A DNA stretch of 64,000 nucleotides from Siphonodentalium dalli (Eukaryota > Mollusca > Scaphopoda > Gadilida > Siphonodentaliidae). Under the pieces are notes generated by a model, which was given only the letters and a program-made list of their open reading frames with translations, made no database searches and was not told the DNA's origin. Below, one piece after another: positions 1-64,000 of the stretch. Where the stretch lies: NCBI GenBank assembly GCA_032622095.1, contig CP136062.1, positions 9,513,710 to 9,577,709 on the forward strand, given 5' to 3'. Each line of letters begins with the position of its first letter. Positions within the stretch are counted from its first letter, which is position 1. The position numbers were made by a program, and so were the translations under genes.

Positions 1-124
1 AGCAGAATTAGGCAGTCCATATTGTACGCCATCATGGAATTTATTTTGTTTTGTTTTAATTTTCACACATAATTATTAGTTATATGGATGGAGTTCTCAT
101 TAAACCTCACATCCTTGTATTGGT

Positions 125-603
125 TACAGTAATACCCAAAGTAATTGACCACTTAACCACATCAGACTTATTGGTAATTTTTCAGGATTTGAAATCCTGA
201 AAATTTACCAATAATTTTGCTGTGGTCAAGTGGTCAATTACTTTGGACATTACTGTATGAGGATTGAGTTATCATTAAACCTCAAATCCTTATATTGGTT
301 ACAGTAATGCCCAAAGTAATTGACCACTTAACCACAGCAGAATTATGTATTTTTTCAGCATTTACAATCCTCAAATTACCCATTATTCTGCTGTGGTTAA
401 GTGGTCAATTGCTTTGAACATTACTGTATGATGATTGAGTTATCATTAAACCTCAAATCCTTATATTGGTTACAGTAATGCCCAAAGTAATTGACCCTTT
501 AACCACAGCATAATTATGGGTAATTTTTCAGGATTTAGAATCATGAAAAAATACACACAATTTTGCTGTGGTTAAGTGATGAATTACTTTGGACATTACT
601 GTA
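125..603. repeat. Tandem array of three hairpin (MITE-like) units
   Basis: Three units lie at 125-257, 300-428 and 471-603, spaced 175 and 171 bp apart. Each starts TACAGTAAT and ends ATTACTGTA, and each is an imperfect inverted repeat with arms of about 60 bp (TAATTGACCACTTAACCACA against its complement). The spacers between units are also alike (ATTAAACCTCAAATCCTTAT), so the locus amplified as a tandem repeat after or together with the hairpin. The CAGT ends next to TA resemble Tc1/mariner-derived MITEs, but no transposase is present; that assignment is inference. Confidence 0.85.
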
Positions 604-2127
604 TGTAGATGGAGTTAAACCTCACATCAGTGTGTTGGGGATTTGGACCTTGACTTGGGACCTTTGGTTTTTAACGCAACAAATGCGCGTACACCTTATA
701 CACAAATTTGTTATGTAACCAGAGTTTTTCTTGGATAAGATGAGTTTGAAGCCTGCTTACATTTCAAAATGTTGTCAGTTTTGTATTGCCTGCAGCGGAT
801 CTCGACGCGTTGAAGCAAAAGTTACAAAAGATAAAATGTGTATGTGACGAGACTAAAATACAAATGAAAAAATAAATTGAGGGAGGGGTGGGCGATACAG
901 GGAACTAAGGGTTGAACCGATATAAATTTGTAGAGCAATAACGACCAATGTTGACATATTATGCATATCAACTCTACTGTTGCAACAAGGCTATAAAATA
1001 GGGGGGTGTCAGAATCTTAGTCATCTCTATATAGTGCCAGAATATTCATTTATGGAGTTCTATAAGATGTTGGGTTGGTTATATGGACTCGGAGAAAAAA
1101 GGGGTTTGTACCGATGAAGTTGATGAACTGACATAAATTAGTGGATCGATGTTGCCATGTAATGCATCGTGATCGACTGTACTAAAGCAGCAATTATATA
1201 AAATTTGGGGGGGGGTCTGAAATTATCTCTATAGTTGGCACCAGGATTATTTAGAAAGGAATAGCAATTGATATACATATACGGCATACTATAGTAATAT
1301 CATAGACATATAAGTACAAGTATCACAAGATAAAATATTACGTAACATGACTATATACCGATGAAAGAAATAAATAAATTGGACCGGGATTAGAGGTTGG
1401 GTTGGTTATATGTGGATAATTGGATATGGAATTCATACCGATGAAACGATACAAATTAGTGGAGCGATAAAGACACTTAGTCAGGCTACGCGGGGAAAAT
1501 AGGGGTTGATACGATAGACCGAAATAAATTTGTCGAGTGATAATGACCAATGTTGACGTATAAAGTAACGCGACTGTACTGTCACACAATTATCAGGTAG
1601 AACCGGTCAAATATGACAGGGTACAGCACGTAATTATTTCCTAGATCCAAGAAATGATTTTGTTTTTCGATGATAAAATTTAACACTCGATTTCCCATTA
1701 AAATCGATTTATGTCTATAAAACTGTCATTTTTCAAAATTTTGAGCTGAAACTTGGTGTGTATGTGTATAATACTACTATATTCTTAAAATGACAGAGTT
1801 CAGCGCGTAATTATGTTTTAGATGGAAGAAATTGAATTTGTTTTCGATAACAAATTTACAGCGTGTACGGCCCACGGGTCATTGAGTATGCTCAATTTTT
1901 TGTAAACAAACTTTTGTCAATAGCCGTTTTGGTCAAACTAAACCTTCTTCGACCGGGACAGCAGATCCGAATAGTAGCTAAGATGTATTTAGATAGAATT
2001 ATCAGAAGAATATGACCGATCAGGGTACATTTTAACAGAATAGAGTGGAGAAATCTTGGTGATAATTCCAGAAAATAAAGATGTAGGAGAATCACAATTA
2101 AACTTCCCACAATGCACTTCACTAAAC
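604..2127. repeat. Degenerate repeats, no gene seen
   Basis: A block around ATAAATTTGT..GAGYRATAA..GACCAATGTTGAC recurs near 904, 1125 and 1518 in diverged form. A second pair sits near 1614 and 1792 (CAGCRCGTAATTAT followed by a TTTGTTTTCGATRA stretch). No reading frame looks coding. Confidence 0.5.
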
Positions 2128-2560
2128 CAGGGGTTCTCAATGGGTTACACATTATTTTCAGTCTATCAGATTATTTATATTTTCAACAACAAGTGACTTT
2201 AAGTTTACAATTTCAGCCTGTCCTGACTCCATCGATACGATTTAACACATTTTCAAAAACGTATTATACACCGGTGGCGTTAACTTTACAATTTAAGCAT
2301 CTACGTGATTCTATCGGTACGATTGAGTAAGGTACAAACAAGAATACATCAGGGGCTCCCAATGGGTTATATATTATTTTCAGTCTATCAGATTATTTAT
2401 ATTTTCAACAACAAGTGACTTTAAGTTTACAATTTCAGCCTGTCCTGACTCTATCGATACGATTTATCATATTTTCATAAACATATTATACACCGGTTGC
2501 GTTAACGTTACAATTTCGGCATCTACGTGATTCTATCGGTACGATTGAGTAAGGTACACA
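2128..2560. repeat. 222-bp direct tandem duplication
   Basis: Copy 1 starts CAGGGGTTCTCAATGGGTTA at 2128 and copy 2 starts CAGGGGCTCCCAATGGGTTA at 2350. The copies stay nearly identical to the shared GATTGAGTAAGGTACA end near 2555. The small 72-codon frame inside copy 1 is not conserved as coding in copy 2, so I do not call a gene. Confidence 0.85.
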
Positions 2561-2828
2561 AAATCTCCAAGAATACATTCGCCCTGTACACCACACAATA
2601 TCAAACTCACAGAAGCTAGAAACACCACAGGTGGCGTAATAAATACTCATAACTCACCTTCTATAGCATCTGTAGGCAGGTTTGTTTCGGTCATCTCGTG
2701 TGTGGTAATTCCTCTAATGACCGGGCGAGCAATAACGCCGAGGTGGTGCATGATTTTCACACAGGAATGTGATTTGGGGGGGGGCTAACCCCGGGATTCT
2801 CGAAAGGATTCCGCTCATGTTTATGCCT

Positions 2829-3383
2829 TTAATGTAAGATGAACACACACACAAAAACAGAGCATTTTTTTTTTCCAAAATATTTTCTCTTTTTTCTTTT
2901 TTTCTTGGGTTGTTTCTCCGTTGACGACTGTGGAGATGGAGGAGATTTCTGTAGATGATGTTGTTGTATGAGGAGTCGAATTTTGTCGTCCCTATCTCTC
3001 TCGTAGTCAGCAATCCTTTCTTCTACAGATCTGGTGTCTGTGCTGATGTTGTTGTTGTTGCTAGCGGCGGAGCTGGGGGACACCGGGATGTGATGATACT
3101 CCGGTGTCCGTGGTGGCAAGCTATCCAGTTCCACCTCGAAGCAGGCGGCAGGAACAGCAGGGGTGGTTTCCTGCTCCCTTCTTCCGCTTGCCTCGACGAC
3201 AGCAGGGACCTCCGGCAGATCAACGGAGTCCCTGCTAGCTGGTGAGATGTCGTCTGTCTCCAAGCAGGTCGGGTTGTCTGGGCGTCTCTCAGACAACTCC
3301 GGCCTACTGGCTGTGACACTTGACGGCTGGACCACGCGGGGAGGGGCGACCGGCAGATTAACGGTCACCCCTTCTTTTTCCAT
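2829..3383 (-). pseudogene. Second reading frame of the GC-rich insertion (hydrophilic, basic C-terminus)
   Basis: This 184-codon frame starts MEKEGVTVNLPVAPP. It is rich in Ser, Pro, Glu and Arg, has a short Asn run (SSAASNNNN), a charged segment that could form a coiled coil (RSVEERIADYERDRDDKIRL, about residues 117-136) and a lysine-rich cluster (KKKRKKRK) near the C-terminus that looks like a nuclear localisation or RNA-binding tract. The last dozen residues (CSVFVCVFILH) are out of character and probably lie beyond the true end. It overlaps the preceding frame by 26 bp in a different phase. Function unknown; a retroelement ORF1 or a disordered nuclear protein are the main options. Confidence 0.45.
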
Positions 3384-3726
3384 TTCGCTCGTCGATCAGC
3401 GTCCCTTTTCCTTCTTGAAGTCGTCTTTTCTTTGTGGGTCCCTTCTTCCCACTCTTCATTGGACAGGAGGCAGTCTTGGAGTTGGTATCCCGGGCCTGCG
3501 ATCTCTGGATGCCAGCATCTTCAGTCCGGAACTCCAGGCAAAGGGTCAGGTATCCCCTGCTAGACTGGAGACTCCAGTTAGCAATGTCCAATACCCGACT
3601 ACTTTGCACTGCGGCCAACACGGCGTCTGGGATTAAATCCATAAGCCTAATCCAAAACCGTCTCACTGGCGTTAAGCACGGGGCAGTTGCACCGGAGGCG
3701 CGGCCACACGACTCACCCGTGCTCAA
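3358..3726 (-). pseudogene. First reading frame of the GC-rich insertion (ORF1-like, unidentified)
   Basis: This 122-codon frame begins MSTGESCGRASGATAP and includes a well-composed stretch (residues about 25-70: IRLMDLIPDAVLAAVQSSRV, then ANWSLQSSRGYLTLCLEF) followed by a lysine/arginine-rich tail. It ends 26 bp inside the next frame, which carries on the basic, low-complexity character. The two together look like one protein split by a frameshift near 3360-3385. I do not recognise the family. The location inside a target-duplication-flanked insert and the basic C-terminal half suggest a nucleic-acid-binding ORF1 of a retroelement, but that is inference. Confidence 0.45.
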
Positions 3727-4014
3727 CGCTCTGACAAAGAGGAACTAATAAGGTCGAAGCAATCACGACCGTTTCGCTCCACTCCCTGCATGATTTTCAG
3801 AAACTGTTTGAATGTTATTATTTATCTAACAACCGTCCGTGACTGGACTAACGTTAATTCTGATAACGCTGCATATGTGACTCGGAAAGACGAGATCAAG
3901 AGTTCAAAGAGCGTGTCAAAGGTCAGATATTTTTAGAAACACATTTTTTCGTTTAACAGTATTGCAGATTCAATGCTCTCCCAGCGTCGAGTGTGTGTAT
4001 GCCTTACTTACAGA

Positions 4015-4265
4015 GCCCACTACGTGGGCTTATTAACTGATTCAAACCATATTTGGTATATAAGTCTCTTGCAACAATATCTCGGAGGAGTTCGAAAAAC
4101 CAGGTTTGTCCAAATTTTTTCCTCGGAATTATGTGCCTCAGTTTGTCTATTTTTAGCGACTTTTTTGGGCCTTGTGTGGGACTTATTGCCAAGTATTTTT
4201 CGATTGCCAATAAACTCGACATAGCATCTTAGAAGCGTAAGATTGCTTACCCCTTGTTTTATTTA
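4015..4265. repeat. Dispersed repeat in the inverted-repeat loop
   Basis: The stretch AACTGATTCAAACCATATTT followed by GAGTCTCTTGCAACAATA and AACCAGGTTTGTCC is shared with the tandem repeat at 13506-13860. The following TTGCCAATAAACT..ACATAGCATCTTAGA is shared with the end of the dispersed repeat at 24890-24960. So the loop is a mosaic of two repeats that occur elsewhere. Confidence 0.75.
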
Positions 4266-4266
4266 T

Positions 4267-4310
4267 AAGCCCACGTACGCTCCGCCCCACAGGGGCGGAG
4301 CGGTGGGCTT
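4267..4310. repeat. GC-rich hairpin
   Basis: The sequence folds as AAGCCCAC, a 3-nt bulge, an 11-bp GC stem (CGCTCCGCCCC), a 3-nt loop, then the complement back to GTGGGCTT. A related shorter palindrome, GCCCACTACGTGGGC, sits on the other side of the loop near 4015. Confidence 0.8.
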
Positions 4311-4650
4311 TAGTTGGTACTGGGCGTACGCACTCGACGCTGGGAGAGCATTGGATCTGCAATACTGTTAAACGAAAAATAAGTTTCTAAAAATATATCA
4401 TGACCCCGACACACACTTTGAACTTTGAACTCGTCTTCCCAACTTCCAAGCCACATATGCAGCGATTGGATTATCGCGTTTGTCTTAACCAATCAGAATC
4501 AACGTTGCTCACAGACGGTTGTTAGGCAAGTGATGCTATTCAAACAAAGTTGAAAATCGCCACCTCGGATTATTATTTCCACGAATTACCAACTACAACA
4601 CACGCGTTGGGCGAGAAAAAAACTGCTTACATTATGATATACAAGGTGAG

Positions 4651-5114
4651 TACATGTACATGATCATTATCGGGTGTAGGATGTACCATTGTACGCCTTG
4701 TTTGGCCGCGGATGTAACAAATTCACCAATTCCAGCCAATTCCCAGGCGATGGCAGACTGACTCTTGACCGTTGACTCCAAGTTTAGTGACTCGGGTTCA
4801 AAGTCATAATTCCACGATTCACTCTTGCAACAAATTTAGAAATTACAATTTGAACGAATCAAGCATCTACTTCACTGACACACGGCGATGGTAAAATGGT
4901 TTTCACGGTGATAATCCTGATGAGAAAGTATGGAATAATACAATAAGTCTGCCGTACACAACACTGACTACAGTACAGTATCGTTTATTAATATAAGTTA
5001 TAACAGTTTATAACTTTGTTTTCAGTTTTGAAATGAAACTTGTCAGAGTAAACTAAAACTGGTATTATTATTAACCATTCTGCAATACCAAATGGCCTCT
5101 GAGACCTTCACACT
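4651..5114. other. No feature recognised
   Basis: AT-rich single-copy-looking DNA. If the right arm of the inverted repeat ends in a real splice donor (AAG|GTGAGTA at about 4645), this would be intron, but nothing here proves it. Confidence 0.4.
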
Positions 5115-5123
5115 ACTAGTATG

Positions 5124-5451
5124 GTTGAAGGGGTCACTCTCACCAAAAAAGTGCTGTTCAAAGGGTACACATGGTTTGAAAATGTGCTGAAGGGTACACA
5201 GGGTTTGTGATCGACACGAACACCACTACTTAAATTGTGTTTATGAAAGTCTGGCGCCCATTAGCAGTTTGTTTTCAGTACATTTTAATATTCATTCGAA
5301 CGTAAACAATTATTCTCTAACAGAAATCATGGCAGATACGAAAACTGAATGTCCTTTAGAACGACATTTCAAACCATGTGTATCCTTCAGCACATTTTGA
5401 AAATCCTGTGTACCCTTCAGCACTTTTTTTGGTGAGAGTGACCCCATCAAC
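5124..5451 (+). mobile_element. TIR element with 9-bp target duplication, copy 1
   Basis: The ends are inverted repeats of about 35 bp (GTTGAAGGGGTCACTCTCAC at the left; complement of GTTGATGGGGTCACTCTCAC at the right), with the subterminal block AAGTGCTGAAGGGTACACAG repeated inward. The 9-mer ACTAGTATG flanks it at 5115-5123 and 5452-5460. The interior matches copy 2 (33896-34213) as its reverse complement. A 9-bp duplication is typical of Mutator-like elements; no transposase is present. The interior contains ATGGCAGATAC at 5329, opening a 23-codon frame that runs to 5400. Confidence 0.88.
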
Positions 5452-5460
5452 ACTAGTATG

Positions 5461-6728
5461 TTTATACACTTCATCTTCAAGTTAATCATGTCATGATACC
5501 AAGGAAATACCGTACGTAGCGGGAATTGTCTTGGATCCAGTTATTATTTTTTTAAACTTTCATCCTAATAGTTGTAATATTATAATAGTCTCTCTGACAC
5601 TCATGAGTCATGTATGAACATTATTATTTTTCGCTCAGTTTTAAATTTACGCAGCTACAGATACAGTTCTTAATCGATGTTGAATATATATTTGAGAACC
5701 GCCATGCACAACATACATGTAAATGTACTGCATGCACCAGTACCGGTACATATAAAAAGGCCAAAATATTTTCCATGTTTTGGCTGACCAAAATCAATGT
5801 TTAGGACCTCAAACCTAATTTTTTTTTCCTCGACAGCGATAATTTTTTGCCGAACTTTACCGTTACACACTTTTGCCTCTTCATGTTTAAATACAAAACA
5901 AAATTTCTAACACAAGTCCACTGTGAAAACACTATACATTAAACCGAAACAACTATCATGCAAGCCTTCCATCATGATCAGTTAACCATGCATTTTATCG
6001 CTTTCCCCATGTACATGTAGGCCTATCCATGTGTAAGCTGAGATATAACAATGGATTAACTTACTGAATGCGAAATCGCTACCATACATGATTTGTGGTT
6101 ATGTTAAACTCCAATTGGTCTGTCTTTCAATTCTTTTATTGTTTAGTCAGCTAACGATCAGTGAGAGCAAGTACAATTACATTGTTCTCCTCTCGTTTCA
6201 CACAAGCTGACACCAGTAGAACTTTTCTCAAAGTAAATTTATCTTCTCATGTGCATGGTCAGTGACTCAGTGGACACTGATCCCCAGTGACAAGCCACTA
6301 TTCATCGCAGTTACTAGTACCATGGAAACGTACATGTTAAAACTCAACCATTTTAAGTTACTTGTACCGCTGCAAACTTAGCTTGAAAGATATATGTCTT
6401 ATTAGCATCATTGTAGCAACTGTTTAAGTAATGGTTCCCATCACAGAACACATGGCCAACGCTGATAACCCTCAAGCATATTTGGCAAAAAATAATAATA
6501 CCTGTGGAATTGTGGGATAGACATATGTCCAGTTAAACTTTTCACATGCCCATAATTTAACTGATGGGAAAGGTTATAAATATACCTTCGATCAACCTAT
6601 ATACCTTAATCAACTATTACAGTGACCGTGAACATTTTGACAAGTGCAAATTTTGGCACCTGCGAACAAAATATTGCCAGTAATTATATGTGTGGGAGGA
6701 ATAGCTCCCTTTTCCTGGGATAGACTTG
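5461..6728. other. No feature recognised
   Basis: AT-rich DNA without coding frames, tandem repeats or long inverted repeats that I can see. Short A/T runs only. Confidence 0.4.
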
Positions 6729-6845
6729 GCCAATGCATTCTCTTTTATATTAGTAGGTGAGGTGCCATATTGGCGACTCGCATATATAAGAGAATGCACT
6801 GGCACAGGGATTTTGCAAAATTTCAGGAAGCTCCAGTCAGGAAAG
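6729..6845. repeat. Hairpin element of the CCAATGCATTCTCTTATAT family, with right end
   Basis: The hairpin at 6729-6803 has arms GCCAATGCATTCTCTT and its complement. It is followed by TTTGCAAAATTTCAGGAAGC and ends AGTCAGGAAAGGGTTAAT, the same outer end as the copy at 26875-27124. Other copies: 10622-10675, 15080-15205 (half), 37201-37267. Confidence 0.75.
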
Positions 6846-6894
6846 GGTTAATAAATAGCATCAGCTATGAAGTAGTATCAGCTTAGAAAATAAT

Positions 6895-7115
6895 ATATGT
6901 AGGAAAATTAATACACAGGGGTACTGTAACGTGACCCATGGATTGTCGTGGGATAGGTGCTGTGTTTCTCAGATGATTTTAAAGTGGCACTAATAATTAG
7001 CAATAAAGAGTGTTTGTCATCAGCTTAGAATATATGTAGGGGGAACTGTCTCAGGTGTCTCATGGGATAGGTGCGGCAAATCAAAGAGACACTAATAATT
7101 AGCTTGGATGACTTG
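6895..7115. repeat. Degenerate repeat shared with 46245-46970
   Basis: Phrases GTCGTGGGATAGGTGC, CACTAATAATTAGCAATAAA and ATATATGTAGG recur, with TGTCATGGGATAGGTGC and CTAGTAATTAGCAATAAA at 46790-46840. About two diverged units here. Confidence 0.65.
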
Positions 7116-8370
7116 TGAGCACAATAATTATTTAACCCTCATTAAAGCAAACTCCTGGTATCCCAGCTACAGTAGTAGTTACTACTGTTTATTTTTAATG
7201 TTGACAACAATGCTTTTAGATGTCAGCAAAAATTTACATAGTTGTACTCGGTAGTTTAAACTGCTTGGCATAAAAAAGGACTATTAGTCGTTCCTTTTAT
7301 TTAACTGTTCAAGCTCCATGAAAAGAAGTGAGTACTTACTTACAATGCAGCATACACTTGATCAATTGATTAGTTGTGCAACCACACTTGTTAAAATCAT
7401 GTCTGTATTGTGGATGTATTATTGTATACTTAAAGTGTTTTATTTTCTATTTTCAGGGATATTTTGTATCTACATCCTGCTTATCACACATATAACTATA
7501 TAACTATATCAACTATCAGAAGTTCAACTCTGTGATCTGACATTTACTGGTTCTGAATACATTTTGAAAAGGCATCAGACAATGTTTTTGGACAGGTGTA
7601 AAATTAAAATTCACAATCGGAGATTAAATGGAACTGTTGTGATGACACAAATGTTAAATCCACTATTTTCTGTGGGCTCTCTTCTTGGAATGTTATTCAC
7701 ACACAAAGACAATATCAACACCAAGGACACAAACTTTTAATAACTTGCAACTTCAGCTTCCTTATAATACTACTAGAAAAGGAAATGATGAGAAAACAGG
7801 ATAACAGAAAATACATCATCTATTCTAAATTATATTGGAGGTAGTCATGTGTGCAATGGATACTTTTGGGGTGGAGGCATACATGTGTAATATGATTATA
7901 TGTGCACACGGTATAGTGATTCTTGACCTGAGGTAACAAGGAATTCACTCCAGGAAGCTGATGTGTAGTTATTTATTCAGTGCAAAACATCTTATGAAAG
8001 TAAAGGGTATTGATCCACTTGTTCTAAGGAAAATATACACTGCTTCAATTCTGGAGAATGTAAATCTTGTTCTATTACGTTTGGCAAGTGTCATAATTTA
8101 CACGTGAATGTGGCTGTACAATGTACATATATGTCTAACAGAAAGTGTAATGAAAAGACATGAAGATTCCTGGGTGATGTGATTGCCTTCTGATTAATAC
8201 AATATTGGGCCAACAGTATGATCATATTATTTTGAACTAAATCCAAATTCACCAATAAGCAATATATTGTTATTTGAATGAGAAACTGCCATCATACCGG
8301 TTGGTATTTTTTTATTCTTGCCACATTTGTCATGTTCCAGGGATCAGGGTGTGCAATAAAGAGAGGATCT
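7116..8370. other. No feature recognised
   Basis: AT-rich sequence without coding frames. Nothing repeated elsewhere in the window was noticed. Confidence 0.4.
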
Positions 8371-8513
8371 ACAACGAGTCCCCAGTTTATAGCGGAATTT
8401 ACAAAACGAGTCCAGAAAATTAGAACTGGACGAGCCTTTGTTGAGGTCCTGACCTAATGTAGTGGACGAGTTTTGTAAATTCCGCTATAGCCTATACTCT
8501 GGGGACGAGTTAT
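8371..8513. mobile_element. Hairpin (MITE-like) element, 143 bp
   Basis: The left arm (ACGAGTCCCCAG ... TATAGCGGAATTTACAAAAC) pairs with the right arm (GTTTTGTAAATTCCGCTATA ... CTGGGGACGAGT) with a short asymmetric insertion. The loop is about 45 bp. No second copy in the window. Confidence 0.75.
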
Positions 8514-8879
8514 AGGTTATATTTATTACATGATCTAAAGCCTCGACAAAACCTACTTAAATCAACAAATGGGACGCTAAACTAACATCGGCTTCTATAA
8601 GACATGGGATGACTTTTCATGTAACTGTTCATTGTTTGCGCGTGTAAAGAAATAGTCCCAGATAAATAAAGACACTTTGATGTATTTAATGGTGTATATA
8701 TAATGACATAACTTTTCAAACTCTTCATGATTATAGCTGGTTGGAAAAATATTGGAAGGCATAATATATGGAGTGTAAATAGACAGACCGGAAGTCAAGG
8801 GTCACCTGGCACTATTTCCTGTTGTTCGTTTAATATCACAATTTATCACATAATTAACTCACAAAACCAGGTTCATAAT

Positions 8880-9185
8880 TATAGGTAAGACACACATGTA
8901 ATATTAGCACGTGCGATGACGTCACGCCATTATTTAAACGACTTGCGATTGCTGACGTTTATGATAGTTTTCTTCGATGAATACTTCACGTTGCTTCGCG
9001 TTTATTTGATCATGTGATAAAATGTATATCAAACTCATTCTACTTTATACGTAATTTATCAACCTCATCCACTAAATTCTATTTGAGTCTCGGTGAACCT
9101 CGGCTCAAATCGAATTTAGTTATCTCGATTGATAGATTCCGTACAAAATATAAACTCATGTGAGATCCTCTACATGCAAATATTT
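8880..9185. repeat. Dispersed repeat pair member (with 60741-61165)
   Basis: Shares GTAAGACACACATGTA at its left, TATTTGAGTC followed by a CTCGG in the middle, and GAGATCCTCT at the right with 60741-61165. Inside, ACTAAATTCTATTTGAG pairs imperfectly with CTCAAATCGAATTTAGT (9070-9119). A perfect CRE-type palindrome TGACGTCA lies near 8919, but no transcription unit can be tied to it. Confidence 0.6.
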
Positions 9186-9319
9186 ACTATAATTTTGCCT
9201 TACATACATCAGGGTACATGTACTACTATAGCTATATAAGTTCGTGAAACATGACTGCAAACAACAATTATTATGTTCAATTAGACACTCAAAGAAAGAA
9301 CATACATCGGTGCTATGGC

Positions 9320-12300
9320 CCCAAGTTTATGAAACTCCTGCGATCCCATAACAATAACGCATGAGGTATTTCACTGTTCGTGCAGAAAATTGTGCTATCT
9401 TTGCGCATTTGCACTCATATGGTAAACTGACGACAGGAACACACATAATCAGTTGTGTGTATATATTGCATACCAACGTTTCATATTGATATACAGGTAG
9501 TGGCACATGCGTCCATATGCTTGCGATATACACGATGGCAAGAGTCTGCTAATTTGGTCATTTCTATTAACAATGTGTTCCAGACTCGTGATGTTTCAAT
9601 ATTTTGGGAGGTGTGTCCACACGGTTGTGACGTTGATGAACACGTCCTGGCATATGGACTCAAAGATCCTTTATTGATGCAGTAGTGCTGTGGAAAATGA
9701 TATTGACGTATTTACTCAGTATAACCAAAATAAAAATACAGCTTTAGCATCGTGGCAGTCTAGTAATAACTAGACCAAGGTTTCCTTACAGTCAACTCTC
9801 AACGTAAGTTGAAAGTAATGAAAGTTAGGTCTAGTTTTAATAAGACTGGCATCGTGGTATAGCAGTAATTGGTAGCAGTGTTCTCAGCTCTACTTGGTAT
9901 TATTGTGATTTAATATTGACGGTTTGTGGTGCCAGTTATATTTAAGCAGGTACCTGTAGCTACAAGCAATTGCATTAAAATCCGAAAAAAATTCAGTTTC
10001 AAACTGGCAATTTCACGATTCCATTGCACATGCAGGAACAGACACATTGCAAAGATGTTAAGATGCGGCGTGGACTTCCGGAATGTTTATGAAATTCTGT
10101 GCGATCGTGGAAGTGTATTTGACAGGTCAAGCTATCATTACGTTATTGCACTTGTCAGATAAACTGACGACACGAGCACACACATGCGGTTTTGTTTATT
10201 TCATACCAAGCGAGTGATATTGATATGGTGGCAAGTTCTTTCATATGCTTGCGACATACAATATGGAAATAGTCTGCCTACCCATTAGTGGCAGGGAGTT
10301 CAATGGTGGCTATTACTTAATTTCACAATGCGCTCCATAGTTGGGTATGTCGATATTCCAGAAGGGACGCCCATATGGTTGCGACATTGATCAACTCAGA
10401 CTGAAAATCCTTTATTGGTGTACCAGCGCAGTGTGAAAATGGGTGATGTGAGAGCGCATTAAAATATATAATACGGCCTTAGACTTGTGACATAACCAGC
10501 AATTGTGTACAGTGTTCTCAACGCTACCTGCTATTAGAGTTTTGATGCTGATAGTGCATGGTGTCCATTAAATTTCACAATTTCATGACTTGAGTTTCCG
10601 GAAATATTACGAAAAACCCTGTGCCAACGCATTCTCTTACATATACGAGGCTTCATATGTAAGGGAAGGCACTGGAACATGGTCTTTAATACCACAACAG
10701 TGCAGGTCCCAGCACTAAAAGGATAAACAAATATTGCAGGAAAAATACAAACAGTCACTAAAATACTTAAAATTTCCAGGTTGTGTGATTAAATCTATGA
10801 GTTATAATCGTTATATGTATTTGACACTTTCGTGGAAGAAACCGTGTTGAGCAACATCCATAATGCAGGGATGTAGAGACACTTGTGGGGAAGGGTCAGT
10901 TAGAATATGCCGTTCCAATGTGTGATTAACAGCCGCATATGTGTTATTTCCCCCTGGTATATGACATACTTGCATACGTCGCGTACGGATAACAATTTGT
11001 ATTTGACTGATCGTGCGATCATTACGCCACTGCACTCGTCCGATATACGACAACAGTATCTCGCGCATGCGATTTTGTGTATATATTCCGTACCAAGCGT
11101 GCGATATTGATGTCGTGTCAAGTGCGTCCATATGCGTGCGACATACAGTATATGGCAATAGTTTGACAATCCGTTAGTGGTATACTATGTTGAATTGTGG
11201 TTAATTCTTAATTTCACATTGCATGCGTTCTAGAGTTGGGATACGTCGATATTCCGGTAGGGGCGTTCACATGGTTGCGGCATCGATTAATGGATCCTGC
11301 CTTATGGACTGAACATTGCTTTATTGACGTAGTAGCGCAGTGTACAAAAAAGGAAGCATTAAAATGTTTACACAACCAGTAATTGGGTACAGTATTCTCG
11401 ACTACGTGTATGACTGAATGTTGGTGCTGATAGTGTTTGGTGTCCGTATTATTTTGAAGCAGATATGACAATTATCGCAAGAAAAATACAAATTAAGTTA
11501 CTAAATGCAGGTTTTATGGTTAAATCTATGCGTTTTTTTTACCTGAAATTGAGCATTTTCACTCAAGAAACAGTGTTAGGCAACATCTATCTTGCAGGGA
11601 TATAGCGACATCGGTGGGGAAGAGTCAGTTAGAATATATCGATCGAGCGTGTGGTAAACAGACCCAGTTGCATGTTTGTTACTGGCCGATATTGTATGAT
11701 AATCATGCATGCACGCGTCTTTTAATGAGAACAATAATGTTTTTGGCAGATTGTGCTATCCTACGCTATTGAACTCGTCCGATATACTGACAACAGTGAG
11801 ACACACGCGTAGTTTTGTGTATATATTTCATACCAAGCATGCGACATTGATATCGTGTCATAAGTGCATCCACATGCTTGCGACATACACTAGTTATGGC
11901 AATAGTCTGTCCAACCGGTAATGGGAAATTGTATTTAATCGTGGATACTTCTTAATTTCACATTGCGTTCCGAAGTTGATCAACATATCCTGGTATATAT
12001 TGACTGAAAATTGCTTTATTGACGTAGTAGCAGTGTACACATTATTTATGTAGGAACGCTTTACACACAAACAAATAACGATTATATAACGGTGTGACAT
12101 AACCTGTATTTGGGTACAATATTTTGGACTCTGGTATGACTGAATTTTGGGAATTATGTGCATGTCTGCGTCGCGTAATGATGACACTTAAGGTTGCAAT
12201 CGTTCGATATACTGATACCAGTAACATACGCGTGCGGTTTTGTGTATGTATCCCACATATTGATATAGTGTCAAATGCATGCGTTCATATGCTTGCGACA

Positions 12301-12480
12301 TATACTGTGACATGGGTCTGTCAATCCGTTAATGTCACTATGTTCAATCGTGCCGGTTAGTTCTTAATGTCACACCTGTGTTCTTTAGTTGGGATATGGG
12401 ACGAGCACCCACATGCTTGCGGCATGACTGTAACAGGACTTGTTTCTTCGGATTGTGAACTGTACTATACTGTATGACGT
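9320..12480. repeat. Ancient degenerate tandem array, about 0.7-kb units
   Basis: The core GTGTATATATT.CATACCAA, then ATTGATAT, GTCCATATGCTTGCGACATA and ATGGCAATAGTCTG recurs near 9456, 10188, 11070, 11815 and 12231. Each core is followed by a TTCTTAATTTCACATTGCGT-like line, a TCGATATTCC..GGG.CGCCCA line and TTTATTGACGTAGTAGC. Spacing (732, 882, 745, 416 bp) varies through indels and an inserted hairpin. Copies are strongly diverged, so the array is old. Several short frames in it are not conserved. Confidence 0.8.
10622..10675. repeat. Hairpin element of the CCAATGCATTCTCTT family
   Basis: TGCCAACGCATTCTCTTACA with its partly mismatched complement ending GGCACTGGA. It sits between two units of the degenerate array, so it landed after the array formed. 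Confidence 0.65.
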
Positions 12481-13505
12481 CACCATGTGCTCACACAATT
12501 CCCTCCAACTTATGCAAATAAGCATTTCTATCTCAGATTTGAATAGACGTTGGATATTTTCGGACCTCATGACTTAGCTGTGTAGCAACACACCATGAGC
12601 TATACAGCACACCCTGTAATCAATCCACATGTAGTGCAGAATTTCAACACACAACTTGGAGCATTTTGTAATGTAATTTTATTATATTTCCACGCTGTCA
12701 AGCAGACCAGATCTTCGGTGTTAACCGTAAACGCATCGAGTAAAAAATGTTGTGAACAGTGTCGCACAAAAGAACACCTCTTCGAAAGTTCTATTTGAGC
12801 ACAGGAAGAAATGTCATTATTTCCCTTTATCTTTGTCACATCAATTTCGTCGACTAATTTCGATACCGGTATAATTCAAAAGCGCCTTAGCGGTAATTAT
12901 TATAAATGTATTTCGTATCGCAAACTGCCAGATTTAATCTACGTGGGCTTTATTACGTTTACGTATGGTCATATTATTATTATTATATCAACTACTATGG
13001 AGTAATGTTCAAGAATAAAACTTTTTTCTTGCCACGAACAGCAACCTCCATTTTAATATAGTAGATAAATCAAAATAACGCCGATTCCAAAATATCTGAA
13101 TCTGCGAACTGATTCGGTGTTGATCTAGAATCAGGTGATCGATGTTGACATTGAATAAAATCTTGAATACTCGCAGATCACTACTCAGGCACCTCATTTA
13201 TCGGCAGGCTAAAAGCATTATCTGTACAAGAGACAACTAATTGGGACAGTATGTAAAGACTCTGATTACAACACATAAAAAAATCGACATGGTTTGAAGA
13301 GGGATGGTTGGCGGGCGGGCGGGCGGACCTAAAGAATGTGTTATAACTTTGACATTTGTGAACGGATTCAAAAACATTTTGGTATGTGAGTTGCTCCCAA
13401 TGACTATTTACTGCCTGTAGAAAATGGGTCACAATCCAAACTTTTTGACAAGAGTTATCCATCTTTGATGACTGTTTTGCATTTTTCACTCTTACTGCGA
13501 TAACT
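12481..13505. other. No feature recognised
   Basis: AT-rich DNA. A GCGG run (GGCGGGCGGGCGGGCGGAC, about 13310) resembles the ACGG tails of dispersed repeats elsewhere, and the phrases after it (GTGAACGGATTC, TGCCTGTAGAAAATGGGTCA) may belong to such a repeat. Confidence 0.4.
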
Positions 13506-13860
13506 CAACCAACTAGGTTTGTCCAAATTTTTTCCCCGGAGTTATGGGCCTCAGTTTGCCTATTTTTAGCATTTTTTTCACCGTTAGCGAAATAACTGAA
13601 TAAAATATTAACTGATTCAAACCATATTTGAAATATGAGTCTCTTGCAACAATAACTCGGACGAGTTCGAAAACCAGGTTTGTTTTTTTCCCGTAGTTAT
13701 GTGCCTTAGTTTGTCTATTTTTAGCATGTTTTTTACTGTTAGCGCGATAACTCAATTCAATATTAACTGATTCAAACCATATTTGATGTATGAGTCTCTT
13801 GCAACAATATCTCGGACGAGTACGAAAACCAGGTTTGTCCGACTTTTTGGGCCTGCCTTA
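13506..13860. repeat. Tandem repeat, about 155-bp units, 2.3 copies
   Basis: Units begin near 13510, 13675 and 13825 at CAGGTTTGTCC. They share GCCTCAGTTTG.CTATTTTTAG, a TTTTTCACCGTTAGCG.GATAA line, AACTGATTCAAACCATATTT and GAGTCTCTTGCAACAATA. This is the family found in the loop at 4015-4265. Confidence 0.8.
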
Positions 13861-14600
13861 TTTAGTCCATGAGCCAGGACCGAGAATGGTACCATTTTGG
13901 TGGGCAAATTCTATCAACATTTTCTCAAAGCTTATAATCTGAAATTCATCTGAGTGCTGGGGCGCACTGTGGCAGTGTAGCTTAGTGTGCAAAATTTGTG
14001 TTTCCATGGCAACGAAGGGTGTTTTTGGCCAGTTTTCAAAATATACTTATAATGGTCTACTACCAGAAAGTTTAATGCAGTAACTCTATCCTTACACTAA
14101 TATGGGGTGACACCCTTGGTGGGCTTTATTTTGACGCGGGGATTTCACCTCTAGAGGTCAAGGTCACACACAAAGGTCAAGGTCATTCACCAAAATATTA
14201 GCTTTTTTCATATCGGGTCTTATATTTTCTACCCAATGTTTTTATATATCAGTTTTGAATACGTTATCTTTGCTCCTAAATAATCTGTAGCGTATATGCT
14301 ACATGGAGAAATTCGTTATTGTCGAAAAAGACATGTCATTCGTGAGATATATGTCTTTAAACTTGGTGACCATTTTCCAAAATGGGTGAAAATCGGCTAT
14401 TTCCCAATATATCATGCTTAGTCTAGGCGCTTGGTGCATGGAAATGTAAGAACTGCACAAATATTGATAAAAGCATGAAACATCCACATATGTTCCTTGG
14501 ACCTTACTGATCATTTTCAGAATAGACCGCATCGAGATTTGGCCCTGCTTAGCAACGGTTGCTAGGCAACTACCCGAAAGTATAAACATGCTCATATAAG
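13855..14600 (+). repeat. Dispersed repeat, copy A
   Basis: Runs from TAGTCCATGAGCCAGGACC through ACCATTTTGGTGGGCAAATT, TTTCCATGGCAACGAAG, AAGGTCAAGGTCATTCACCA and CATATCGGGTCTTATATTTT to GCCCTGCTTAGCAACGGTTG. The reverse complement of most of it lies at 24300-24960. No coding frame is shared between the copies. Confidence 0.85.
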
Positions 14601-15079
14601 AATGTATTACAGTATTTCATTCAACTTTAATTGTTCTGAATTGAATATTTCAGGTATATTTGTGACATAGGATGAATTACAAAGACTTGTGACCTTGTTT
14701 CCTATAATAATGGCAATGACAACCGTTTCTGTGCAGCTAAACAAACATTAAATATTTATAACTTTGGTTTAAATCGGTCCTGATAAAGAAAGCTATGGTA
14801 TCTAATTTTTTTTTAAATGTTTCAACATTACATACGACATGCTATTAACAGTGGACTTGAAAATCTTTGCTGCTTTGCAAAGCTGAATATATCGCTCTAC
14901 AGATGGTCTGAGGTCATTATAAATGTTATAGGTTTAATATAGATCCCAAGGTTCAGCATAAACAAAGCCAGTGATTAGTTGACAGCTCTGCTATATAATT
15001 GATATTAATAGGTCAGCAGTGAGGTGTCTTATCGTGATGGCTGTTGTTGGTATAATTTGATACATTATCATTCTAAACT
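14601..15079. other. No feature recognised
   Basis: AT-rich sequence without coding frames or repeats that I could match inside the window. Confidence 0.35.
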
Positions 15080-15205
15080 TAAATTGGCTCTATTAACCCA
15101 AGTATTCCATGTCAGGGTCACCTTTCACATTTAATCCAAAGCTGCGCTGGTGCAGCATTACCTATCCTGTGCCAGTGAATTATCTTATATTTACGAGTGA
15201 CCCAT
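15080..15205. repeat. Half copy of the TTAA hairpin element
   Basis: Starts TATTAACCCAAGTATTCCAT, continues GCTGCGCTGGTGCAGCATTA and TGCCAGTGAATTATCTTATA, matching the left half of 26875-27124. The right half is missing. Confidence 0.6.
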
Positions 15206-15874
15206 ACAATCCAATAAGTTGTGTTAAGTACATCTGTCTATAGTAGTACATAACACTATACTCTATAATTCAACATCAACACTCTGATATATTATTCCGA
15301 TCATAGTAATTTACAATCGCCAAGGGATGGGTTAAACATCTGGCAATCGTGATCGGCCTCTCGTTTTCTGTTGCTGATATATATCGTCACTGGTGGGTGT
15401 ATATGTATACAGGAAGTAGATGTCATGGCTGGGGAGTGACCATATGGCCAATGGTAGAGGGAATATGTATACAATGTGTGACCGTATGGTCACACATGTA
15501 GCGTATGAGTATACAGTATGAGGTGAACATGCAGGTCTGGGGTGCATGAATGGCCCTGTGTACAGAGTATAAGTATATATTGAAGGGCTGTGTCGCCATG
15601 GATACATGTATACAGGGAGTGGCCATATTGCCAAATGGTGGAATGAATATGTATACAGGGGGTGACTGTGTGGTAAAACATTTGGTATAGGATTGTCACG
15701 GGTGAGATGTATATTCAAGCCTGGAGTGTATGAATGGCCGAGTTTGTGGGGTATTGGTATATATAAGGGCTGTATGGCCATTGGTGGGGTGTATATCAAT
15801 ATATTTGGAATGACTATGGTTATGGGTGTGGTGTATATGTGTATCTTGAGTGGCTATATGGCCATGTGTGTGGC

Positions 15875-15877
<3 letters not shown>

Positions 15878-15950
<73 letters not shown>

Positions 15951-15989
15951 CTATATATATATATAGCTATATATATATATATATAGCTA
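15878..15989. repeat. (TA)n microsatellite
   Basis: Long TA run with two or three AGCTATATATAT interruptions. It occupies the site that in the intact sister unit (19029-19041) is only a short TATATATATA stretch. The apparent Tyr-Ile frames here are artefacts. Confidence 0.95.
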
Positions 15990-16735
15990 TTATATATTTT
16001 GGAAGATCTGTCTGTGTGTGTATCTATCTGTGTGGGTGTGTGTGTGTGTGTGTGTTTCGCGATGAACTCGAAAACGGCCGACCCGATTTCGATGAAACTT
16101 CGTATGTGAGGATACTATCGGTCGGGAAGTGGCATAGGCATATTAATTTTCAGATCCGAGGTCAACTTTTCACGTGCCGAGGTCAAATCTGTTTTTACGC
16201 CGTTTTGCGCTAATATATTTCCGTTCGGTGCTCACAAATCGATTCGATATAGCGCGAATAAATTGCCAGTCATATAATTTGCACGGTTAGAATCTGTGGC
16301 GCTTCCTCTTTCCAATGATGTATCACACGCCTGTGTACGTTTAAAGTTTCTACCTTAATTATCGGGAAGAACGCAGAACCATGCTTCGCTCATCGAAAAA
16401 CATTCCGTAAATATATTACGCCGTCAACAGATCGTGACGTGATCGCGTTTAACTCTTAGCCGGCCGATGTCGCGTTAATTCATCACCGGCCGAGGTATCC
16501 GCAAATGACATTGGGCAATATATATATCTCGGAAACGGGTGGACCTATCGACTTGAAATTTGGTATGTGAATGTATCTTGCCCCGGATACGAATTTTATC
16601 GGGTAGCCGAGCCCGTGCGACGCCAGCTTCGCGCATGCGCAGACCAGATCTCAGAAACGGGTGGAGCTATCGACTTGAAATTTGGTTTTTGAATAGCCCG
16701 GACGAAGTCGGGCACCTTCTAGTCTACTATATATT
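15990..16735 (+). repeat. Dispersed repeat element, unit 1
   Basis: Starts TATATATTTTGGAAGATCTG then GTGT-rich DNA, then GCGATGAACTCGAAAACGGC and GATTTCGATGAAACTT. Its second half (16530-16700) is GAAACGGGTGGA.CTATCGAC, TTGCCCCGGATACGAATTTT and TTCGCGCATGCGCAGAC, the unit tandemly repeated at 59990-60345. It ends GCCCGGACGAAGTCGGGC. Confidence 0.75.
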
Positions 16736-17336
16736 TTGGAAGATCTGTCTGTGTCTGTCTGTCTGTGTGTCTGTGTTCGCGATGGACTCGAAAACGGCCG
16801 AACCGATTTCGATGAAACTTGGTATGTGGGGGTAGTTTCGGCCGAGAACTGGCATGGGCCTATTAATTTGTCCGTGCGACGTGACCTTGACCTTGAAATC
16901 GGGTAATTTCAAGGTCAAACGCCCGAATATCTCGGGATTTAGATGACACTTGGTATGTGGGGGTATTTTCGGCCGAGGGGTGACATGAGCCCATTAATTT
17001 GCCTGTGCGACGTGACCTTGACCTTGAAATCGGATAACTTCAAGGTCAAATCGCCAATTTTGATGGGATTTCGACGAAATTTGATACGTGGGGTTACTTT
17101 TGTCCACTGGTTGTTTTGGACGGGTCCAATCGTGACCCCGACCAGACCTTGACCTTCAAAATGATCAATTCAAGGTCAAATCGGGTAAAACCGGATGGAT
17201 TTCGACGGGCACGTTTGTCGGGTACTTTTGTCCGGGCAGTGTTTTTGGACTGGTCAAATCGTGACCCCACTTGACCTTGACCTTCAAAATGGACAATTCA
17301 AGGTCAAAATCCGGACGAAGTCGGGTCACCTTCTAG
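16726..17336 (+). repeat. Dispersed repeat element, unit 2
   Basis: Starts with the same TATATATTTTGGAAGATCTG and GCGATGGACTCGAAAACGGC as unit 1, placed directly after it. It then repeats a CGTGACCTTGACCTTGAAAT / CAAGGTCAA motif four times and ends CCGGACGAAGTCGGGTCACC before a new (TA)n run. The head and the CCGGACGAAGTCGGG tail are shared with unit 1, so the two look like related elements joined head to tail. Confidence 0.75.
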
Positions 17337-17521
17337 AATATATATATATATATATATATATATAGTTTGAAAATTAAGAAAGGTATCCGTTCATTGTTGA
17401 ATATTTATTACATGTACATGTATGTACAAACAGCTTGCCTTTTCAATAGCTTGGAGTCACTGTCCATATATATATATATATATTATATATATATATTATA
17501 TATATATATTATATATATATA
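17337..17521. repeat. (TA)n microsatellites
   Basis: Two TA-rich runs (17338-17364 and 17465-17521) around a short segment; the second contains TATATATATTATATATATAT repeats. Confidence 0.9.
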
Positions 17522-17591
17522 TGGAGTGACTCTATGGCTATGGGTGTGATGTATATATTGAGAGGCTATATGGCCATGTGTGTGGCGAATA

Positions 17592-18799
17592 GTAGTAATA
17601 TCTTTTATTTACGTGACATTTGCATGTTAAATTACAAACAATTTTTTAGACATTTAGTTTACATCGCGCACCCGGCCCTATTGGGCCTATATGTTACCCT
17701 GGAAATAAGAGTTAATTAATTTTTGCATTGTATAGCAAGACGCCTGTCAATTTACGCTATTATATGCTATGATGTTTATTTATATATATACTGCTTTCTT
17801 TTCAGATAGGCATCATGGATAAAATTAGCACACTGACGTGTGTGTTTGTTGATTATTTCAATAAAAGCTTATTCTAACTGGTTTTGTTCTATCATCATGG
17901 TTACATTTAAAGGGAGAGAGTCTAGTAAAAGTTCTCGCTTTTCGTTATAGAAAGGGCATTTTAATAGGAAGTGCATTTCATCTTCGACTTCATGTGAGGC
18001 ACATAATGTGCATTTTCTGAGATTTAGCTTTTCATTTCTAAAACGACCAGTTTCCACTCTCAAAGGAAGAATTCCACATCGAAACTGAGCAAATATAGAT
18101 CGATGAGCACGGTCCATATTCATCAATACATATGATTCAGTTTCATAATTCCTTTTGAAAAGTTTATATGTTCTTAATTTAGGAACAAAATTTAAGCTGT
18201 TTTTCCATTTATCTGATTCATCATTTTTAAGCTTCGTTTCAAAATCGTCTATATTACGTGTTTCTAAATTTTGAAATACTGTTGACAATTGTAAGTTAGA
18301 TAGAGTATCATTCATAAAGGAACACCAACCATTTGAAACATGAGCTAGGTCCCAGTTAAACACTTTTTTAATTAGTCTGTCATCTGGTAATTCTATTATA
18401 TGGTTCCATAGACGGATATGGTTCAGGACTCGACGAATCTTACAAGATGATATACCAATGTCACCATTTACTGCTAATAATGGACAATAACGATGGACTC
18501 CCAAAAAATATCTAAACGCCTTATTCTGTACACTATCTAGACATGAAAAATTCTTTGAACCCCATACGCCTGATGCATAATCTAAAATTGGAGCTACACA
18601 TGTTATATATAACTTTTAAATGTTTTGAAACCTATATCTTTATATGGGTGAATTTTTGAAATTATAGCACCTAAAGCTCTGCTTGCAGATTTGGCCAAGA
18701 CCTCAGCTGTTGTGTAAAATTGTTTGTGTTCATGAATAATAATACCCAAGAATTTATATTCTTCTACGATATTCAGTTGTTGCGTGCCAAGTTTAAAAG
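17592..18799 (-). mobile_element. 5'-truncated non-LTR retrotransposon (LINE) insertion
   Basis: The insert interrupts the satellite phrase GTGTGGCGAATATGTATACA, which is intact at 19101-19125. GAATA is duplicated at 17587-17591 and 18800-18804. Read on the minus strand it holds the C-terminal part of a reverse transcriptase protein, a stop at 17869 and about 275 bp of 3' sequence ending near CGTAAATAAAAGATATTACT, which includes an AATAAA signal. The 5' end is cut inside the reverse transcriptase, as is usual for LINE copies. Confidence 0.9.
17869..18799 (-). pseudogene. LINE ORF2 C-terminal fragment, one frameshift
   Basis: The first segment (18799 down to about 18612) reads FKLGTQQLNIVEEYKFLGII and continues to GFKTFK; EYKFLG is the late reverse transcriptase motif usually written YLG. 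A one-base frame change near 18610-18620 leads to LYITCVAPILDYASGVWGSK, typical of the region just after the fingers and palm, and then to the long frame ending at 17869. That frame carries the C-terminal zinc-knuckle-like block CTLC..(H)..EDEMHFLLKCPFYNEKRE. These features are standard for the C-terminus of CR1/L2-like and related LINE proteins; the clade cannot be fixed by eye. The protein is non-functional here: it lacks the endonuclease and most of the reverse transcriptase and has a frameshift. Confidence 0.88.
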
Positions 18800-19385
18800 G
18801 AATATGTATACAGGGGTGACCTTTGGCAAAAGGTGGTGTGAATATGTATACAATGAGTGACTGTATGGTAATATATTTGGTGTGTGTGATTGTCAAGTGA
18901 TGTGTATATAGAAGGGCTGTATGGCCGTTGGTGGGGTGTGTATATATATATATACTTGGAATAACTATGGTTATGGGTGTGGTTTATATGTATATCTTGA
19001 GTGGCTATATGGCCATGTGTGTGGCGACTATATATATATATTTGGAGTGAATCTATGGCTATGGGTGTGATGTATATGTATATATTGAGAGGCTATATGG
19101 CCATGTGTGTGGCGAATATGTATACAGGGGAGACCTTTGGCAAAAGGTGGTGTGAATATGTATACAAGGAGTGACTGTATGGTAATACATTTGCTATGTT
19201 ATTGTCATGGGTGAGGTGTATTTTCAAGCTCGGTGTGTATGAATTGCCGAGTGTGCGGGGTATTGGTATAAAGGGAAGGACTTTATGGCCATTGATGGGG
19301 TGTATATGCATAAATGGAGTGAATCTATGGTTATGTGTGTGGTCCGAATCTATGGTTATGTGTGTAAGACCGAATTTGTCCCCTA

Positions 19386-19570
19386 TTTTTGTTGGGGAAT
19401 ATTTAGTCATATTAAGTAAACAATGATTTGGAATTTTTTAACAGATCGAAGGGTCGGGGCAATGGAATCATTTATCTCAAGAACAGTGCTTTTTCGGGAT
19501 CTAAACCCGGAGGTAGGTTTGAAAAGTTAAACTTGGTAACGATAAAATGTGTTAAAATGTAGTCTGTTTA
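19386..19570. other. Short spacer, nothing recognised
   Basis: Single-copy-looking sequence between the satellite block and the tandem duplication. Confidence 0.35.
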
Positions 19571-19574
19571 TTAT

Positions 19575-20960
19575 ACGGATTGAATAAAGAGCGTTTACTT
19601 CACATCTGTGCGAAACACAGAAAACAGCTGAAACTCGCTCTGATTATGCTTATATTTTGTTGAGTATGTATAGGTATTTCGTGTCTTCAGCGACCTATAT
19701 TATCCCCACTACAATATATACCAGTATTGAGGTTCAAATGTGCCATGTCCATTCAGATGGTAAATATATATTAAAATGAGAAATCAGTTCCCACCTACAT
19801 ACGATAATATAACTAAACGGTCGTATTAAAATGTGCAATACATCGATAAATCCACGATATATTGATGCCCTAGTACCACGGGTTGAGACAGGGACGTGAC
19901 AACGGGGGTGTCTCAGCCCCCCCCCCAAACTTTGGTCAAATGTTCAACAGTTGGAAATATGATATACTTGACAAAACATTTGTTGGAAATTTCACACCAA
20001 CAATAGGTTGAAATTGTTCCCGTAGTATAATATTCCATCAATGTATTAGTGGAGAATTTGTAGTTTTTAGACCAACATTTGCATATTTTCCTATTTTTGG
20101 TAAAACATTTGGACTGAAATGGCTATCAGAAACTGTTTAAAATTTTCCAACTTTTTGGGGGGATGGGTGTCAGGTATCAAAATGTCCAACAAATGGAAAG
20201 TTTGATGCCAGTCTGGATGCTAGGATTTAGAAAATTTCATGTTCAGATTTCAAATATTTCTCACACCGGGATGAACCATGTTCGATCCGGTGTGTCCCGG
20301 CCCCTCCCCATTGGCCAGTCAGAAACCGATAATTAATTTAACCAAAAAAAAGCAAATCTGGGATTGTTCAGACTCAGATCTACACATTTTCTTGTACTGG
20401 TCGGTCTAATGGATTATACCCACCCCGGCTAGTGACAAAAAGATTCATTTAGAATTTGCTACCATTCAGGCGGATGTGGGGGACCAGTTGGGAAAATCAA
20501 AGTCCAACAGGATGGGGAGGGGTGAACATGGGGTGTAGTTAGAAGGTGGACGCCCCTCGTAACGCGGATACAATATATAGAAACGTTTCTGCAATGGGTC
20601 GAGACTGCGTTATAACACCATCTACTCACTCTGTCACCACAACCTCTTATTAATGTAGTGAACAACGTTGTTGGTGAAAAAAGTGCTAGAAGCCGCCTCG
20701 AGAATTTGAACATAGAACCTGGTTTAAAATGACAACTTTATCAATGCATGATGTGTGCCCATGAAATCTTGCAATAGATAGGTTAACGCATAGCTGACTG
20801 GAATGCCATGTAATTCATGAACCTTTGAGTGAGAAATCGTAGTGAAAGGTCACCTGTCAATGGGACACATCTACCCGTTCTAAATCGATATTGCTTTATG
20901 AGCTGCATTGAAAGTACCCAAGTAACCACGACAATGTTCATCGATTTACCCGTACCCGTT
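19575..20960 (+). repeat. Tandem segmental duplication, copy 1
   Basis: Shared landmarks with copy 2 (21437-23366), in the same order: AATAAAGAGCGTTT.CTTCAC, GTTCAAATG.GCCATGTCC, TTAAAATGAGAAATCAG, AGACCAACATTTGCA.ATTT, TCACACC..GA.CGAACCATG, GATAATTAATTTAA, GGCCGAGACTGCGT-like text, CCCATGAAATCTTGCAAT and ACCCGTTC.AAATC. Identity looks moderate and there are many indels, so the duplication is old. The 138-codon frame starting at 20829 is not kept open in copy 2. Confidence 0.8.
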
Positions 20961-21436
20961 TGCGTGTATTTTGTTGAATTCAATGCAACTACATGCATGG
21001 GCACAATAGCAGGTATTGATAAGTGGACCACGAATGAGACCAATTATCGATACATATATAGTGCAACTGTAAAACATATTATGTCTTATAAATGCCTGAT
21101 ACAATTGCATTCTTTCACTGTGTCACGATGTGTATTTACATGTTTTGTGGCAACCGACGTCAAATACTTCTTTTATTATTTTTGTGTAAAGAGCCCGAAC
21201 CCCATCCGCGCCATCAAGATAGAGACACCTTTGCTAGTTTTATAAACCACACCGTTACATTTCTGGTAAATATTATCTCTATTAGTCATATAGCTATAGA
21301 TGGCCTCATTATTTTCTAAAAAATAGTGGACATGCAGACAGACACATATTCGAAAATATACAGATACTAGATAAAAAACAGCTGTGTCATTATATTGTAT
21401 CCTTCAATCACAGGCCTAAAATGTTATGTTAATATA

Positions 21437-23366
21437 AATATAAATAAAGAGCGTTTGCTTCACTTCTATACGAAACAAAAACCAAAACAGCTGACAGTCG
21501 CTCTGACGAGGGTAAGGTTGTGTAGAGTATAAGGTGTGTTTATCGGTATTTCGTCTCATTGTCGACCTATATCCCCACCACTATAATATATAACAGTCTT
21601 GATGTTCAAATGAGCCATGTCCGTTCAAATGGTAAATATCTAATCTATATTAAAATGAGAAATCAGCTACCACCCACATACGATAAAATAACTAAACGGT
21701 TGTATTCAAAAGTGTAATACATTCACGATATGTTTATGATCATGCACAAAGGGTCGATACAGAGACGTGACGAGGGGGGGGGTGGGGTGTTTCACTTCAA
21801 CTGTTGTAAAATTGTTCAACAGTTGGAATATTCATATACCTAGCACGTCAGTTGGAAATTTCACACCAAAACAAGGTTGAAATTATTCTGGCAGTTTGAT
21901 GTTCCCAAAAAATTATTAGTTGGGAATTGTTATTGTTTCAGACCAACATTTGCACATTTTCCTCCTTTTGGTAAACAAATTCGGACTGTATTGGCCAACA
22001 GTTGGAAATTTTCCAACCTTAGGTTTGAAATATCCAACAAATGGAAAGGGGACAGTCTATAGATGCTAGGATTATCAATTTTTATATTCAGATTTCAAAA
22101 CGTTCTCACACCAGACCGAACCATGGTCGACCCGATGTATCCTGGTCTCTCCCCATGCAGTGGCCCGTCAAAACTGATAATTAATTTAAGAAAAACAAAT
22201 CAGGGCGTGATTTGCCTGGCATTAGAGCACTATATGTTATGATTGTGCAATTTCCATGTTCAGATCTACAAATGCTCTTATATTAGTCGGCACAGTGGAA
22301 CCCTCCCACAACAGGATATGTGGTAACAAGACTACTGATCCATGTATAACAGACTACAGTTCAGGCACGTGGAGGAACAGTTGGGGAAAATCAAACCCAA
22401 CGGGGGTGCACAATTGGCATTACGCAAGGCTCAATGGGGTGTATAGTTGGGAATTTGAAGCTGGACACCCGCTCTCACCGCGGAGACCCTCTATAATCCA
22501 TGGGCCGAGACTGCGTATAGCACCATCAACTCACTCTCATGCATAATCCGAATAAACGCTCGCAAATTACTATTTCCTCGGCTTTGGGGCGTAACAAATA
22601 TTTTATTCGAATAGAGGAACCCACACATCAAAGCTAAGAGTGATCAGATATCGATTTTTGAAATCTATTATTTTTCACCACCGATAATTTTTAGAGGCCC
22701 AGTAAACAATCGACGAGAAGACTGTCTAGGACCAAATTGCGGATGAAGATGTATAACTCTAAAATCAAGTGTTTTTTTTCATTTAAATAAATGTTGATAA
22801 ATAACAGGTTTTGGGCAAATGTATACTATAGTTGACTGTGGTTAGCATTATTTGTGTTGGAATCTGATGACATGGGGACCATTGAATTAAAGGTTCGAGT
22901 AATTTTAATCATGACATGTCTTTACTGGAGTGAAGATAGTTGTTAGTGAACAAATTGGCGTTCCGTAGTTATCTAAGTGCAAGAAGCCGCCTCGATACTT
23001 TGAACATAAAACATGGCGTAAATGACATATTTATCAATGAGATTTGCCCATGAAATCTTGCAATGAATAGATTAATGCATAGCTGACTTCTATTTCATAG
23101 AATTAATGTACTTTTGAGTGAGAAAACTTTAGTGAAAGATTACCGGTCATTGGGATACATATACCCGTTCCAAATCCCTACCGCTGTATGCACTGCATTG
23201 AAAGGACGCAAGTGAGCGTGACGAATTTCACCGATTCACCGGTACTTTAGTGAAAGATTACCGGTCAATGGGATACATATACCCGTTCCAAATCCCTACC
23301 ACTGTATGCACTGCGTTGAAAGGACGCAAGTGAGCGTGACGAATTTCACCGATTCACCGGTACCCG
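21437..23366 (+). repeat. Tandem segmental duplication, copy 2
   Basis: Same landmarks as copy 1, but about 430 bp longer between the TTCAGATCTACA line (22258) and the TCTTGCAATGAATAG line (23053). Contains a recent 118-bp internal duplication at its end. Confidence 0.8.
23131..23366. repeat. 118-bp recent tandem duplication
   Basis: AGTGAAAGATTACCGGTCA starts at 23131 and again at 23249. The two copies differ at only about three positions (for example CATTGGG / CAATGGG and CCGCTG / CCACTG), so this is far younger than the duplication that contains it. Confidence 0.92.
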
Positions 23367-23399
23367 TCGGACGGATATCGCAAACTCGCTAGTGTCATT

Positions 23400-24300
23400 G
23401 ACATGGGAACTATATTGTATCTGGATATATGACCCCTCAGCTAGGCACGGCCCCCTCTAAAAAGTTCCCACTATAACCAAGAAACAGATAAGTGCAGTAT
23501 CGTGCTTTAGTTAATGTCACAAATCGTGTTTATTTTGTTGTGATTGTATCTCAAGGGTAATGTATCATGAATCATGTATTACCACAAAGTTATGCATGAT
23601 GATGGGGATTGCTTTCATGACTAACCCACTAGAGGTAGTGTAATATGAGCCCAATTATAAAAACTAGACCAAATATTACCCTTTTCCAATGACATTGACT
23701 GTAGCAATTGACCTTGTTCATTGATGGATCCTTAATGGCAATATGAGTTCACATGCATCATTTCTTCATACGCAATTAGGCTCAGGTTTCCAGCAGTTGG
23801 ATTTTCAATAATAATATTTGATGCCGTTGCCATGGAAACCAGATTTTATCTCGACAGTTTGTCAAACATCTCACTGGGCATCCCCCAAAAGGTGTCCATT
23901 ATAACTACGGAACACATATGTGAAGTTTCATGATTTAGTTACTAAAGTTACAAAATTGCAGTTATTTTGGTCTTGATGGTAATGCATCGTCGTTTATGTA
24001 CTGTCACAATTACCACAACAAGGTAGTACTTAAAATGCCGATTAAAATGTGACTAAAAATGTGCCATACAAAAAAAACAAGGTTCGTTGATTCTCAAAAG
24101 CGACATATTTTGTATTTTTCTTCAAATATATGATGTCGTTGTCACGGAAACATGGGTTTATAATGACATTTGACACCACCCCCACCTGGGCACGCCCTCC
24201 AAAACGTTTTCCCTATAACTAAGTATATATTTGTATAAGTTTCGGGCTTTAGTCAATAAATTCACATTTCAACCCCTAACGGACCCCAGATAAGTAAATA
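23400..24300. repeat. Degenerate tandem repeat, about 350-bp units
   Basis: Three diverged units begin near 23400, 23820 and 24125. Each runs GTTG(C/T)CA.GGAAAC or similar, then a CTCA.CTGGGCA.CCCCC line, an ATAACTA.G.A.A.ATAT.TG line, and GCTTTAGT.A.T.A.TCACA. Such blocks are common as dispersed repeats; no coding capacity. Confidence 0.65.
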
Positions 24301-24965
24301 ACTCTATAATATACACAAAAGCACGATATCTTGGGAAATAACTGATTTCAACCAATTTTGAAAATGGCCACAAAGTTTAGAGGTCGTTATCTCATGACTG
24401 GCTCGTCAGTTGCAACCATAACACAGTTCTCCGTGTAGCATATATGCTCTAGATTATTTCCGAGTAAAGATAACGTATTCAAAACTGATATATAAACTTA
24501 TTGGGTAGAAAATGTATGACCCGATATGAAAAAAGCTAATATTTTAGTCAATGACCTTGACCTTTGTATTTGACCTTGACATATATTGGTGAAATCTCCA
24601 GTGTCAAATTAAAGCCCACCAAGGATAGCACCCCATATGAATGCCAAGATAGAGTTACTGCATTAAACTTTCTTGATAGAGACCATTATAGGCATATGTT
24701 TTATACCGGAAAAAACACACTCCATTGCCATGGAAACAAACATTTTCCACACTAAGCTACACTGCCCCAGTATGCCCCAGCACTGACATAAACTTCAGAC
24801 TATGAGATTTCAGAAAACTTTTGGTAGAATTTGCCCACCAAATTGGTACCACTTTCCATTTTTGGGGAGCCTGGCTCATGGACTAATTGCCAAGTTATTG
24901 GCAGAAGTTGTTTTCGACTGCCAATAAACTTCACATAGCATCTTAGATGCATACCCCTTGTTAAC
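24300..24965 (-). repeat. Dispersed repeat, copy B
   Basis: Reverse complement of 13855-14600: AACGTATTCAAAACTGATAT, CCGATATGAAAAAAGCTAAT, TTGCCATGGAAACAAACATT, TAGAATTTGCCCACCAAATT and GGCTCATGGACTAATT. It ends with TTGCCAATAAACTTCACATA and TAGCATCTTAGATGC, also present in the loop at 4190-4240. Confidence 0.85.
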
Positions 24966-26870
24966 AGATGCATTGTGATGCACATATTTCCACAATTTGA
25001 TATATTTAGCTTGCATGTACATTTCTGTAGTGGCTGTGAATGGTATTTAAAATCTAACAATATTCAACACTAGAAATTTGTGTCCAACTGTAATGGTCTG
25101 ACATTAGAAATGGGGAAATGGGGAAATGGAATTATCATTATACGGTATGTGCCAAATAAATGTAGCATTTTCGGCTGTGGCCGGTATAGTGACTCTCAAT
25201 TAGGTATAATTCTACATTCATTTCTCCCATAAATAATATATATTTGACGGAGCAGAGCATCCAGTCGTTAGTATATCCAATCGACCCTATCGCTAAAAGC
25301 GATTGCATATACAAAACTAGAATGCACTCAGAGAGATGCCAACGTGCGCAAAAATGTAATACAAAATAATTTCACTGTATTTTACTTAATTTATTTAATT
25401 TAATTTAATGTTAGCAAAAAAAGACAATTACCATTTTTCATTTCATCACAGATAAAAGGCAAATTACTATATTAATCATTTAAGTAATTAAAACCAATTC
25501 CATGTTGCCGAAAGGATGAGACTTTAAAGGCCTTAGTTGTCGAAAATATTCATATTTGTTCCAATCACCGTAAACAGAAAAAACAGTAAAACGCATACAG
25601 TTTCGTTCATATATACCATGACCATCGCGTAAACAGCATGTTATCATAAAGACCTACTATAGTTTACATAAGCAAGAGCCTGATTGTGTTACAGAAGACA
25701 GCACAATGCTACTGGCTAATCACACACAAATGGCATAAACGCTCTTTATTAGTTCCATATCAGGAATTCACCCACAAAGAACGCTCTTTATGTTTACCAT
25801 CATAATATAAACAAACACCAGAAAAGTAACTTTTAATGCTTTTGTTTACATAACAATGGTCAACCATATGACAATAACATACTGTTTATTCGATATTTCT
25901 TATCAAAGAGACTGTACATAGTACATTGTATGTAAGACTAATTTTCATTCTGCTACCAACCCGGTTTCTTAGTAGACTATTTTGTTAAAATTACTTCAGT
26001 GGCCACTTTACAACTAGAATAAGCTACAGCGCAATGCACACTATTAGTTTTCAGTATATTTTTGTTTGAAAATATATTACCATTACCACCCACGTAATCG
26101 TGCTAAATATCAGGTGATCATCGTTTAAGATGTTATTCAAACGTTGAACATTCACCCAATATTGTTAGTTGTGGTTCTGTGTGCAACAGACATGTGTAAC
26201 ATTATGGAAAATGGGTAAACGCGGTGATGCGGTTGAAGACAACGTAGTAAGTTTCGCTTAGATGTGGCCTTGGTGAATTCAACCAAATATAAACACAATC
26301 TCTGTCACAGATTATGTAGGCAATTTTGGTCAAGTTTTGAATTTATTGAAGACAGTCTATGGTACTCATTTGTGATTTAATAAATTTAGTTCATGGTACA
26401 CCATCACGCATTATTGTGATAAAAGCGAAATATTCGTGTTTTATCACTTGATCTGAGTCAACTATAACTACTATTTTGAGACACGTACAATAGAATCTAC
26501 GCATTCTCCCCAGTACAATATGAACATAATTCATACCGTTTTATAGCAATTAATTTTTTAAGGTTTTATACCATAGATATCAAAATAAATGGTGATTGGT
26601 CTCATTCGTGAGACTGCTCTGAATACATATATTTCTGCTTCTAGAGAAAGGCCGCATAGTCAATACATCCCTACTAAATCCCGTTTAGCTGTTTAATTAC
26701 ACATATATCACACGATTCAAGATTAGCGGTACAGATAAAACTGCGTCATTTTTCCGTTTCTGGACGCCCAAAAGTCCAGATTTAACCGTTCCACAAGACC
26801 CTGATTTCGCTTGCTCTCTCGTGAGATACATCAGAAAGAATTCGTACATCTCTAATCAGCATTCAATCGC
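24966..26870. other. No gene recognised
   Basis: AT-rich DNA. The only repeated item is the motif AATAAAGAGCGTTTA (as complement) at about 25739 and a variant at about 25785. No coding frame above 90 codons and none with convincing composition. Confidence 0.4.
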
Positions 26871-26872
26871 TA

Positions 26873-27124
26873 TCTTAAACCTTTCATGACAGGAGCTGTG
26901 CTGGTGCAGCATTAAAGATACTGTGTGAGTGAATTCTCTTATATATGCGAGTCTTCCATATATAAAAGAATGCACTGACTTATAAGGTCAAGGAAAATAT
27001 TGTTAGGCCAATGTATGCTCTTATATATGCGAGGCTCCCTATGGGAGACTCACACAAATAAGAGAATGCATTGGCACAATGTTTTCGCAAAATTTCAGGA
27101 AGCTCCTGTCATGGAAGTGTTAAT
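26873..27124. mobile_element. TIR hairpin element flanked by TTAA
   Basis: The outer ends are inverted: TTAAACCTTTCATGACAGGA at the left and the complement of ATTAACACTTCCATGACAGG at the right, each containing TTAA. Inside are two hairpins, 26925-26979 and 27008-27074, both of the CCAATGCATTCTCTTATAT family. TTAA at both ends fits a piggyBac- or Kolobok-type non-autonomous element; no transposase is seen. Confidence 0.75.
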
Positions 27125-27884
27125 GTAGCTCTAAACTTCGCATACTTTCCAATTCTCAATGTACCATTGCTGTAATTTAGATGCTTGCTGTCACTGTTTG
27201 AATAAAGTCATGTACTGAGGTCATATACAAATTGTATTGGTCACTTAATTATTCCTGCAACCACTAGCCTCACTTTGGGCTAGGTTGTTAAGACTATCAG
27301 CTAGCACATGTTTACTGGGTTAAAACTTCAGTAAGAATTTCAACCGTTTCTGTGATGCATGGCCTTCACACACAGTCAGTGGGCAAATGTGAAAATGTCA
27401 TTTTCAACTTTCTAACTTGAACATTTCCAACATAACACCCTAATTTTTCATCTGATGGCCATTTCAGTCTAAAAGTAGGGAAGTATTAAAATTTTGGTGT
27501 AAAAAACTTAAATACATTACAGGCCTATATTTAATAATTAATATTTAATAGAAAATAAGCTATAAGACATCTAATAGATCAATTTTGACTCAATTACTGT
27601 CAAAAATATCTAATTGTTGCTCTTATGCTGTCAGCTGCTATATTGTCAACTGTTTAACACTTTTACCAGTTCTGCATATATATGGCACTGTGTACTGTGT
27701 TCTGACCAAAATGTTAACTTGGCTACACAAAATCTAGACCTAGAAGATCCACAAAATTATGAGATTCAACAAAATTAATTTATTTCCAAATTTATATTAT
27801 CACATAAATGTTCCTATTAATAATAGTCCTACATTCATGATGATGACCTCTCTGTCAGGTGGTGCCTGCCAAATCCTAAAATGT
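27125..27884. other. No feature recognised
   Basis: AT-rich DNA without coding frames or obvious repeats. Confidence 0.4.
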
Positions 27885-27886
27885 AT

Positions 27887-28655
27887 TGTCCGCCGACCCA
27901 AAGGGTTCGGAGGACTATTATAATCCGTGCGTGCGTCCGAGGTTTCCTGATGATAACTTTAGTTGGAGTGAACCAAATTACATTAAATATGGTATGTGGG
28001 TTTACTAGCAGAAAAGACAGGTCAAGTTCGAATTCTGGTTCCGTCCGCCAATTTTCACCAGAGTTATGCCCCTTTTTTGACTTAGAAAACCCCTGAAAGT
28101 TGGTTTCCGGATGATAACTTTAGTAGAGTTAATCGGATTCAAACCAAATTTGGTATATTACTTTCTCCCAGCAAAACACAGGTCAAGTTCGAACTTGGGC
28201 AGAGTTATGCCCCTTTTTCGACATAGAAAATTCAGTTTTTCTTCTGTTTTTTTGGTTTCCGGATGATAACTTGATTTTGGATTGTTATGGGCCTTTTTTG
28301 TCTGCCGACCCGACATATAAAACCCCAAAAGTTGGTGTCCGGATGATAACTTTAGTAGAGTTAATCAGATTTAAACCAAATTTGGTATGTGTCTTTCTCC
28401 CAGCCAAACACAGTTCAAGTTCGAATTCGGGTTCCGCCCGCCAATTTTAACCAGAGTTATCTCCCTTTTTTACTTATAATTTTTGCCAATTTGAGGTTTC
28501 CGGATGATAACTTTAGTAAATGTGTACTGAATGAAATTAAATTTGGTATGTAGGTTTACTAGCACAAAAGACAGATCAAATTCGATTTCGTGTTCCGCCA
28601 TGCCAATTTTTATGCGCAAACAACGGTCGTATCAAGCCGACGCTTAGAGGCGGAC
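27887..28655. repeat. Tandem repeat element, about 150-bp units, five copies
   Basis: GGTTTCCGGATGATAACTTT begins units near 27940, 28100, 28253, 28337 and 28496. Units share AACCAAATTTGGTATGT, CTTTCTCCCAGC.AAACACAG, TCAAGTTCGAATTC and CAGAGTTATGCCCCTTTTT. The block is bounded by TGTCCGCC at the left and GGCGGACA at the right, a possible 8-bp terminal inverted repeat. Confidence 0.8.
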
Positions 28656-29006
28656 ATAAGGTCTACCGACCTTTTATTTTTTTTTTAATTATCACAAAGG
28701 GTCGAATGGCTGGATGGTTCAGAGCCTGCATATTTAGTATCAAATGAACACTTTTTCTGGAAGCATGTTGGTTTGCCATGCAAACTGCCATTTGTTCTCA
28801 GTTCGGTAGGGAGATTTAAAAAAAAAATTATTATAAAATGTTAATTTTTCACCAATTCATGACTATTTGAACCGATATGAAATTATGGGATGCTCAGACT
28901 GCGTAGGCCTGCTATTTTTAATAAAATGAACAGCTCCTGTTCAATTGTTCTCAAAATCTGAGATATTGACATTTAAATTAGAAACAGATCAAGTGTCCGT
29001 CAATAT
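28656..29006. other. Low-complexity A/T-rich stretch, no feature
   Basis: Contains poly(T) and poly(A) runs and TTAATAAAATGAACA. Two phrases, a TCAAATGAACA and an AATAAAATGAACA, suggest a weak internal repeat. Confidence 0.3.
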
Positions 29007-29992
29007 ATATACTCTAGTAGCTCATGGTGGTTTTGTATGCACTTGTATGTCCAGAGCAAAACTCTTCATGAATCCACTAATTGAAGGTACACGAACAATA
29101 TTTGGTTGGTGACACATTTCCCATTGAGGGCGAAATGGGTCAAATGGCCACGCCCTTTTTGCGCGAAGTACTACCACCCGCCGTGACTATATCTCCAGAA
29201 CCGTTTGACATAGGGGGCCGAGTGACCACTCAAAATGTGCGGAATGGTCACATTATGGGTGGTCAGTAATACATTTTTATATCCAAAAGTCAATGGTTTT
29301 TAAGATAATTGCCAAAAACCAAAAAAAATCCATTTTTAAGGGCCCAATTTTGGGGTTCAGCACTTTTATCTCAAAGCTATGGAATCCTATTAGGGCCACT
29401 TGCTAATGGCGCGTTCGGCGCACTTTTTGTCGCTTTCGGCGCGCGCCGAAACATACCCTAATGGCGCACTTTTTGTCGCTTCCGGCGCGCGCCATTAGGG
29501 AGTGGACCTAATAGTATGCCTAATGGCGCTTTCGGCGCGCGCCGAAAGCGACAAAAAGTGCGCCATTAGTAACGCGCCGAAAGCGACAAAAAGTGCGCCA
29601 TTAGTAACGCGCCGAAAGCGACAAAATGTGCGCCGTTACGGCGCACATTTTGTCGCTTTCGGTGCGCCGAAACATGCGCTAATATCGCACATTTTGTCGC
29701 TTTCGGCGCGAAAGCGACAAATAGTGCGCCGTAACGGCGCATATTTTGTCGCTTTCGGCGCTTTCGGCGCGTTACTAATGGCGCACTTTTTGTCGCTTTC
29801 GGCGCTTTCGGCGCATCGCGCCGAAAGCGCCATTAGCAAGTGGCCCTAATAGGATTCCATATAAAGCTGAGCCCAAAATTAAAATGTTATTGACCTATAT
29901 CCATCGGTGCCACATACAGGTATCATTTATAATATTTTCTGTACCATTATCGGATGGAATTGACCTTCAAGGAGCTCTTGACCCTGAAAATA
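29007..29992 (+). repeat. Dispersed repeat, copy A, split by a fold-back element
   Basis: Landmarks CTCTAGTAGCTCATGGTGGT, CAATATTTGGTTGGTGACAC, CCACCCGCCGTGACTATATC, TTTTATATCCAAAAGTCAAT, TTCAGCACTTTTATCTCAAA, then after the insert GAGCCCAAAATT, CTATATCCATCGGT and TTCAAGGAGCTCTTGACCCT. The same series lies in the other orientation at 32763-33332 without the insert. Confidence 0.9.
29379..29862. mobile_element. 484-bp fold-back element built from ten inverted GC-rich units
   Basis: The ends are perfect 34-bp inverted repeats (29379-29412 and 29827-29860; they begin ATGGAATCCTATTAGGGCCA). AAAGCT flanks the element at 29373-29378 and 29863-29868, and the sister repeat at 32959-32964 has a single AAAGCT, which is the empty site. 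The interior contains ten copies of GCGCACTTTTTGTCGCTTTC or close variants, some forward and some reversed, joined by CGGCGCGCGCCG palindromes. It is far richer in G+C than anything nearby. Frames across it are artefacts of the repeat. Family unknown. Confidence 0.95.
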
Positions 29993-32762
29993 AGGTTTTT
30001 GGATGGAATATATTGGTCGTAGAATGAAAAACAGACATTTTCCCAATAACAAAGATGTTGAGGAAATCATCAATTATAGGTTATTTGATCAGTAACCTAA
30101 AACTCCTACAAAAAGGTTACCTGGTGATATAATTTGAATGTAGTTCATCTTTTGTTATCTAGATTTCATGGCCTTTGGTGTGAGATGGCTGCCAAAATGG
30201 TTATAAATGGAATGACATATATCGCATTAGCAATATACTTGTAAATGAGTTCAATGTGTTATTTTCTTTAAACTTATGGGAGAACAGGGTGTTTTTATGG
30301 TATTCTAATGTTGAATTGAATTCTACTCAGCCCACCAGTAGGTTTAGTAAATGTTGAGTTACTACAATTTGATCAATCAGTATGATTCGGTAGTCCAGCA
30401 GGTTGTGTCTTTATCAGTCCCACATCAATTTTGATTGGCTGCATCACCATTTTGTATACAGGTTCTACAATTTCCCTAACATGTACATTATTTTAGAACA
30501 AACAATGGCTAGCCTGGCATGATTGCCTATATTTATATCCTGATATATGTATACGTACACGTAGATGTATATTTGCCCTAAATTGTTTCTGGTTCAAATT
30601 TGTCATAATAAGTCATAAGAAAGATGCAGTTGCAGTAATATTAAAATATATTGTCCTGTTCAAAACTAACAAATACATGTCCAGTTATAATAAATCCACA
30701 CATTAAAAATATAGGGCTTCCATAAATACAGAATATTTTCCAACTTGACAATCGTTCCTTGTGTTAATTCAACTGAGTGAGTTCATGTGAGGTTCATGGA
30801 AATTTATTTGGCAAGCTTGATTCTAAAGTGTCTAGCTTTATGGGCTTGAAATTCCGAATGCAATCCTGTTGCGTTGTGAGCTCAGAGTGAGTTAGAAGAA
30901 AAATACAAGCATCAGTTGATATGCAGATATAAATACATACAAATCTACATTCTGCAGGTAGCCATGCTATGCAATCCTCCCTCATGTATCAACTTATTGT
31001 GGATGTTGTAGATTTTGTAGATTTCTGGATGTTGTAATGCAATATAGATCTCCATTATAGTTGCACAAATTTATTTTTCATTTCGTCCCTTTAAATTGAC
31101 TTTTATGTATGTATATGTGCCACTCCAAAAATGTCAGTAAAAGTACTGTAAACCGGCACAGGAGATATATATATATACTTTACATGTCAAATATTGTGAA
31201 CCATGCAGGTACGGGTATGTGTGTCAGTCGCCTTATGTGTGTGATGTACATGCAGTAACTACATGTATATTCTAGTGAAATTTATGGTCTGCACTCTGCA
31301 GTATTTCAAAAACATGCTATGGCCATGCCTACATAAACATATGTACACTGATTCTAACACAATGATTGTCAGGTTATAATCTATGTTTGAGGAAAGTTAC
31401 TATGTATTTTTCATTTGTGTTGCATTTGTCAATATTAATGGGTCCCAGGAGCCCAGATGTTACTAGTGCAGAGCCCATTTAATTTTCATGAGACTGGTGG
31501 ACTTCATGTCTATACTCCTAAATAAACATGACTCTGAGTCTTATCAGACCAAGACGGTATTGTGTATGTTTTACTAGAATTATATTTAGAAAAGACTCAA
31601 CCATTATTTTTCCACTGCCCTATATATCACAATATATTCATTTGGCAGTATTCATCCCAAGTTTAGTGGTGATGCTAATAAATTTGGTATGATATTCAGG
31701 TAGTGCAAATCGATCTGAACAAATCGAGGATAAGCCACTATGAGTAGAAAACATTAAAAACATGTATATTGTGAAATATTTCAATAATAGGCGTGCTGGT
31801 TTTTACAAACTGGCCATAATTGAGATGACTATTCCTGTTGTTTACCAAACATCAGCGACACATTAAATATTTTTAAGTATATATGTTCTTGAATGTTTCA
31901 TACAGACACTGACTTTTGCACAAATTGCTCGGATTAGCCAAACAATGCAAAAATAACCAACTTTAGATAAAATGATGGTACTTAACAGAATCGCTTTGAC
32001 CTACAAACATCATAGCAATCCAGCAGTACCCATCAGCATAATATAAAATTAGCAGGACCACTTAACCTGGGGTGGTATTGAAAATGAAAATATCTTTAAA
32101 ATGGTAAGTTATGAGGGCTATTAGCTATTATGAAGAATTATGTTAGTGAAATTATAGACCCTCGTCTTCTCCAACCTGCACTTAGTGCTGCAACTATCAT
32201 GGCCAATCAAAACTAATTCCATCATTTCCTAAAACTGTTTGTGAGATGAGGTGTCCTTTTGGAAGAATTGATTACTTCTGAAATATATACTGGTACATAT
32301 GGTCATCTCTCATCTGATTACAACATGTTTTACTATGCCCAGATGCAATACCCATTTTAGGATCGCAACATGTGGCTGCTGCATGAAGCAAACAGTTGGT
32401 CATTCCATTTAGTAAAAGTGTTTAGCATGTTTCATATCTTGGTCACTTAAATCAGATCAGCTGTTAAATGTTGATAACAAATTTTGAAAACCTGTTTTGT
32501 TCAATCTGTACATTTCTGTTGATTAGAACACACTTGTTACCTGATTTTTGGTAAAGCACACCAGTTTCCAAGGCATGTTCAGTCGGGAAGAGCTCATGTT
32601 GTGTGTCGGGGTAAACACATCCTCAGCAGCAATTTCCAGCTAATCCCATTGTGTGTGGTCAATTGTGCTCTTAAGTCGATCAGAGAATTCGGATAGTTCT
32701 TTAAAAAGTGTCATACATATGCTGTGGCCTTGGTGGTATTGTATAATTGTGGTGCGTACCAT
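29993..32762. other. No gene recognised
   Basis: About 2.8 kb of AT-rich DNA with no frame above 63 codons and no obvious tandem or inverted repeats. It could be intron or intergenic. Confidence 0.4.
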
Positions 32763-33332
32763 GTTGAAATCGGTTTTTGGCAATTATCTTAAAAACCATT
32801 GACTTTTGGATATGAAAATGTATTACTGACCCCCCATAATGTGGATTTTCAGGGTCAAGAGCTCCTTGAAGGTCAATCCCATCTGATAATGGTACAGAAA
32901 TTATACCTATATGTGGTACCGATGGATATAGATCAATAAAATTCGAATTGGGGGCTCAGCTTTGAGATAAAAGTGCTGAACCCAAAATTGGGCCCTTAAA
33001 AATGGATTGTTTTTGGTTTTTGGCAATTATCTTAAAAACCATTGACTTTTGGATATGAAAATGTATTACTGACTCCCCATAATGTGGCCATTCCGCACAT
33101 TTTGAGTGGTCACACGACCCCCTATATCCAACGGTTCTGGAGATATAGTCACGGCGGGTGGTAGTACTTCGCGCAAAAAGGGGCGTGGCCATTTGACCCA
33201 TTTCGCCCTCAATGGGAAATGTGTCACCAACCAAATATTGTTCGAGAACCTTCAATTAGTGGATTCATGAAGAGTTTTGCTCTGGCCATACAAGTGCATA
33301 CAAAACCACCATGAGCTACTAGAGTAATAGGC
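32763..33332 (-). repeat. Dispersed repeat, copy B (carries the empty site)
   Basis: Reverse complement of 29007-29992 without the fold-back element. In addition, about 100 bp (GGCAATTATCTTAAAAACCA through CCCCATAATGTGG) occurs twice, at 32778-32845 and 33020-33088, so this copy has an internal duplication at its end. Confidence 0.9.
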
Positions 33333-33358
33333 CTACTAGTACCCCCTTCAGAGCCATG

Positions 33359-33371
33359 CCCCCCCCCCCCA
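33359..33371. repeat. Poly(C) run
   Basis: A run of cytosines after GAGCCATG. Similar runs occur at about 45646-45660 and 59303-59311. Confidence 0.9.
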
Positions 33372-33515
33372 ATTTTTTTCTTCTGATTCTTGCAAATATT
33401 TACTTGTTTTCACATTATTTACAAACATAGAAACTGTTCTGTCCATTCAACAATGGAGGATGAGTACATAATATGTGCTTTAATTTATGGGAGGCCCTTT
33501 TCACATTTATTAATT

Positions 33516-33633
33516 ATTTGCGCTTAAGCGCAAATATTTGTGCTTAAGCGTAAATCATTTGCGCTTAAGCGCAAATATGTGTCCATCAATTTATTTGCAC
33601 TCAAGCGCAAATCGTTTGCGCTTAAGCGCAAAT
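33516..33633. repeat. Array of five 20-bp palindromes
   Basis: Units ATTTGCGCTTAAGCGCAAAT at 33516, 33536 (two changes, both symmetric), 33557, 33593 (one arm changed) and 33614. Each is its own reverse complement. The left flank CACATTTATTAATTATTTGC is nearly the same as the left flank of the array at 42763. Confidence 0.95.
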
Positions 33634-33886
33634 ACCTAACGCTCCCTAACATCCCTCTGATGTGAATGATTGAGTCCATCTCATATTATATTATCATGGG
33701 CCCATAGTAGTAGCCCCATACAGACTGGAAAGTGGAAGGGAAAAAAATCCATATGTATATCACCATCTCTGTCCCGGGTGTCCCAAGAATTGCAACCTCA
33801 CTCCCAGAGATCTAGTATATTTTATTAAAGGGACATCTCCTGCACAGATATATACCATTTCCATGGCCATAAATAGGGAATTAGGG
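33634..33886. other. Short spacer
   Basis: No feature seen between the palindrome array and the TIR element. Confidence 0.35.
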
Positions 33887-33895
33887 GTTACTGGG

Positions 33896-34213
33896 GCTGA
33901 AGGGGTCACTCTCACCAAAAAAAGTGCTGACGGGTACACAGGATTTTCAAAATGTGCTGAAGGGTACACAGGGTTTGAAATGTCATTCTAAAGGACATTC
34001 AGTCTTTGTATCTGCCATGATTCTGTTAGAGAATAATTGTTTACGTTCCAATGAATATCAAAATGTACTGAAAACAAACTGCTAATGGGCGCCAGACTTT
34101 CATAAACACAATTTAAGTAATGGTGTTTGTGACGAACCCTATGTACCCTTCAGCACATTTTCAAACCCTGTGTACCCTTCAGCACATTTTTTGGTGAGAG
34201 TGACCCCTTCAGC
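33896..34213 (-). mobile_element. TIR element with 9-bp target duplication, copy 2
   Basis: Same family as 5124-5451, opposite orientation. Ends GCTGAAGGGGTCACTCTCAC in inverted form; flanks GTTACTGGG (33887-33895) and GTTACTGGT (34214-34222), a 9-bp duplication with one change. On the minus strand the interior holds ATGGCAGATAC, and the frame stops after 11 codons. Confidence 0.85.
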
Positions 34214-34222
34214 GTTACTGGT

Positions 34223-34669
34223 GGTTTGTCTGCCAAGTGACGGAATTTGACATTGAGTGGATAGATTTTTTTCCAGGACCCATGACTATGTAGGAAACTT
34301 TCACAATCACCATTCAGTTTTTTAACCCTTAATATATTAAATGGGTACATAGGAATGGTCTATTATTGATTTGGAGAGGTATTAATGTGATAAAGCAGAC
34401 AACAGATAAATAGAAGTGCACAAGGAGCCCTATAGGTCAACATGACCGCGTTCGCAGATGATTGAACTAGGAGCCCTATTGATTTATACAGTATTGAGGA
34501 AATGTAAGGTATTTTGGTGAACTATTATCTTAATATTTCCTGTGGGTTAACTACTCATCAATGATGCTTTAGTAAGAAATGGTTATTAATAAATATGGTA
34601 TCTAACCTGTTACAATGCACGAGATCTAGAATATTAATTATTATAAACTACTAAGGCCAAAATAAAAAA
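34223..34669. other. No feature recognised
   Basis: AT-rich spacer. Confidence 0.35.
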
Positions 34670-34990
34670 GACATGTGTTTCTGGTGACCCGCCCGACCAT
34701 TTTAATTTTATTGATTTTGCAAAATTAGTACACATCTGATTTTATTTTCCATGTAAATTTTATTTTTTCATTTTAATGTTTTATTCAATAAAACAATAAA
34801 TTACACTTATTATAATATACTTAGTTTTATTATTTTATAGTAGGCCTACATTAAAAACAAGGAGAAACAGTCTGGTGGTAGAGCCGGTACCGGTATTCAT
34901 ATTTAGTTTGAGAAAAATAAAAAAAATTAATAAAATGAAAAGCCACCACCCACCCCTATTTTTTTCTTGCGTGTCACCAGAAACACGGTT
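34670..34990. mobile_element. Possible small TIR element
   Basis: GTGTTTCTGGTGACCCGC (34673) is matched in reverse by GCGTGTCACCAGAAACAC (34969-34986). Just inside, TTTTAATTTTATTGATTTT and AAAAATTAATAAAATGAAAA also pair loosely. About 320 bp in all. No clear target duplication. Confidence 0.55.
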
Positions 34991-35166
34991 ATATATATAT
35001 ATTTTTTGGCCTAAACTACAGTTCAAATTCCAATGATATTCACTCCATCGCTGGCTGTTAATGTTATATATGTCACCGGTGGTCAGAGATATTCCCAATG
35101 GCAATGCTGAAATGCCATAAAATGACATTGGTTGAACATTGACTCAGATTCATAGGAATAACTATT

Positions 35167-35225
35167 TGATTACTTATATTTACTAGGCCTATAGGTTTTA
35201 TTATAGTCCTAGTAAATAAGTAATC
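35167..35225. repeat. Short hairpin
   Basis: GATTACTTATATTTACTAGG pairs with CCTAGTAAATAAGTAATC, loop of about 20 nt. Confidence 0.75.
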
Positions 35226-35442
35226 ATCAGAATCTCACTCTCACTCTCAAGATTTGCAAATTGCACTTGCAGTTAAAAGTTTATATTATAATATAAAGAT
35301 TTTGACATGTTTGTCTATCGATGGAAATGTATTATAAGTTTCAAGCTTGTGCAATTAGTATAAATTCATACTAACTCGTCCGAGTTTTCGTGTTATATTT
35401 GTGATTTATTTACTACGGTATATTTTATTTACTTTTAAATGA

Positions 35443-35592
35443 ATGTTTTCATCGTATATGGCGTCCATACCAACTTGCGTTGTTATGTTAAATCTTTCGG
35501 ACCAGGAAGCGGATCAAATATATGATCATAATATTGTTGCTAAACTGAATGTATTTTGGGAAGAAAAAAAAAAATGTCAACAAAGAGAATGA
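35443..35592 (+). CDS. Possible short coding exon or micro-gene (49 codons)
   Basis: An ATG at 35443 follows an in-frame TGA and opens a frame MFSSYMASIPTCVVMLNLSD, then QEADQIYDHNIVAKLNVFWE and a lysine-rich end. The second ATG (35458) has the ATGGCGTCC context common at invertebrate first exons. Composition is more protein-like than other short frames here, with an acidic-amphipathic middle and Trp. No family is recognised and no splice donor is clear. It could be chance; the neighbouring AATGGCGTCTTTTAAGG at 35732 shows the same start-like phrase followed quickly by a stop. Confidence 0.25.
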   Translation: MFSSYMASIPTCVVMLNLSDQEADQIYDHNIVAKLNVFWEEKKKCQQRE

Positions 35593-35904
35593 GTTGATAA
35601 TTGATTTTGGTCGATTTATTAACAACAAAATAAATCTGACGTCTCTGTGGTATTGGGAGAGTAGAGAATTCGATTTAATATGACCAACAAATTTCGAAGC
35701 GGGAGCTCATAATCTATAATAAAAATGGCGTCTTTTAAGGATCAGTTGATATGCACTATCTGATATAGATCCTTTGAAACTGTTAAAAAATCACTAAAAA
35801 CAGATAAAGATCTCATATAAAAAACTATGTTATCCTCCGTATCGTCCAGATCAGATATCGTTTATGGTCTACACGCGTGCGCATTAGGTGTCGCTCCCGG
35901 ACTA

Positions 35905-36165
35905 TTTCATTGCATATATTAGTTTTTGTGTGAGTGTGTCAATTTGCAGAACTATTTTTTGTCTTGTAAACGGCCAAAACAACATAAAACAACATAAATA
36001 TTATTCAACCATGTTTGAAATAATCTGACAGACATAAACACTTAATACTTTGATTCATCTTTTAGACATTATGTTGTTTTATGGTGATTTTCAGTTCTCC
36101 AAAAAAAAATGTATAAATATATAGTTCTGCAAATGGCCGCCGAGAAACTAAAATATGCAATGAAA
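35905..36165. mobile_element. TIR (MITE-like) element, 261 bp
   Basis: Terminal inverted repeats run TTTCATTGCATAT.TTAGTTT and, further in, ATTTGCAGAACTAT. The left arm is 35905-35955 and the right arm 36118-36165. Inside, AAAACAACATAAAACAACAT pairs with ATTATGTTGTTTTATGG. The start-like ATGGCCGCC at 36133 lies inside the right arm, so it is not a gene start. Confidence 0.8.
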
Positions 36166-36927
36166 ATGTTTTATTTATGTTCTCGCATGTTCTTGTACAT
36201 ATTGTATATACTTGATGCCGATTTTGTATATATAAGTTATGCTATTAAATCTCCATATGTATCTGTCGTGTTATGAGAATAAATCATTGCATTGCAGACA
36301 TTCATGATAGTAAACTGAGCGCATACACTATACATGTAGTTGTGTTCATAAGCTAGATAATGCAGTGTGTTTGTTGCAAGTATTTCCTGTCAAACTCCCC
36401 AATGACCAGCCTTGAAAATTGTTGTTTTTATTTTGTTGAAAACAATTTTTTACATAATTAGTGAGGGAGAACATGTCTTCTTGTGGTACTATAGCATACG
36501 TTGGTTATACATGATAACGATTTGTTCCTTCAGTTTGAAATTGAGATTTTAAATTTGGTTTTACTTGACTTACCTGAATATCCTCGATTTAACAACCCCC
36601 AATCGTGTACAATTATGATGAAACCAAGCGTCAGAGATAATAGCAAGAAGAAAGTTCTTTCATTCGTCGTCCGTAAACACCAGCAAAGCATGTTTTATAT
36701 ATTCACGTGATAGGTTCTACTACTGCTATACTTATAATATAATCGAGGACACACAATCAATACAATAACCATAGGCAGTCGCGTAATGGGTGAGTTGGTT
36801 CGGTCTAAAGACCGACAACAATACATGCTGACAGGTATAGAATTGATTGTACGAAGATTCAAAGGGGGGCTGTACCCTAAACCGGGCATTTACGGGACTA
36901 TTTCTTTTTATACTCAACAGAATATAA
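36166..36927. other. No gene recognised
   Basis: AT-rich DNA. A 69-codon frame at 36501-36710 has no recognisable domain and is not called. Confidence 0.35.
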
Positions 36928-36993
36928 GCCACGAAATAACTAATTCGTGGCCACGAAATAACTAATTCATGGCCACGAAATAACTAATCGTGA
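36928..36993. repeat. Array of TTCGTGGCCACGAA palindromes
   Basis: GCCACGAAATAACTAATTCG is repeated with a period of about 25 bp, three times, each centred on TGGCCA. The same unit forms the array at 41862-42138. Confidence 0.9.
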
Positions 36994-37200
36994 TATACGA
37001 TCGTCAGTCCCATTGTTGTAATGGAATCGTCTCAGTCCGGTGATAAATGGTTCAGCCGACTTGGTATACCTATACAACTGCCGACTGCGCGACAGAGTTC
37101 AGTCCCCTCACTACGCTGGTATGAACACTGCCATCGCGAATACACATTTGTGACCCGCCATATCAAATCCAGTCGTAAGTCGGGATTTTTTTACCCTGTG

Positions 37201-37267
37201 CCAATGCATTCTCTTATATATGCGAGTCGACCATAGGTCGCCTCGCATATATAAGAGAATGCATTGG
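37201..37267. mobile_element. Near-perfect 67-bp hairpin of the CCAATGCATTCTCTT family
   Basis: A 26-bp perfect stem (CCAATGCATTCTCTTATATA..) is extended by CGACC/GGTCG pairing, leaving a 3-nt loop. It is the least diverged copy of the family in the window. Confidence 0.88.
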
Positions 37268-37519
37268 CCTAACAATTTTGTACAATTTTAATAATTTTTT
37301 CTTGTATTCTTTAACAATTTTATAATTTCACCCATACAGAGCCCCAGACAAACATGAGCAGACGACACTCTTCTATATGCTTCTATATATGTGTGGGGCT
37401 CCCTGCAGGGTAATGGATGTTTATTTATTTTATGTCCTAATGTGATTTGGTTGTAGTTGTACACCATCTTGGCATGAGCCACGGCGATATGAGATAAAGG
37501 GTGTTGTAGCCTTGTAGGG

Positions 37520-38040
37520 TGGCCCGTAAAACAAATTAAGTAATCACCCTTTCACCAAACCGATCCAAAGTTGACGCCGTCCAGGGGGTGGGGTCACATA
37601 TGGCACCCACGACATTCAGTATATCTTGGGGGCACCCTACAACACCCATTATACCACATCAAACGGTTAAGGGGCCGAGAAATTGTATATATAGGTGCCA
37701 TATTTGAACTCATCTGGGCGGCCACTTTATTCGACCTAAAATGGGGGGAATTGCATGGGTACCATATATGGACCCCTCTGATCAGTTATCATTTTCGCTC
37801 GAGGTGGGCTGAAGGTGTGAAAAATTAGCTTGCTTTGCGAGCCACCGTACAACACCCTTTATTTGATCTATATCGTTCAAGTGGCCGAGAACTAATGTGT
37901 ACCCTATTTTACCCCTTATGAGCTGCGACCGTTTTGGATCGGATATGGTTGAAAGGAGTGAATATTTATAAGTTTGTTTTTGGGGCCACCCTACAAAACC
38001 CCTTATTTGACTTAAATCGGTCAATAGGCCGAGAGAAATG
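37520..38040. repeat. Degenerate tandem repeat, about 180-bp units
   Basis: The line CACCCTACAACACCC followed by TAAATCGGTCAAGTGGCCGAGA recurs near 37629, 37850 and 37984, each followed by a TACCATAT or TCATTC..GACCCCT line. Confidence 0.6.
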
Positions 38041-38044
38041 TCAT

Positions 38045-39535
38045 TCCCATTCGACCCCTTGTGGCAACAAGACAGTCAATGACTGTGGGGTCGCCCACCA
38101 GACTGCAAAGACTGATAAGACTGGGACTCTGGAGACCAAAACAGTCAGCACTTTCATAATCACTTTAAAAGAAGTAGATTTAAACAGGATATGTGGCTAG
38201 AGAGACTTCAAGTATGTAGCTTGGTAAAAATCCACCTTGAAATTGCCAACTGTACACTACTGATCACCCCCCTCCTCCAGCTCAACAAGTCCCCTCCCGA
38301 CCGGGATCCTGACTCCCAAGTCTTAGGTTGGAATTTCACAACCGACACCTCAAACTTTCTCAATTGTTGGAAATTTCCAATCTCACAAGCGCCTTTTTCT
38401 AAAACCATTTAAACATGTTTGAAGCCCAATTATCCATGGACCCAAAACACAATACATGTATGTCAGACCAATCAGTCAGGTGGTTCCAAGGTAGATGTTT
38501 TAATGAATTTGGTATTTCGATGATTTTATTAGACACAAAAGTGTTAACTCCCCATAGCCTGCCATTTCTTGACAGGTTGACCTCATTTTAACAAATCTGA
38601 ATCTCAGTCACTAAAGGATCCTCCTGATTCCTCCATACTATATGTAAGCTAAATAGTCCAAACTCTCTTGAGAAGACATTTTAAGAATTACTATACAGAC
38701 ATATAGTTATGTCCCTGGTCCCACCCTATTTAACCTGGTGACCCCATCTGAATAAATTTGAATCCCAGACACCAAAGAACCCTTCATACATATCATAAAT
38801 ATCAGTCAAATAGACCTGATGGTCCTTGTGAAGGAAGCATATTAAGAGGGAAACTGTCCGTCGCTTGGCCCCTATTTGACCAGGTGACCCCATTAAAAAA
38901 ATCTGAATTGCAGTCAAGGAAGAACATTCCATTCTATATAAGCCAACTAGTTCTTGCAAACATATTTTAAGAATTACTATGTAGTGAAATAGTTAAGTCT
39001 CTTGCTCTGCCCTTATTTGACTTTGTGATCCCATTTTCACAAATCTGATAAGGATAAAAATTAAGTTCCCCAGTTGAAGTTGGTGGCTTGGCCGACTTGA
39101 GCGATGTGCAATTGTTGGATTGTACACTGTTTGAATCTCGCGCCAAGTTGTGACCCTTGAGCAAGGTCGCTCGTACTGTGTCTGCTTTGTACCACCCATG
39201 CATTACAAGGGTACCTGATAATGAGCAGTGAAAGATCTTGTCAGTATGCTAGCCATATGGTATCCTCGCATACTCCCGGCTGTACCTCCCCCTGTCCCCG
39301 GGGAGCAGTAGATGGTTACTGAATGTTCAGGCTCATCAGGGTAATAATTGTAAAACTTTGAGCGCTTTGGGCCTCATGGGAAAGGCGCTTTACAAATGCT
39401 ATACATTATTATTATATTCACCCATTGGGCACCTCATTTATGAATTTTATCTTCTGCAAATTATGGATATAGAAACTTCCTAGAAGGGAAATTTAACTAA
39501 CAATGTAAATTTGATACTATAGATACTTCCCAGAA
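38045..39535. repeat. Dispersed repeat shared with 48385-49300 and 61335-61520
   Basis: Starts AACAAGACAGTCAATGACTG, then GTCGCCCACCAGACT, GACTGGGACTCTGGAGAC, AGTAGATTTAAACAGG and GAAATTGCCAACTGTACACT; the same order is at 48385-48570 and in part at 61335-61410. Around 38700-39010 it has CCCTATTTGACCAGGTGACC lines in two or three diverged units, related to the 41215 family. Confidence 0.7.
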
Positions 39536-39539
39536 GATG

Positions 39540-40530
39540 AGGCCTAAGCAGAATGAGGTCGCCAGAGGGTGAATTTGGTGATGCTAGCCTGATTTGCGGT
39601 ATAGCATCACAAAAAGCGTGTCTGTTCCTACATTGTGCATGCCTGGCCTCAAGCAACACACTGTATTATACAACAAGCCTTGAAATAGTGTGATAGTGTG
39701 TCTGTCATTTGCAGAATGAGGTCCCCAGAGGGTGAATTTAGTGACGCTAAATTCACCATCTGGGGACCTCATTCTGATAAGGCCCTCAACTGCTATGGAA
39801 GACCTAGAATAAAATTGAATTTCCCCAGTTGAAGTTGGTGATGTTCACCCATTGGGCCCCTCAATTATGAATTTTATCTTCTGCAAATTAGGGGATATAG
39901 AAACTTCCTAGAAGGGAAATTTAACTAACAACAATGTAAATTTGATACTATAGATACTTCCCAGAAGATGAGGCCTAAGCAGAATGAGGTCTCCAAATGG
40001 TGAATTTGGTGATGCTAGCCCGCTGTGTGGGATAGCATCACTAAAAGCATGTCTGTTCCTACATTGTGCATGTCTGGCCTCAATCAACACACTGTATTAT
40101 ACAATCAAGCCTTGAGATAGTCTGACTGTTATTTGCAGAATGAGGTCCCCAGAGGATGAATTTAGTGACGCTATCCTGCACAGCGGGCTAGTATCACTAA
40201 ATTCACCCTCTGGGGACCTCATTCTGATAAGGCCCTCAAATGCTATGGAAGACCTAGAATAAGATTGAAGTTCCCCAGTTGAAATTGGTGATGTTCACCC
40301 ATTGGGCACCTCAATCATGAATTTTATCTTCTGCAAATTAAAGGATATGTACAGAAACTTCCTAGAAGGGAAATTTAACTAACAACAATGTAAATTTCAT
40401 ACTATAGATACTTCCCAGAAGATGAGGCCTAAGCAGAATAAGGTTCTCAGAGGGTGTATTTGGTTATGCTAGCCTGCTGTGTGGAGCAACATGAATTCAC
40501 CCTCTGGGAACCTCATTCTACAAATGCCAG
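39540..40530. repeat. Tandem array, about 440-bp units with internal hairpins
   Basis: GATGAGGCCTAAGCAGAAT recurs at 39535, 39966 and 40422. Each unit holds ATTTTATCTTCTGCAAATTA, GAAACTTCCTAGAAGGGAAA and ACTATAGATACTTCCCAGAA. Between units lie hairpins made of GCAGAATGAGGTCCCCAGAG and its complement: 39713-39780 (tight), 40136-40230 and 40430-40522. A solo copy of the hairpin is at 49203-49295. Confidence 0.85.
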
Positions 40531-40885
40531 ACACTCTTGGAGAAAATGAAATTAAGCTGATTTTAATGACCACTGAGTGATAATGTAAACAACAAGGGTG
40601 CTTCATTGATAACACCATTAATCTCATTTAAATTATGAATGACATGAATACACTCCCTGGGGAGCCTATAGCTACAGAAGTTCTCTTATCTCTCTATCTG
40701 CCCTGCCATGTGTCATGTCTGTCAGTTCATGTTTTTTAATTTATTTAAATAAAAAATACTTTATTTACCTGTGAGTTAGGAGGTGAGATAGGGTGGAATG
40801 CTGTTGGTTGGGGACAGGGTGGGGTTCTGGGTCATGTGGGGTGATATATTTGTTTTGTATGTTAAATTGATCAAGGAGTTCCTAA
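40531..40885. other. No feature recognised
   Basis: AT-rich spacer. Confidence 0.35.
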
Positions 40886-41105
40886 ATTTTTTTTTATTTT
40901 TTGGGGAATTATGGCCATAACTCTGTTAAAATATATCGGATCAAACCCATATTTTAACTTGATCTGTATATAAGTGTCAAAAATTCATATACCAAATTTG
41001 GTGTTGATCAGATGAAAAATGTTTGAGTAATCCTGTCTTGGATGAATTCTATATCAAAACAAGAGTGGAAGGGGTTAAATAAACAATACCAAAATCCATA
41101 CAGAT
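40886..41105 (+). repeat. Dispersed repeat of the 'ATCAAACCCATATTCGAAC' family
   Basis: CATAACTCTGTTAAAATATA, CGGATCAAACCCATATTTTA, ACTTGATCTGTATA and ATACCAAATTTGGTGTTGAT. Related copies at 49990-50345 and 53630-54135. Confidence 0.7.
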
Positions 41106-41214
41106 GAAGAACATGCTAAGAAAAATCTAGGTAAGAAATATGAGACTGTGATGTGTTCTAAACAAAAATTAAAGGTCAAAATGCGAAAATTAAATTTTTT
41201 GTTTTTAAAGTTTT

Positions 41215-41765
41215 GTCCCTAGCTCTGCCCCTATTTGACCCAGTGACCCCATTTGAACAAATCTGAACCCCAGTCACCCAAGGTATCTCTGTACCAAATA
41301 TAAGCTAAATCGGCCAAATATTTTTTTAGAAGAAGTCATTGTAAGAATTACTATGAGTTATGGCCCTGGTTTCTCAACTAATTGACCGGGTGACCTCATT
41401 TGAACAAATCTGAACACCAGTCACCCAAGGACCCTCCATACCAAATATTAGCTAAATCGGCACAATGGTTATGGACAAGAAGTTGTTGTAAGAATTACTA
41501 TGGAGGAATAGAGTTATGGCCCTGGTTTCGCAAATATTTGACCCAGTGACCTCATTTGAACAAATCTGAATGAGAGTCACCTAGGGAATATCCACACCAA
41601 GTATAAACCAATTCGGCATGATGGTTTCAGAGGAGAAGATGTTTTTTAAAAAGTTGACGGACGGACGGACGGACAGACGGCTAGACAGACGCACGGACGG
41701 ACGGACGACGGACGAGGAGTGATGACTATTGCTCCACCGGAGACTTCGTCTCAGGTGAGCTAAAA
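41215..41765 (+). repeat. Dispersed repeat with GACGG tail and GGTGAGCTAAAA end
   Basis: About three units of GAGTTATGGCCCTGGTTTC, TTTGACCCAGTGACCTCATT, GAACAAATCTGAA..CCAGTC and ACCAAATATAAGCTAAATCG, ending in an ACGG-rich tract (41657-41715), CTCCACCGGAGACTTCGTCT and CAGGTGAGCTAAAA. Copies ending the same way: 55004-55360, 62260-62590. Confidence 0.85.
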
Positions 41766-41861
41766 ACTAATGAATATTCAGTTTGTCTTGGAGCCACATA
41801 ACCCGAGTTTCCAAGTGTAACCAGTCGCCGTAAATGTATCTGGATATATGCAATGGTCAAT

Positions 41862-42175
41862 CAGTTATTTCGTGGCCACGAATTAGTATTTCATGGCCAC
41901 GAATTAGTTATTTCGTGGCCACGAATTGGTATTTCCTGGCTACGAATTAGTATTTCCTGTCCACGAAAATAATTATTTCGTGGCCACGAATCAATTATTT
42001 CGTGGCCACGAAATAAAAAAAAAAATTCCCATGTCCTAAACCAGCCACCGTACGTTACACCAATGCCATTGTCGGTCATATTCGGCACACAAATACTATT
42101 TCTTGGCCACGAATTAGTTATTTCGTGGCCACGAAATAAAAAAAAAATTCCCATGTCCTAAACCAGCCACCGTAG
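41862..42175. repeat. Array of TTTCGTGGCCACGAA palindromes with duplicated flank
   Basis: Six or seven units of TTATTTCGTGGCCACGAATT fill 41867-42012, some with decayed centres. The following phrase TTCCCATGTCCTAAACCAGC, preceded by an A run, appears at 42028 and again at 42150, with a further two palindromes between (42110-42138). The spacing of about 124 bp shows a tandem duplication of palindrome plus flank. Confidence 0.88.
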
Positions 42176-42339
42176 TTGAGGCTCCAACACTCGATCAATT
42201 CAAAATATACATAGACTCATTCTTCTATTATATAAAATACGAGTTCGACGACAAGTAATATGTTAAAGTGACTCACAAGTAAATATCGAATGACGATACA
42301 TATATTTGTAAACAAGCATTGCAAATAATGGTATTGGGA

Positions 42340-42620
42340 AGAAAAGTCCCAAGACTTGTTCCGTATTATGATGGATGATGATGATGATATGATTGATAGA
42401 ACAAACCACTATTATGATGATCGTGTCGTTATTTGTTTAAAATACGTATCAATTGACATATACGCACCCGTTCCCTCATTAAATTCAACATATTTCGATC
42501 ATTTTAGGGGACCTCCGCGAATTGTCACAACCGGGAAAATCCATTATCTATAAATAAAACGCCCAGCGAACCATAGCTATCTAGAATCTCTAGGACAGTA
42601 TACACCCGAGGGCGTTGATA
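42340..42620 (+). repeat. Diverged repeat shared with 57630-57830
   Basis: GATAGAACAAACCACTATTAT, GTTTAAAATACGTATCAATT, GACATATACGCACCCGTTCC and GGGACCT.CGC match TAGAACAAGCCACTTTTAT, TCAATTGAGATATACATACA and ATGGGACCTACGCAAATGGG at 57628-57765. Confidence 0.6.
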
Positions 42621-42762
42621 ACAAGAAAACCATAGTCATAAATGGTAACGCCCTCAAGATCATATTATTAGCAATATATACAATATAACAACTTTAATGT
42701 GGTGATTGTGAAAAATCTGTATATAGGAAACGCTATGGGGGGCCAAATTCACATTTATTAAT

Positions 42763-42824
42763 AATTGCGCTGAAGCGGAATTCAATTGCGCTGAAGCGCA
42801 ATCCAATTGCGCTGAAGCGCAATT
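42763..42824. repeat. Array of three AATTGCGCTGAAGCGCAATT near-palindromes
   Basis: Units at 42763, 42784 and 42805, period 21. The left flank CACATTTATTAATAATTGCG is almost identical to that of the array at 33516, so both belong to one family with different palindrome cores. Confidence 0.92.
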
Positions 42825-43299
42825 CAATTCAAGAAAATTAACTGGTATCGCATCGCAATTTGCTACCCAAATTTGGATAATAGCTATGCAATTTGGTATG
42901 AATTTTATATGATTTCAGAACAATGCTATCTAATTATGTCATTATGAGGTTATTTGCTAATCAAAATTTCAAAAGTAATTTGCTCCCTGAATAGGTGGGT
43001 TATTCCATTATCATAAATTCATATGCGATACCAACCAATTGCATGCGCTTCAGACTGCTTCCTTGCCTCTTATAATGAGTATTATGAGTTAACTAAAGAC
43101 AGTAAACAATCATGAGAGCACCCCTACCTTTTACATTAAGGGCTGAGAGGATAATATAAAATGATTTATGGACTGAGTCATTTTATATTCGTTTAAAACC
43201 ACATCTCAGAAAATTCTTTAGAAGTCTTCAGTCACATACAGAAGGAATAGAGGCAAGGAGACTAAGTTTCCCCTGCCGCACCACATAATAGCGTTCCCT
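42825..43299. other. No feature recognised
   Basis: AT-rich spacer. Confidence 0.35.
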
Positions 43300-43655
43300 T
43301 CAGGGCGACTCACAAAACATTTCCTTCTGTTTTAGTCGGTGTGACTCTCGATAGCATTACCTTATGTATTAGTCGGGGTAACTTGCGACACCGGTACCGT
43401 CTGTTTTAGTCGGGGCAACTCATGATAGCATTATAATCTGTATGAATCGGGCCGACTCGTGATAGCATGCCTTCTGTATTAATCAGGGGGACTCACAAGC
43501 ATATTTCCTTCTGTTTTAGTCGGTGCTACTCGTGATAGCATTACATTCTCTATTATGTTCTCTATAAATCGTGGAGACTCGCAATAGCATTACCTTCTGT
43601 ATGTATTAGTCGGGGTGCATGACTTGCAATACCTGTACCTTCTGTTTTGTCCGGT
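43300..43655. repeat. Minisatellite, about 52-bp units, roughly seven copies
   Basis: CCTTCTGTTTTAGTCGG.G.GACTCGTGATAGCATTA recurs with variation (YTTCTGTWTTAGTCGGGG and CTCGYGATAGCATTA). Copies start near 43300, 43325, 43400, 43440, 43490, 43520 and 43590. Confidence 0.85.
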
Positions 43656-46240
43656 ACGAAAATTGCATTGGCTAAGCACTGTACACAATATTGGCATTAT
43701 TATTTCCCCGACGCAAATCTGAATACGCTGGTCGTGATGCTCGTCTGTTATAGTTTCTATATGTGGTTGTTTGGGTAGCCTTTATTGTCGCGTTGGGCGA
43801 CTTCTTTTTGCAAGAATACCGGTGTTCTGCTTAATAAGTACGTCCTGCCAGATAAGTCAATATTTCTAATAATAGTAACGTGGATGTATAGCCCCGCCCT
43901 CGGAGAAATATCGCTGCAATTACGACATGGTCGTTTGGCGTTGCCTAGTCAATAAATGTGTAGTGTATGACGTATTACGCACACGATATCGAAAAAATGC
44001 TTCCGTGATCTGATTTTTGAAACGTTTTTACGCGAATAAAGGTTTAAAATCAACTCCCCGGGCAAATTTCTTCGTATTGGGGACAGGGAATGTGTTTATA
44101 CATATGGCATCGCTGTTGATAAGAATAAATTCACATTTATGCAGTGACTAGACCTATATACCTAACTTATGATGTCGATTAATAAATATGGCCCATCGAT
44201 TGCTAATTATGGCAAAATAATTAAATGCTTCTGAGAATTTAGCATTGAATGAGAAAACAAAGGTTATTACCCCCGCCCCGCCCCCACACACCATTGTTGA
44301 TAACTAGGCCTACTGTATTTTTGGCTCTATTACTTTCTTTGAATGGTCGTAGCCTATAGGCTACAGGCTATATTATCACGATAACCCATTCGGTGGCTAC
44401 ATGCATCACAATGAATGTGCATTGATACACGGGAAGAATCACACCAAGTTTTGAATACGTTACTAAAATGCTTTAACAAATTCGTAACAATGGATTGGTC
44501 AAGTACGCTTGTATTAAAGATCCTCCAGGGTTTTATACCGCGCGCTCTGTAGTCTATTAAATATACTACAATCCACGGTCAGACCACGGACACATGCGAA
44601 TTTAACTAAATCAACCACAACATAATCACAAACTTTGAGTTGGTGGTTATATACTGATGCTGCTCGTAGTCATAGATGAGAGCACACATTATATCAATAT
44701 ATAGTGTACTATATTTGCATTCTTGGCAGCTATAGTGTAAACCATCGATCGAATCTCCAATAAAGAGCAACCGAGGCAACATCGTGCGGAAAAAGTCACT
44801 CAAACCATGTTCGGTAGCATGCCTACACCTATAGGCCTATATGTATGGATCCCATGCAAAATGTCCCCTATACATTTCGTTAACTCCGTGTTTGTGTGAC
44901 TGTCTGCTGTGACGGGTGGTTAAGCGTGCCTGTATATATAGGCCTTCGCATCCACAAATCCCAGTCTATATATATAGGCTGTATATATACTGTATCGGAG
45001 AAATAGTGACACGGACTCATTATAGGAATTGATAAGTTGTAGGCCTATACATCGTTGGGTGGATAAACTATATACGTATATGTCTGAGCTAGGGATGAAC
45101 CATTTATATCAGAATCGCGATAAAGGTTATACGGTGAGCAAACTTATATTTAAAACATATTTAGGCCCTACATGAACGTGTCTAGAATGGTTCCGTTTTG
45201 GTGCAAAACTTGTGAATTTCTAAATGCACCACCTTTGATCGAACCAAAATAATTCTCAAAATTGAAGAAAGTCTATATAATTGCACCATGCTATGGCCAC
45301 ATATTGGAAATTTATAATCGCTAACTGCACACAAACCTATCAGTGTATTGGACTTCAAAGTTCAAACTGTTTTTTTTTACCAAAGTGGGAAGGGGAGACA
45401 CCACGACCCCGTCCCGTGTCAACGCGTCCGTGCATATATATAACTGATATCGTCAATGTTACTGCATTTTCTCCCCCGCCGCATGCAGCACAAGTTACAT
45501 GGGGAGGGGGGCTCTGTGCTAAATTAATTACTGTATGTTCAACTCAATTGCAGAACATTCTGCAAATAAAATATTGTTTGTATGAATTTATGCGTGGGAA
45601 AACGAAATACCATTTACGAAAGTAAGTTCTATATGCATTTCTATACCCCCCCCCCCCCCCATTTCCACAGAAGAATGCCCATTGCATCAATTTCGAGTAG
45701 TGGTTTGGACGACCCAAGTTCGTCAGTTCTATGTTCTTGTTGTTTTACCAAGAACTCAACGAACCAACAATCGAGTATTCAATAAAAGAGAATTAAGTGC
45801 GAGTTTACACACTGTCGAATTATATATATCGATTGCTCGATAATAAATTACTAACGCAAGCGCGATTGGCTTAACATATACTCAAATTAAACAGCAGGGG
45901 TTAGTACCATGCCTCTTGGAAACTAGTGACACAAGATTATTTACTGCAGATGTCATCACTTCCTAAAGAAATGAACTGGAAAATATTTCATTTGACTATA
46001 CTTAGTTAATATAAGTGAGCAATTACTGGTAGCGTGATAAAAAAAATCCCAGACAAAAGAATTTTGCTAATATAAAATATTATCACCTGATCGCATGTTT
46101 AGGCCTATGTCAGAGATAAGCACCTTGAAATTGGAGACTGCTACTTTGGGTACAAAGTTTCAGTTTTCTTTAGTAAAATTATCTAACTCAATTTAGAACT
46201 CTGACATATATTAATAAAAACTGTTTGGCTGGACCATTGG
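43656..46240. other. No gene recognised
   Basis: Long AT-rich stretch. It includes a poly(C) run at 45643-45660 and (TA)-like tracts near 44690 and 44965. A 114-codon frame at 45281-45625 has no domain character and contains low-complexity DNA; I do not call it. Confidence 0.4.
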
Positions 46241-46244
46241 TGCT

Positions 46245-46975
46245 AAAAAATGTACACATGGGTAAATTGACCCGGGGAGTGTCATGGGATTGGTGCCATT
46301 GACATCAGATGTCTTAAAAAGACAATAATAATTAATTATACACCCAAAATGGTCGGAATTTTGTAATAAAGATTGCTTCGCATGGGTCAATTGACACGAA
46401 TATTGTCACGAGATAGGTGTTGTTAACATCTGATTCAGACGACTTAAAGGGGCATAAACAATTCTAATTTAAAAAATGAATCATATACACAAAATGGTTA
46501 GACTCTGGTCGCTGGAAATTGGTATACAGGGGTAAATTGACCCGGGCAAACTTAAAGGGGAACTTATAGATTATATTATAGAGATGAGCAATTCTTATCA
46601 GCTTAAACGATATGTAGTAAAATTGGTACACATGGGATCCCATGACTAGGGGAATGTCATGGGATTGGCGCCTTGGACATCAGATGACATAAAGGGGGGT
46701 TTGTAAAATATGTTAACATAGCTTATCAATTAAAAGCATTTATCATCTCAGAAGATATATGGGAAAATTGGCACACATGGGAGTGTCATGGGATAGGTGC
46801 CGTTGACATCAGATGACTTAAAGAAGTACTAGTAATTAGCAATAAAGAGCGTTTATTATCAACTTAAAAGTAGAGGTAACTTTATCCAGAGTTTCATGCA
46901 ATATATATGTGATGCTTATCTCAGGTGACTAATAAATAGTTTAAATGACTGGAGGGGGCACTAATAATGTGTTCA
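46245..46975. repeat. Degenerate tandem repeat, about 130-150-bp units
   Basis: Five diverged units: TACACATGGGTAAATTGACC, TGTCATGGGATTGGTGCC, GACATCAGATG.CTTAAA and ACTAATAATTA lines repeat in order near 46250, 46385, 46530, 46630 and 46770. Same family at 6895-7115. Confidence 0.7.
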
Positions 46976-48182
46976 TTCTTTACCTGAGCAATGCCAGGTA
47001 CTCTATCTAGTAATTGATATAGATATGATGGACTTATTTTTTGTATGGTGGAATGATTAGGTCCCGCGCTGACAGCACCCCTCCTCCCGTGCAAGTTTCC
47101 TCACCAAGCAGGTACTCACTGTCTGATGGCTCCATATTCATATTTTAAAATCACCTCCATATCACCTTATTGTGAAGTGCATCATTGATCTACCATTTAG
47201 TAAAGGTATCCCACAAATTTGTCATAAATGTACTTCAAAGCTTCAAATATATTACTGTATGCAGACATCTATCCAATAATTGGAGATCCTAACACAGGCT
47301 TGTCTTTCAACACACAATTGATACAAACACTTGCCATTCAAGGCACATATCTAAATTATTGTTCCTTCAATACATTGAAACTCCACAAGTACTACAGGGC
47401 ATCAGATGAATATTTAAACTAAACTGTTTAAAAAATGGAAAGATTCTTTGCAAACTTCAAGCTTCTGTTGGCCCATCAGAGGAGATACTGTAGGGAATCT
47501 TTTTGAACAAACCACTTTGATTTGAAATGGAAGTGCGCGACTAAAATATTGTAATCTGTGGGTAACATCAGGTGTGGTTTCTTCACTGCTTCAAGATTGC
47601 TGACTAATATTGATTTGAATTTATAGATATTGGGATGAAATATCTCCAAATATTGACAGTAGAATTCTTGTCTATAGGCTCTATAAAAGCTGGTAATTTA
47701 GTGACACAGCTGGGGGATAATACAAATGGAAACACTTTAGAAATGACTTATTGAAAGATGCAATTGCCCACATGCCTGTAAATATATTCATTATTGACTG
47801 AATGTAATGCAGAACCGCATGCACTGTATCTGTAATTGATAAACATCTTGCAATGGTTATTTCATTTATAACACTGGTTATACATGTTGGTATATCTTAA
47901 AAGGATAAGATATAAAAATGTCGTTTCATCTGACTGATAGAGGCAATATTATTTTCATCTCATGCATCCATGAAATGTTGGAAGGTCTTCTCCCCAACTT
48001 GTTTTCAGAGGCCATATATCCAGGACAATGGAGAGAGAGAGAAAGATAAATACTGTCAAACTATTTATTCAAATTCGGGAAAAGTCTATAACAACAATAT
48101 CTAATATGTGCTCTATAGTAGTACATACATGTATATATTAAAGTATGGAGCTTCAAAGATAAAATGAGAGTTGCACAAAATA
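46976..48182. other. No feature recognised
   Basis: AT-rich DNA with no coding frame above 64 codons. Confidence 0.35.
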
Positions 48183-48358
48183 TTGTATTTAAGAAATGAA
48201 TGTAGTCAGTGTGCATGTGTTATTGAGGGACACGGCGCTGTGGTCGTTTGGGGACATTGTGTAAAGCGGTTGACACTAAATGTGCCCCAACAACCTATGT
48301 GCAGTATCTCTCAATAACACACACGCATAAACCCACTGCATTCATTTCTGTATTTATA
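48183..48358. mobile_element. 176-bp hairpin (MITE-like) element
   Basis: Arms AAGAAATGAATG.AGT..GTG.ATGTGTTATTGAG and the complement of CTCAATAACACACACGCATA..ACT.CATTCATTTCT pair over about 45 bp. Inside, TGGGGACATT pairs with AATGTGCCCCA. Confidence 0.8.
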
Positions 48359-48384
48359 TAGCTTTTTTATTGTTTATTCCCATT

Positions 48385-49300
48385 AACAAGACAGCAATGA
48401 CTGTGGGTCGCTCACCAGACTTTAAAGACTGAGACTCTGAAGACTACAAGGGTCAGCACGTGACAATATCACTTAAGACAAGTAGTTCTAAACAGGGACA
48501 TAGCTGGAGGTTCTCAGATGAGCAAGGCTCGTCAAATGAAATTTCTAATTGCACACCACTGACAAATCTCCAATCTCTTACCCTTTAAAGAAAACAACCA
48601 TACCACAGTACTAAGTTCACAAAAATCCTTTTGCACATCCCTCTTAGATTGAATTTTACAACTGGTACCAGTACTTCAAGCTCTCAAACGTTTGAAAATT
48701 ACAAACCAAAAAAGTTAAAATTTGTGGCCAGTTTGGTCCAACAGTTTAACCTGAAGTAGGAACATATGGACTGTTGGTTTAAAAACATACATGAGGGAAA
48801 AACAAACCAAACTATGAGAACAATTCTAACCTATTTTTTATGTGAACATCTAATCTACAACTAATGTTGTACCAGGCATGAAATTTTCAACTGTTTAAAT
48901 TTTGATCAAATAGGGGGTCAAAACTCCACCGCTCTACACTCCTTCCCCGTTGGCTCCAACATTGCCCCCACCCAGGCTTCCTAGAAATCAATATTATTAT
49001 ACCAGTACCAAACAGGATAGAGGAGAGTTAAATCTCTTATCTCTGCCCCTATTAGAACAAATGTGAATCCCCATCTATGAGATCCATTCATCTAGTAATA
49101 TCAATACACCCCAACTATCCAATAGGGTATGATTTCACCTGGATGAGTGGTGGTTAACAAAATAATATTGGGACAGCCAAGTCTGTATTTAGAGTGTCTG
49201 ACCTCTGCAGAATGAGGTCCACAAAAGGTGAATTTAATGACACTATTCCCCAAGGTGGAATAGCACAAGGTATTCACTCTCTGGGGACCTCATTTCCTAA
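48385..49300. repeat. Dispersed repeat shared with 38045-39535
   Basis: AACAAGACAGCAATGACTGT, GTCGCTCACCAGACT, GAGACTCTGAAGAC, AGTAGTTCTAAACAGG and the solo hairpin 49203-49295 (GCAGAATGAGGTCCACAAAA with its complement) repeat the order seen at 38045-40230. Confidence 0.7.
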
Positions 49301-49985
49301 CGAGAGGCCATCACGATCGACAGATGTTTAACCCATACCTTGGCGATAGCGATTAGCTATAACTGATAATTGGTCTAAGATATGATCACAGTAATACATA
49401 CATGTATATCAGTACTTAAACTTAAAATCAAAAGCTCAAATAATTTGTCTTAAGAAGGGGTTAAAGTATTTGGGGTGGGGGAAGGAGTCGATTTAAATCT
49501 CATAACTCTGTCCCTATTCACACAATGACCTCTCACTGTGAGATCCAATGGTTTAGCCATTAATAAATTTGACAGATAGGATAAACAATTATCCAGCCAG
49601 CAGGTTGTTTGTCTTTACCTTCATACAACCACCCCCTAGAGCTTTGTAACATATGTCACCACTCAATTAATAACAGATTTCGCTTTGAATGACATCTATT
49701 AAAGGTACTCTCATATACTCTGGATATTGGATGTTCACATGGCAATTTATTGCTATCATTATATTACATGCAACTATTGCAATAAAATCTTCATATCTTC
49801 AAATAAGGACATCACACCTAATTAATGGTATACAACTAAAACAAATTAGTGTCAATGAAATTATTTTTTTTAATTAAATATTTTTTTTATTATTTAATAT
49901 AAAAGTTTTTTAATATTTTGTGCGTGTTAAATTGAGCGAGGAAATTCAATCTAAAAAAAAAATTTAAATTAAAAAAAAAGAAGAA
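49301..49985. other. No gene recognised
   Basis: AT-rich. A 62-codon hydrophobic frame at 49689-49877 (SGYWMFTWQFIAIIILHATI) would give one membrane segment, but has no start context or homology I can name. Confidence 0.35.
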
Positions 49986-49989
49986 AAAA

Positions 49990-50345
49990 AGGGGTCATAA
50001 CTCCTTTAAAATAAATCGGATCAAACCCAAATTCGAACTTGATCTGTATTTTGGGCTGATAATCTCGCATACCAAATTTCGTGTCAATCAGATGAAATTG
50101 TTTTTGAGTTATGGCAGCATGTGTAAATTATAAGTAAAAAAGGGCCATAACCAGCCAAAACTGTAAAAAAAAAAAAAACTCGATTCAAACCCATATTCGA
50201 ACTCGAACTGTATTTTGGGCTGAGAAACCTGTATACAAAATTTGGTTCCGATCAAATAGAAAATGTTCGAGTTATCGCATTATGCCTAAAGTGTCTACGG
50301 ACGGACAGACAGATGGATGTACAGATGAACGATGTGTACCATACT
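49990..50345 (+). repeat. Dispersed repeat of the 'ATCAAACCCATATTCGAAC' family
   Basis: Two units of CGGATCAAACCCAAATTCGA, TGATCTGTATTTTGGGCTGA and ATACCAAATTTCGTGTCAAT, then AAAGTGTCTACGGACGGACA and TACTGTGGTATAGGTACACA. Same end (AAAGTGTCTACAGACAGAC .. TATGGTATGGGTAAACAT) at 54046-54135. Confidence 0.8.
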
Positions 50346-50759
50346 GTGGTATAGGTACACATAAAAAGTTTTATCTCTTGCAGAGTACAAGAAAAATGTA
50401 TCAAAGTTCAAACCTGTTGTGCCTCTTTAATATTTCTATTCACATTTGTAATCAATTGAAATCAATGTCGAAAAAGCTTTCCATTAATATATAAATAAAA
50501 CAAACTAGACCTACAGTTCTAAAAGTGTTTTGAATAATTATTTTGTTCTCATAGACTGATACAGAGCTCTCAAGTTGTCTTCCCAAGCAACCAACAAATC
50601 TACTAAACACAATCACATTATTAACCTCCAATAGTAATGCTATTAAACAATAAAACCAGATTATATTTTCCTTTAAGACGAAATTTAAATAACCATGCAT
50701 ATAAAATATAAAAGCATAAACATTCCATCTATGATATCTCATCATATGGCCAACACATC

Positions 50760-52170
50760 TGCTAGCAGTTAATGGACCTATCCCTACGTCCCGCCCACCT
50801 TTAGACTGCATGGTTACTGTTACTATGCACCACAAGCCATCTCACTTCCGATATCTCTTCAGTGCTAAAATAGCTTCCGATGAGAAAGGACTGTGTTGTT
50901 AAACGCCATGTAACACGATAATATAGGTCCCTTCTGAATATCACGATTTTCAAGATACCTTTGTGTGTATATATGCAACATGTAAAAGTGACTGTCATTA
51001 GATATAAACAAAAATAGAACCAGTTTTTAAACAAAAAACAGGTGTGATTGTTAGGCCACTTCCGATTAACAACAAAGATAGATGTTTAGGCATACGTTGA
51101 ATCAAACGGTGTAAATGAAGCCATTATGAAACTTCAATATCAAATAACAAATTTACTATCGAAGCTATGCTAATGGTTCACACCTTGATGCAATAAACCA
51201 AACGTAGGTGTACATGTGGTAATTAATCTATAATCCCTCTTTTGTCGAAATAAATATAACGATATCAGATTACCATACACGAGCGTCCTGAATGAACCCT
51301 GGTGCCATCAGGCCGAATGCAACGGATTATCAAATAATGGCCTTTTAAAATTGCACATCCTATTTTCCCGTAAATAATGTACATTAAAGAAAATGCCCAC
51401 TATCATGGAGTCAGTTGCATGTTGCCATGTCGAGGCAACAAATGGCACAAAGTGAACTTGTTCGGTGAAGGTTGCGTGTATACACTGCGAAGCACGTGCA
51501 ATGTGTGAAATTTCGTGTAATTCTTTTGGAAAACATCTGTTGATTCTCATTTACACGTACATTGTCGGAGGAAGCTTTAGATTCTCAAATGGATTCAGTA
51601 AGATCGACGTTCGCACGAGCTCCTACAGGTTAGTGCAAATAGCAGACAGTCGAACTCAATATTACCACGATGTTATAACAGCAACAAATGTATACATTTA
51701 TAACGAAAAACACTTCACATAAAACACATACTCGCGGCACAATTAATATTCATAACGCATCACCGATCGGGACTACTATTTCCACATTTTAGTCTGAAAT
51801 CTGTTATATATAAATATTGAAATTTAAATAACACTAGGATGCGAGTGTGGTCGGTGGCATTGTTTAATCCAGCCTAAAGAGATGTCATAGTTACTTTTTT
51901 TTATTTAGGAAACCGAACTAAAACATGTATAAATATCGTTCGTCAATTGGACATGTTCCACATGCACATATCAACACCATTGTAGCTTTTTAAGATATAT
52001 TTTGCTCCCGTGTTCGTAAATTCCCTATAGCTTACAACTGTAGTTAGGGACTGGCTTGTGGTGCGATTCATATCACTAGGCAGACCTATGTCGCTTCCGG
52101 GTTTAAGCTATCGGCTCATTGGCTACAATTGAAATTGGGGCGGTACCTACGGATAGGTCCATTAACTCAA
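50760..52170. repeat. Inverted repeat, arms about 70-110 bp, 1.4 kb apart
   Basis: AGTTAATGGACCTATCC at 50768 is complemented by GGATAGGTCCATTAACT at 52151. Both are followed inward by a GGGCGG-type box, then GCACCACAAGCCA (50826) and TGGCTTGTGGTGC (52050). The arms are diverged and the inner 1.2 kb shows no coding frame. It is either a decayed element with terminal inverted repeats or an inverted duplication. Confidence 0.6.
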
Positions 52171-52750
52171 TGCAAGAGAGAGTCATTGTCACTTGATTGT
52201 TGCTCAATGTGAGAAGACAACTTCATGGCATTGTAAACCTGATTTATTAGATTCTACTTGGACAGTGCAAACTGTGTATCTTTGATATATTTTAGAGATG
52301 AATAAAATAATAAAAGGGTCATAAGGCCAGACTTTTTTAATTAAATGGTTTACGGATTTTTTGGACCTTGTTTGGGTAGGGTCGGGAGGGAAAAAAATAA
52401 ACATAAAATTGATCGAGTCAATTTTTTTTTTGGACGTTCGTTAAGGTGACACTGGTAGAACAGTTTTCTTGAATGTATCTGCTAAATATTACTGCATTAA
52501 TATCAGCATATCCATATATTAATAGTATTATTAAAGGTTCATAATTATAGATGGTTCCAGTATGTACTTTTATTAAATAGGTAAAGATATGGAAAATCCA
52601 TTCAATAGTATACATGAATGGGTTTCGATATCATACTTTTATATATATTGATATTATAATTTATAAACTTGATACCTGATGACGAGTAGACACTAACACA
52701 CACTTGGTGCCCATTTAATTAAGTTATTTGTAGTGCAGATGTTCATATAA
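52171..52750. other. No feature recognised
   Basis: AT-rich. If the exon at 52988-53350 is real this lies in its first intron. Confidence 0.35.
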
Positions 52751-52751
52751 T

Positions 52752-52794
52752 AAGTCCAACAAACAGCCAAATACTAAGGCTGTTTGTTGGACTT
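52752..52794. repeat. Perfect 17-bp stem hairpin
   Basis: AAGTCCAACAAACAGCC, a 9-nt loop, then GGCTGTTTGTTGGACTT followed by TTT. It lies about 190 bp downstream of the candidate exon's end on the minus strand. It resembles a minimal fold-back element; a small-RNA precursor is possible but nothing supports one directly. Confidence 0.85.
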
Positions 52795-52987
52795 TTTATC
52801 TACATCCAAACAAATGACTTTGAATAATTGGATATTTAAAAGGCATATTTTCTGGAGTCGGTCAGTCATTAATATGTGCAGATCTACCCGACCACAGTTG
52901 CTGGAGTTTCTGACTGAAAATGAGCTTTTCTGACAAAATGCAGTGATAATGATATATAACAATATTATAATGACAAGTAGTGTAAAC

Positions 52988-53350
52988 ATTTTTATTGATC
53001 GACATCAAGACATCGGTGATCGTTCTGGTAACCGGGCTTGGATCGTTTATCGCTTCCGTGACTGTTTGTACTGGTTCTTTTTCACGCAACACAAAGTACT
53101 TGAGCTCGAAAGTTTGAAGTTGTTGCGTCGGAAAGTCCACGGCCAATAACATTCCAGAAGAATCTTTGACATTTGACTTGTCAGGATCATGAGTAAATCC
53201 CAGTATACTATCTTCCTTCACTGTTCGTTCTATAAAGTTACGTTTAATAGTCTCCCCGATTGTCTCCGAACTTGCCTGCACAGTTTTTTTGATTAACGAT
53301 CCGTCTCCGCATTTAAGCAGAATTGCGAACCACATCGTAGCAGACGCCAT
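52988..53350 (-). CDS. Candidate first coding exon of an unidentified host gene
   Basis: The start is AAAATGGCGTCTGC at 53350, a good initiation context that also resembles the YY1-type ATGGCG element common at metazoan start codons. A CACGTG box lies about 40 bp upstream. The frame reads MASATMWFAILLKCGDGSLI, a hydrophobic-then-charged opening, followed by a balanced sequence without low complexity (for example SSGMLLAVDFPTQQLQTFEL and KYFVLREKEPVQTVTEA) to about residue 121. Past that point the frame turns Tyr/His/Ile-rich and looks intronic. I place a tentative donor at AAAAAT|GTTTAC (52987), which would be phase 0; the donor is weak, and one at CA|GTACAA further upstream is possible. No domain is recognised; residues 7-90 could be a small alpha/beta fold such as a ubiquitin-like domain, but that is a guess from pattern. 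No second exon is found in the window. Confidence 0.55.
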
Positions 53351-53440
53351 TTTACACCGTGCATATTTGTAAACACGTGCTTTGTTCCCGATTGAAGCGC
53401 CACCACACGGATAGTTTAAATACGTCGACCGGGAAATCCA
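53351..53440 (-). promoter_or_regulatory. Possible promoter of the candidate exon
   Basis: Just upstream (minus strand) is locally GC- and CpG-richer DNA with GGTCGACGTATTTAAA, GTGGTGGCGCTTC and GCACGTGTTT. A TATTTAAA-like box lies about 75 bp from the ATG. Suggestive only. Confidence 0.35.
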
Positions 53441-53629
53441 TAGTCTGTATCAGATTTATAGAGTAGATAATTCGAGTTGCCAATGCTTCCAGTCGTTGAA
53501 CGAAATTACAGTCGCCGGGGAGAATAATAAAAAAAAATAATTAACTGATTTTCCCCCCTGTCGGGGCTGCAAAAACAGGGTCGGCGATTCCGTAAACCAT
53601 TTAATAAAAAAAGGGTGGCCTAACGCCCG

Positions 53630-54135
53630 CCTTAAATAATATCGAATCAAACCCATATTCGAACGTGATCTGTATTTTGAGTTGAGAAACTCACATACAA
53701 AATTTGGTTTCTATCAGTTGAAAAATGGTTGATTTATCGAAGCATGCATGAATTCTATGTCAAAGGGCCATAACTCCATTAAAAAATATCGGATCAAACC
53801 CATATTCAAACTTGATATGTATTTTGGGCTAAGAAACTCGCATACCAGATTTGGTGACGGTCAGATAATTTTTTTTGAGTTGTGGCAGCATGCATGAATT
53901 CTAAGTCGAAAAAGGGCTAAAATTCCATAACAAAAATTGGATCAAACCCATATTCGAACTTGATCTGTATTTGGTGCTGAGAAATTCATATACAAAATTT
54001 GGTTCTGATCAAATAGAAAATATTTCAGTTATCGCACCATGCGTAAAGTGTCTACAGACAGACGACGGACTAATGACGAGTGGTCAATCCGGACAATGAC
54101 ACTATGTTTACCAAACTATGGTATGGGTAAACATA
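53630..54135 (+). repeat. Dispersed repeat of the 'ATCAAACCCATATTCGAAC' family, three units
   Basis: Units at about 53642, 53790 and 53938, each with GATCAAACCCATATTC.AAC, TTGATCTGTATTT.G.GCTGA and ATACCAAATTTGGT. Ends with a short GACAGACGACGGAC tract. Confidence 0.85.
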
Positions 54136-54149
54136 ATATAAGTGTCAGT

Positions 54150-54772
54150 GACACTGTAGCTCAACTTAGGTAGGGGAATATTTTAATGGTTGACAGTAAA
54201 TGGAGGAATAGGAAAGGTGCTAATTGAAATGTCTAACCTAGCTGTGCCAAAGGATTTAGTCATGCAAAGAGTAAAATCCAAGATGGCCACCAGCGGCCAT
54301 GTTTTTTGGCCAAATGTCCCCAAAATAACTCGTTCCCGTCTACATGTCATTGTTGACATCTATGACAAATTTCATGAAGATCCGACTAAAGCTACGATCT
54401 GCAGCCCGCGCCAAAGGATTCAGTCATGCGAAGAGTAAAATCCAAAATGGCTGCTGGCGGCCATGTTGTTTGACAGAAAGACCCCAAAATGACTCGTTCC
54501 CATCTACATGTCAATATTAACATCCATGACAAATTTCATAAATGGATTTAATTTTGAAATTCAAGATGGCCACCAGCGGCCATGTTTTTTGGCCGAATGA
54601 CCCCAAAATGACTCGTTCTCATCTACATGTCAACATTCATGACAAATTTCATAAAGATCAGACCAAAGGTACGACCTGTAGCCCGCGCCAAAGGAAATTG
54701 TTGACAGACACACAGACGACGGATGCCAACTCATGGCAATAGCTCAAACTTACAAAGTAAGTTGAGCTAAAA
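54150..54772 (+). repeat. Dispersed repeat with TAGCTCAACTTA ends, copy 1
   Basis: Begins GTGTCAGTGACACTGTAGCT and CAACTTAGGTAGG; ends AAGTAAGTTGAGCTAAAA, so the ends form a short inverted repeat (TAGCTCAACTTA). Inside, AAAATCCAAGATGGCCACCA and GCGGCCATGTTTTTTGGCC recur three times, each with CCCAAAATGACTCGTTCCCA and CATCTACATGTCA. Confidence 0.8.
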
Positions 54773-55003
54773 ATGACCCTATTTGAACAAATCTGAACCC
54801 GGTCACACAAGGCCCATCCATACCGAATATAATTTAATTTCATTAAAGATTAAAGTTTCATAACTCTGCCGATGTTATAATGGTTTCACCATTTTCAAAT
54901 TTTATAACATGTTTAAAAAAAAAATCTGTTTGTTAAATTGAGCAAGGTGAAAATTCCAAAAATAATTAATTAAAAGTTTTTTTTTTTTTTTTTTTTAGTT
55001 ATG

Positions 55004-55360
55004 TCACTGGCTCCGTCAACATTTGACCCAGTGACCTCATTTGAACTAATCTGAATCACCGTCCCCCAAGGACCCTTTGTACCAAATATGAACCCATTCG
55101 CCCCAATAAAATTTGAGAAGTAGTCATTTTTAAAATTACTATGGTGGAAAAGAGTTATGGTCCTAGCTTTGCAACTATTTGACCGGGTGACCTCATTTGA
55201 ACAAACCTGAATGTGATTCACATAGGGAACATTCACACCAAATATGAACCCATTCTGTCTTACGGTTCTGGATGAGAAGATGATTCTTGACGGACGGACG
55301 GACAAGGAGTGATGATTATAGCTCCACCGGAAACTTCGTTTCAGGTGAGCTAAAAAGCTG
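55004..55360 (+). repeat. Dispersed repeat ending GGTGAGCTAAAA
   Basis: Same family as 41215-41765: ACATTTGACCCAGTGACCTC, ATTTGAACTAATCTGAATCA, CACCAAATATGAACCCATTC, a GACGGACGGACGG tract and CTCCACCGGAAACTTCGTTT. Two units. A poly(T) run of about 19 precedes it (54980-54998). Confidence 0.85.
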
Positions 55361-55441
55361 AAAGTATTTATTTTCATAAAATCTGCTGAGTATTTTTAAC
55401 CCACACAGAACCAAGTCGGTCCAATAATAGCTTGAGTTTCA

Positions 55442-56008
55442 CTAGACCAAGTCTTCTCAGTCCACAACAGCTTGGGACATCTGTTGGGTTGATGCTGTTT
55501 TGGAAGAGTCCCCTCCCATTACTCTTCTACAACAAACTTTACATCCATAATTGTGTGTGGGAGTTGTCTTGCTTATATGTCTTCAGATGAGGTCAAATGG
55601 ATGCTTTGTGTATACGAACATAGATGGCAGCCTTTCCCAAGCATGATGATACAAAAGTATCAAACATGCATAATTATATCTGAGGTCCATTAAATGTCAG
55701 AGCAACAAAATTGATAAGTAAACAAAGCTTTGTTTTCCAGAGAATTTTGATTTGTCTCGCTATCAGAAAATGTATTTAAACAATACATGAAACGATCATA
55801 TCATCACTTTACCTTTTCTATCAAGATTATTCTGTCAGATTATTTATCACATTCAGGGGTTCATGTGAATGTCTGGGCTTCACATGTACATATAGTACAT
55901 ATTTTGAATGAAAGTCCATTATAGAAGAGTAACAGGAGGGGACTTAGTCCTAAAACAGCATCATCCCAACCGATATCCGATGTTGTGGACCGAGAAGACT
56001 TGGTCTAG
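55442..56008. mobile_element. 567-bp element with about 105-bp terminal inverted repeats
   Basis: Left arm CTAGACCAAGTCTTCTCAGT, CCACAACA, GGGTTGATGCTGTTTTGG and GTCCCCTCCCATTACTCTTC; the right arm is its reverse complement with about 15% change. Flanks AGTTTCA (55435-55441) and AGTATCA (56009-56015) look like a 7-bp target duplication with one change. The interior has no coding frame. Confidence 0.88.
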
Positions 56009-56015
56009 AGTATCA

Positions 56016-56310
56016 GCTGTGAATTATCAATCGATTTCAATGTTCTGGTCACGTGATGCCACAGGCGATGCATTTGAACTATGAGGGGAAAAATGACATT
56101 GGAGATTTTGTTTTTGTGATGCGTACTATAAAAGACGAAAGGAGCCCTCAATTTAATGTCCTCACAGTAGTGAACATCCCTACCAAATTTCATTGAGATC
56201 CAAGCTACTGTTCAAGTTATGATATGAAAAGACTTCAGTCGTACGTACGCACGTCTGGCGGACGGCTAGACAAGTGCAAAACAGTATACCCCACTTTTTT
56301 TAAATTAAAT
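56016..56310 (+). repeat. Possible dispersed repeat
   Basis: CACCAAATTTCATTGAGATC, AAGTTATGATATGAAAAGAC and a GCGGACGGCTAGAC tail have the same style as the neighbouring families (CCAAATTT..AT.AGAT, then ACGG). No second copy in the window. Confidence 0.45.
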
Positions 56311-56764
56311 ATGTTTACACATATGAAAATAATGCATGAACAGTATGTATTTCTTACTGCGAATTGCCCATTGTCAATGTTTGTAACATTTGTCTTGCTT
56401 GTAAGCAAAATATAAATTTTATTTTGAGAAGTTTGAATTGGTTTTAGGAAAACGTCCGATATCCTAAAGTTCTTCATAGTTTCATAATTTTGGGAATTTG
56501 TGCCCCATTGCTTATATATTACAGCATCAAAGAGACAGAGTTTCCAAAGATTGTGAAGTTACAAGTCGAGGCATGATAAAACTTATATATACTATGGCAA
56601 GTGACAATATCATATCAATATTAACACCTAATAACACTACCATACATTGTGACTATTTGCAATAGGTCCCCATTTGCAGAGGTGCCCTAAAATGGCGAAC
56701 AAGAGAGATTTCAAGGGGAACAGTCAATTGAGACTGATTTTAAATAAATAACGACATGATAATA

Positions 56765-57650
56765 GTGGCTTGTTCTATCAATAATATCCTCCGATGTCAC
56801 TGGTGCAGACCAATATGATGATAAACATTCGCTATGGGCATACAGTGGCATATATGCCTACCTTACTCGTATTTAAATTTCGTGCAGTACTAATTTTTGC
56901 ACACCCATCGATGTGCAAATTTAAAACTGAGCAGAAACTAGAAGGAATCCTGAGTTTACATCAAACCACATGGCAGACAAAATGGCTATGTTGATGTATT
57001 ACACACATTACTCAATGTTAGACTGAATGGACAAATATAGGTCTGCATGTATGCCAATAGTTTCATACAAGCAACCAACATCAACACAATTACCCATATG
57101 TGAAGTGACAAAACATGGTAACATTGATGATGTTCAAATACATGTGATGGTTAAGAAGTACACATGATCCAGACTGATGGTTCGCGAAAGCACGACCTAC
57201 AACCATGGAGTGACACCTTCCCTGACCAAATAGCCTGAATTAGTTATGTCAACACAACCTGCAGACAAGTAGCATATACACGGTTGTGGTTTTACTTCTT
57301 TCTAGTTCATTTCAATGATGTCTATAACTATTTCAGTGTCCGAATAATTATTTCGAGCATATAAACACACATCTTCACAACAAATTGATGACGCAGTTAT
57401 GTTTTACACTATGTAAATCTGTCTTGATGGTGTTTAAGATATACATGTATCTTCGGGAATGATTAATCCACTTAAACTGTCATCAGATCCAAGATATTTA
57501 CAAAAAATATTTGTGTCCATTTTAAATTCGCCCATTTAAAACTGAGCAAAAAAATAGTGCTGCACAAATTTAAATACAAGTAAGGTATACACAGCAAATG
57601 TTTATCAACCTTGGCACATATTTTTGATAGAACAAGCCACTTTTATCGAT
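56765..57650. repeat. Inverted repeat, arms about 140-180 bp
   Basis: Left arm AGTGGCTTGTTCTATCAATA, TGATAAACATTCGCT, TACCTTACTCGTATTTAAAT and TTTAAAACTGAGCAG; the right arm has the complement (AAAACTGAGCAAAAAAATAG, TTTAAATACAAGTAAGGTAT, CAAATGTTTATCA and TGATAGAACAAGCCACTT). The outer ends are GTGGCTTGTTCTATCA. The total span is about 880 bp. Confidence 0.8.
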
Positions 57651-57859
57651 TATTGTATCATTTCGTTTAAAACATGTCTCAATTGAGATATACATACACC
57701 CATTCCTCCCTTCAAATTTTTGTTTTTCGCCCATTTATGGGACCTACGCAAATGGGGATATACTAATTTGGATAACCAAATCAGCTTTTTGTGAAATTCC
57801 ATTGTTGTTGTACTGGATGATATGGGGACCATTGAATCGTATTATGTATCTTTAATAAT

Positions 57860-58855
57860 GAAAGTGTCAATGACACTGTAGCTCAACCTGGAGAGGTGAT
57901 AATTCATACATTACAGCCAATGGAGATATAAGGAATGCGGAAAGTTGTTATTTTTAAGTAGCGTTCACCAGAGGTCAACCCGAAGCACCTTATGAAGTTT
58001 GGGATCAATGAGAAAAAAAATAATGTTGTCAGTCAAGGGCATGACAAGGTATTTAGTGATGCAAAGAGTAAAATCCAAGATGGCTGCCGGCAGTTCTTTG
58101 AATATTGTTTAAATTCAAGAACTGCCATCCAGAAGTGATCGTGAAATGCCTGTAAATTTTTTGAACATTTCTCCAATAAACGTCAGCTGCAGGGTGTGCC
58201 GATGTATTAATTTGTGAAATCCAAGATGGCCGTATGTTTGTTTTTAACAAAATTTTGAAAAAATTTTATGGCTCCCATCTAGTGACAATGAGGGATGTGG
58301 CCTGTAGGGAATGGCAAAGGATTTAGTTATGCAAAGAATAAAATCCAAAATGGCCACTGGTGGCCATGTTTTTCAACTAAATTTAATGACTCTTTATCTA
58401 GTGGTTCATATGAATATTGGTGACGAATGGATTATGGATGTGATCTCTCGCCTACTGTAGGGCGCCAAAGAATTTAGTCATGCAAAGAGTAAAATCTAAG
58501 ATGGCTGCCAGCAGCTATGTTTTTCATAAAAATTCATTCAATTTTGATAGCCACCACCCAGAGGTGACCCTAAACATGGCTGTAAATTTTCAAAACATTT
58601 TTCCAATAAATACCGACTAAAAGGTGTGCCGATGAATTCAAATTTGAAATCCAAGATGGCTGTTTTAAACGAATTTCGGGAAACATTCATGGCTCCCATG
58701 TAGAGGTCACTCCAAAAATCCTTATGAAGTTGGTGATGATCGGATGAGAGCTGTGACCTGTAGGGAAATTGTTGACAGATGGACGGATACACGCTCAGAC
58801 AAACGCCATCCCATGGCAATAACTTACATTTTACTTTGGCAAGTTGAGCTAAAAA
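57860..58855 (+). repeat. Dispersed repeat with TAGCTCAACYT ends, copy 2
   Basis: Starts AGTGTCAATGACACTGTAGC and TCAACCTGGAG; ends GGCAAGTTGAGCTAAAA. Contains five lines like GAGTAAAATCCAAGATGGCT and ATGGCTCCCATCTAG. Longer than copy 1 at 54150-54772 because the internal unit is repeated more often. Confidence 0.8.
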
Positions 58856-59985
58856 TTGCACCTAAACAAAATAGAGCAAAATATTTCCTAACAGACATAT
58901 GCACAAGACCGACAGAACTAATTTCTATATCTCGCACCAAACTTTGCAAATCCTTTGCATTGAAGTGGGGTATAGGAGAAGGATGAATCATAACTTTGTC
59001 TTTTACACAGCCTTAGGTGGTGTCTTCTCTTGAGAAAGTTTTGTTCTCATTTTTTTCTTTAACTGTGTCTTTGCAACCATTTATCTGTCTTGACCAATGT
59101 CACAGTCTTATATAGAAACTGAGAAAAATCTTCATTGGAGCTGGTGAAGCTGGTGTTGGCTGATTTTCATTTTGTTATTTTAGAAGTTATGCCACACATC
59201 CCCTCCTGCCTCTGAAATGGGCCTCAATCCTTACCACGTGAAATGTCAGAACCTGAAATATAAATTTGCATCATTTTATCACAACTAACAATTAATAGTT
59301 TACCCCCCCCCCATCAACTTCAGCTAGTCCAGAGGATAAACTCAGTTCAGAGAAGAAAAAGTGTCAATATTGCATTCAACCACCTGAGTGTAATCGCTAT
59401 GTTTGTCATATCAAAAGTTGCTGCCACACAAAAGACACTTGCACTGTCGATCAGGCATGGATTCGAAGACACCATTGCTATTCTACTTCTAATTATTATT
59501 TATGTTTTCTTTTATTTTAAATATTTTTATTATCATGACATCAGCGTGTTTTGTCAAAATATTAAATCAAAGTTGCGTTGAATTTGGCATGATTCAGTGC
59601 AATTTGTTGTTTTAGGCCAAAAGTTGAATATTTTCCTACTTTCACTGACTTTTGGTTATCAGTTTGAAAATTTCCAAACGTAGAGATTATATCAGTTGGT
59701 AAATTTACAACAGCGGTAAAGCTTGAGATAGTTGGAAATTTCCAACCCAAGTGCGATGGGGTGCAAAGGAATTTCATAGACTTGGATATTTGGTATGGTT
59801 CATGGTGTGCAGTTGCACATTCAATGTGGACATCTCTGTCAAATCCCATTTTCTAATTTAATTGTCTTTATATTATAGCCCTACTATGCAAATTATGTTC
59901 ATTCAATATGATTTATTTGCATAAGCACCAACAAAGGCAGTATGCTAATAAAACAATACATCAATATATCTCATATATATTTTGA
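58856..59985. other. No gene recognised
   Basis: AT-rich. Around 59650-59750 the phrase GTTGGAAATTTCCAAC and relatives recall parts of the segmental duplication (about 21990), suggesting an old shared repeat. Confidence 0.4.
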
Positions 59986-60345
59986 TGACCGTGCGACGCC
60001 TGTGCAGCACATGCGCAGACGAGATCTCGGAAACGGGTGGAGCTATCGACTTGAAATTTGCTATGTGAATGTATCTTGCCCCGGATACGAATTTTATCGG
60101 GTCGCCGAGCCCGTGCAACGCCAGCTTCGCGCATGCGCAGATGAGATCTCGGAAACGGGTGGAGCTATCGACTTGAAATTTGCTATGTGAATGTATCTTG
60201 CCCCGGATACGAATTTTATCGGGTCGCCGAGCCCGTGCGACGCCAGCTTCGCGCATGCGCAGACCAGATCTCGGAAACGGGTAGAGCTATCGACTTGAAA
60301 TTTGGTTTTTTAATAGCCCGGACGTCGGGCTCATCGGCTAGTAAT
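59986..60345 (+). repeat. Tandem repeat, 122-bp units, three copies
   Basis: AGATCTCGGAAACGGGT begins at 60022, 60144 and 60266; units share GGAGCTATCGACTTGAAATT, TTGCCCCGGATACGAATTTT and TTCGCGCATGCGCAGA. The tail TTAATAGCCCGGACGTCGGG matches the end of the element at 16680-16720. Flanked on the right by (TA)n. Confidence 0.92.
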
Positions 60346-60479
60346 ATATATATATATAAAAAGAGTAGGATCTCTCTGGCTGTTAATGTCTTTTCTCCCA
60401 GACCCCTATGATCGATTCAACCAGATTTGTTGTGGTAACCCGGGGGTACCCCATCGGATGTTTTAATGCCGTTATTTTA

Positions 60480-60610
60480 TCGAAATTTTGATTTAAAAAA
60501 AAAAAAAAAACTTAATTTAAAAAAAAAATGTGTTTTGACTTCAACATAAAAAATAATTATAAATTCAATATTTTTTTCAACTTTTAAATAAATTTTTTTT
60601 TAAATTAAAA
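60480..60610. repeat. A- and T-rich low-complexity tract
   Basis: Runs of 15 or more A and of T over about 130 bp. Confidence 0.85.
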
Positions 60611-60740
60611 TGATTAAACGAACAAATTGTGCTAAAAGTCCACAAAGAGGCTGCGGTTGAATAAAGGCTCCCAGAGAAAGAGTGTGTCTAAGATCAAAAT
60701 TTATCACACAGTAGCCCCTAAATCCGATCTCATATTTTTT

Positions 60741-61165
60741 AGTAAGACACACATGTATAATTCCCATGCGCAGTGATGTAAGAGCTCCGTTCAATGTCGA
60801 TATCAATGCCAGAACTTTATTATTATGTTAATTAGAATATAATTATGATAGTCAATTTGTGTTGTGTTATTTAGTGTTGACTGTGAGATAAACATTGGTG
60901 ATAATGGTGGTTGAACAATTTTGTCAGCAAGAAAAGACGCATTCAAAATGGAACTATATTTTTTCTTGAACAAATTTAACCCCAGGCATTTCGAGATCGT
61001 TTTCCTTGCTAAAATGCGATTATGTGATAGAATGGATCTCGAATTCATCCAATTTATTTACAAAATTTATGAACCTTGTCCACAAATTTTTTATTTGAGT
61101 CGAGTTTTAGCTCGGTTAATAAATTTAATATAAAATTGCGACTCATTAGAGATCCTCTATGTATG
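60741..61165. repeat. Dispersed repeat pair member (with 8880-9185)
   Basis: AGTAAGACACACATGTATAA, GAACCTTGTCCACAAATTTT, TTATTTGAGTCGAGTTTTAG and ATTAGAGATCCTCT in the same order as in 8880-9185, with longer spacing. Confidence 0.55.
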
Positions 61166-62255
61166 CACTTAGTGCACAAATGGGCTGCAGGCCGATCCGA
61201 CACTAAATATGGAGCCAGTTTCAGCCACATAATAAAATAACATGAATTTTTATTGCGTAATGGCATGCATAAATATTTATTCAGAACACTTATCAAATAA
61301 GTGCCTGACAACATTGCCCAATTTACAATTCAATATGAAAACTGAGAAGACTGGCACTATGAAGACTACAACAGTCAGTACTTGTCAAATTTACTTCAAA
61401 ATAAATAGTTAGAATCATACACTCAGCTTAGAAATTAAAGTGTTCACAGTGACATACATACATATTCTTGATTCAATTAATTTGAAGGCAGAGTATTAAA
61501 TCTGCAAGGAATAACCAACCCAATTTGAGCAAACCTGATATGAGATTCATGTGTTGACATTTAATATGTGCACCACATGTGTACATGTGTTGGAAGACAT
61601 ATAAAATGTATAACACTGACATTCATCAGAAGATTTATTTGAATTAAGTGAATGTTATCAGGAACTAAATTCTACAGGTAGTTCATACTCAAATTTAAAT
61701 GTTAAAATAGTAGGATAAAACATAAAAAGGGTACAAAAGGTTTTAGATACCAGTCAGGTAAGCTTAATGAAACTGTCCAATTTTGTCCTTATCAGAAGCA
61801 GAACCCACCCCATGATATCGTGTTATAAAATAATAAATAGTGGGTAAAATATTACAACTGGGAGCCCCTTCTCTTGATTTATATTGGTCTATAATTATAT
61901 ATTCATTTTGGTATTTATAATTGGTTTTGGGAAAAAATTTAAATGTCATTGAAAAAATATGCCACCCCCCCTCCTCTTGGCATATCCCTGCGAGAATAGG
62001 ACATGTGGGGTGATTTATTTGGATGCCTGACTACTAACTCTGACATGCATTTCAACACCCACCTCCATGTTCTATTTGAGTAAGTACATGTGTGCCCCAC
62101 TATTATGAGTACACATGGACATATAAATAAAGACTTTGAAAATAAAAAATATTCTAGTATGTCAGTGAGTATGTGGGTTAATACTACATATGTAACTTCC
62201 GTCAAACAAGTATTTCATTTAGAGTAAAAAGTGGGTTCAACTTTACTCCTGCCAC
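61166..62255. other. Mostly unannotated; repeat fragment at 61335-61420
   Basis: AAAACTGAGAAGACTGGCAC, ACTACAACAGTCAGTACTTG and AAAATAAATAGTTAGAATCA match the family at 38100-38170 and 48420-48500. The rest is AT-rich without features. Confidence 0.45.
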
Positions 62256-62590
62256 CAATAGACCAGGCATTGTTTCTGCTGGATCTGCCAAAGTCACCCA
62301 AGGACCAAATATATACTAAATATGTCAGATGGTTCTTGAGAAGAAATCGTTTTTAGAATTACTATGGAGGGAAAGAGTTTTGGCCCTGGCTTCGCAGCTA
62401 TTTGACCCAGTGAGCTCATTTGAACAAATCTGAAAGTGAATCACCTAGGGAACATCCACACCAAATATGAACCCATTCGGTCCTATGGATCTGGAGAAGA
62501 TGTTCAAAGAATTGTTGAAGGACAGATGGACAGATGGACGGACAGATGACTATAGCTCCACCAGAGACTTCACATTAGGTGAGCTCAAAT
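62256..62590 (+). repeat. Dispersed repeat ending GGTGAGCTCAAA
   Basis: Same family as 41215-41765: GAGTTTTGGCCCTGGCTTC, TTTGACCCAGTGAGCTCATT, ACCAAATATGAACCCATTCG, a GGACAGATGGACGGACAGAT tract and CTCCACCAGAGACTTCACAT. Confidence 0.85.
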
Positions 62591-62789
62591 CCACATCACT
62601 TTATCATATACTATCCTTAACTCTTTCGCTGCCACCAGCCACCACAGACGTAGCCCCCATTGCCACGCATCCTGTACATATATCCATGTATTTCAGGTAT
62701 ATATGGGTAATACATTATATCTCAAGCAGTTTCTAATATAATTAGTTGAAACTTCACATGTATATAGACATAGGTATACCCTGTCGAAT

Positions 62790-63245
62790 GCCTCCGTGGA
62801 CACGCCCACAAAGGTCACGTGACATTGGCGTGCCATATTGGATTAGTGGCTATTTGCCAGTATATGTACAGTTTGTGTGGCTTTGAATGGTGTGTTGTTT
62901 GTTTTCTAATTTTCAACCCAATTATACGATGTCCAACAGTAGGGTACACAGGAGTAACCTATATGAACCCACTTTGGACATAAAATAGGTCACGTGACCT
63001 TGGCGTCCATCTTGGATTTATGCAAGTTGCCACCTATTTGTAGCAAAATGGGATACAATGGCGCACTTTGTTGAGTTCGTGCTTTTGTTGCTTGAATATT
63101 CCCTGATAGGTACAATTCCGAATATAGATATATATATATAACCATACCCATATGTATATATATACCTGCACGGGGACATATGACCCTGCTCCGCCCTTAT
63201 AAGTCACGTGATCTTGACGGCCATCTTGAATTTCAGGAAAATTGG
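62790..63245 (+). repeat. Degenerate tandem repeat, about 195-bp units
   Basis: GGTCACGTGACATTGGCGTG, AGGTCACGTGACCTTGGCGT and AAGTCACGTGATCTTGACGG begin three units at about 62812, 62989 and 63200, each followed by a CCAT.TTGGATT line and a TATATATATA.CC.TAC stretch. Confidence 0.75.
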
Positions 63246-63400
63246 GTTTTACGATGATTTATGTGAATTATATGGGTCATGCGGGCGTACGCATGGTCAA
63301 CTCACCAGCATAATTAATTTAGTTGCCTGTTATCATCACTGGAAAATGATACAATAGACAAGGGTTGTTCAAAACCAGTAAAGGTGTATTATAAATAATA
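63246..63400. other. Short spacer
   Basis: No feature seen. Confidence 0.3.
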
Positions 63401-63735
63401 GGTATATATAAGTATCTTATGCGCCACAGGCGCCCCTCGATCATTAGAGTATATAGGTTAGTTACCCACCCGCCACCCTATCCCGCCACCCATATTATCT
63501 AATGCGCCGCAGGCGCCCCTATAGAGGCTACTGCCCACATAAACAATAGGTATAAGTATCTTATGCGCCCTATAGGCGCCCCTCGATCATTAGAGTATAG
63601 AGGTTAGTTACCCACCAACCACCCCATCCCGCCACCCATACTAGTAGTATCTTATGCGCCGCAGGCGCCCCTATAGAGGCTACTGCCCACCTAAATAAGA
63701 GGTATAAGTATCATTAGATACTCGATCATTAGAGT
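63401..63735. repeat. Tandem repeat, about 150-bp units, 2.2 copies
   Basis: TAAGTATCTTATGCGCC, AGGCGCCCCTCGATCATTAG, GGTTAGTTACCCACC, CATCCCGCCACCCATA, CGCAGGCGCCCCTATAGAGG and CTACTGCCCAC repeat in order at 63401, 63549 and partly 63700. The phrase TGCGCC.CAGGCGCC is itself palindromic. Confidence 0.9.
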
Positions 63736-63736
63736 A

Positions 63737-63796
63737 TAGAGGTAATAACAATAACTTCTTCAGTCCTGAGTCTTTTGCGAGCAGCCATTTTCGACT
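63737..63796 (-). CDS. Possible start of a minus-strand reading frame (19 codons)
   Basis: AAAATGGCTGCTCGC at about 63790 opens MAARKRLRTEEVIVITSIL and then a stop, in the tandem repeat. The start context is good and the peptide opening (basic, then EE) looks like the N-terminus of several nuclear or transposase proteins, but it is far too short to assign and the repeat interrupts it. It may be a truncated first exon. Confidence 0.2.
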
Positions 63797-63799
63797 GGT

Positions 63800-64000
63800 A
63801 ACCACGTGCTAACAACAATGACGCAATATTCCGGCTCTGACTGTACTCCCATAACGTCAGAAATAGCATGACCTTGAGGACATTGTCACTTTAAATTGTT
63901 CGCGCGCAACAGTACTACATATAAATACATTGTACACTCTCAAACATGCCCGAAAGAATAGAGTTATATCCTATACATTAGACTACATACCAAATTCGCA
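63800..64000. other. CpG-bearing flank, no feature
   Basis: Somewhat richer in CpG (for example TTCGCGCGCAACAG) than the rest, with a TATAAATA box near 63919. It runs to the window edge. Confidence 0.3.

Follow-up and report, generated by a model that had tools for sequence, protein, structure and literature searches.

A block made largely of inverted repeats interrupts a dispersed repeat in the 64-kb stretch of Siphonodentalium dalli DNA analysed here (64,000 bp, hereafter the window). Is this block an inserted mobile element, and if so, what moved it? Copies of it are very numerous in the 2.2-billion-base genome. Our analysis suggests, with a probability of roughly three in four, that it is a non-autonomous fold-back (MITE-like) element moved in trans by a transposase of the IS3EU/GingerRoot type, a membership that we infer from its sequence.

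Structure of the element and of its target site

The element, which begins with TATGGA and ends with TCCATA, was placed at positions 29378–29861 (484 bp) by its self-match and its many genomic relatives. Its terminal inverted repeats (TIRs) are perfect over 35 bp, the left one at 29378–29412 on the forward strand and the right one, which pairs with it in sequence, at 29827–29861 on the reverse strand. Self-comparison of the window extended this pairing to 44 bp at 98%. The first-pass annotation had described a 484-bp block with perfect TIRs, which we retain with its position corrected to these coordinates and with TIRs of 35 bp rather than 34. A degenerate TIR copy (TAGGCATACTATTAGGTCCACTCCCTAATGGCGC) was aligned inside the element at about 29489–29522 on the reverse strand, with repeat pairs of 85% and 84%. 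The window as a whole has a G+C content of 0.376 and a CpG observed/expected ratio of 0.75, compared with 0.55 and 1.89 in the element; its base composition, earlier called extreme for an AT-rich window, is therefore clearly raised but not extreme.

Inside the element, ten copies of a 26-bp unit, GGCGCACTTTTTGTCGCTTTCGGCGC, run in the order >><<<>><>>. By core match and unit alignment, units 1 (29417–29442) and 2 (29463–29488) lie on the forward strand, units 3 (29539–29564), 4 (29574–29599) and 5 (29609–29634) on the reverse strand, units 6 (29640–29665) and 7 (29684–29709) on the forward strand, unit 8 (29705–29730), which overlaps unit 7 by 5 bp, on the reverse strand, and units 9 (29736–29761) and 10 (29780–29805) on the forward strand. 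Allowing three mismatches, the 16-bp unit core had ten matches in the window, all within the element, compared with a mean of 0.25 in shuffled windows, and these matches account for the units in both orientations noted at first sight. The GGCGCGCGCC palindromes are also present (at most one mismatch), but at three places only, and therefore do not join all the units as had been thought. Repeat finding and the unit layout further revealed a tandem pair of identical 35-bp units (100%) at 29538–29607. The window copy has one unit more than the commonest layout, >><<>><>>, which was found in 11 of the 18 copies nearest to it (eight so oriented and three reversed; 19 copies by BLAST rank, minus L053, which has no end pair).

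Inverted repeats thus form most of the element and short repeats occur within it, which is the structure of the fold-back class. The predicted single-stranded DNA fold of 29379–29862 had an energy of −251.9 kcal/mol, compared with a mean of −104.9 for shuffled sequences (z = −31, 0 of 100 shuffles). This strong self-complementarity agrees with the fold-back character proposed earlier. Rfam and tRNA scans of the 64-kb window gave no match.

Other palindromic repeats were seen in the window. Tandem repeats of the TTTGCGCTTAAGCGCAAA type lie at 33515–33634 and 42763–42829, and are perhaps another fold-back-like family. Repeats of the TTATTTCGTGGCCACGAA type lie at 36928–36992 and 41859–42140; the stretch ttcccatgtcctaaaccagccaccgta follows the TTATTTCGTGGCCACGAA-type array that ends near 42012 and also the one that ends near 42139.

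The element splits a dispersed host repeat (29010–29991) into two parts, 29010–29377 and 29868–29991, which were recognised by their match to an inverted sister copy at 32845–33326 on the reverse strand (96% over 370 bp and 84% over 129 bp). In the sister the target is whole at 32959–32964, reading GCTTTG on the forward strand, and the empty site reported there by the first-pass annotation is thus real. Flank comparison gave a target site duplication (TSD) of CAAAGC at 29372–29377 and TAAAGC at 29862–29867, both on the forward strand and matching at five of six positions. The flanking duplication had been read as AAAGCT; it is present, but as these 6 bp, one base further left and with one mismatch.

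The uninterrupted sister (243 bp) was used as a query against the genome, with scoring limited to the best 40 of 1451 candidates. The uninterrupted junction was found in at least 41 genomic places, namely the sister and 40 others (covering 1–243 or 2–243 at 94–100% identity). Because the sister and the 40 other listed copies run through the junction intact, the element is an insertion rather than a decayed satellite, as first suggested. This shows that the uninterrupted form is the common form of the host repeat, and by inference the ancestral one. Compared with it, the window copy has gained the element and a second target copy, in which CAAAGC now reads TAAAGC. The 41 places give no frequency of filled sites, since they come from the best 40 of 1451 candidates and interrupted copies would have ranked lower.

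The host repeat (window 32762–33326 and 29010–29991) is itself abundant, with 1451 candidates and at least 41 full-length places at 94–100%. Often a second, incomplete copy of about 50 bp follows it directly, and the host repeat is perhaps itself a young mobile element.

Copies, duplications and array turnover in the genome

A genome search with a 34-mer from within the left TIR (at most three mismatches) found 1310 forward and 1314 reverse matches, 2,624 ends in all, while the reversed control gave none on either strand. Other copies therefore exist and, if most of these ends are paired, the copy number is on the order of 1,300. When the whole element served as the BLAST query, at least 203 matching stretches were found among the best 40 of 1924 candidates scored. 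No exact match to the 20-bp end was found in the viral contigs.

We then compared the flanks of 44 distinct adjacent end pairs. The loci that supplied them had been selected because they resembled the window copy or contained an exact end, irrespective of duplication. A 6-bp duplication was found in 30 of the 44 pairs (24 at 6/6 and 6 at 5/6), while the shifted control, at offsets of 1–7, gave it in 0 or 1 of 44. Flank identity was 0.777 at length 6 and 0.22–0.37 at the other lengths from 3 to 12. The other 14 pairs had at most four matching bases. They include false pairings, in which inner matches of L055, L062 and L077 carry 4–6 mismatches, the compound copies L054 and L057, and plain copies with no clear duplication, such as L008, L020, L035 and L078. 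In a set of 35 insertions preselected for at least five of six matching flank bases, 28 were perfect at 6 bp, and the other lengths between 3 and 10 gave no perfect case; the target preference in this selected set, both strands pooled, is weak and symmetric, approximately SWWWWS. The first-pass annotation had said that its reading would fail if there were no other copies, or none with duplications or an empty allele; the 2,624 ends, the 30 of 44 unselected pairs and the 41 listed uninterrupted places bear its reading out.

Two copies hold a nested insertion. In L061 (201–3004) and in L062 (201–1673), one family member lies within another and has its own duplication, CATTAG and ATATTT, respectively. 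These nested insertions show that the family has moved repeatedly.

The array also changes in place. The elements L009 (1501–1819, C1:7126553) and L011 (1501–1854, C1:7463784) have the same flanks and lie about 337 kb apart; they share 319 identical bases with no mismatch and one 35-bp gap, while their 400-bp flanks have 2 and 6 mismatches and 18 and 6 gap positions. We read them as probably one insertion in a duplicated stretch, in which the number of units changed later. The two differ by exactly one 35-bp unit, which shows that the array is able to gain or lose a unit in place. In a second pair with the same flanks, L020 and L023, the element differs by one mismatch and two gap positions.

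These results bear on whether the block could be a satellite or a palindromic array that multiplied through unequal exchange or replication, without transposition. Its interior is indeed a tandem and inverted array, and a gain or loss of one unit in place is seen. However, the ends are sharp, 6-bp duplications occur at many unrelated sites, insertions are nested, and the 41 listed places are uninterrupted. The duplications and the empty sites refute this as the sole explanation, and we consider it very improbable.

The first-pass annotation suggested recent movement. The TIRs of the window element are perfect, and in the 18 nearest copies the per-base difference across the outer 26 bp is 0.4%, a value biased towards youth because the sampled copies are those most like the window copy. 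In 34 aligned short copies, the mean column agreement was 0.975 in the interior and 0.979 and 0.988 in the two TIRs. Mismatch values of 0.4% in the TIRs and 5.2% in the interior would suggest much stronger conservation of the TIRs, a reading that we reject because the agreement in this alignment is nearly equal. The same comparison weakens the idea that the array itself does the work, whether it is transcribed into a hairpin, gives rise to small RNA or stalls replication as a cruciform, with transposition serving only to spread it. The very strong self-complementarity would suit such a role, and 20 of the 26 unit positions agree at 0.95 or more (168 units of the 18 copies, chosen at up to six substitutions); but youth explains this agreement as well, since the interior is about as uniform as the TIRs. 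We consider a working array very improbable.

Ends of the element and the search for a transposase

With its 484 bp, no recognised coding capacity, TIRs, a TSD and 2,624 ends in the genome, the element has the features of a MITE. Its longest stop-to-stop frame, 116 aa, falls within the unit array. Eight long copies (1.3–2.8 kb) were considered as coding candidates and rejected: their longest stop-to-stop frame was 112 aa, and the six frames searched, out of 82 of at least 70 aa, had no Pfam match at E ≤ 0.01. The long copies contain AT-richer filler; in the interiors of L016 and L059–L062, about 1 kb of non-coding filler is by eye largely common and is bordered by inverted ACAATTAAGTATGTGATCACCCCAGCAGGGGTGCCGG. 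The first impression that no transposase is visible is thus upheld, as none of the copies examined has a recognisable coding frame.

No full-length transposase-coding element with the same ends was found by pattern, profile and long-copy searches of the genome. Only six ends had TATGGAATCCTATTAG followed by four foreign bases at positions 21–24, a pattern that would miss many unrelated continuations. Two of these six loci were read: L079 has the duplication GTGTTT/GTGTTT, and L080 shows none. Both belong to the family but have a changed subterminal sequence, and they were rejected as the autonomous partner. The IS481 transposase profile NF033577 gave 67 matches, none above the cut-off, and this route was dropped because one of them, L081, has an H-H-C-C arrangement and, on inspection by eye, was taken for a Ty3/gypsy-type integrase.

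The integrase core profile PF24764, which we take to cover IS3EU, had 126 matches in the genome. Eighteen of them lie in frames of 294 aa (for example G000:C1:155756004-155756528 and C3:137765887-137766411), of which 17 have no stop within the matched region; several smaller groups occur besides. The 18 frames have close scores, eight sharing one E-value, which suggests that they are probably a recently spread or active family of integrase-type transposons. None of the 100 listed exact ends (all on C1, up to 223.7 Mb, where 16 PF24764 matches lie) was within 500 kb of a PF24764 match. The variant of TATGGAATCCTA with another base at position 13 (TATGGAATCCTAV) was found at 79 places, compared with 34 for the control. 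One of these places, C6:125807260, faces a PF24764 match at a distance of about 9.2 kb, against a chance expectation of 0.08 such pairs, and the next nearest place is 129 kb from a match. All copies seen with the ends of our element are non-coding, and none of the 126 PF24764 matches was tied to these ends.

The ends themselves point to a superfamily. In the passages of PMC10045372 on complete IS3EU families, the termini are always TA..TA and the TSD is usually 6 bp, and the corresponding passages of PMC12730594 give fungal IS3EU a 6-bp TSD, a TIR of more than 30 bp and the termini TAYGG..CCRTA. Our element likewise has TA..TA termini, and TATGG..CCATA at its two ends fits TAYGG..CCRTA; its TIR of 35 bp, perfect, exceeds the 30 bp of the fungal families, and the 6-bp TSD is found in 30 of 44 end pairs (5/6 in the window copy). 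The likeness to GingerRoot follows the description of that group in PMC10045372. The difference lies between the ends: IS3EU/GingerRoot elements encode an integrase-like DDE transposase without the HHCC motif, whereas the interior here consists of inverted units with no transposase recognised in the copies examined.

The non-autonomous fold-back could instead have been moved by an enzyme of another superfamily with a TSD of about 6 bp, such as Dada, hAT6, Polinton or one not yet described. Dada elements make duplications of about 6 bp. A 6-bp TSD is also given for Polinton and for hAT6 in the passages on these groups in PMC10045372 and PMC12730594, respectively, and no transposase was linked to our ends in the searches made. 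However, the joint occurrence of TATGG..CCATA, a TIR of more than 30 bp and a 6-bp TSD fits the IS3EU description in those passages, and we regard another superfamily as unlikely.

We therefore return to an IS3EU/GingerRoot-type enzyme, which is suggested by the TA..TA and TATGG..CCATA ends, the TIR of more than 30 bp and the 6-bp duplications, and which would act in trans, given the ends, the duplication and the absence of genes. A transposase from another element, most likely an integrase-like DDE transposase of this kind, would recognise the 35-bp ends, excise the element and paste it at a new site with 6-bp staggered cuts, giving the 6-bp duplication. This duplication is observed, and the cut-and-paste steps would follow established DDE transposition. 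The inverted 26-bp units are most likely putative subterminal transposase-binding sites and/or a by-product of hairpin-driven duplication. Their number can shift in a step of about 35 bp, as one case shows, probably by slippage or unequal exchange.

Relation to known fold-back elements

Each of the three features, fold-back structure, MITE build and IS3EU-type ends, is already known. Among the open-access titles and abstract openings listed, none describes an IS3EU fold-back. According to the passages of PMC4079207 and PMC3573991 on classification, fold-back elements are mostly placed in Mutator, with exceptions such as the P-type Galileo; Drosophila FB and sea-urchin elements are also named as fold-back transposons in PMC4079207.

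Tetris of Drosophila virilis resembles our element in its fold-back build and internal repeats, and no autonomous Tetris copy was found, as described in the Tetris passages of PMC4079207. In the same passages, however, Tetris has a TSD of 8–10 bp and is placed in Mutator, unlike the 6 bp and IS3EU-like ends here, and the interior of our element is occupied throughout by units of both orientations. Flank identity at 8, 9 and 10 bp was 0.301, 0.222 and 0.277 in the 44 pairs, and a perfect duplication at any of these lengths was present in 0 of the 35 insertions selected for a 6-bp match. Galileo, in the parts of PMC3573991 on its TIRs, is similar in that its TIRs are long, contain internal repeats and vary by complete tandem units; they are also reported to hold secondary transposase-binding sites. 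It differs in belonging to the P superfamily and in its tandem repeat of about 210 bp, compared with about 35 bp here. By analogy with Galileo and with the elements of PMC4079207, our units would have a putative role in extra transposase binding. Coral CMITEs are also MITEs with a conserved interior able to form tandem arrays, but they are related to piggyBac-like elements, as stated in PMC2872659.

Taken as a whole, the picture of an IS3EU-driven fold-back family in which the 26-bp units of the interior serve as extra binding sites, the array turns over by one 35-bp unit, and the fold-back form arose independently in this superfamily is offered tentatively, with more doubt than confidence. 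With an abundant family whose ends are IS3EU-like, the list of superfamilies that contain fold-back elements would grow. The many natural variants of this family in unit number could be used to test whether transposition increases when subterminal units are repeated. The one-unit difference at the duplicated locus shows that such an array can grow or shrink in place, which may be a first step towards satellites.
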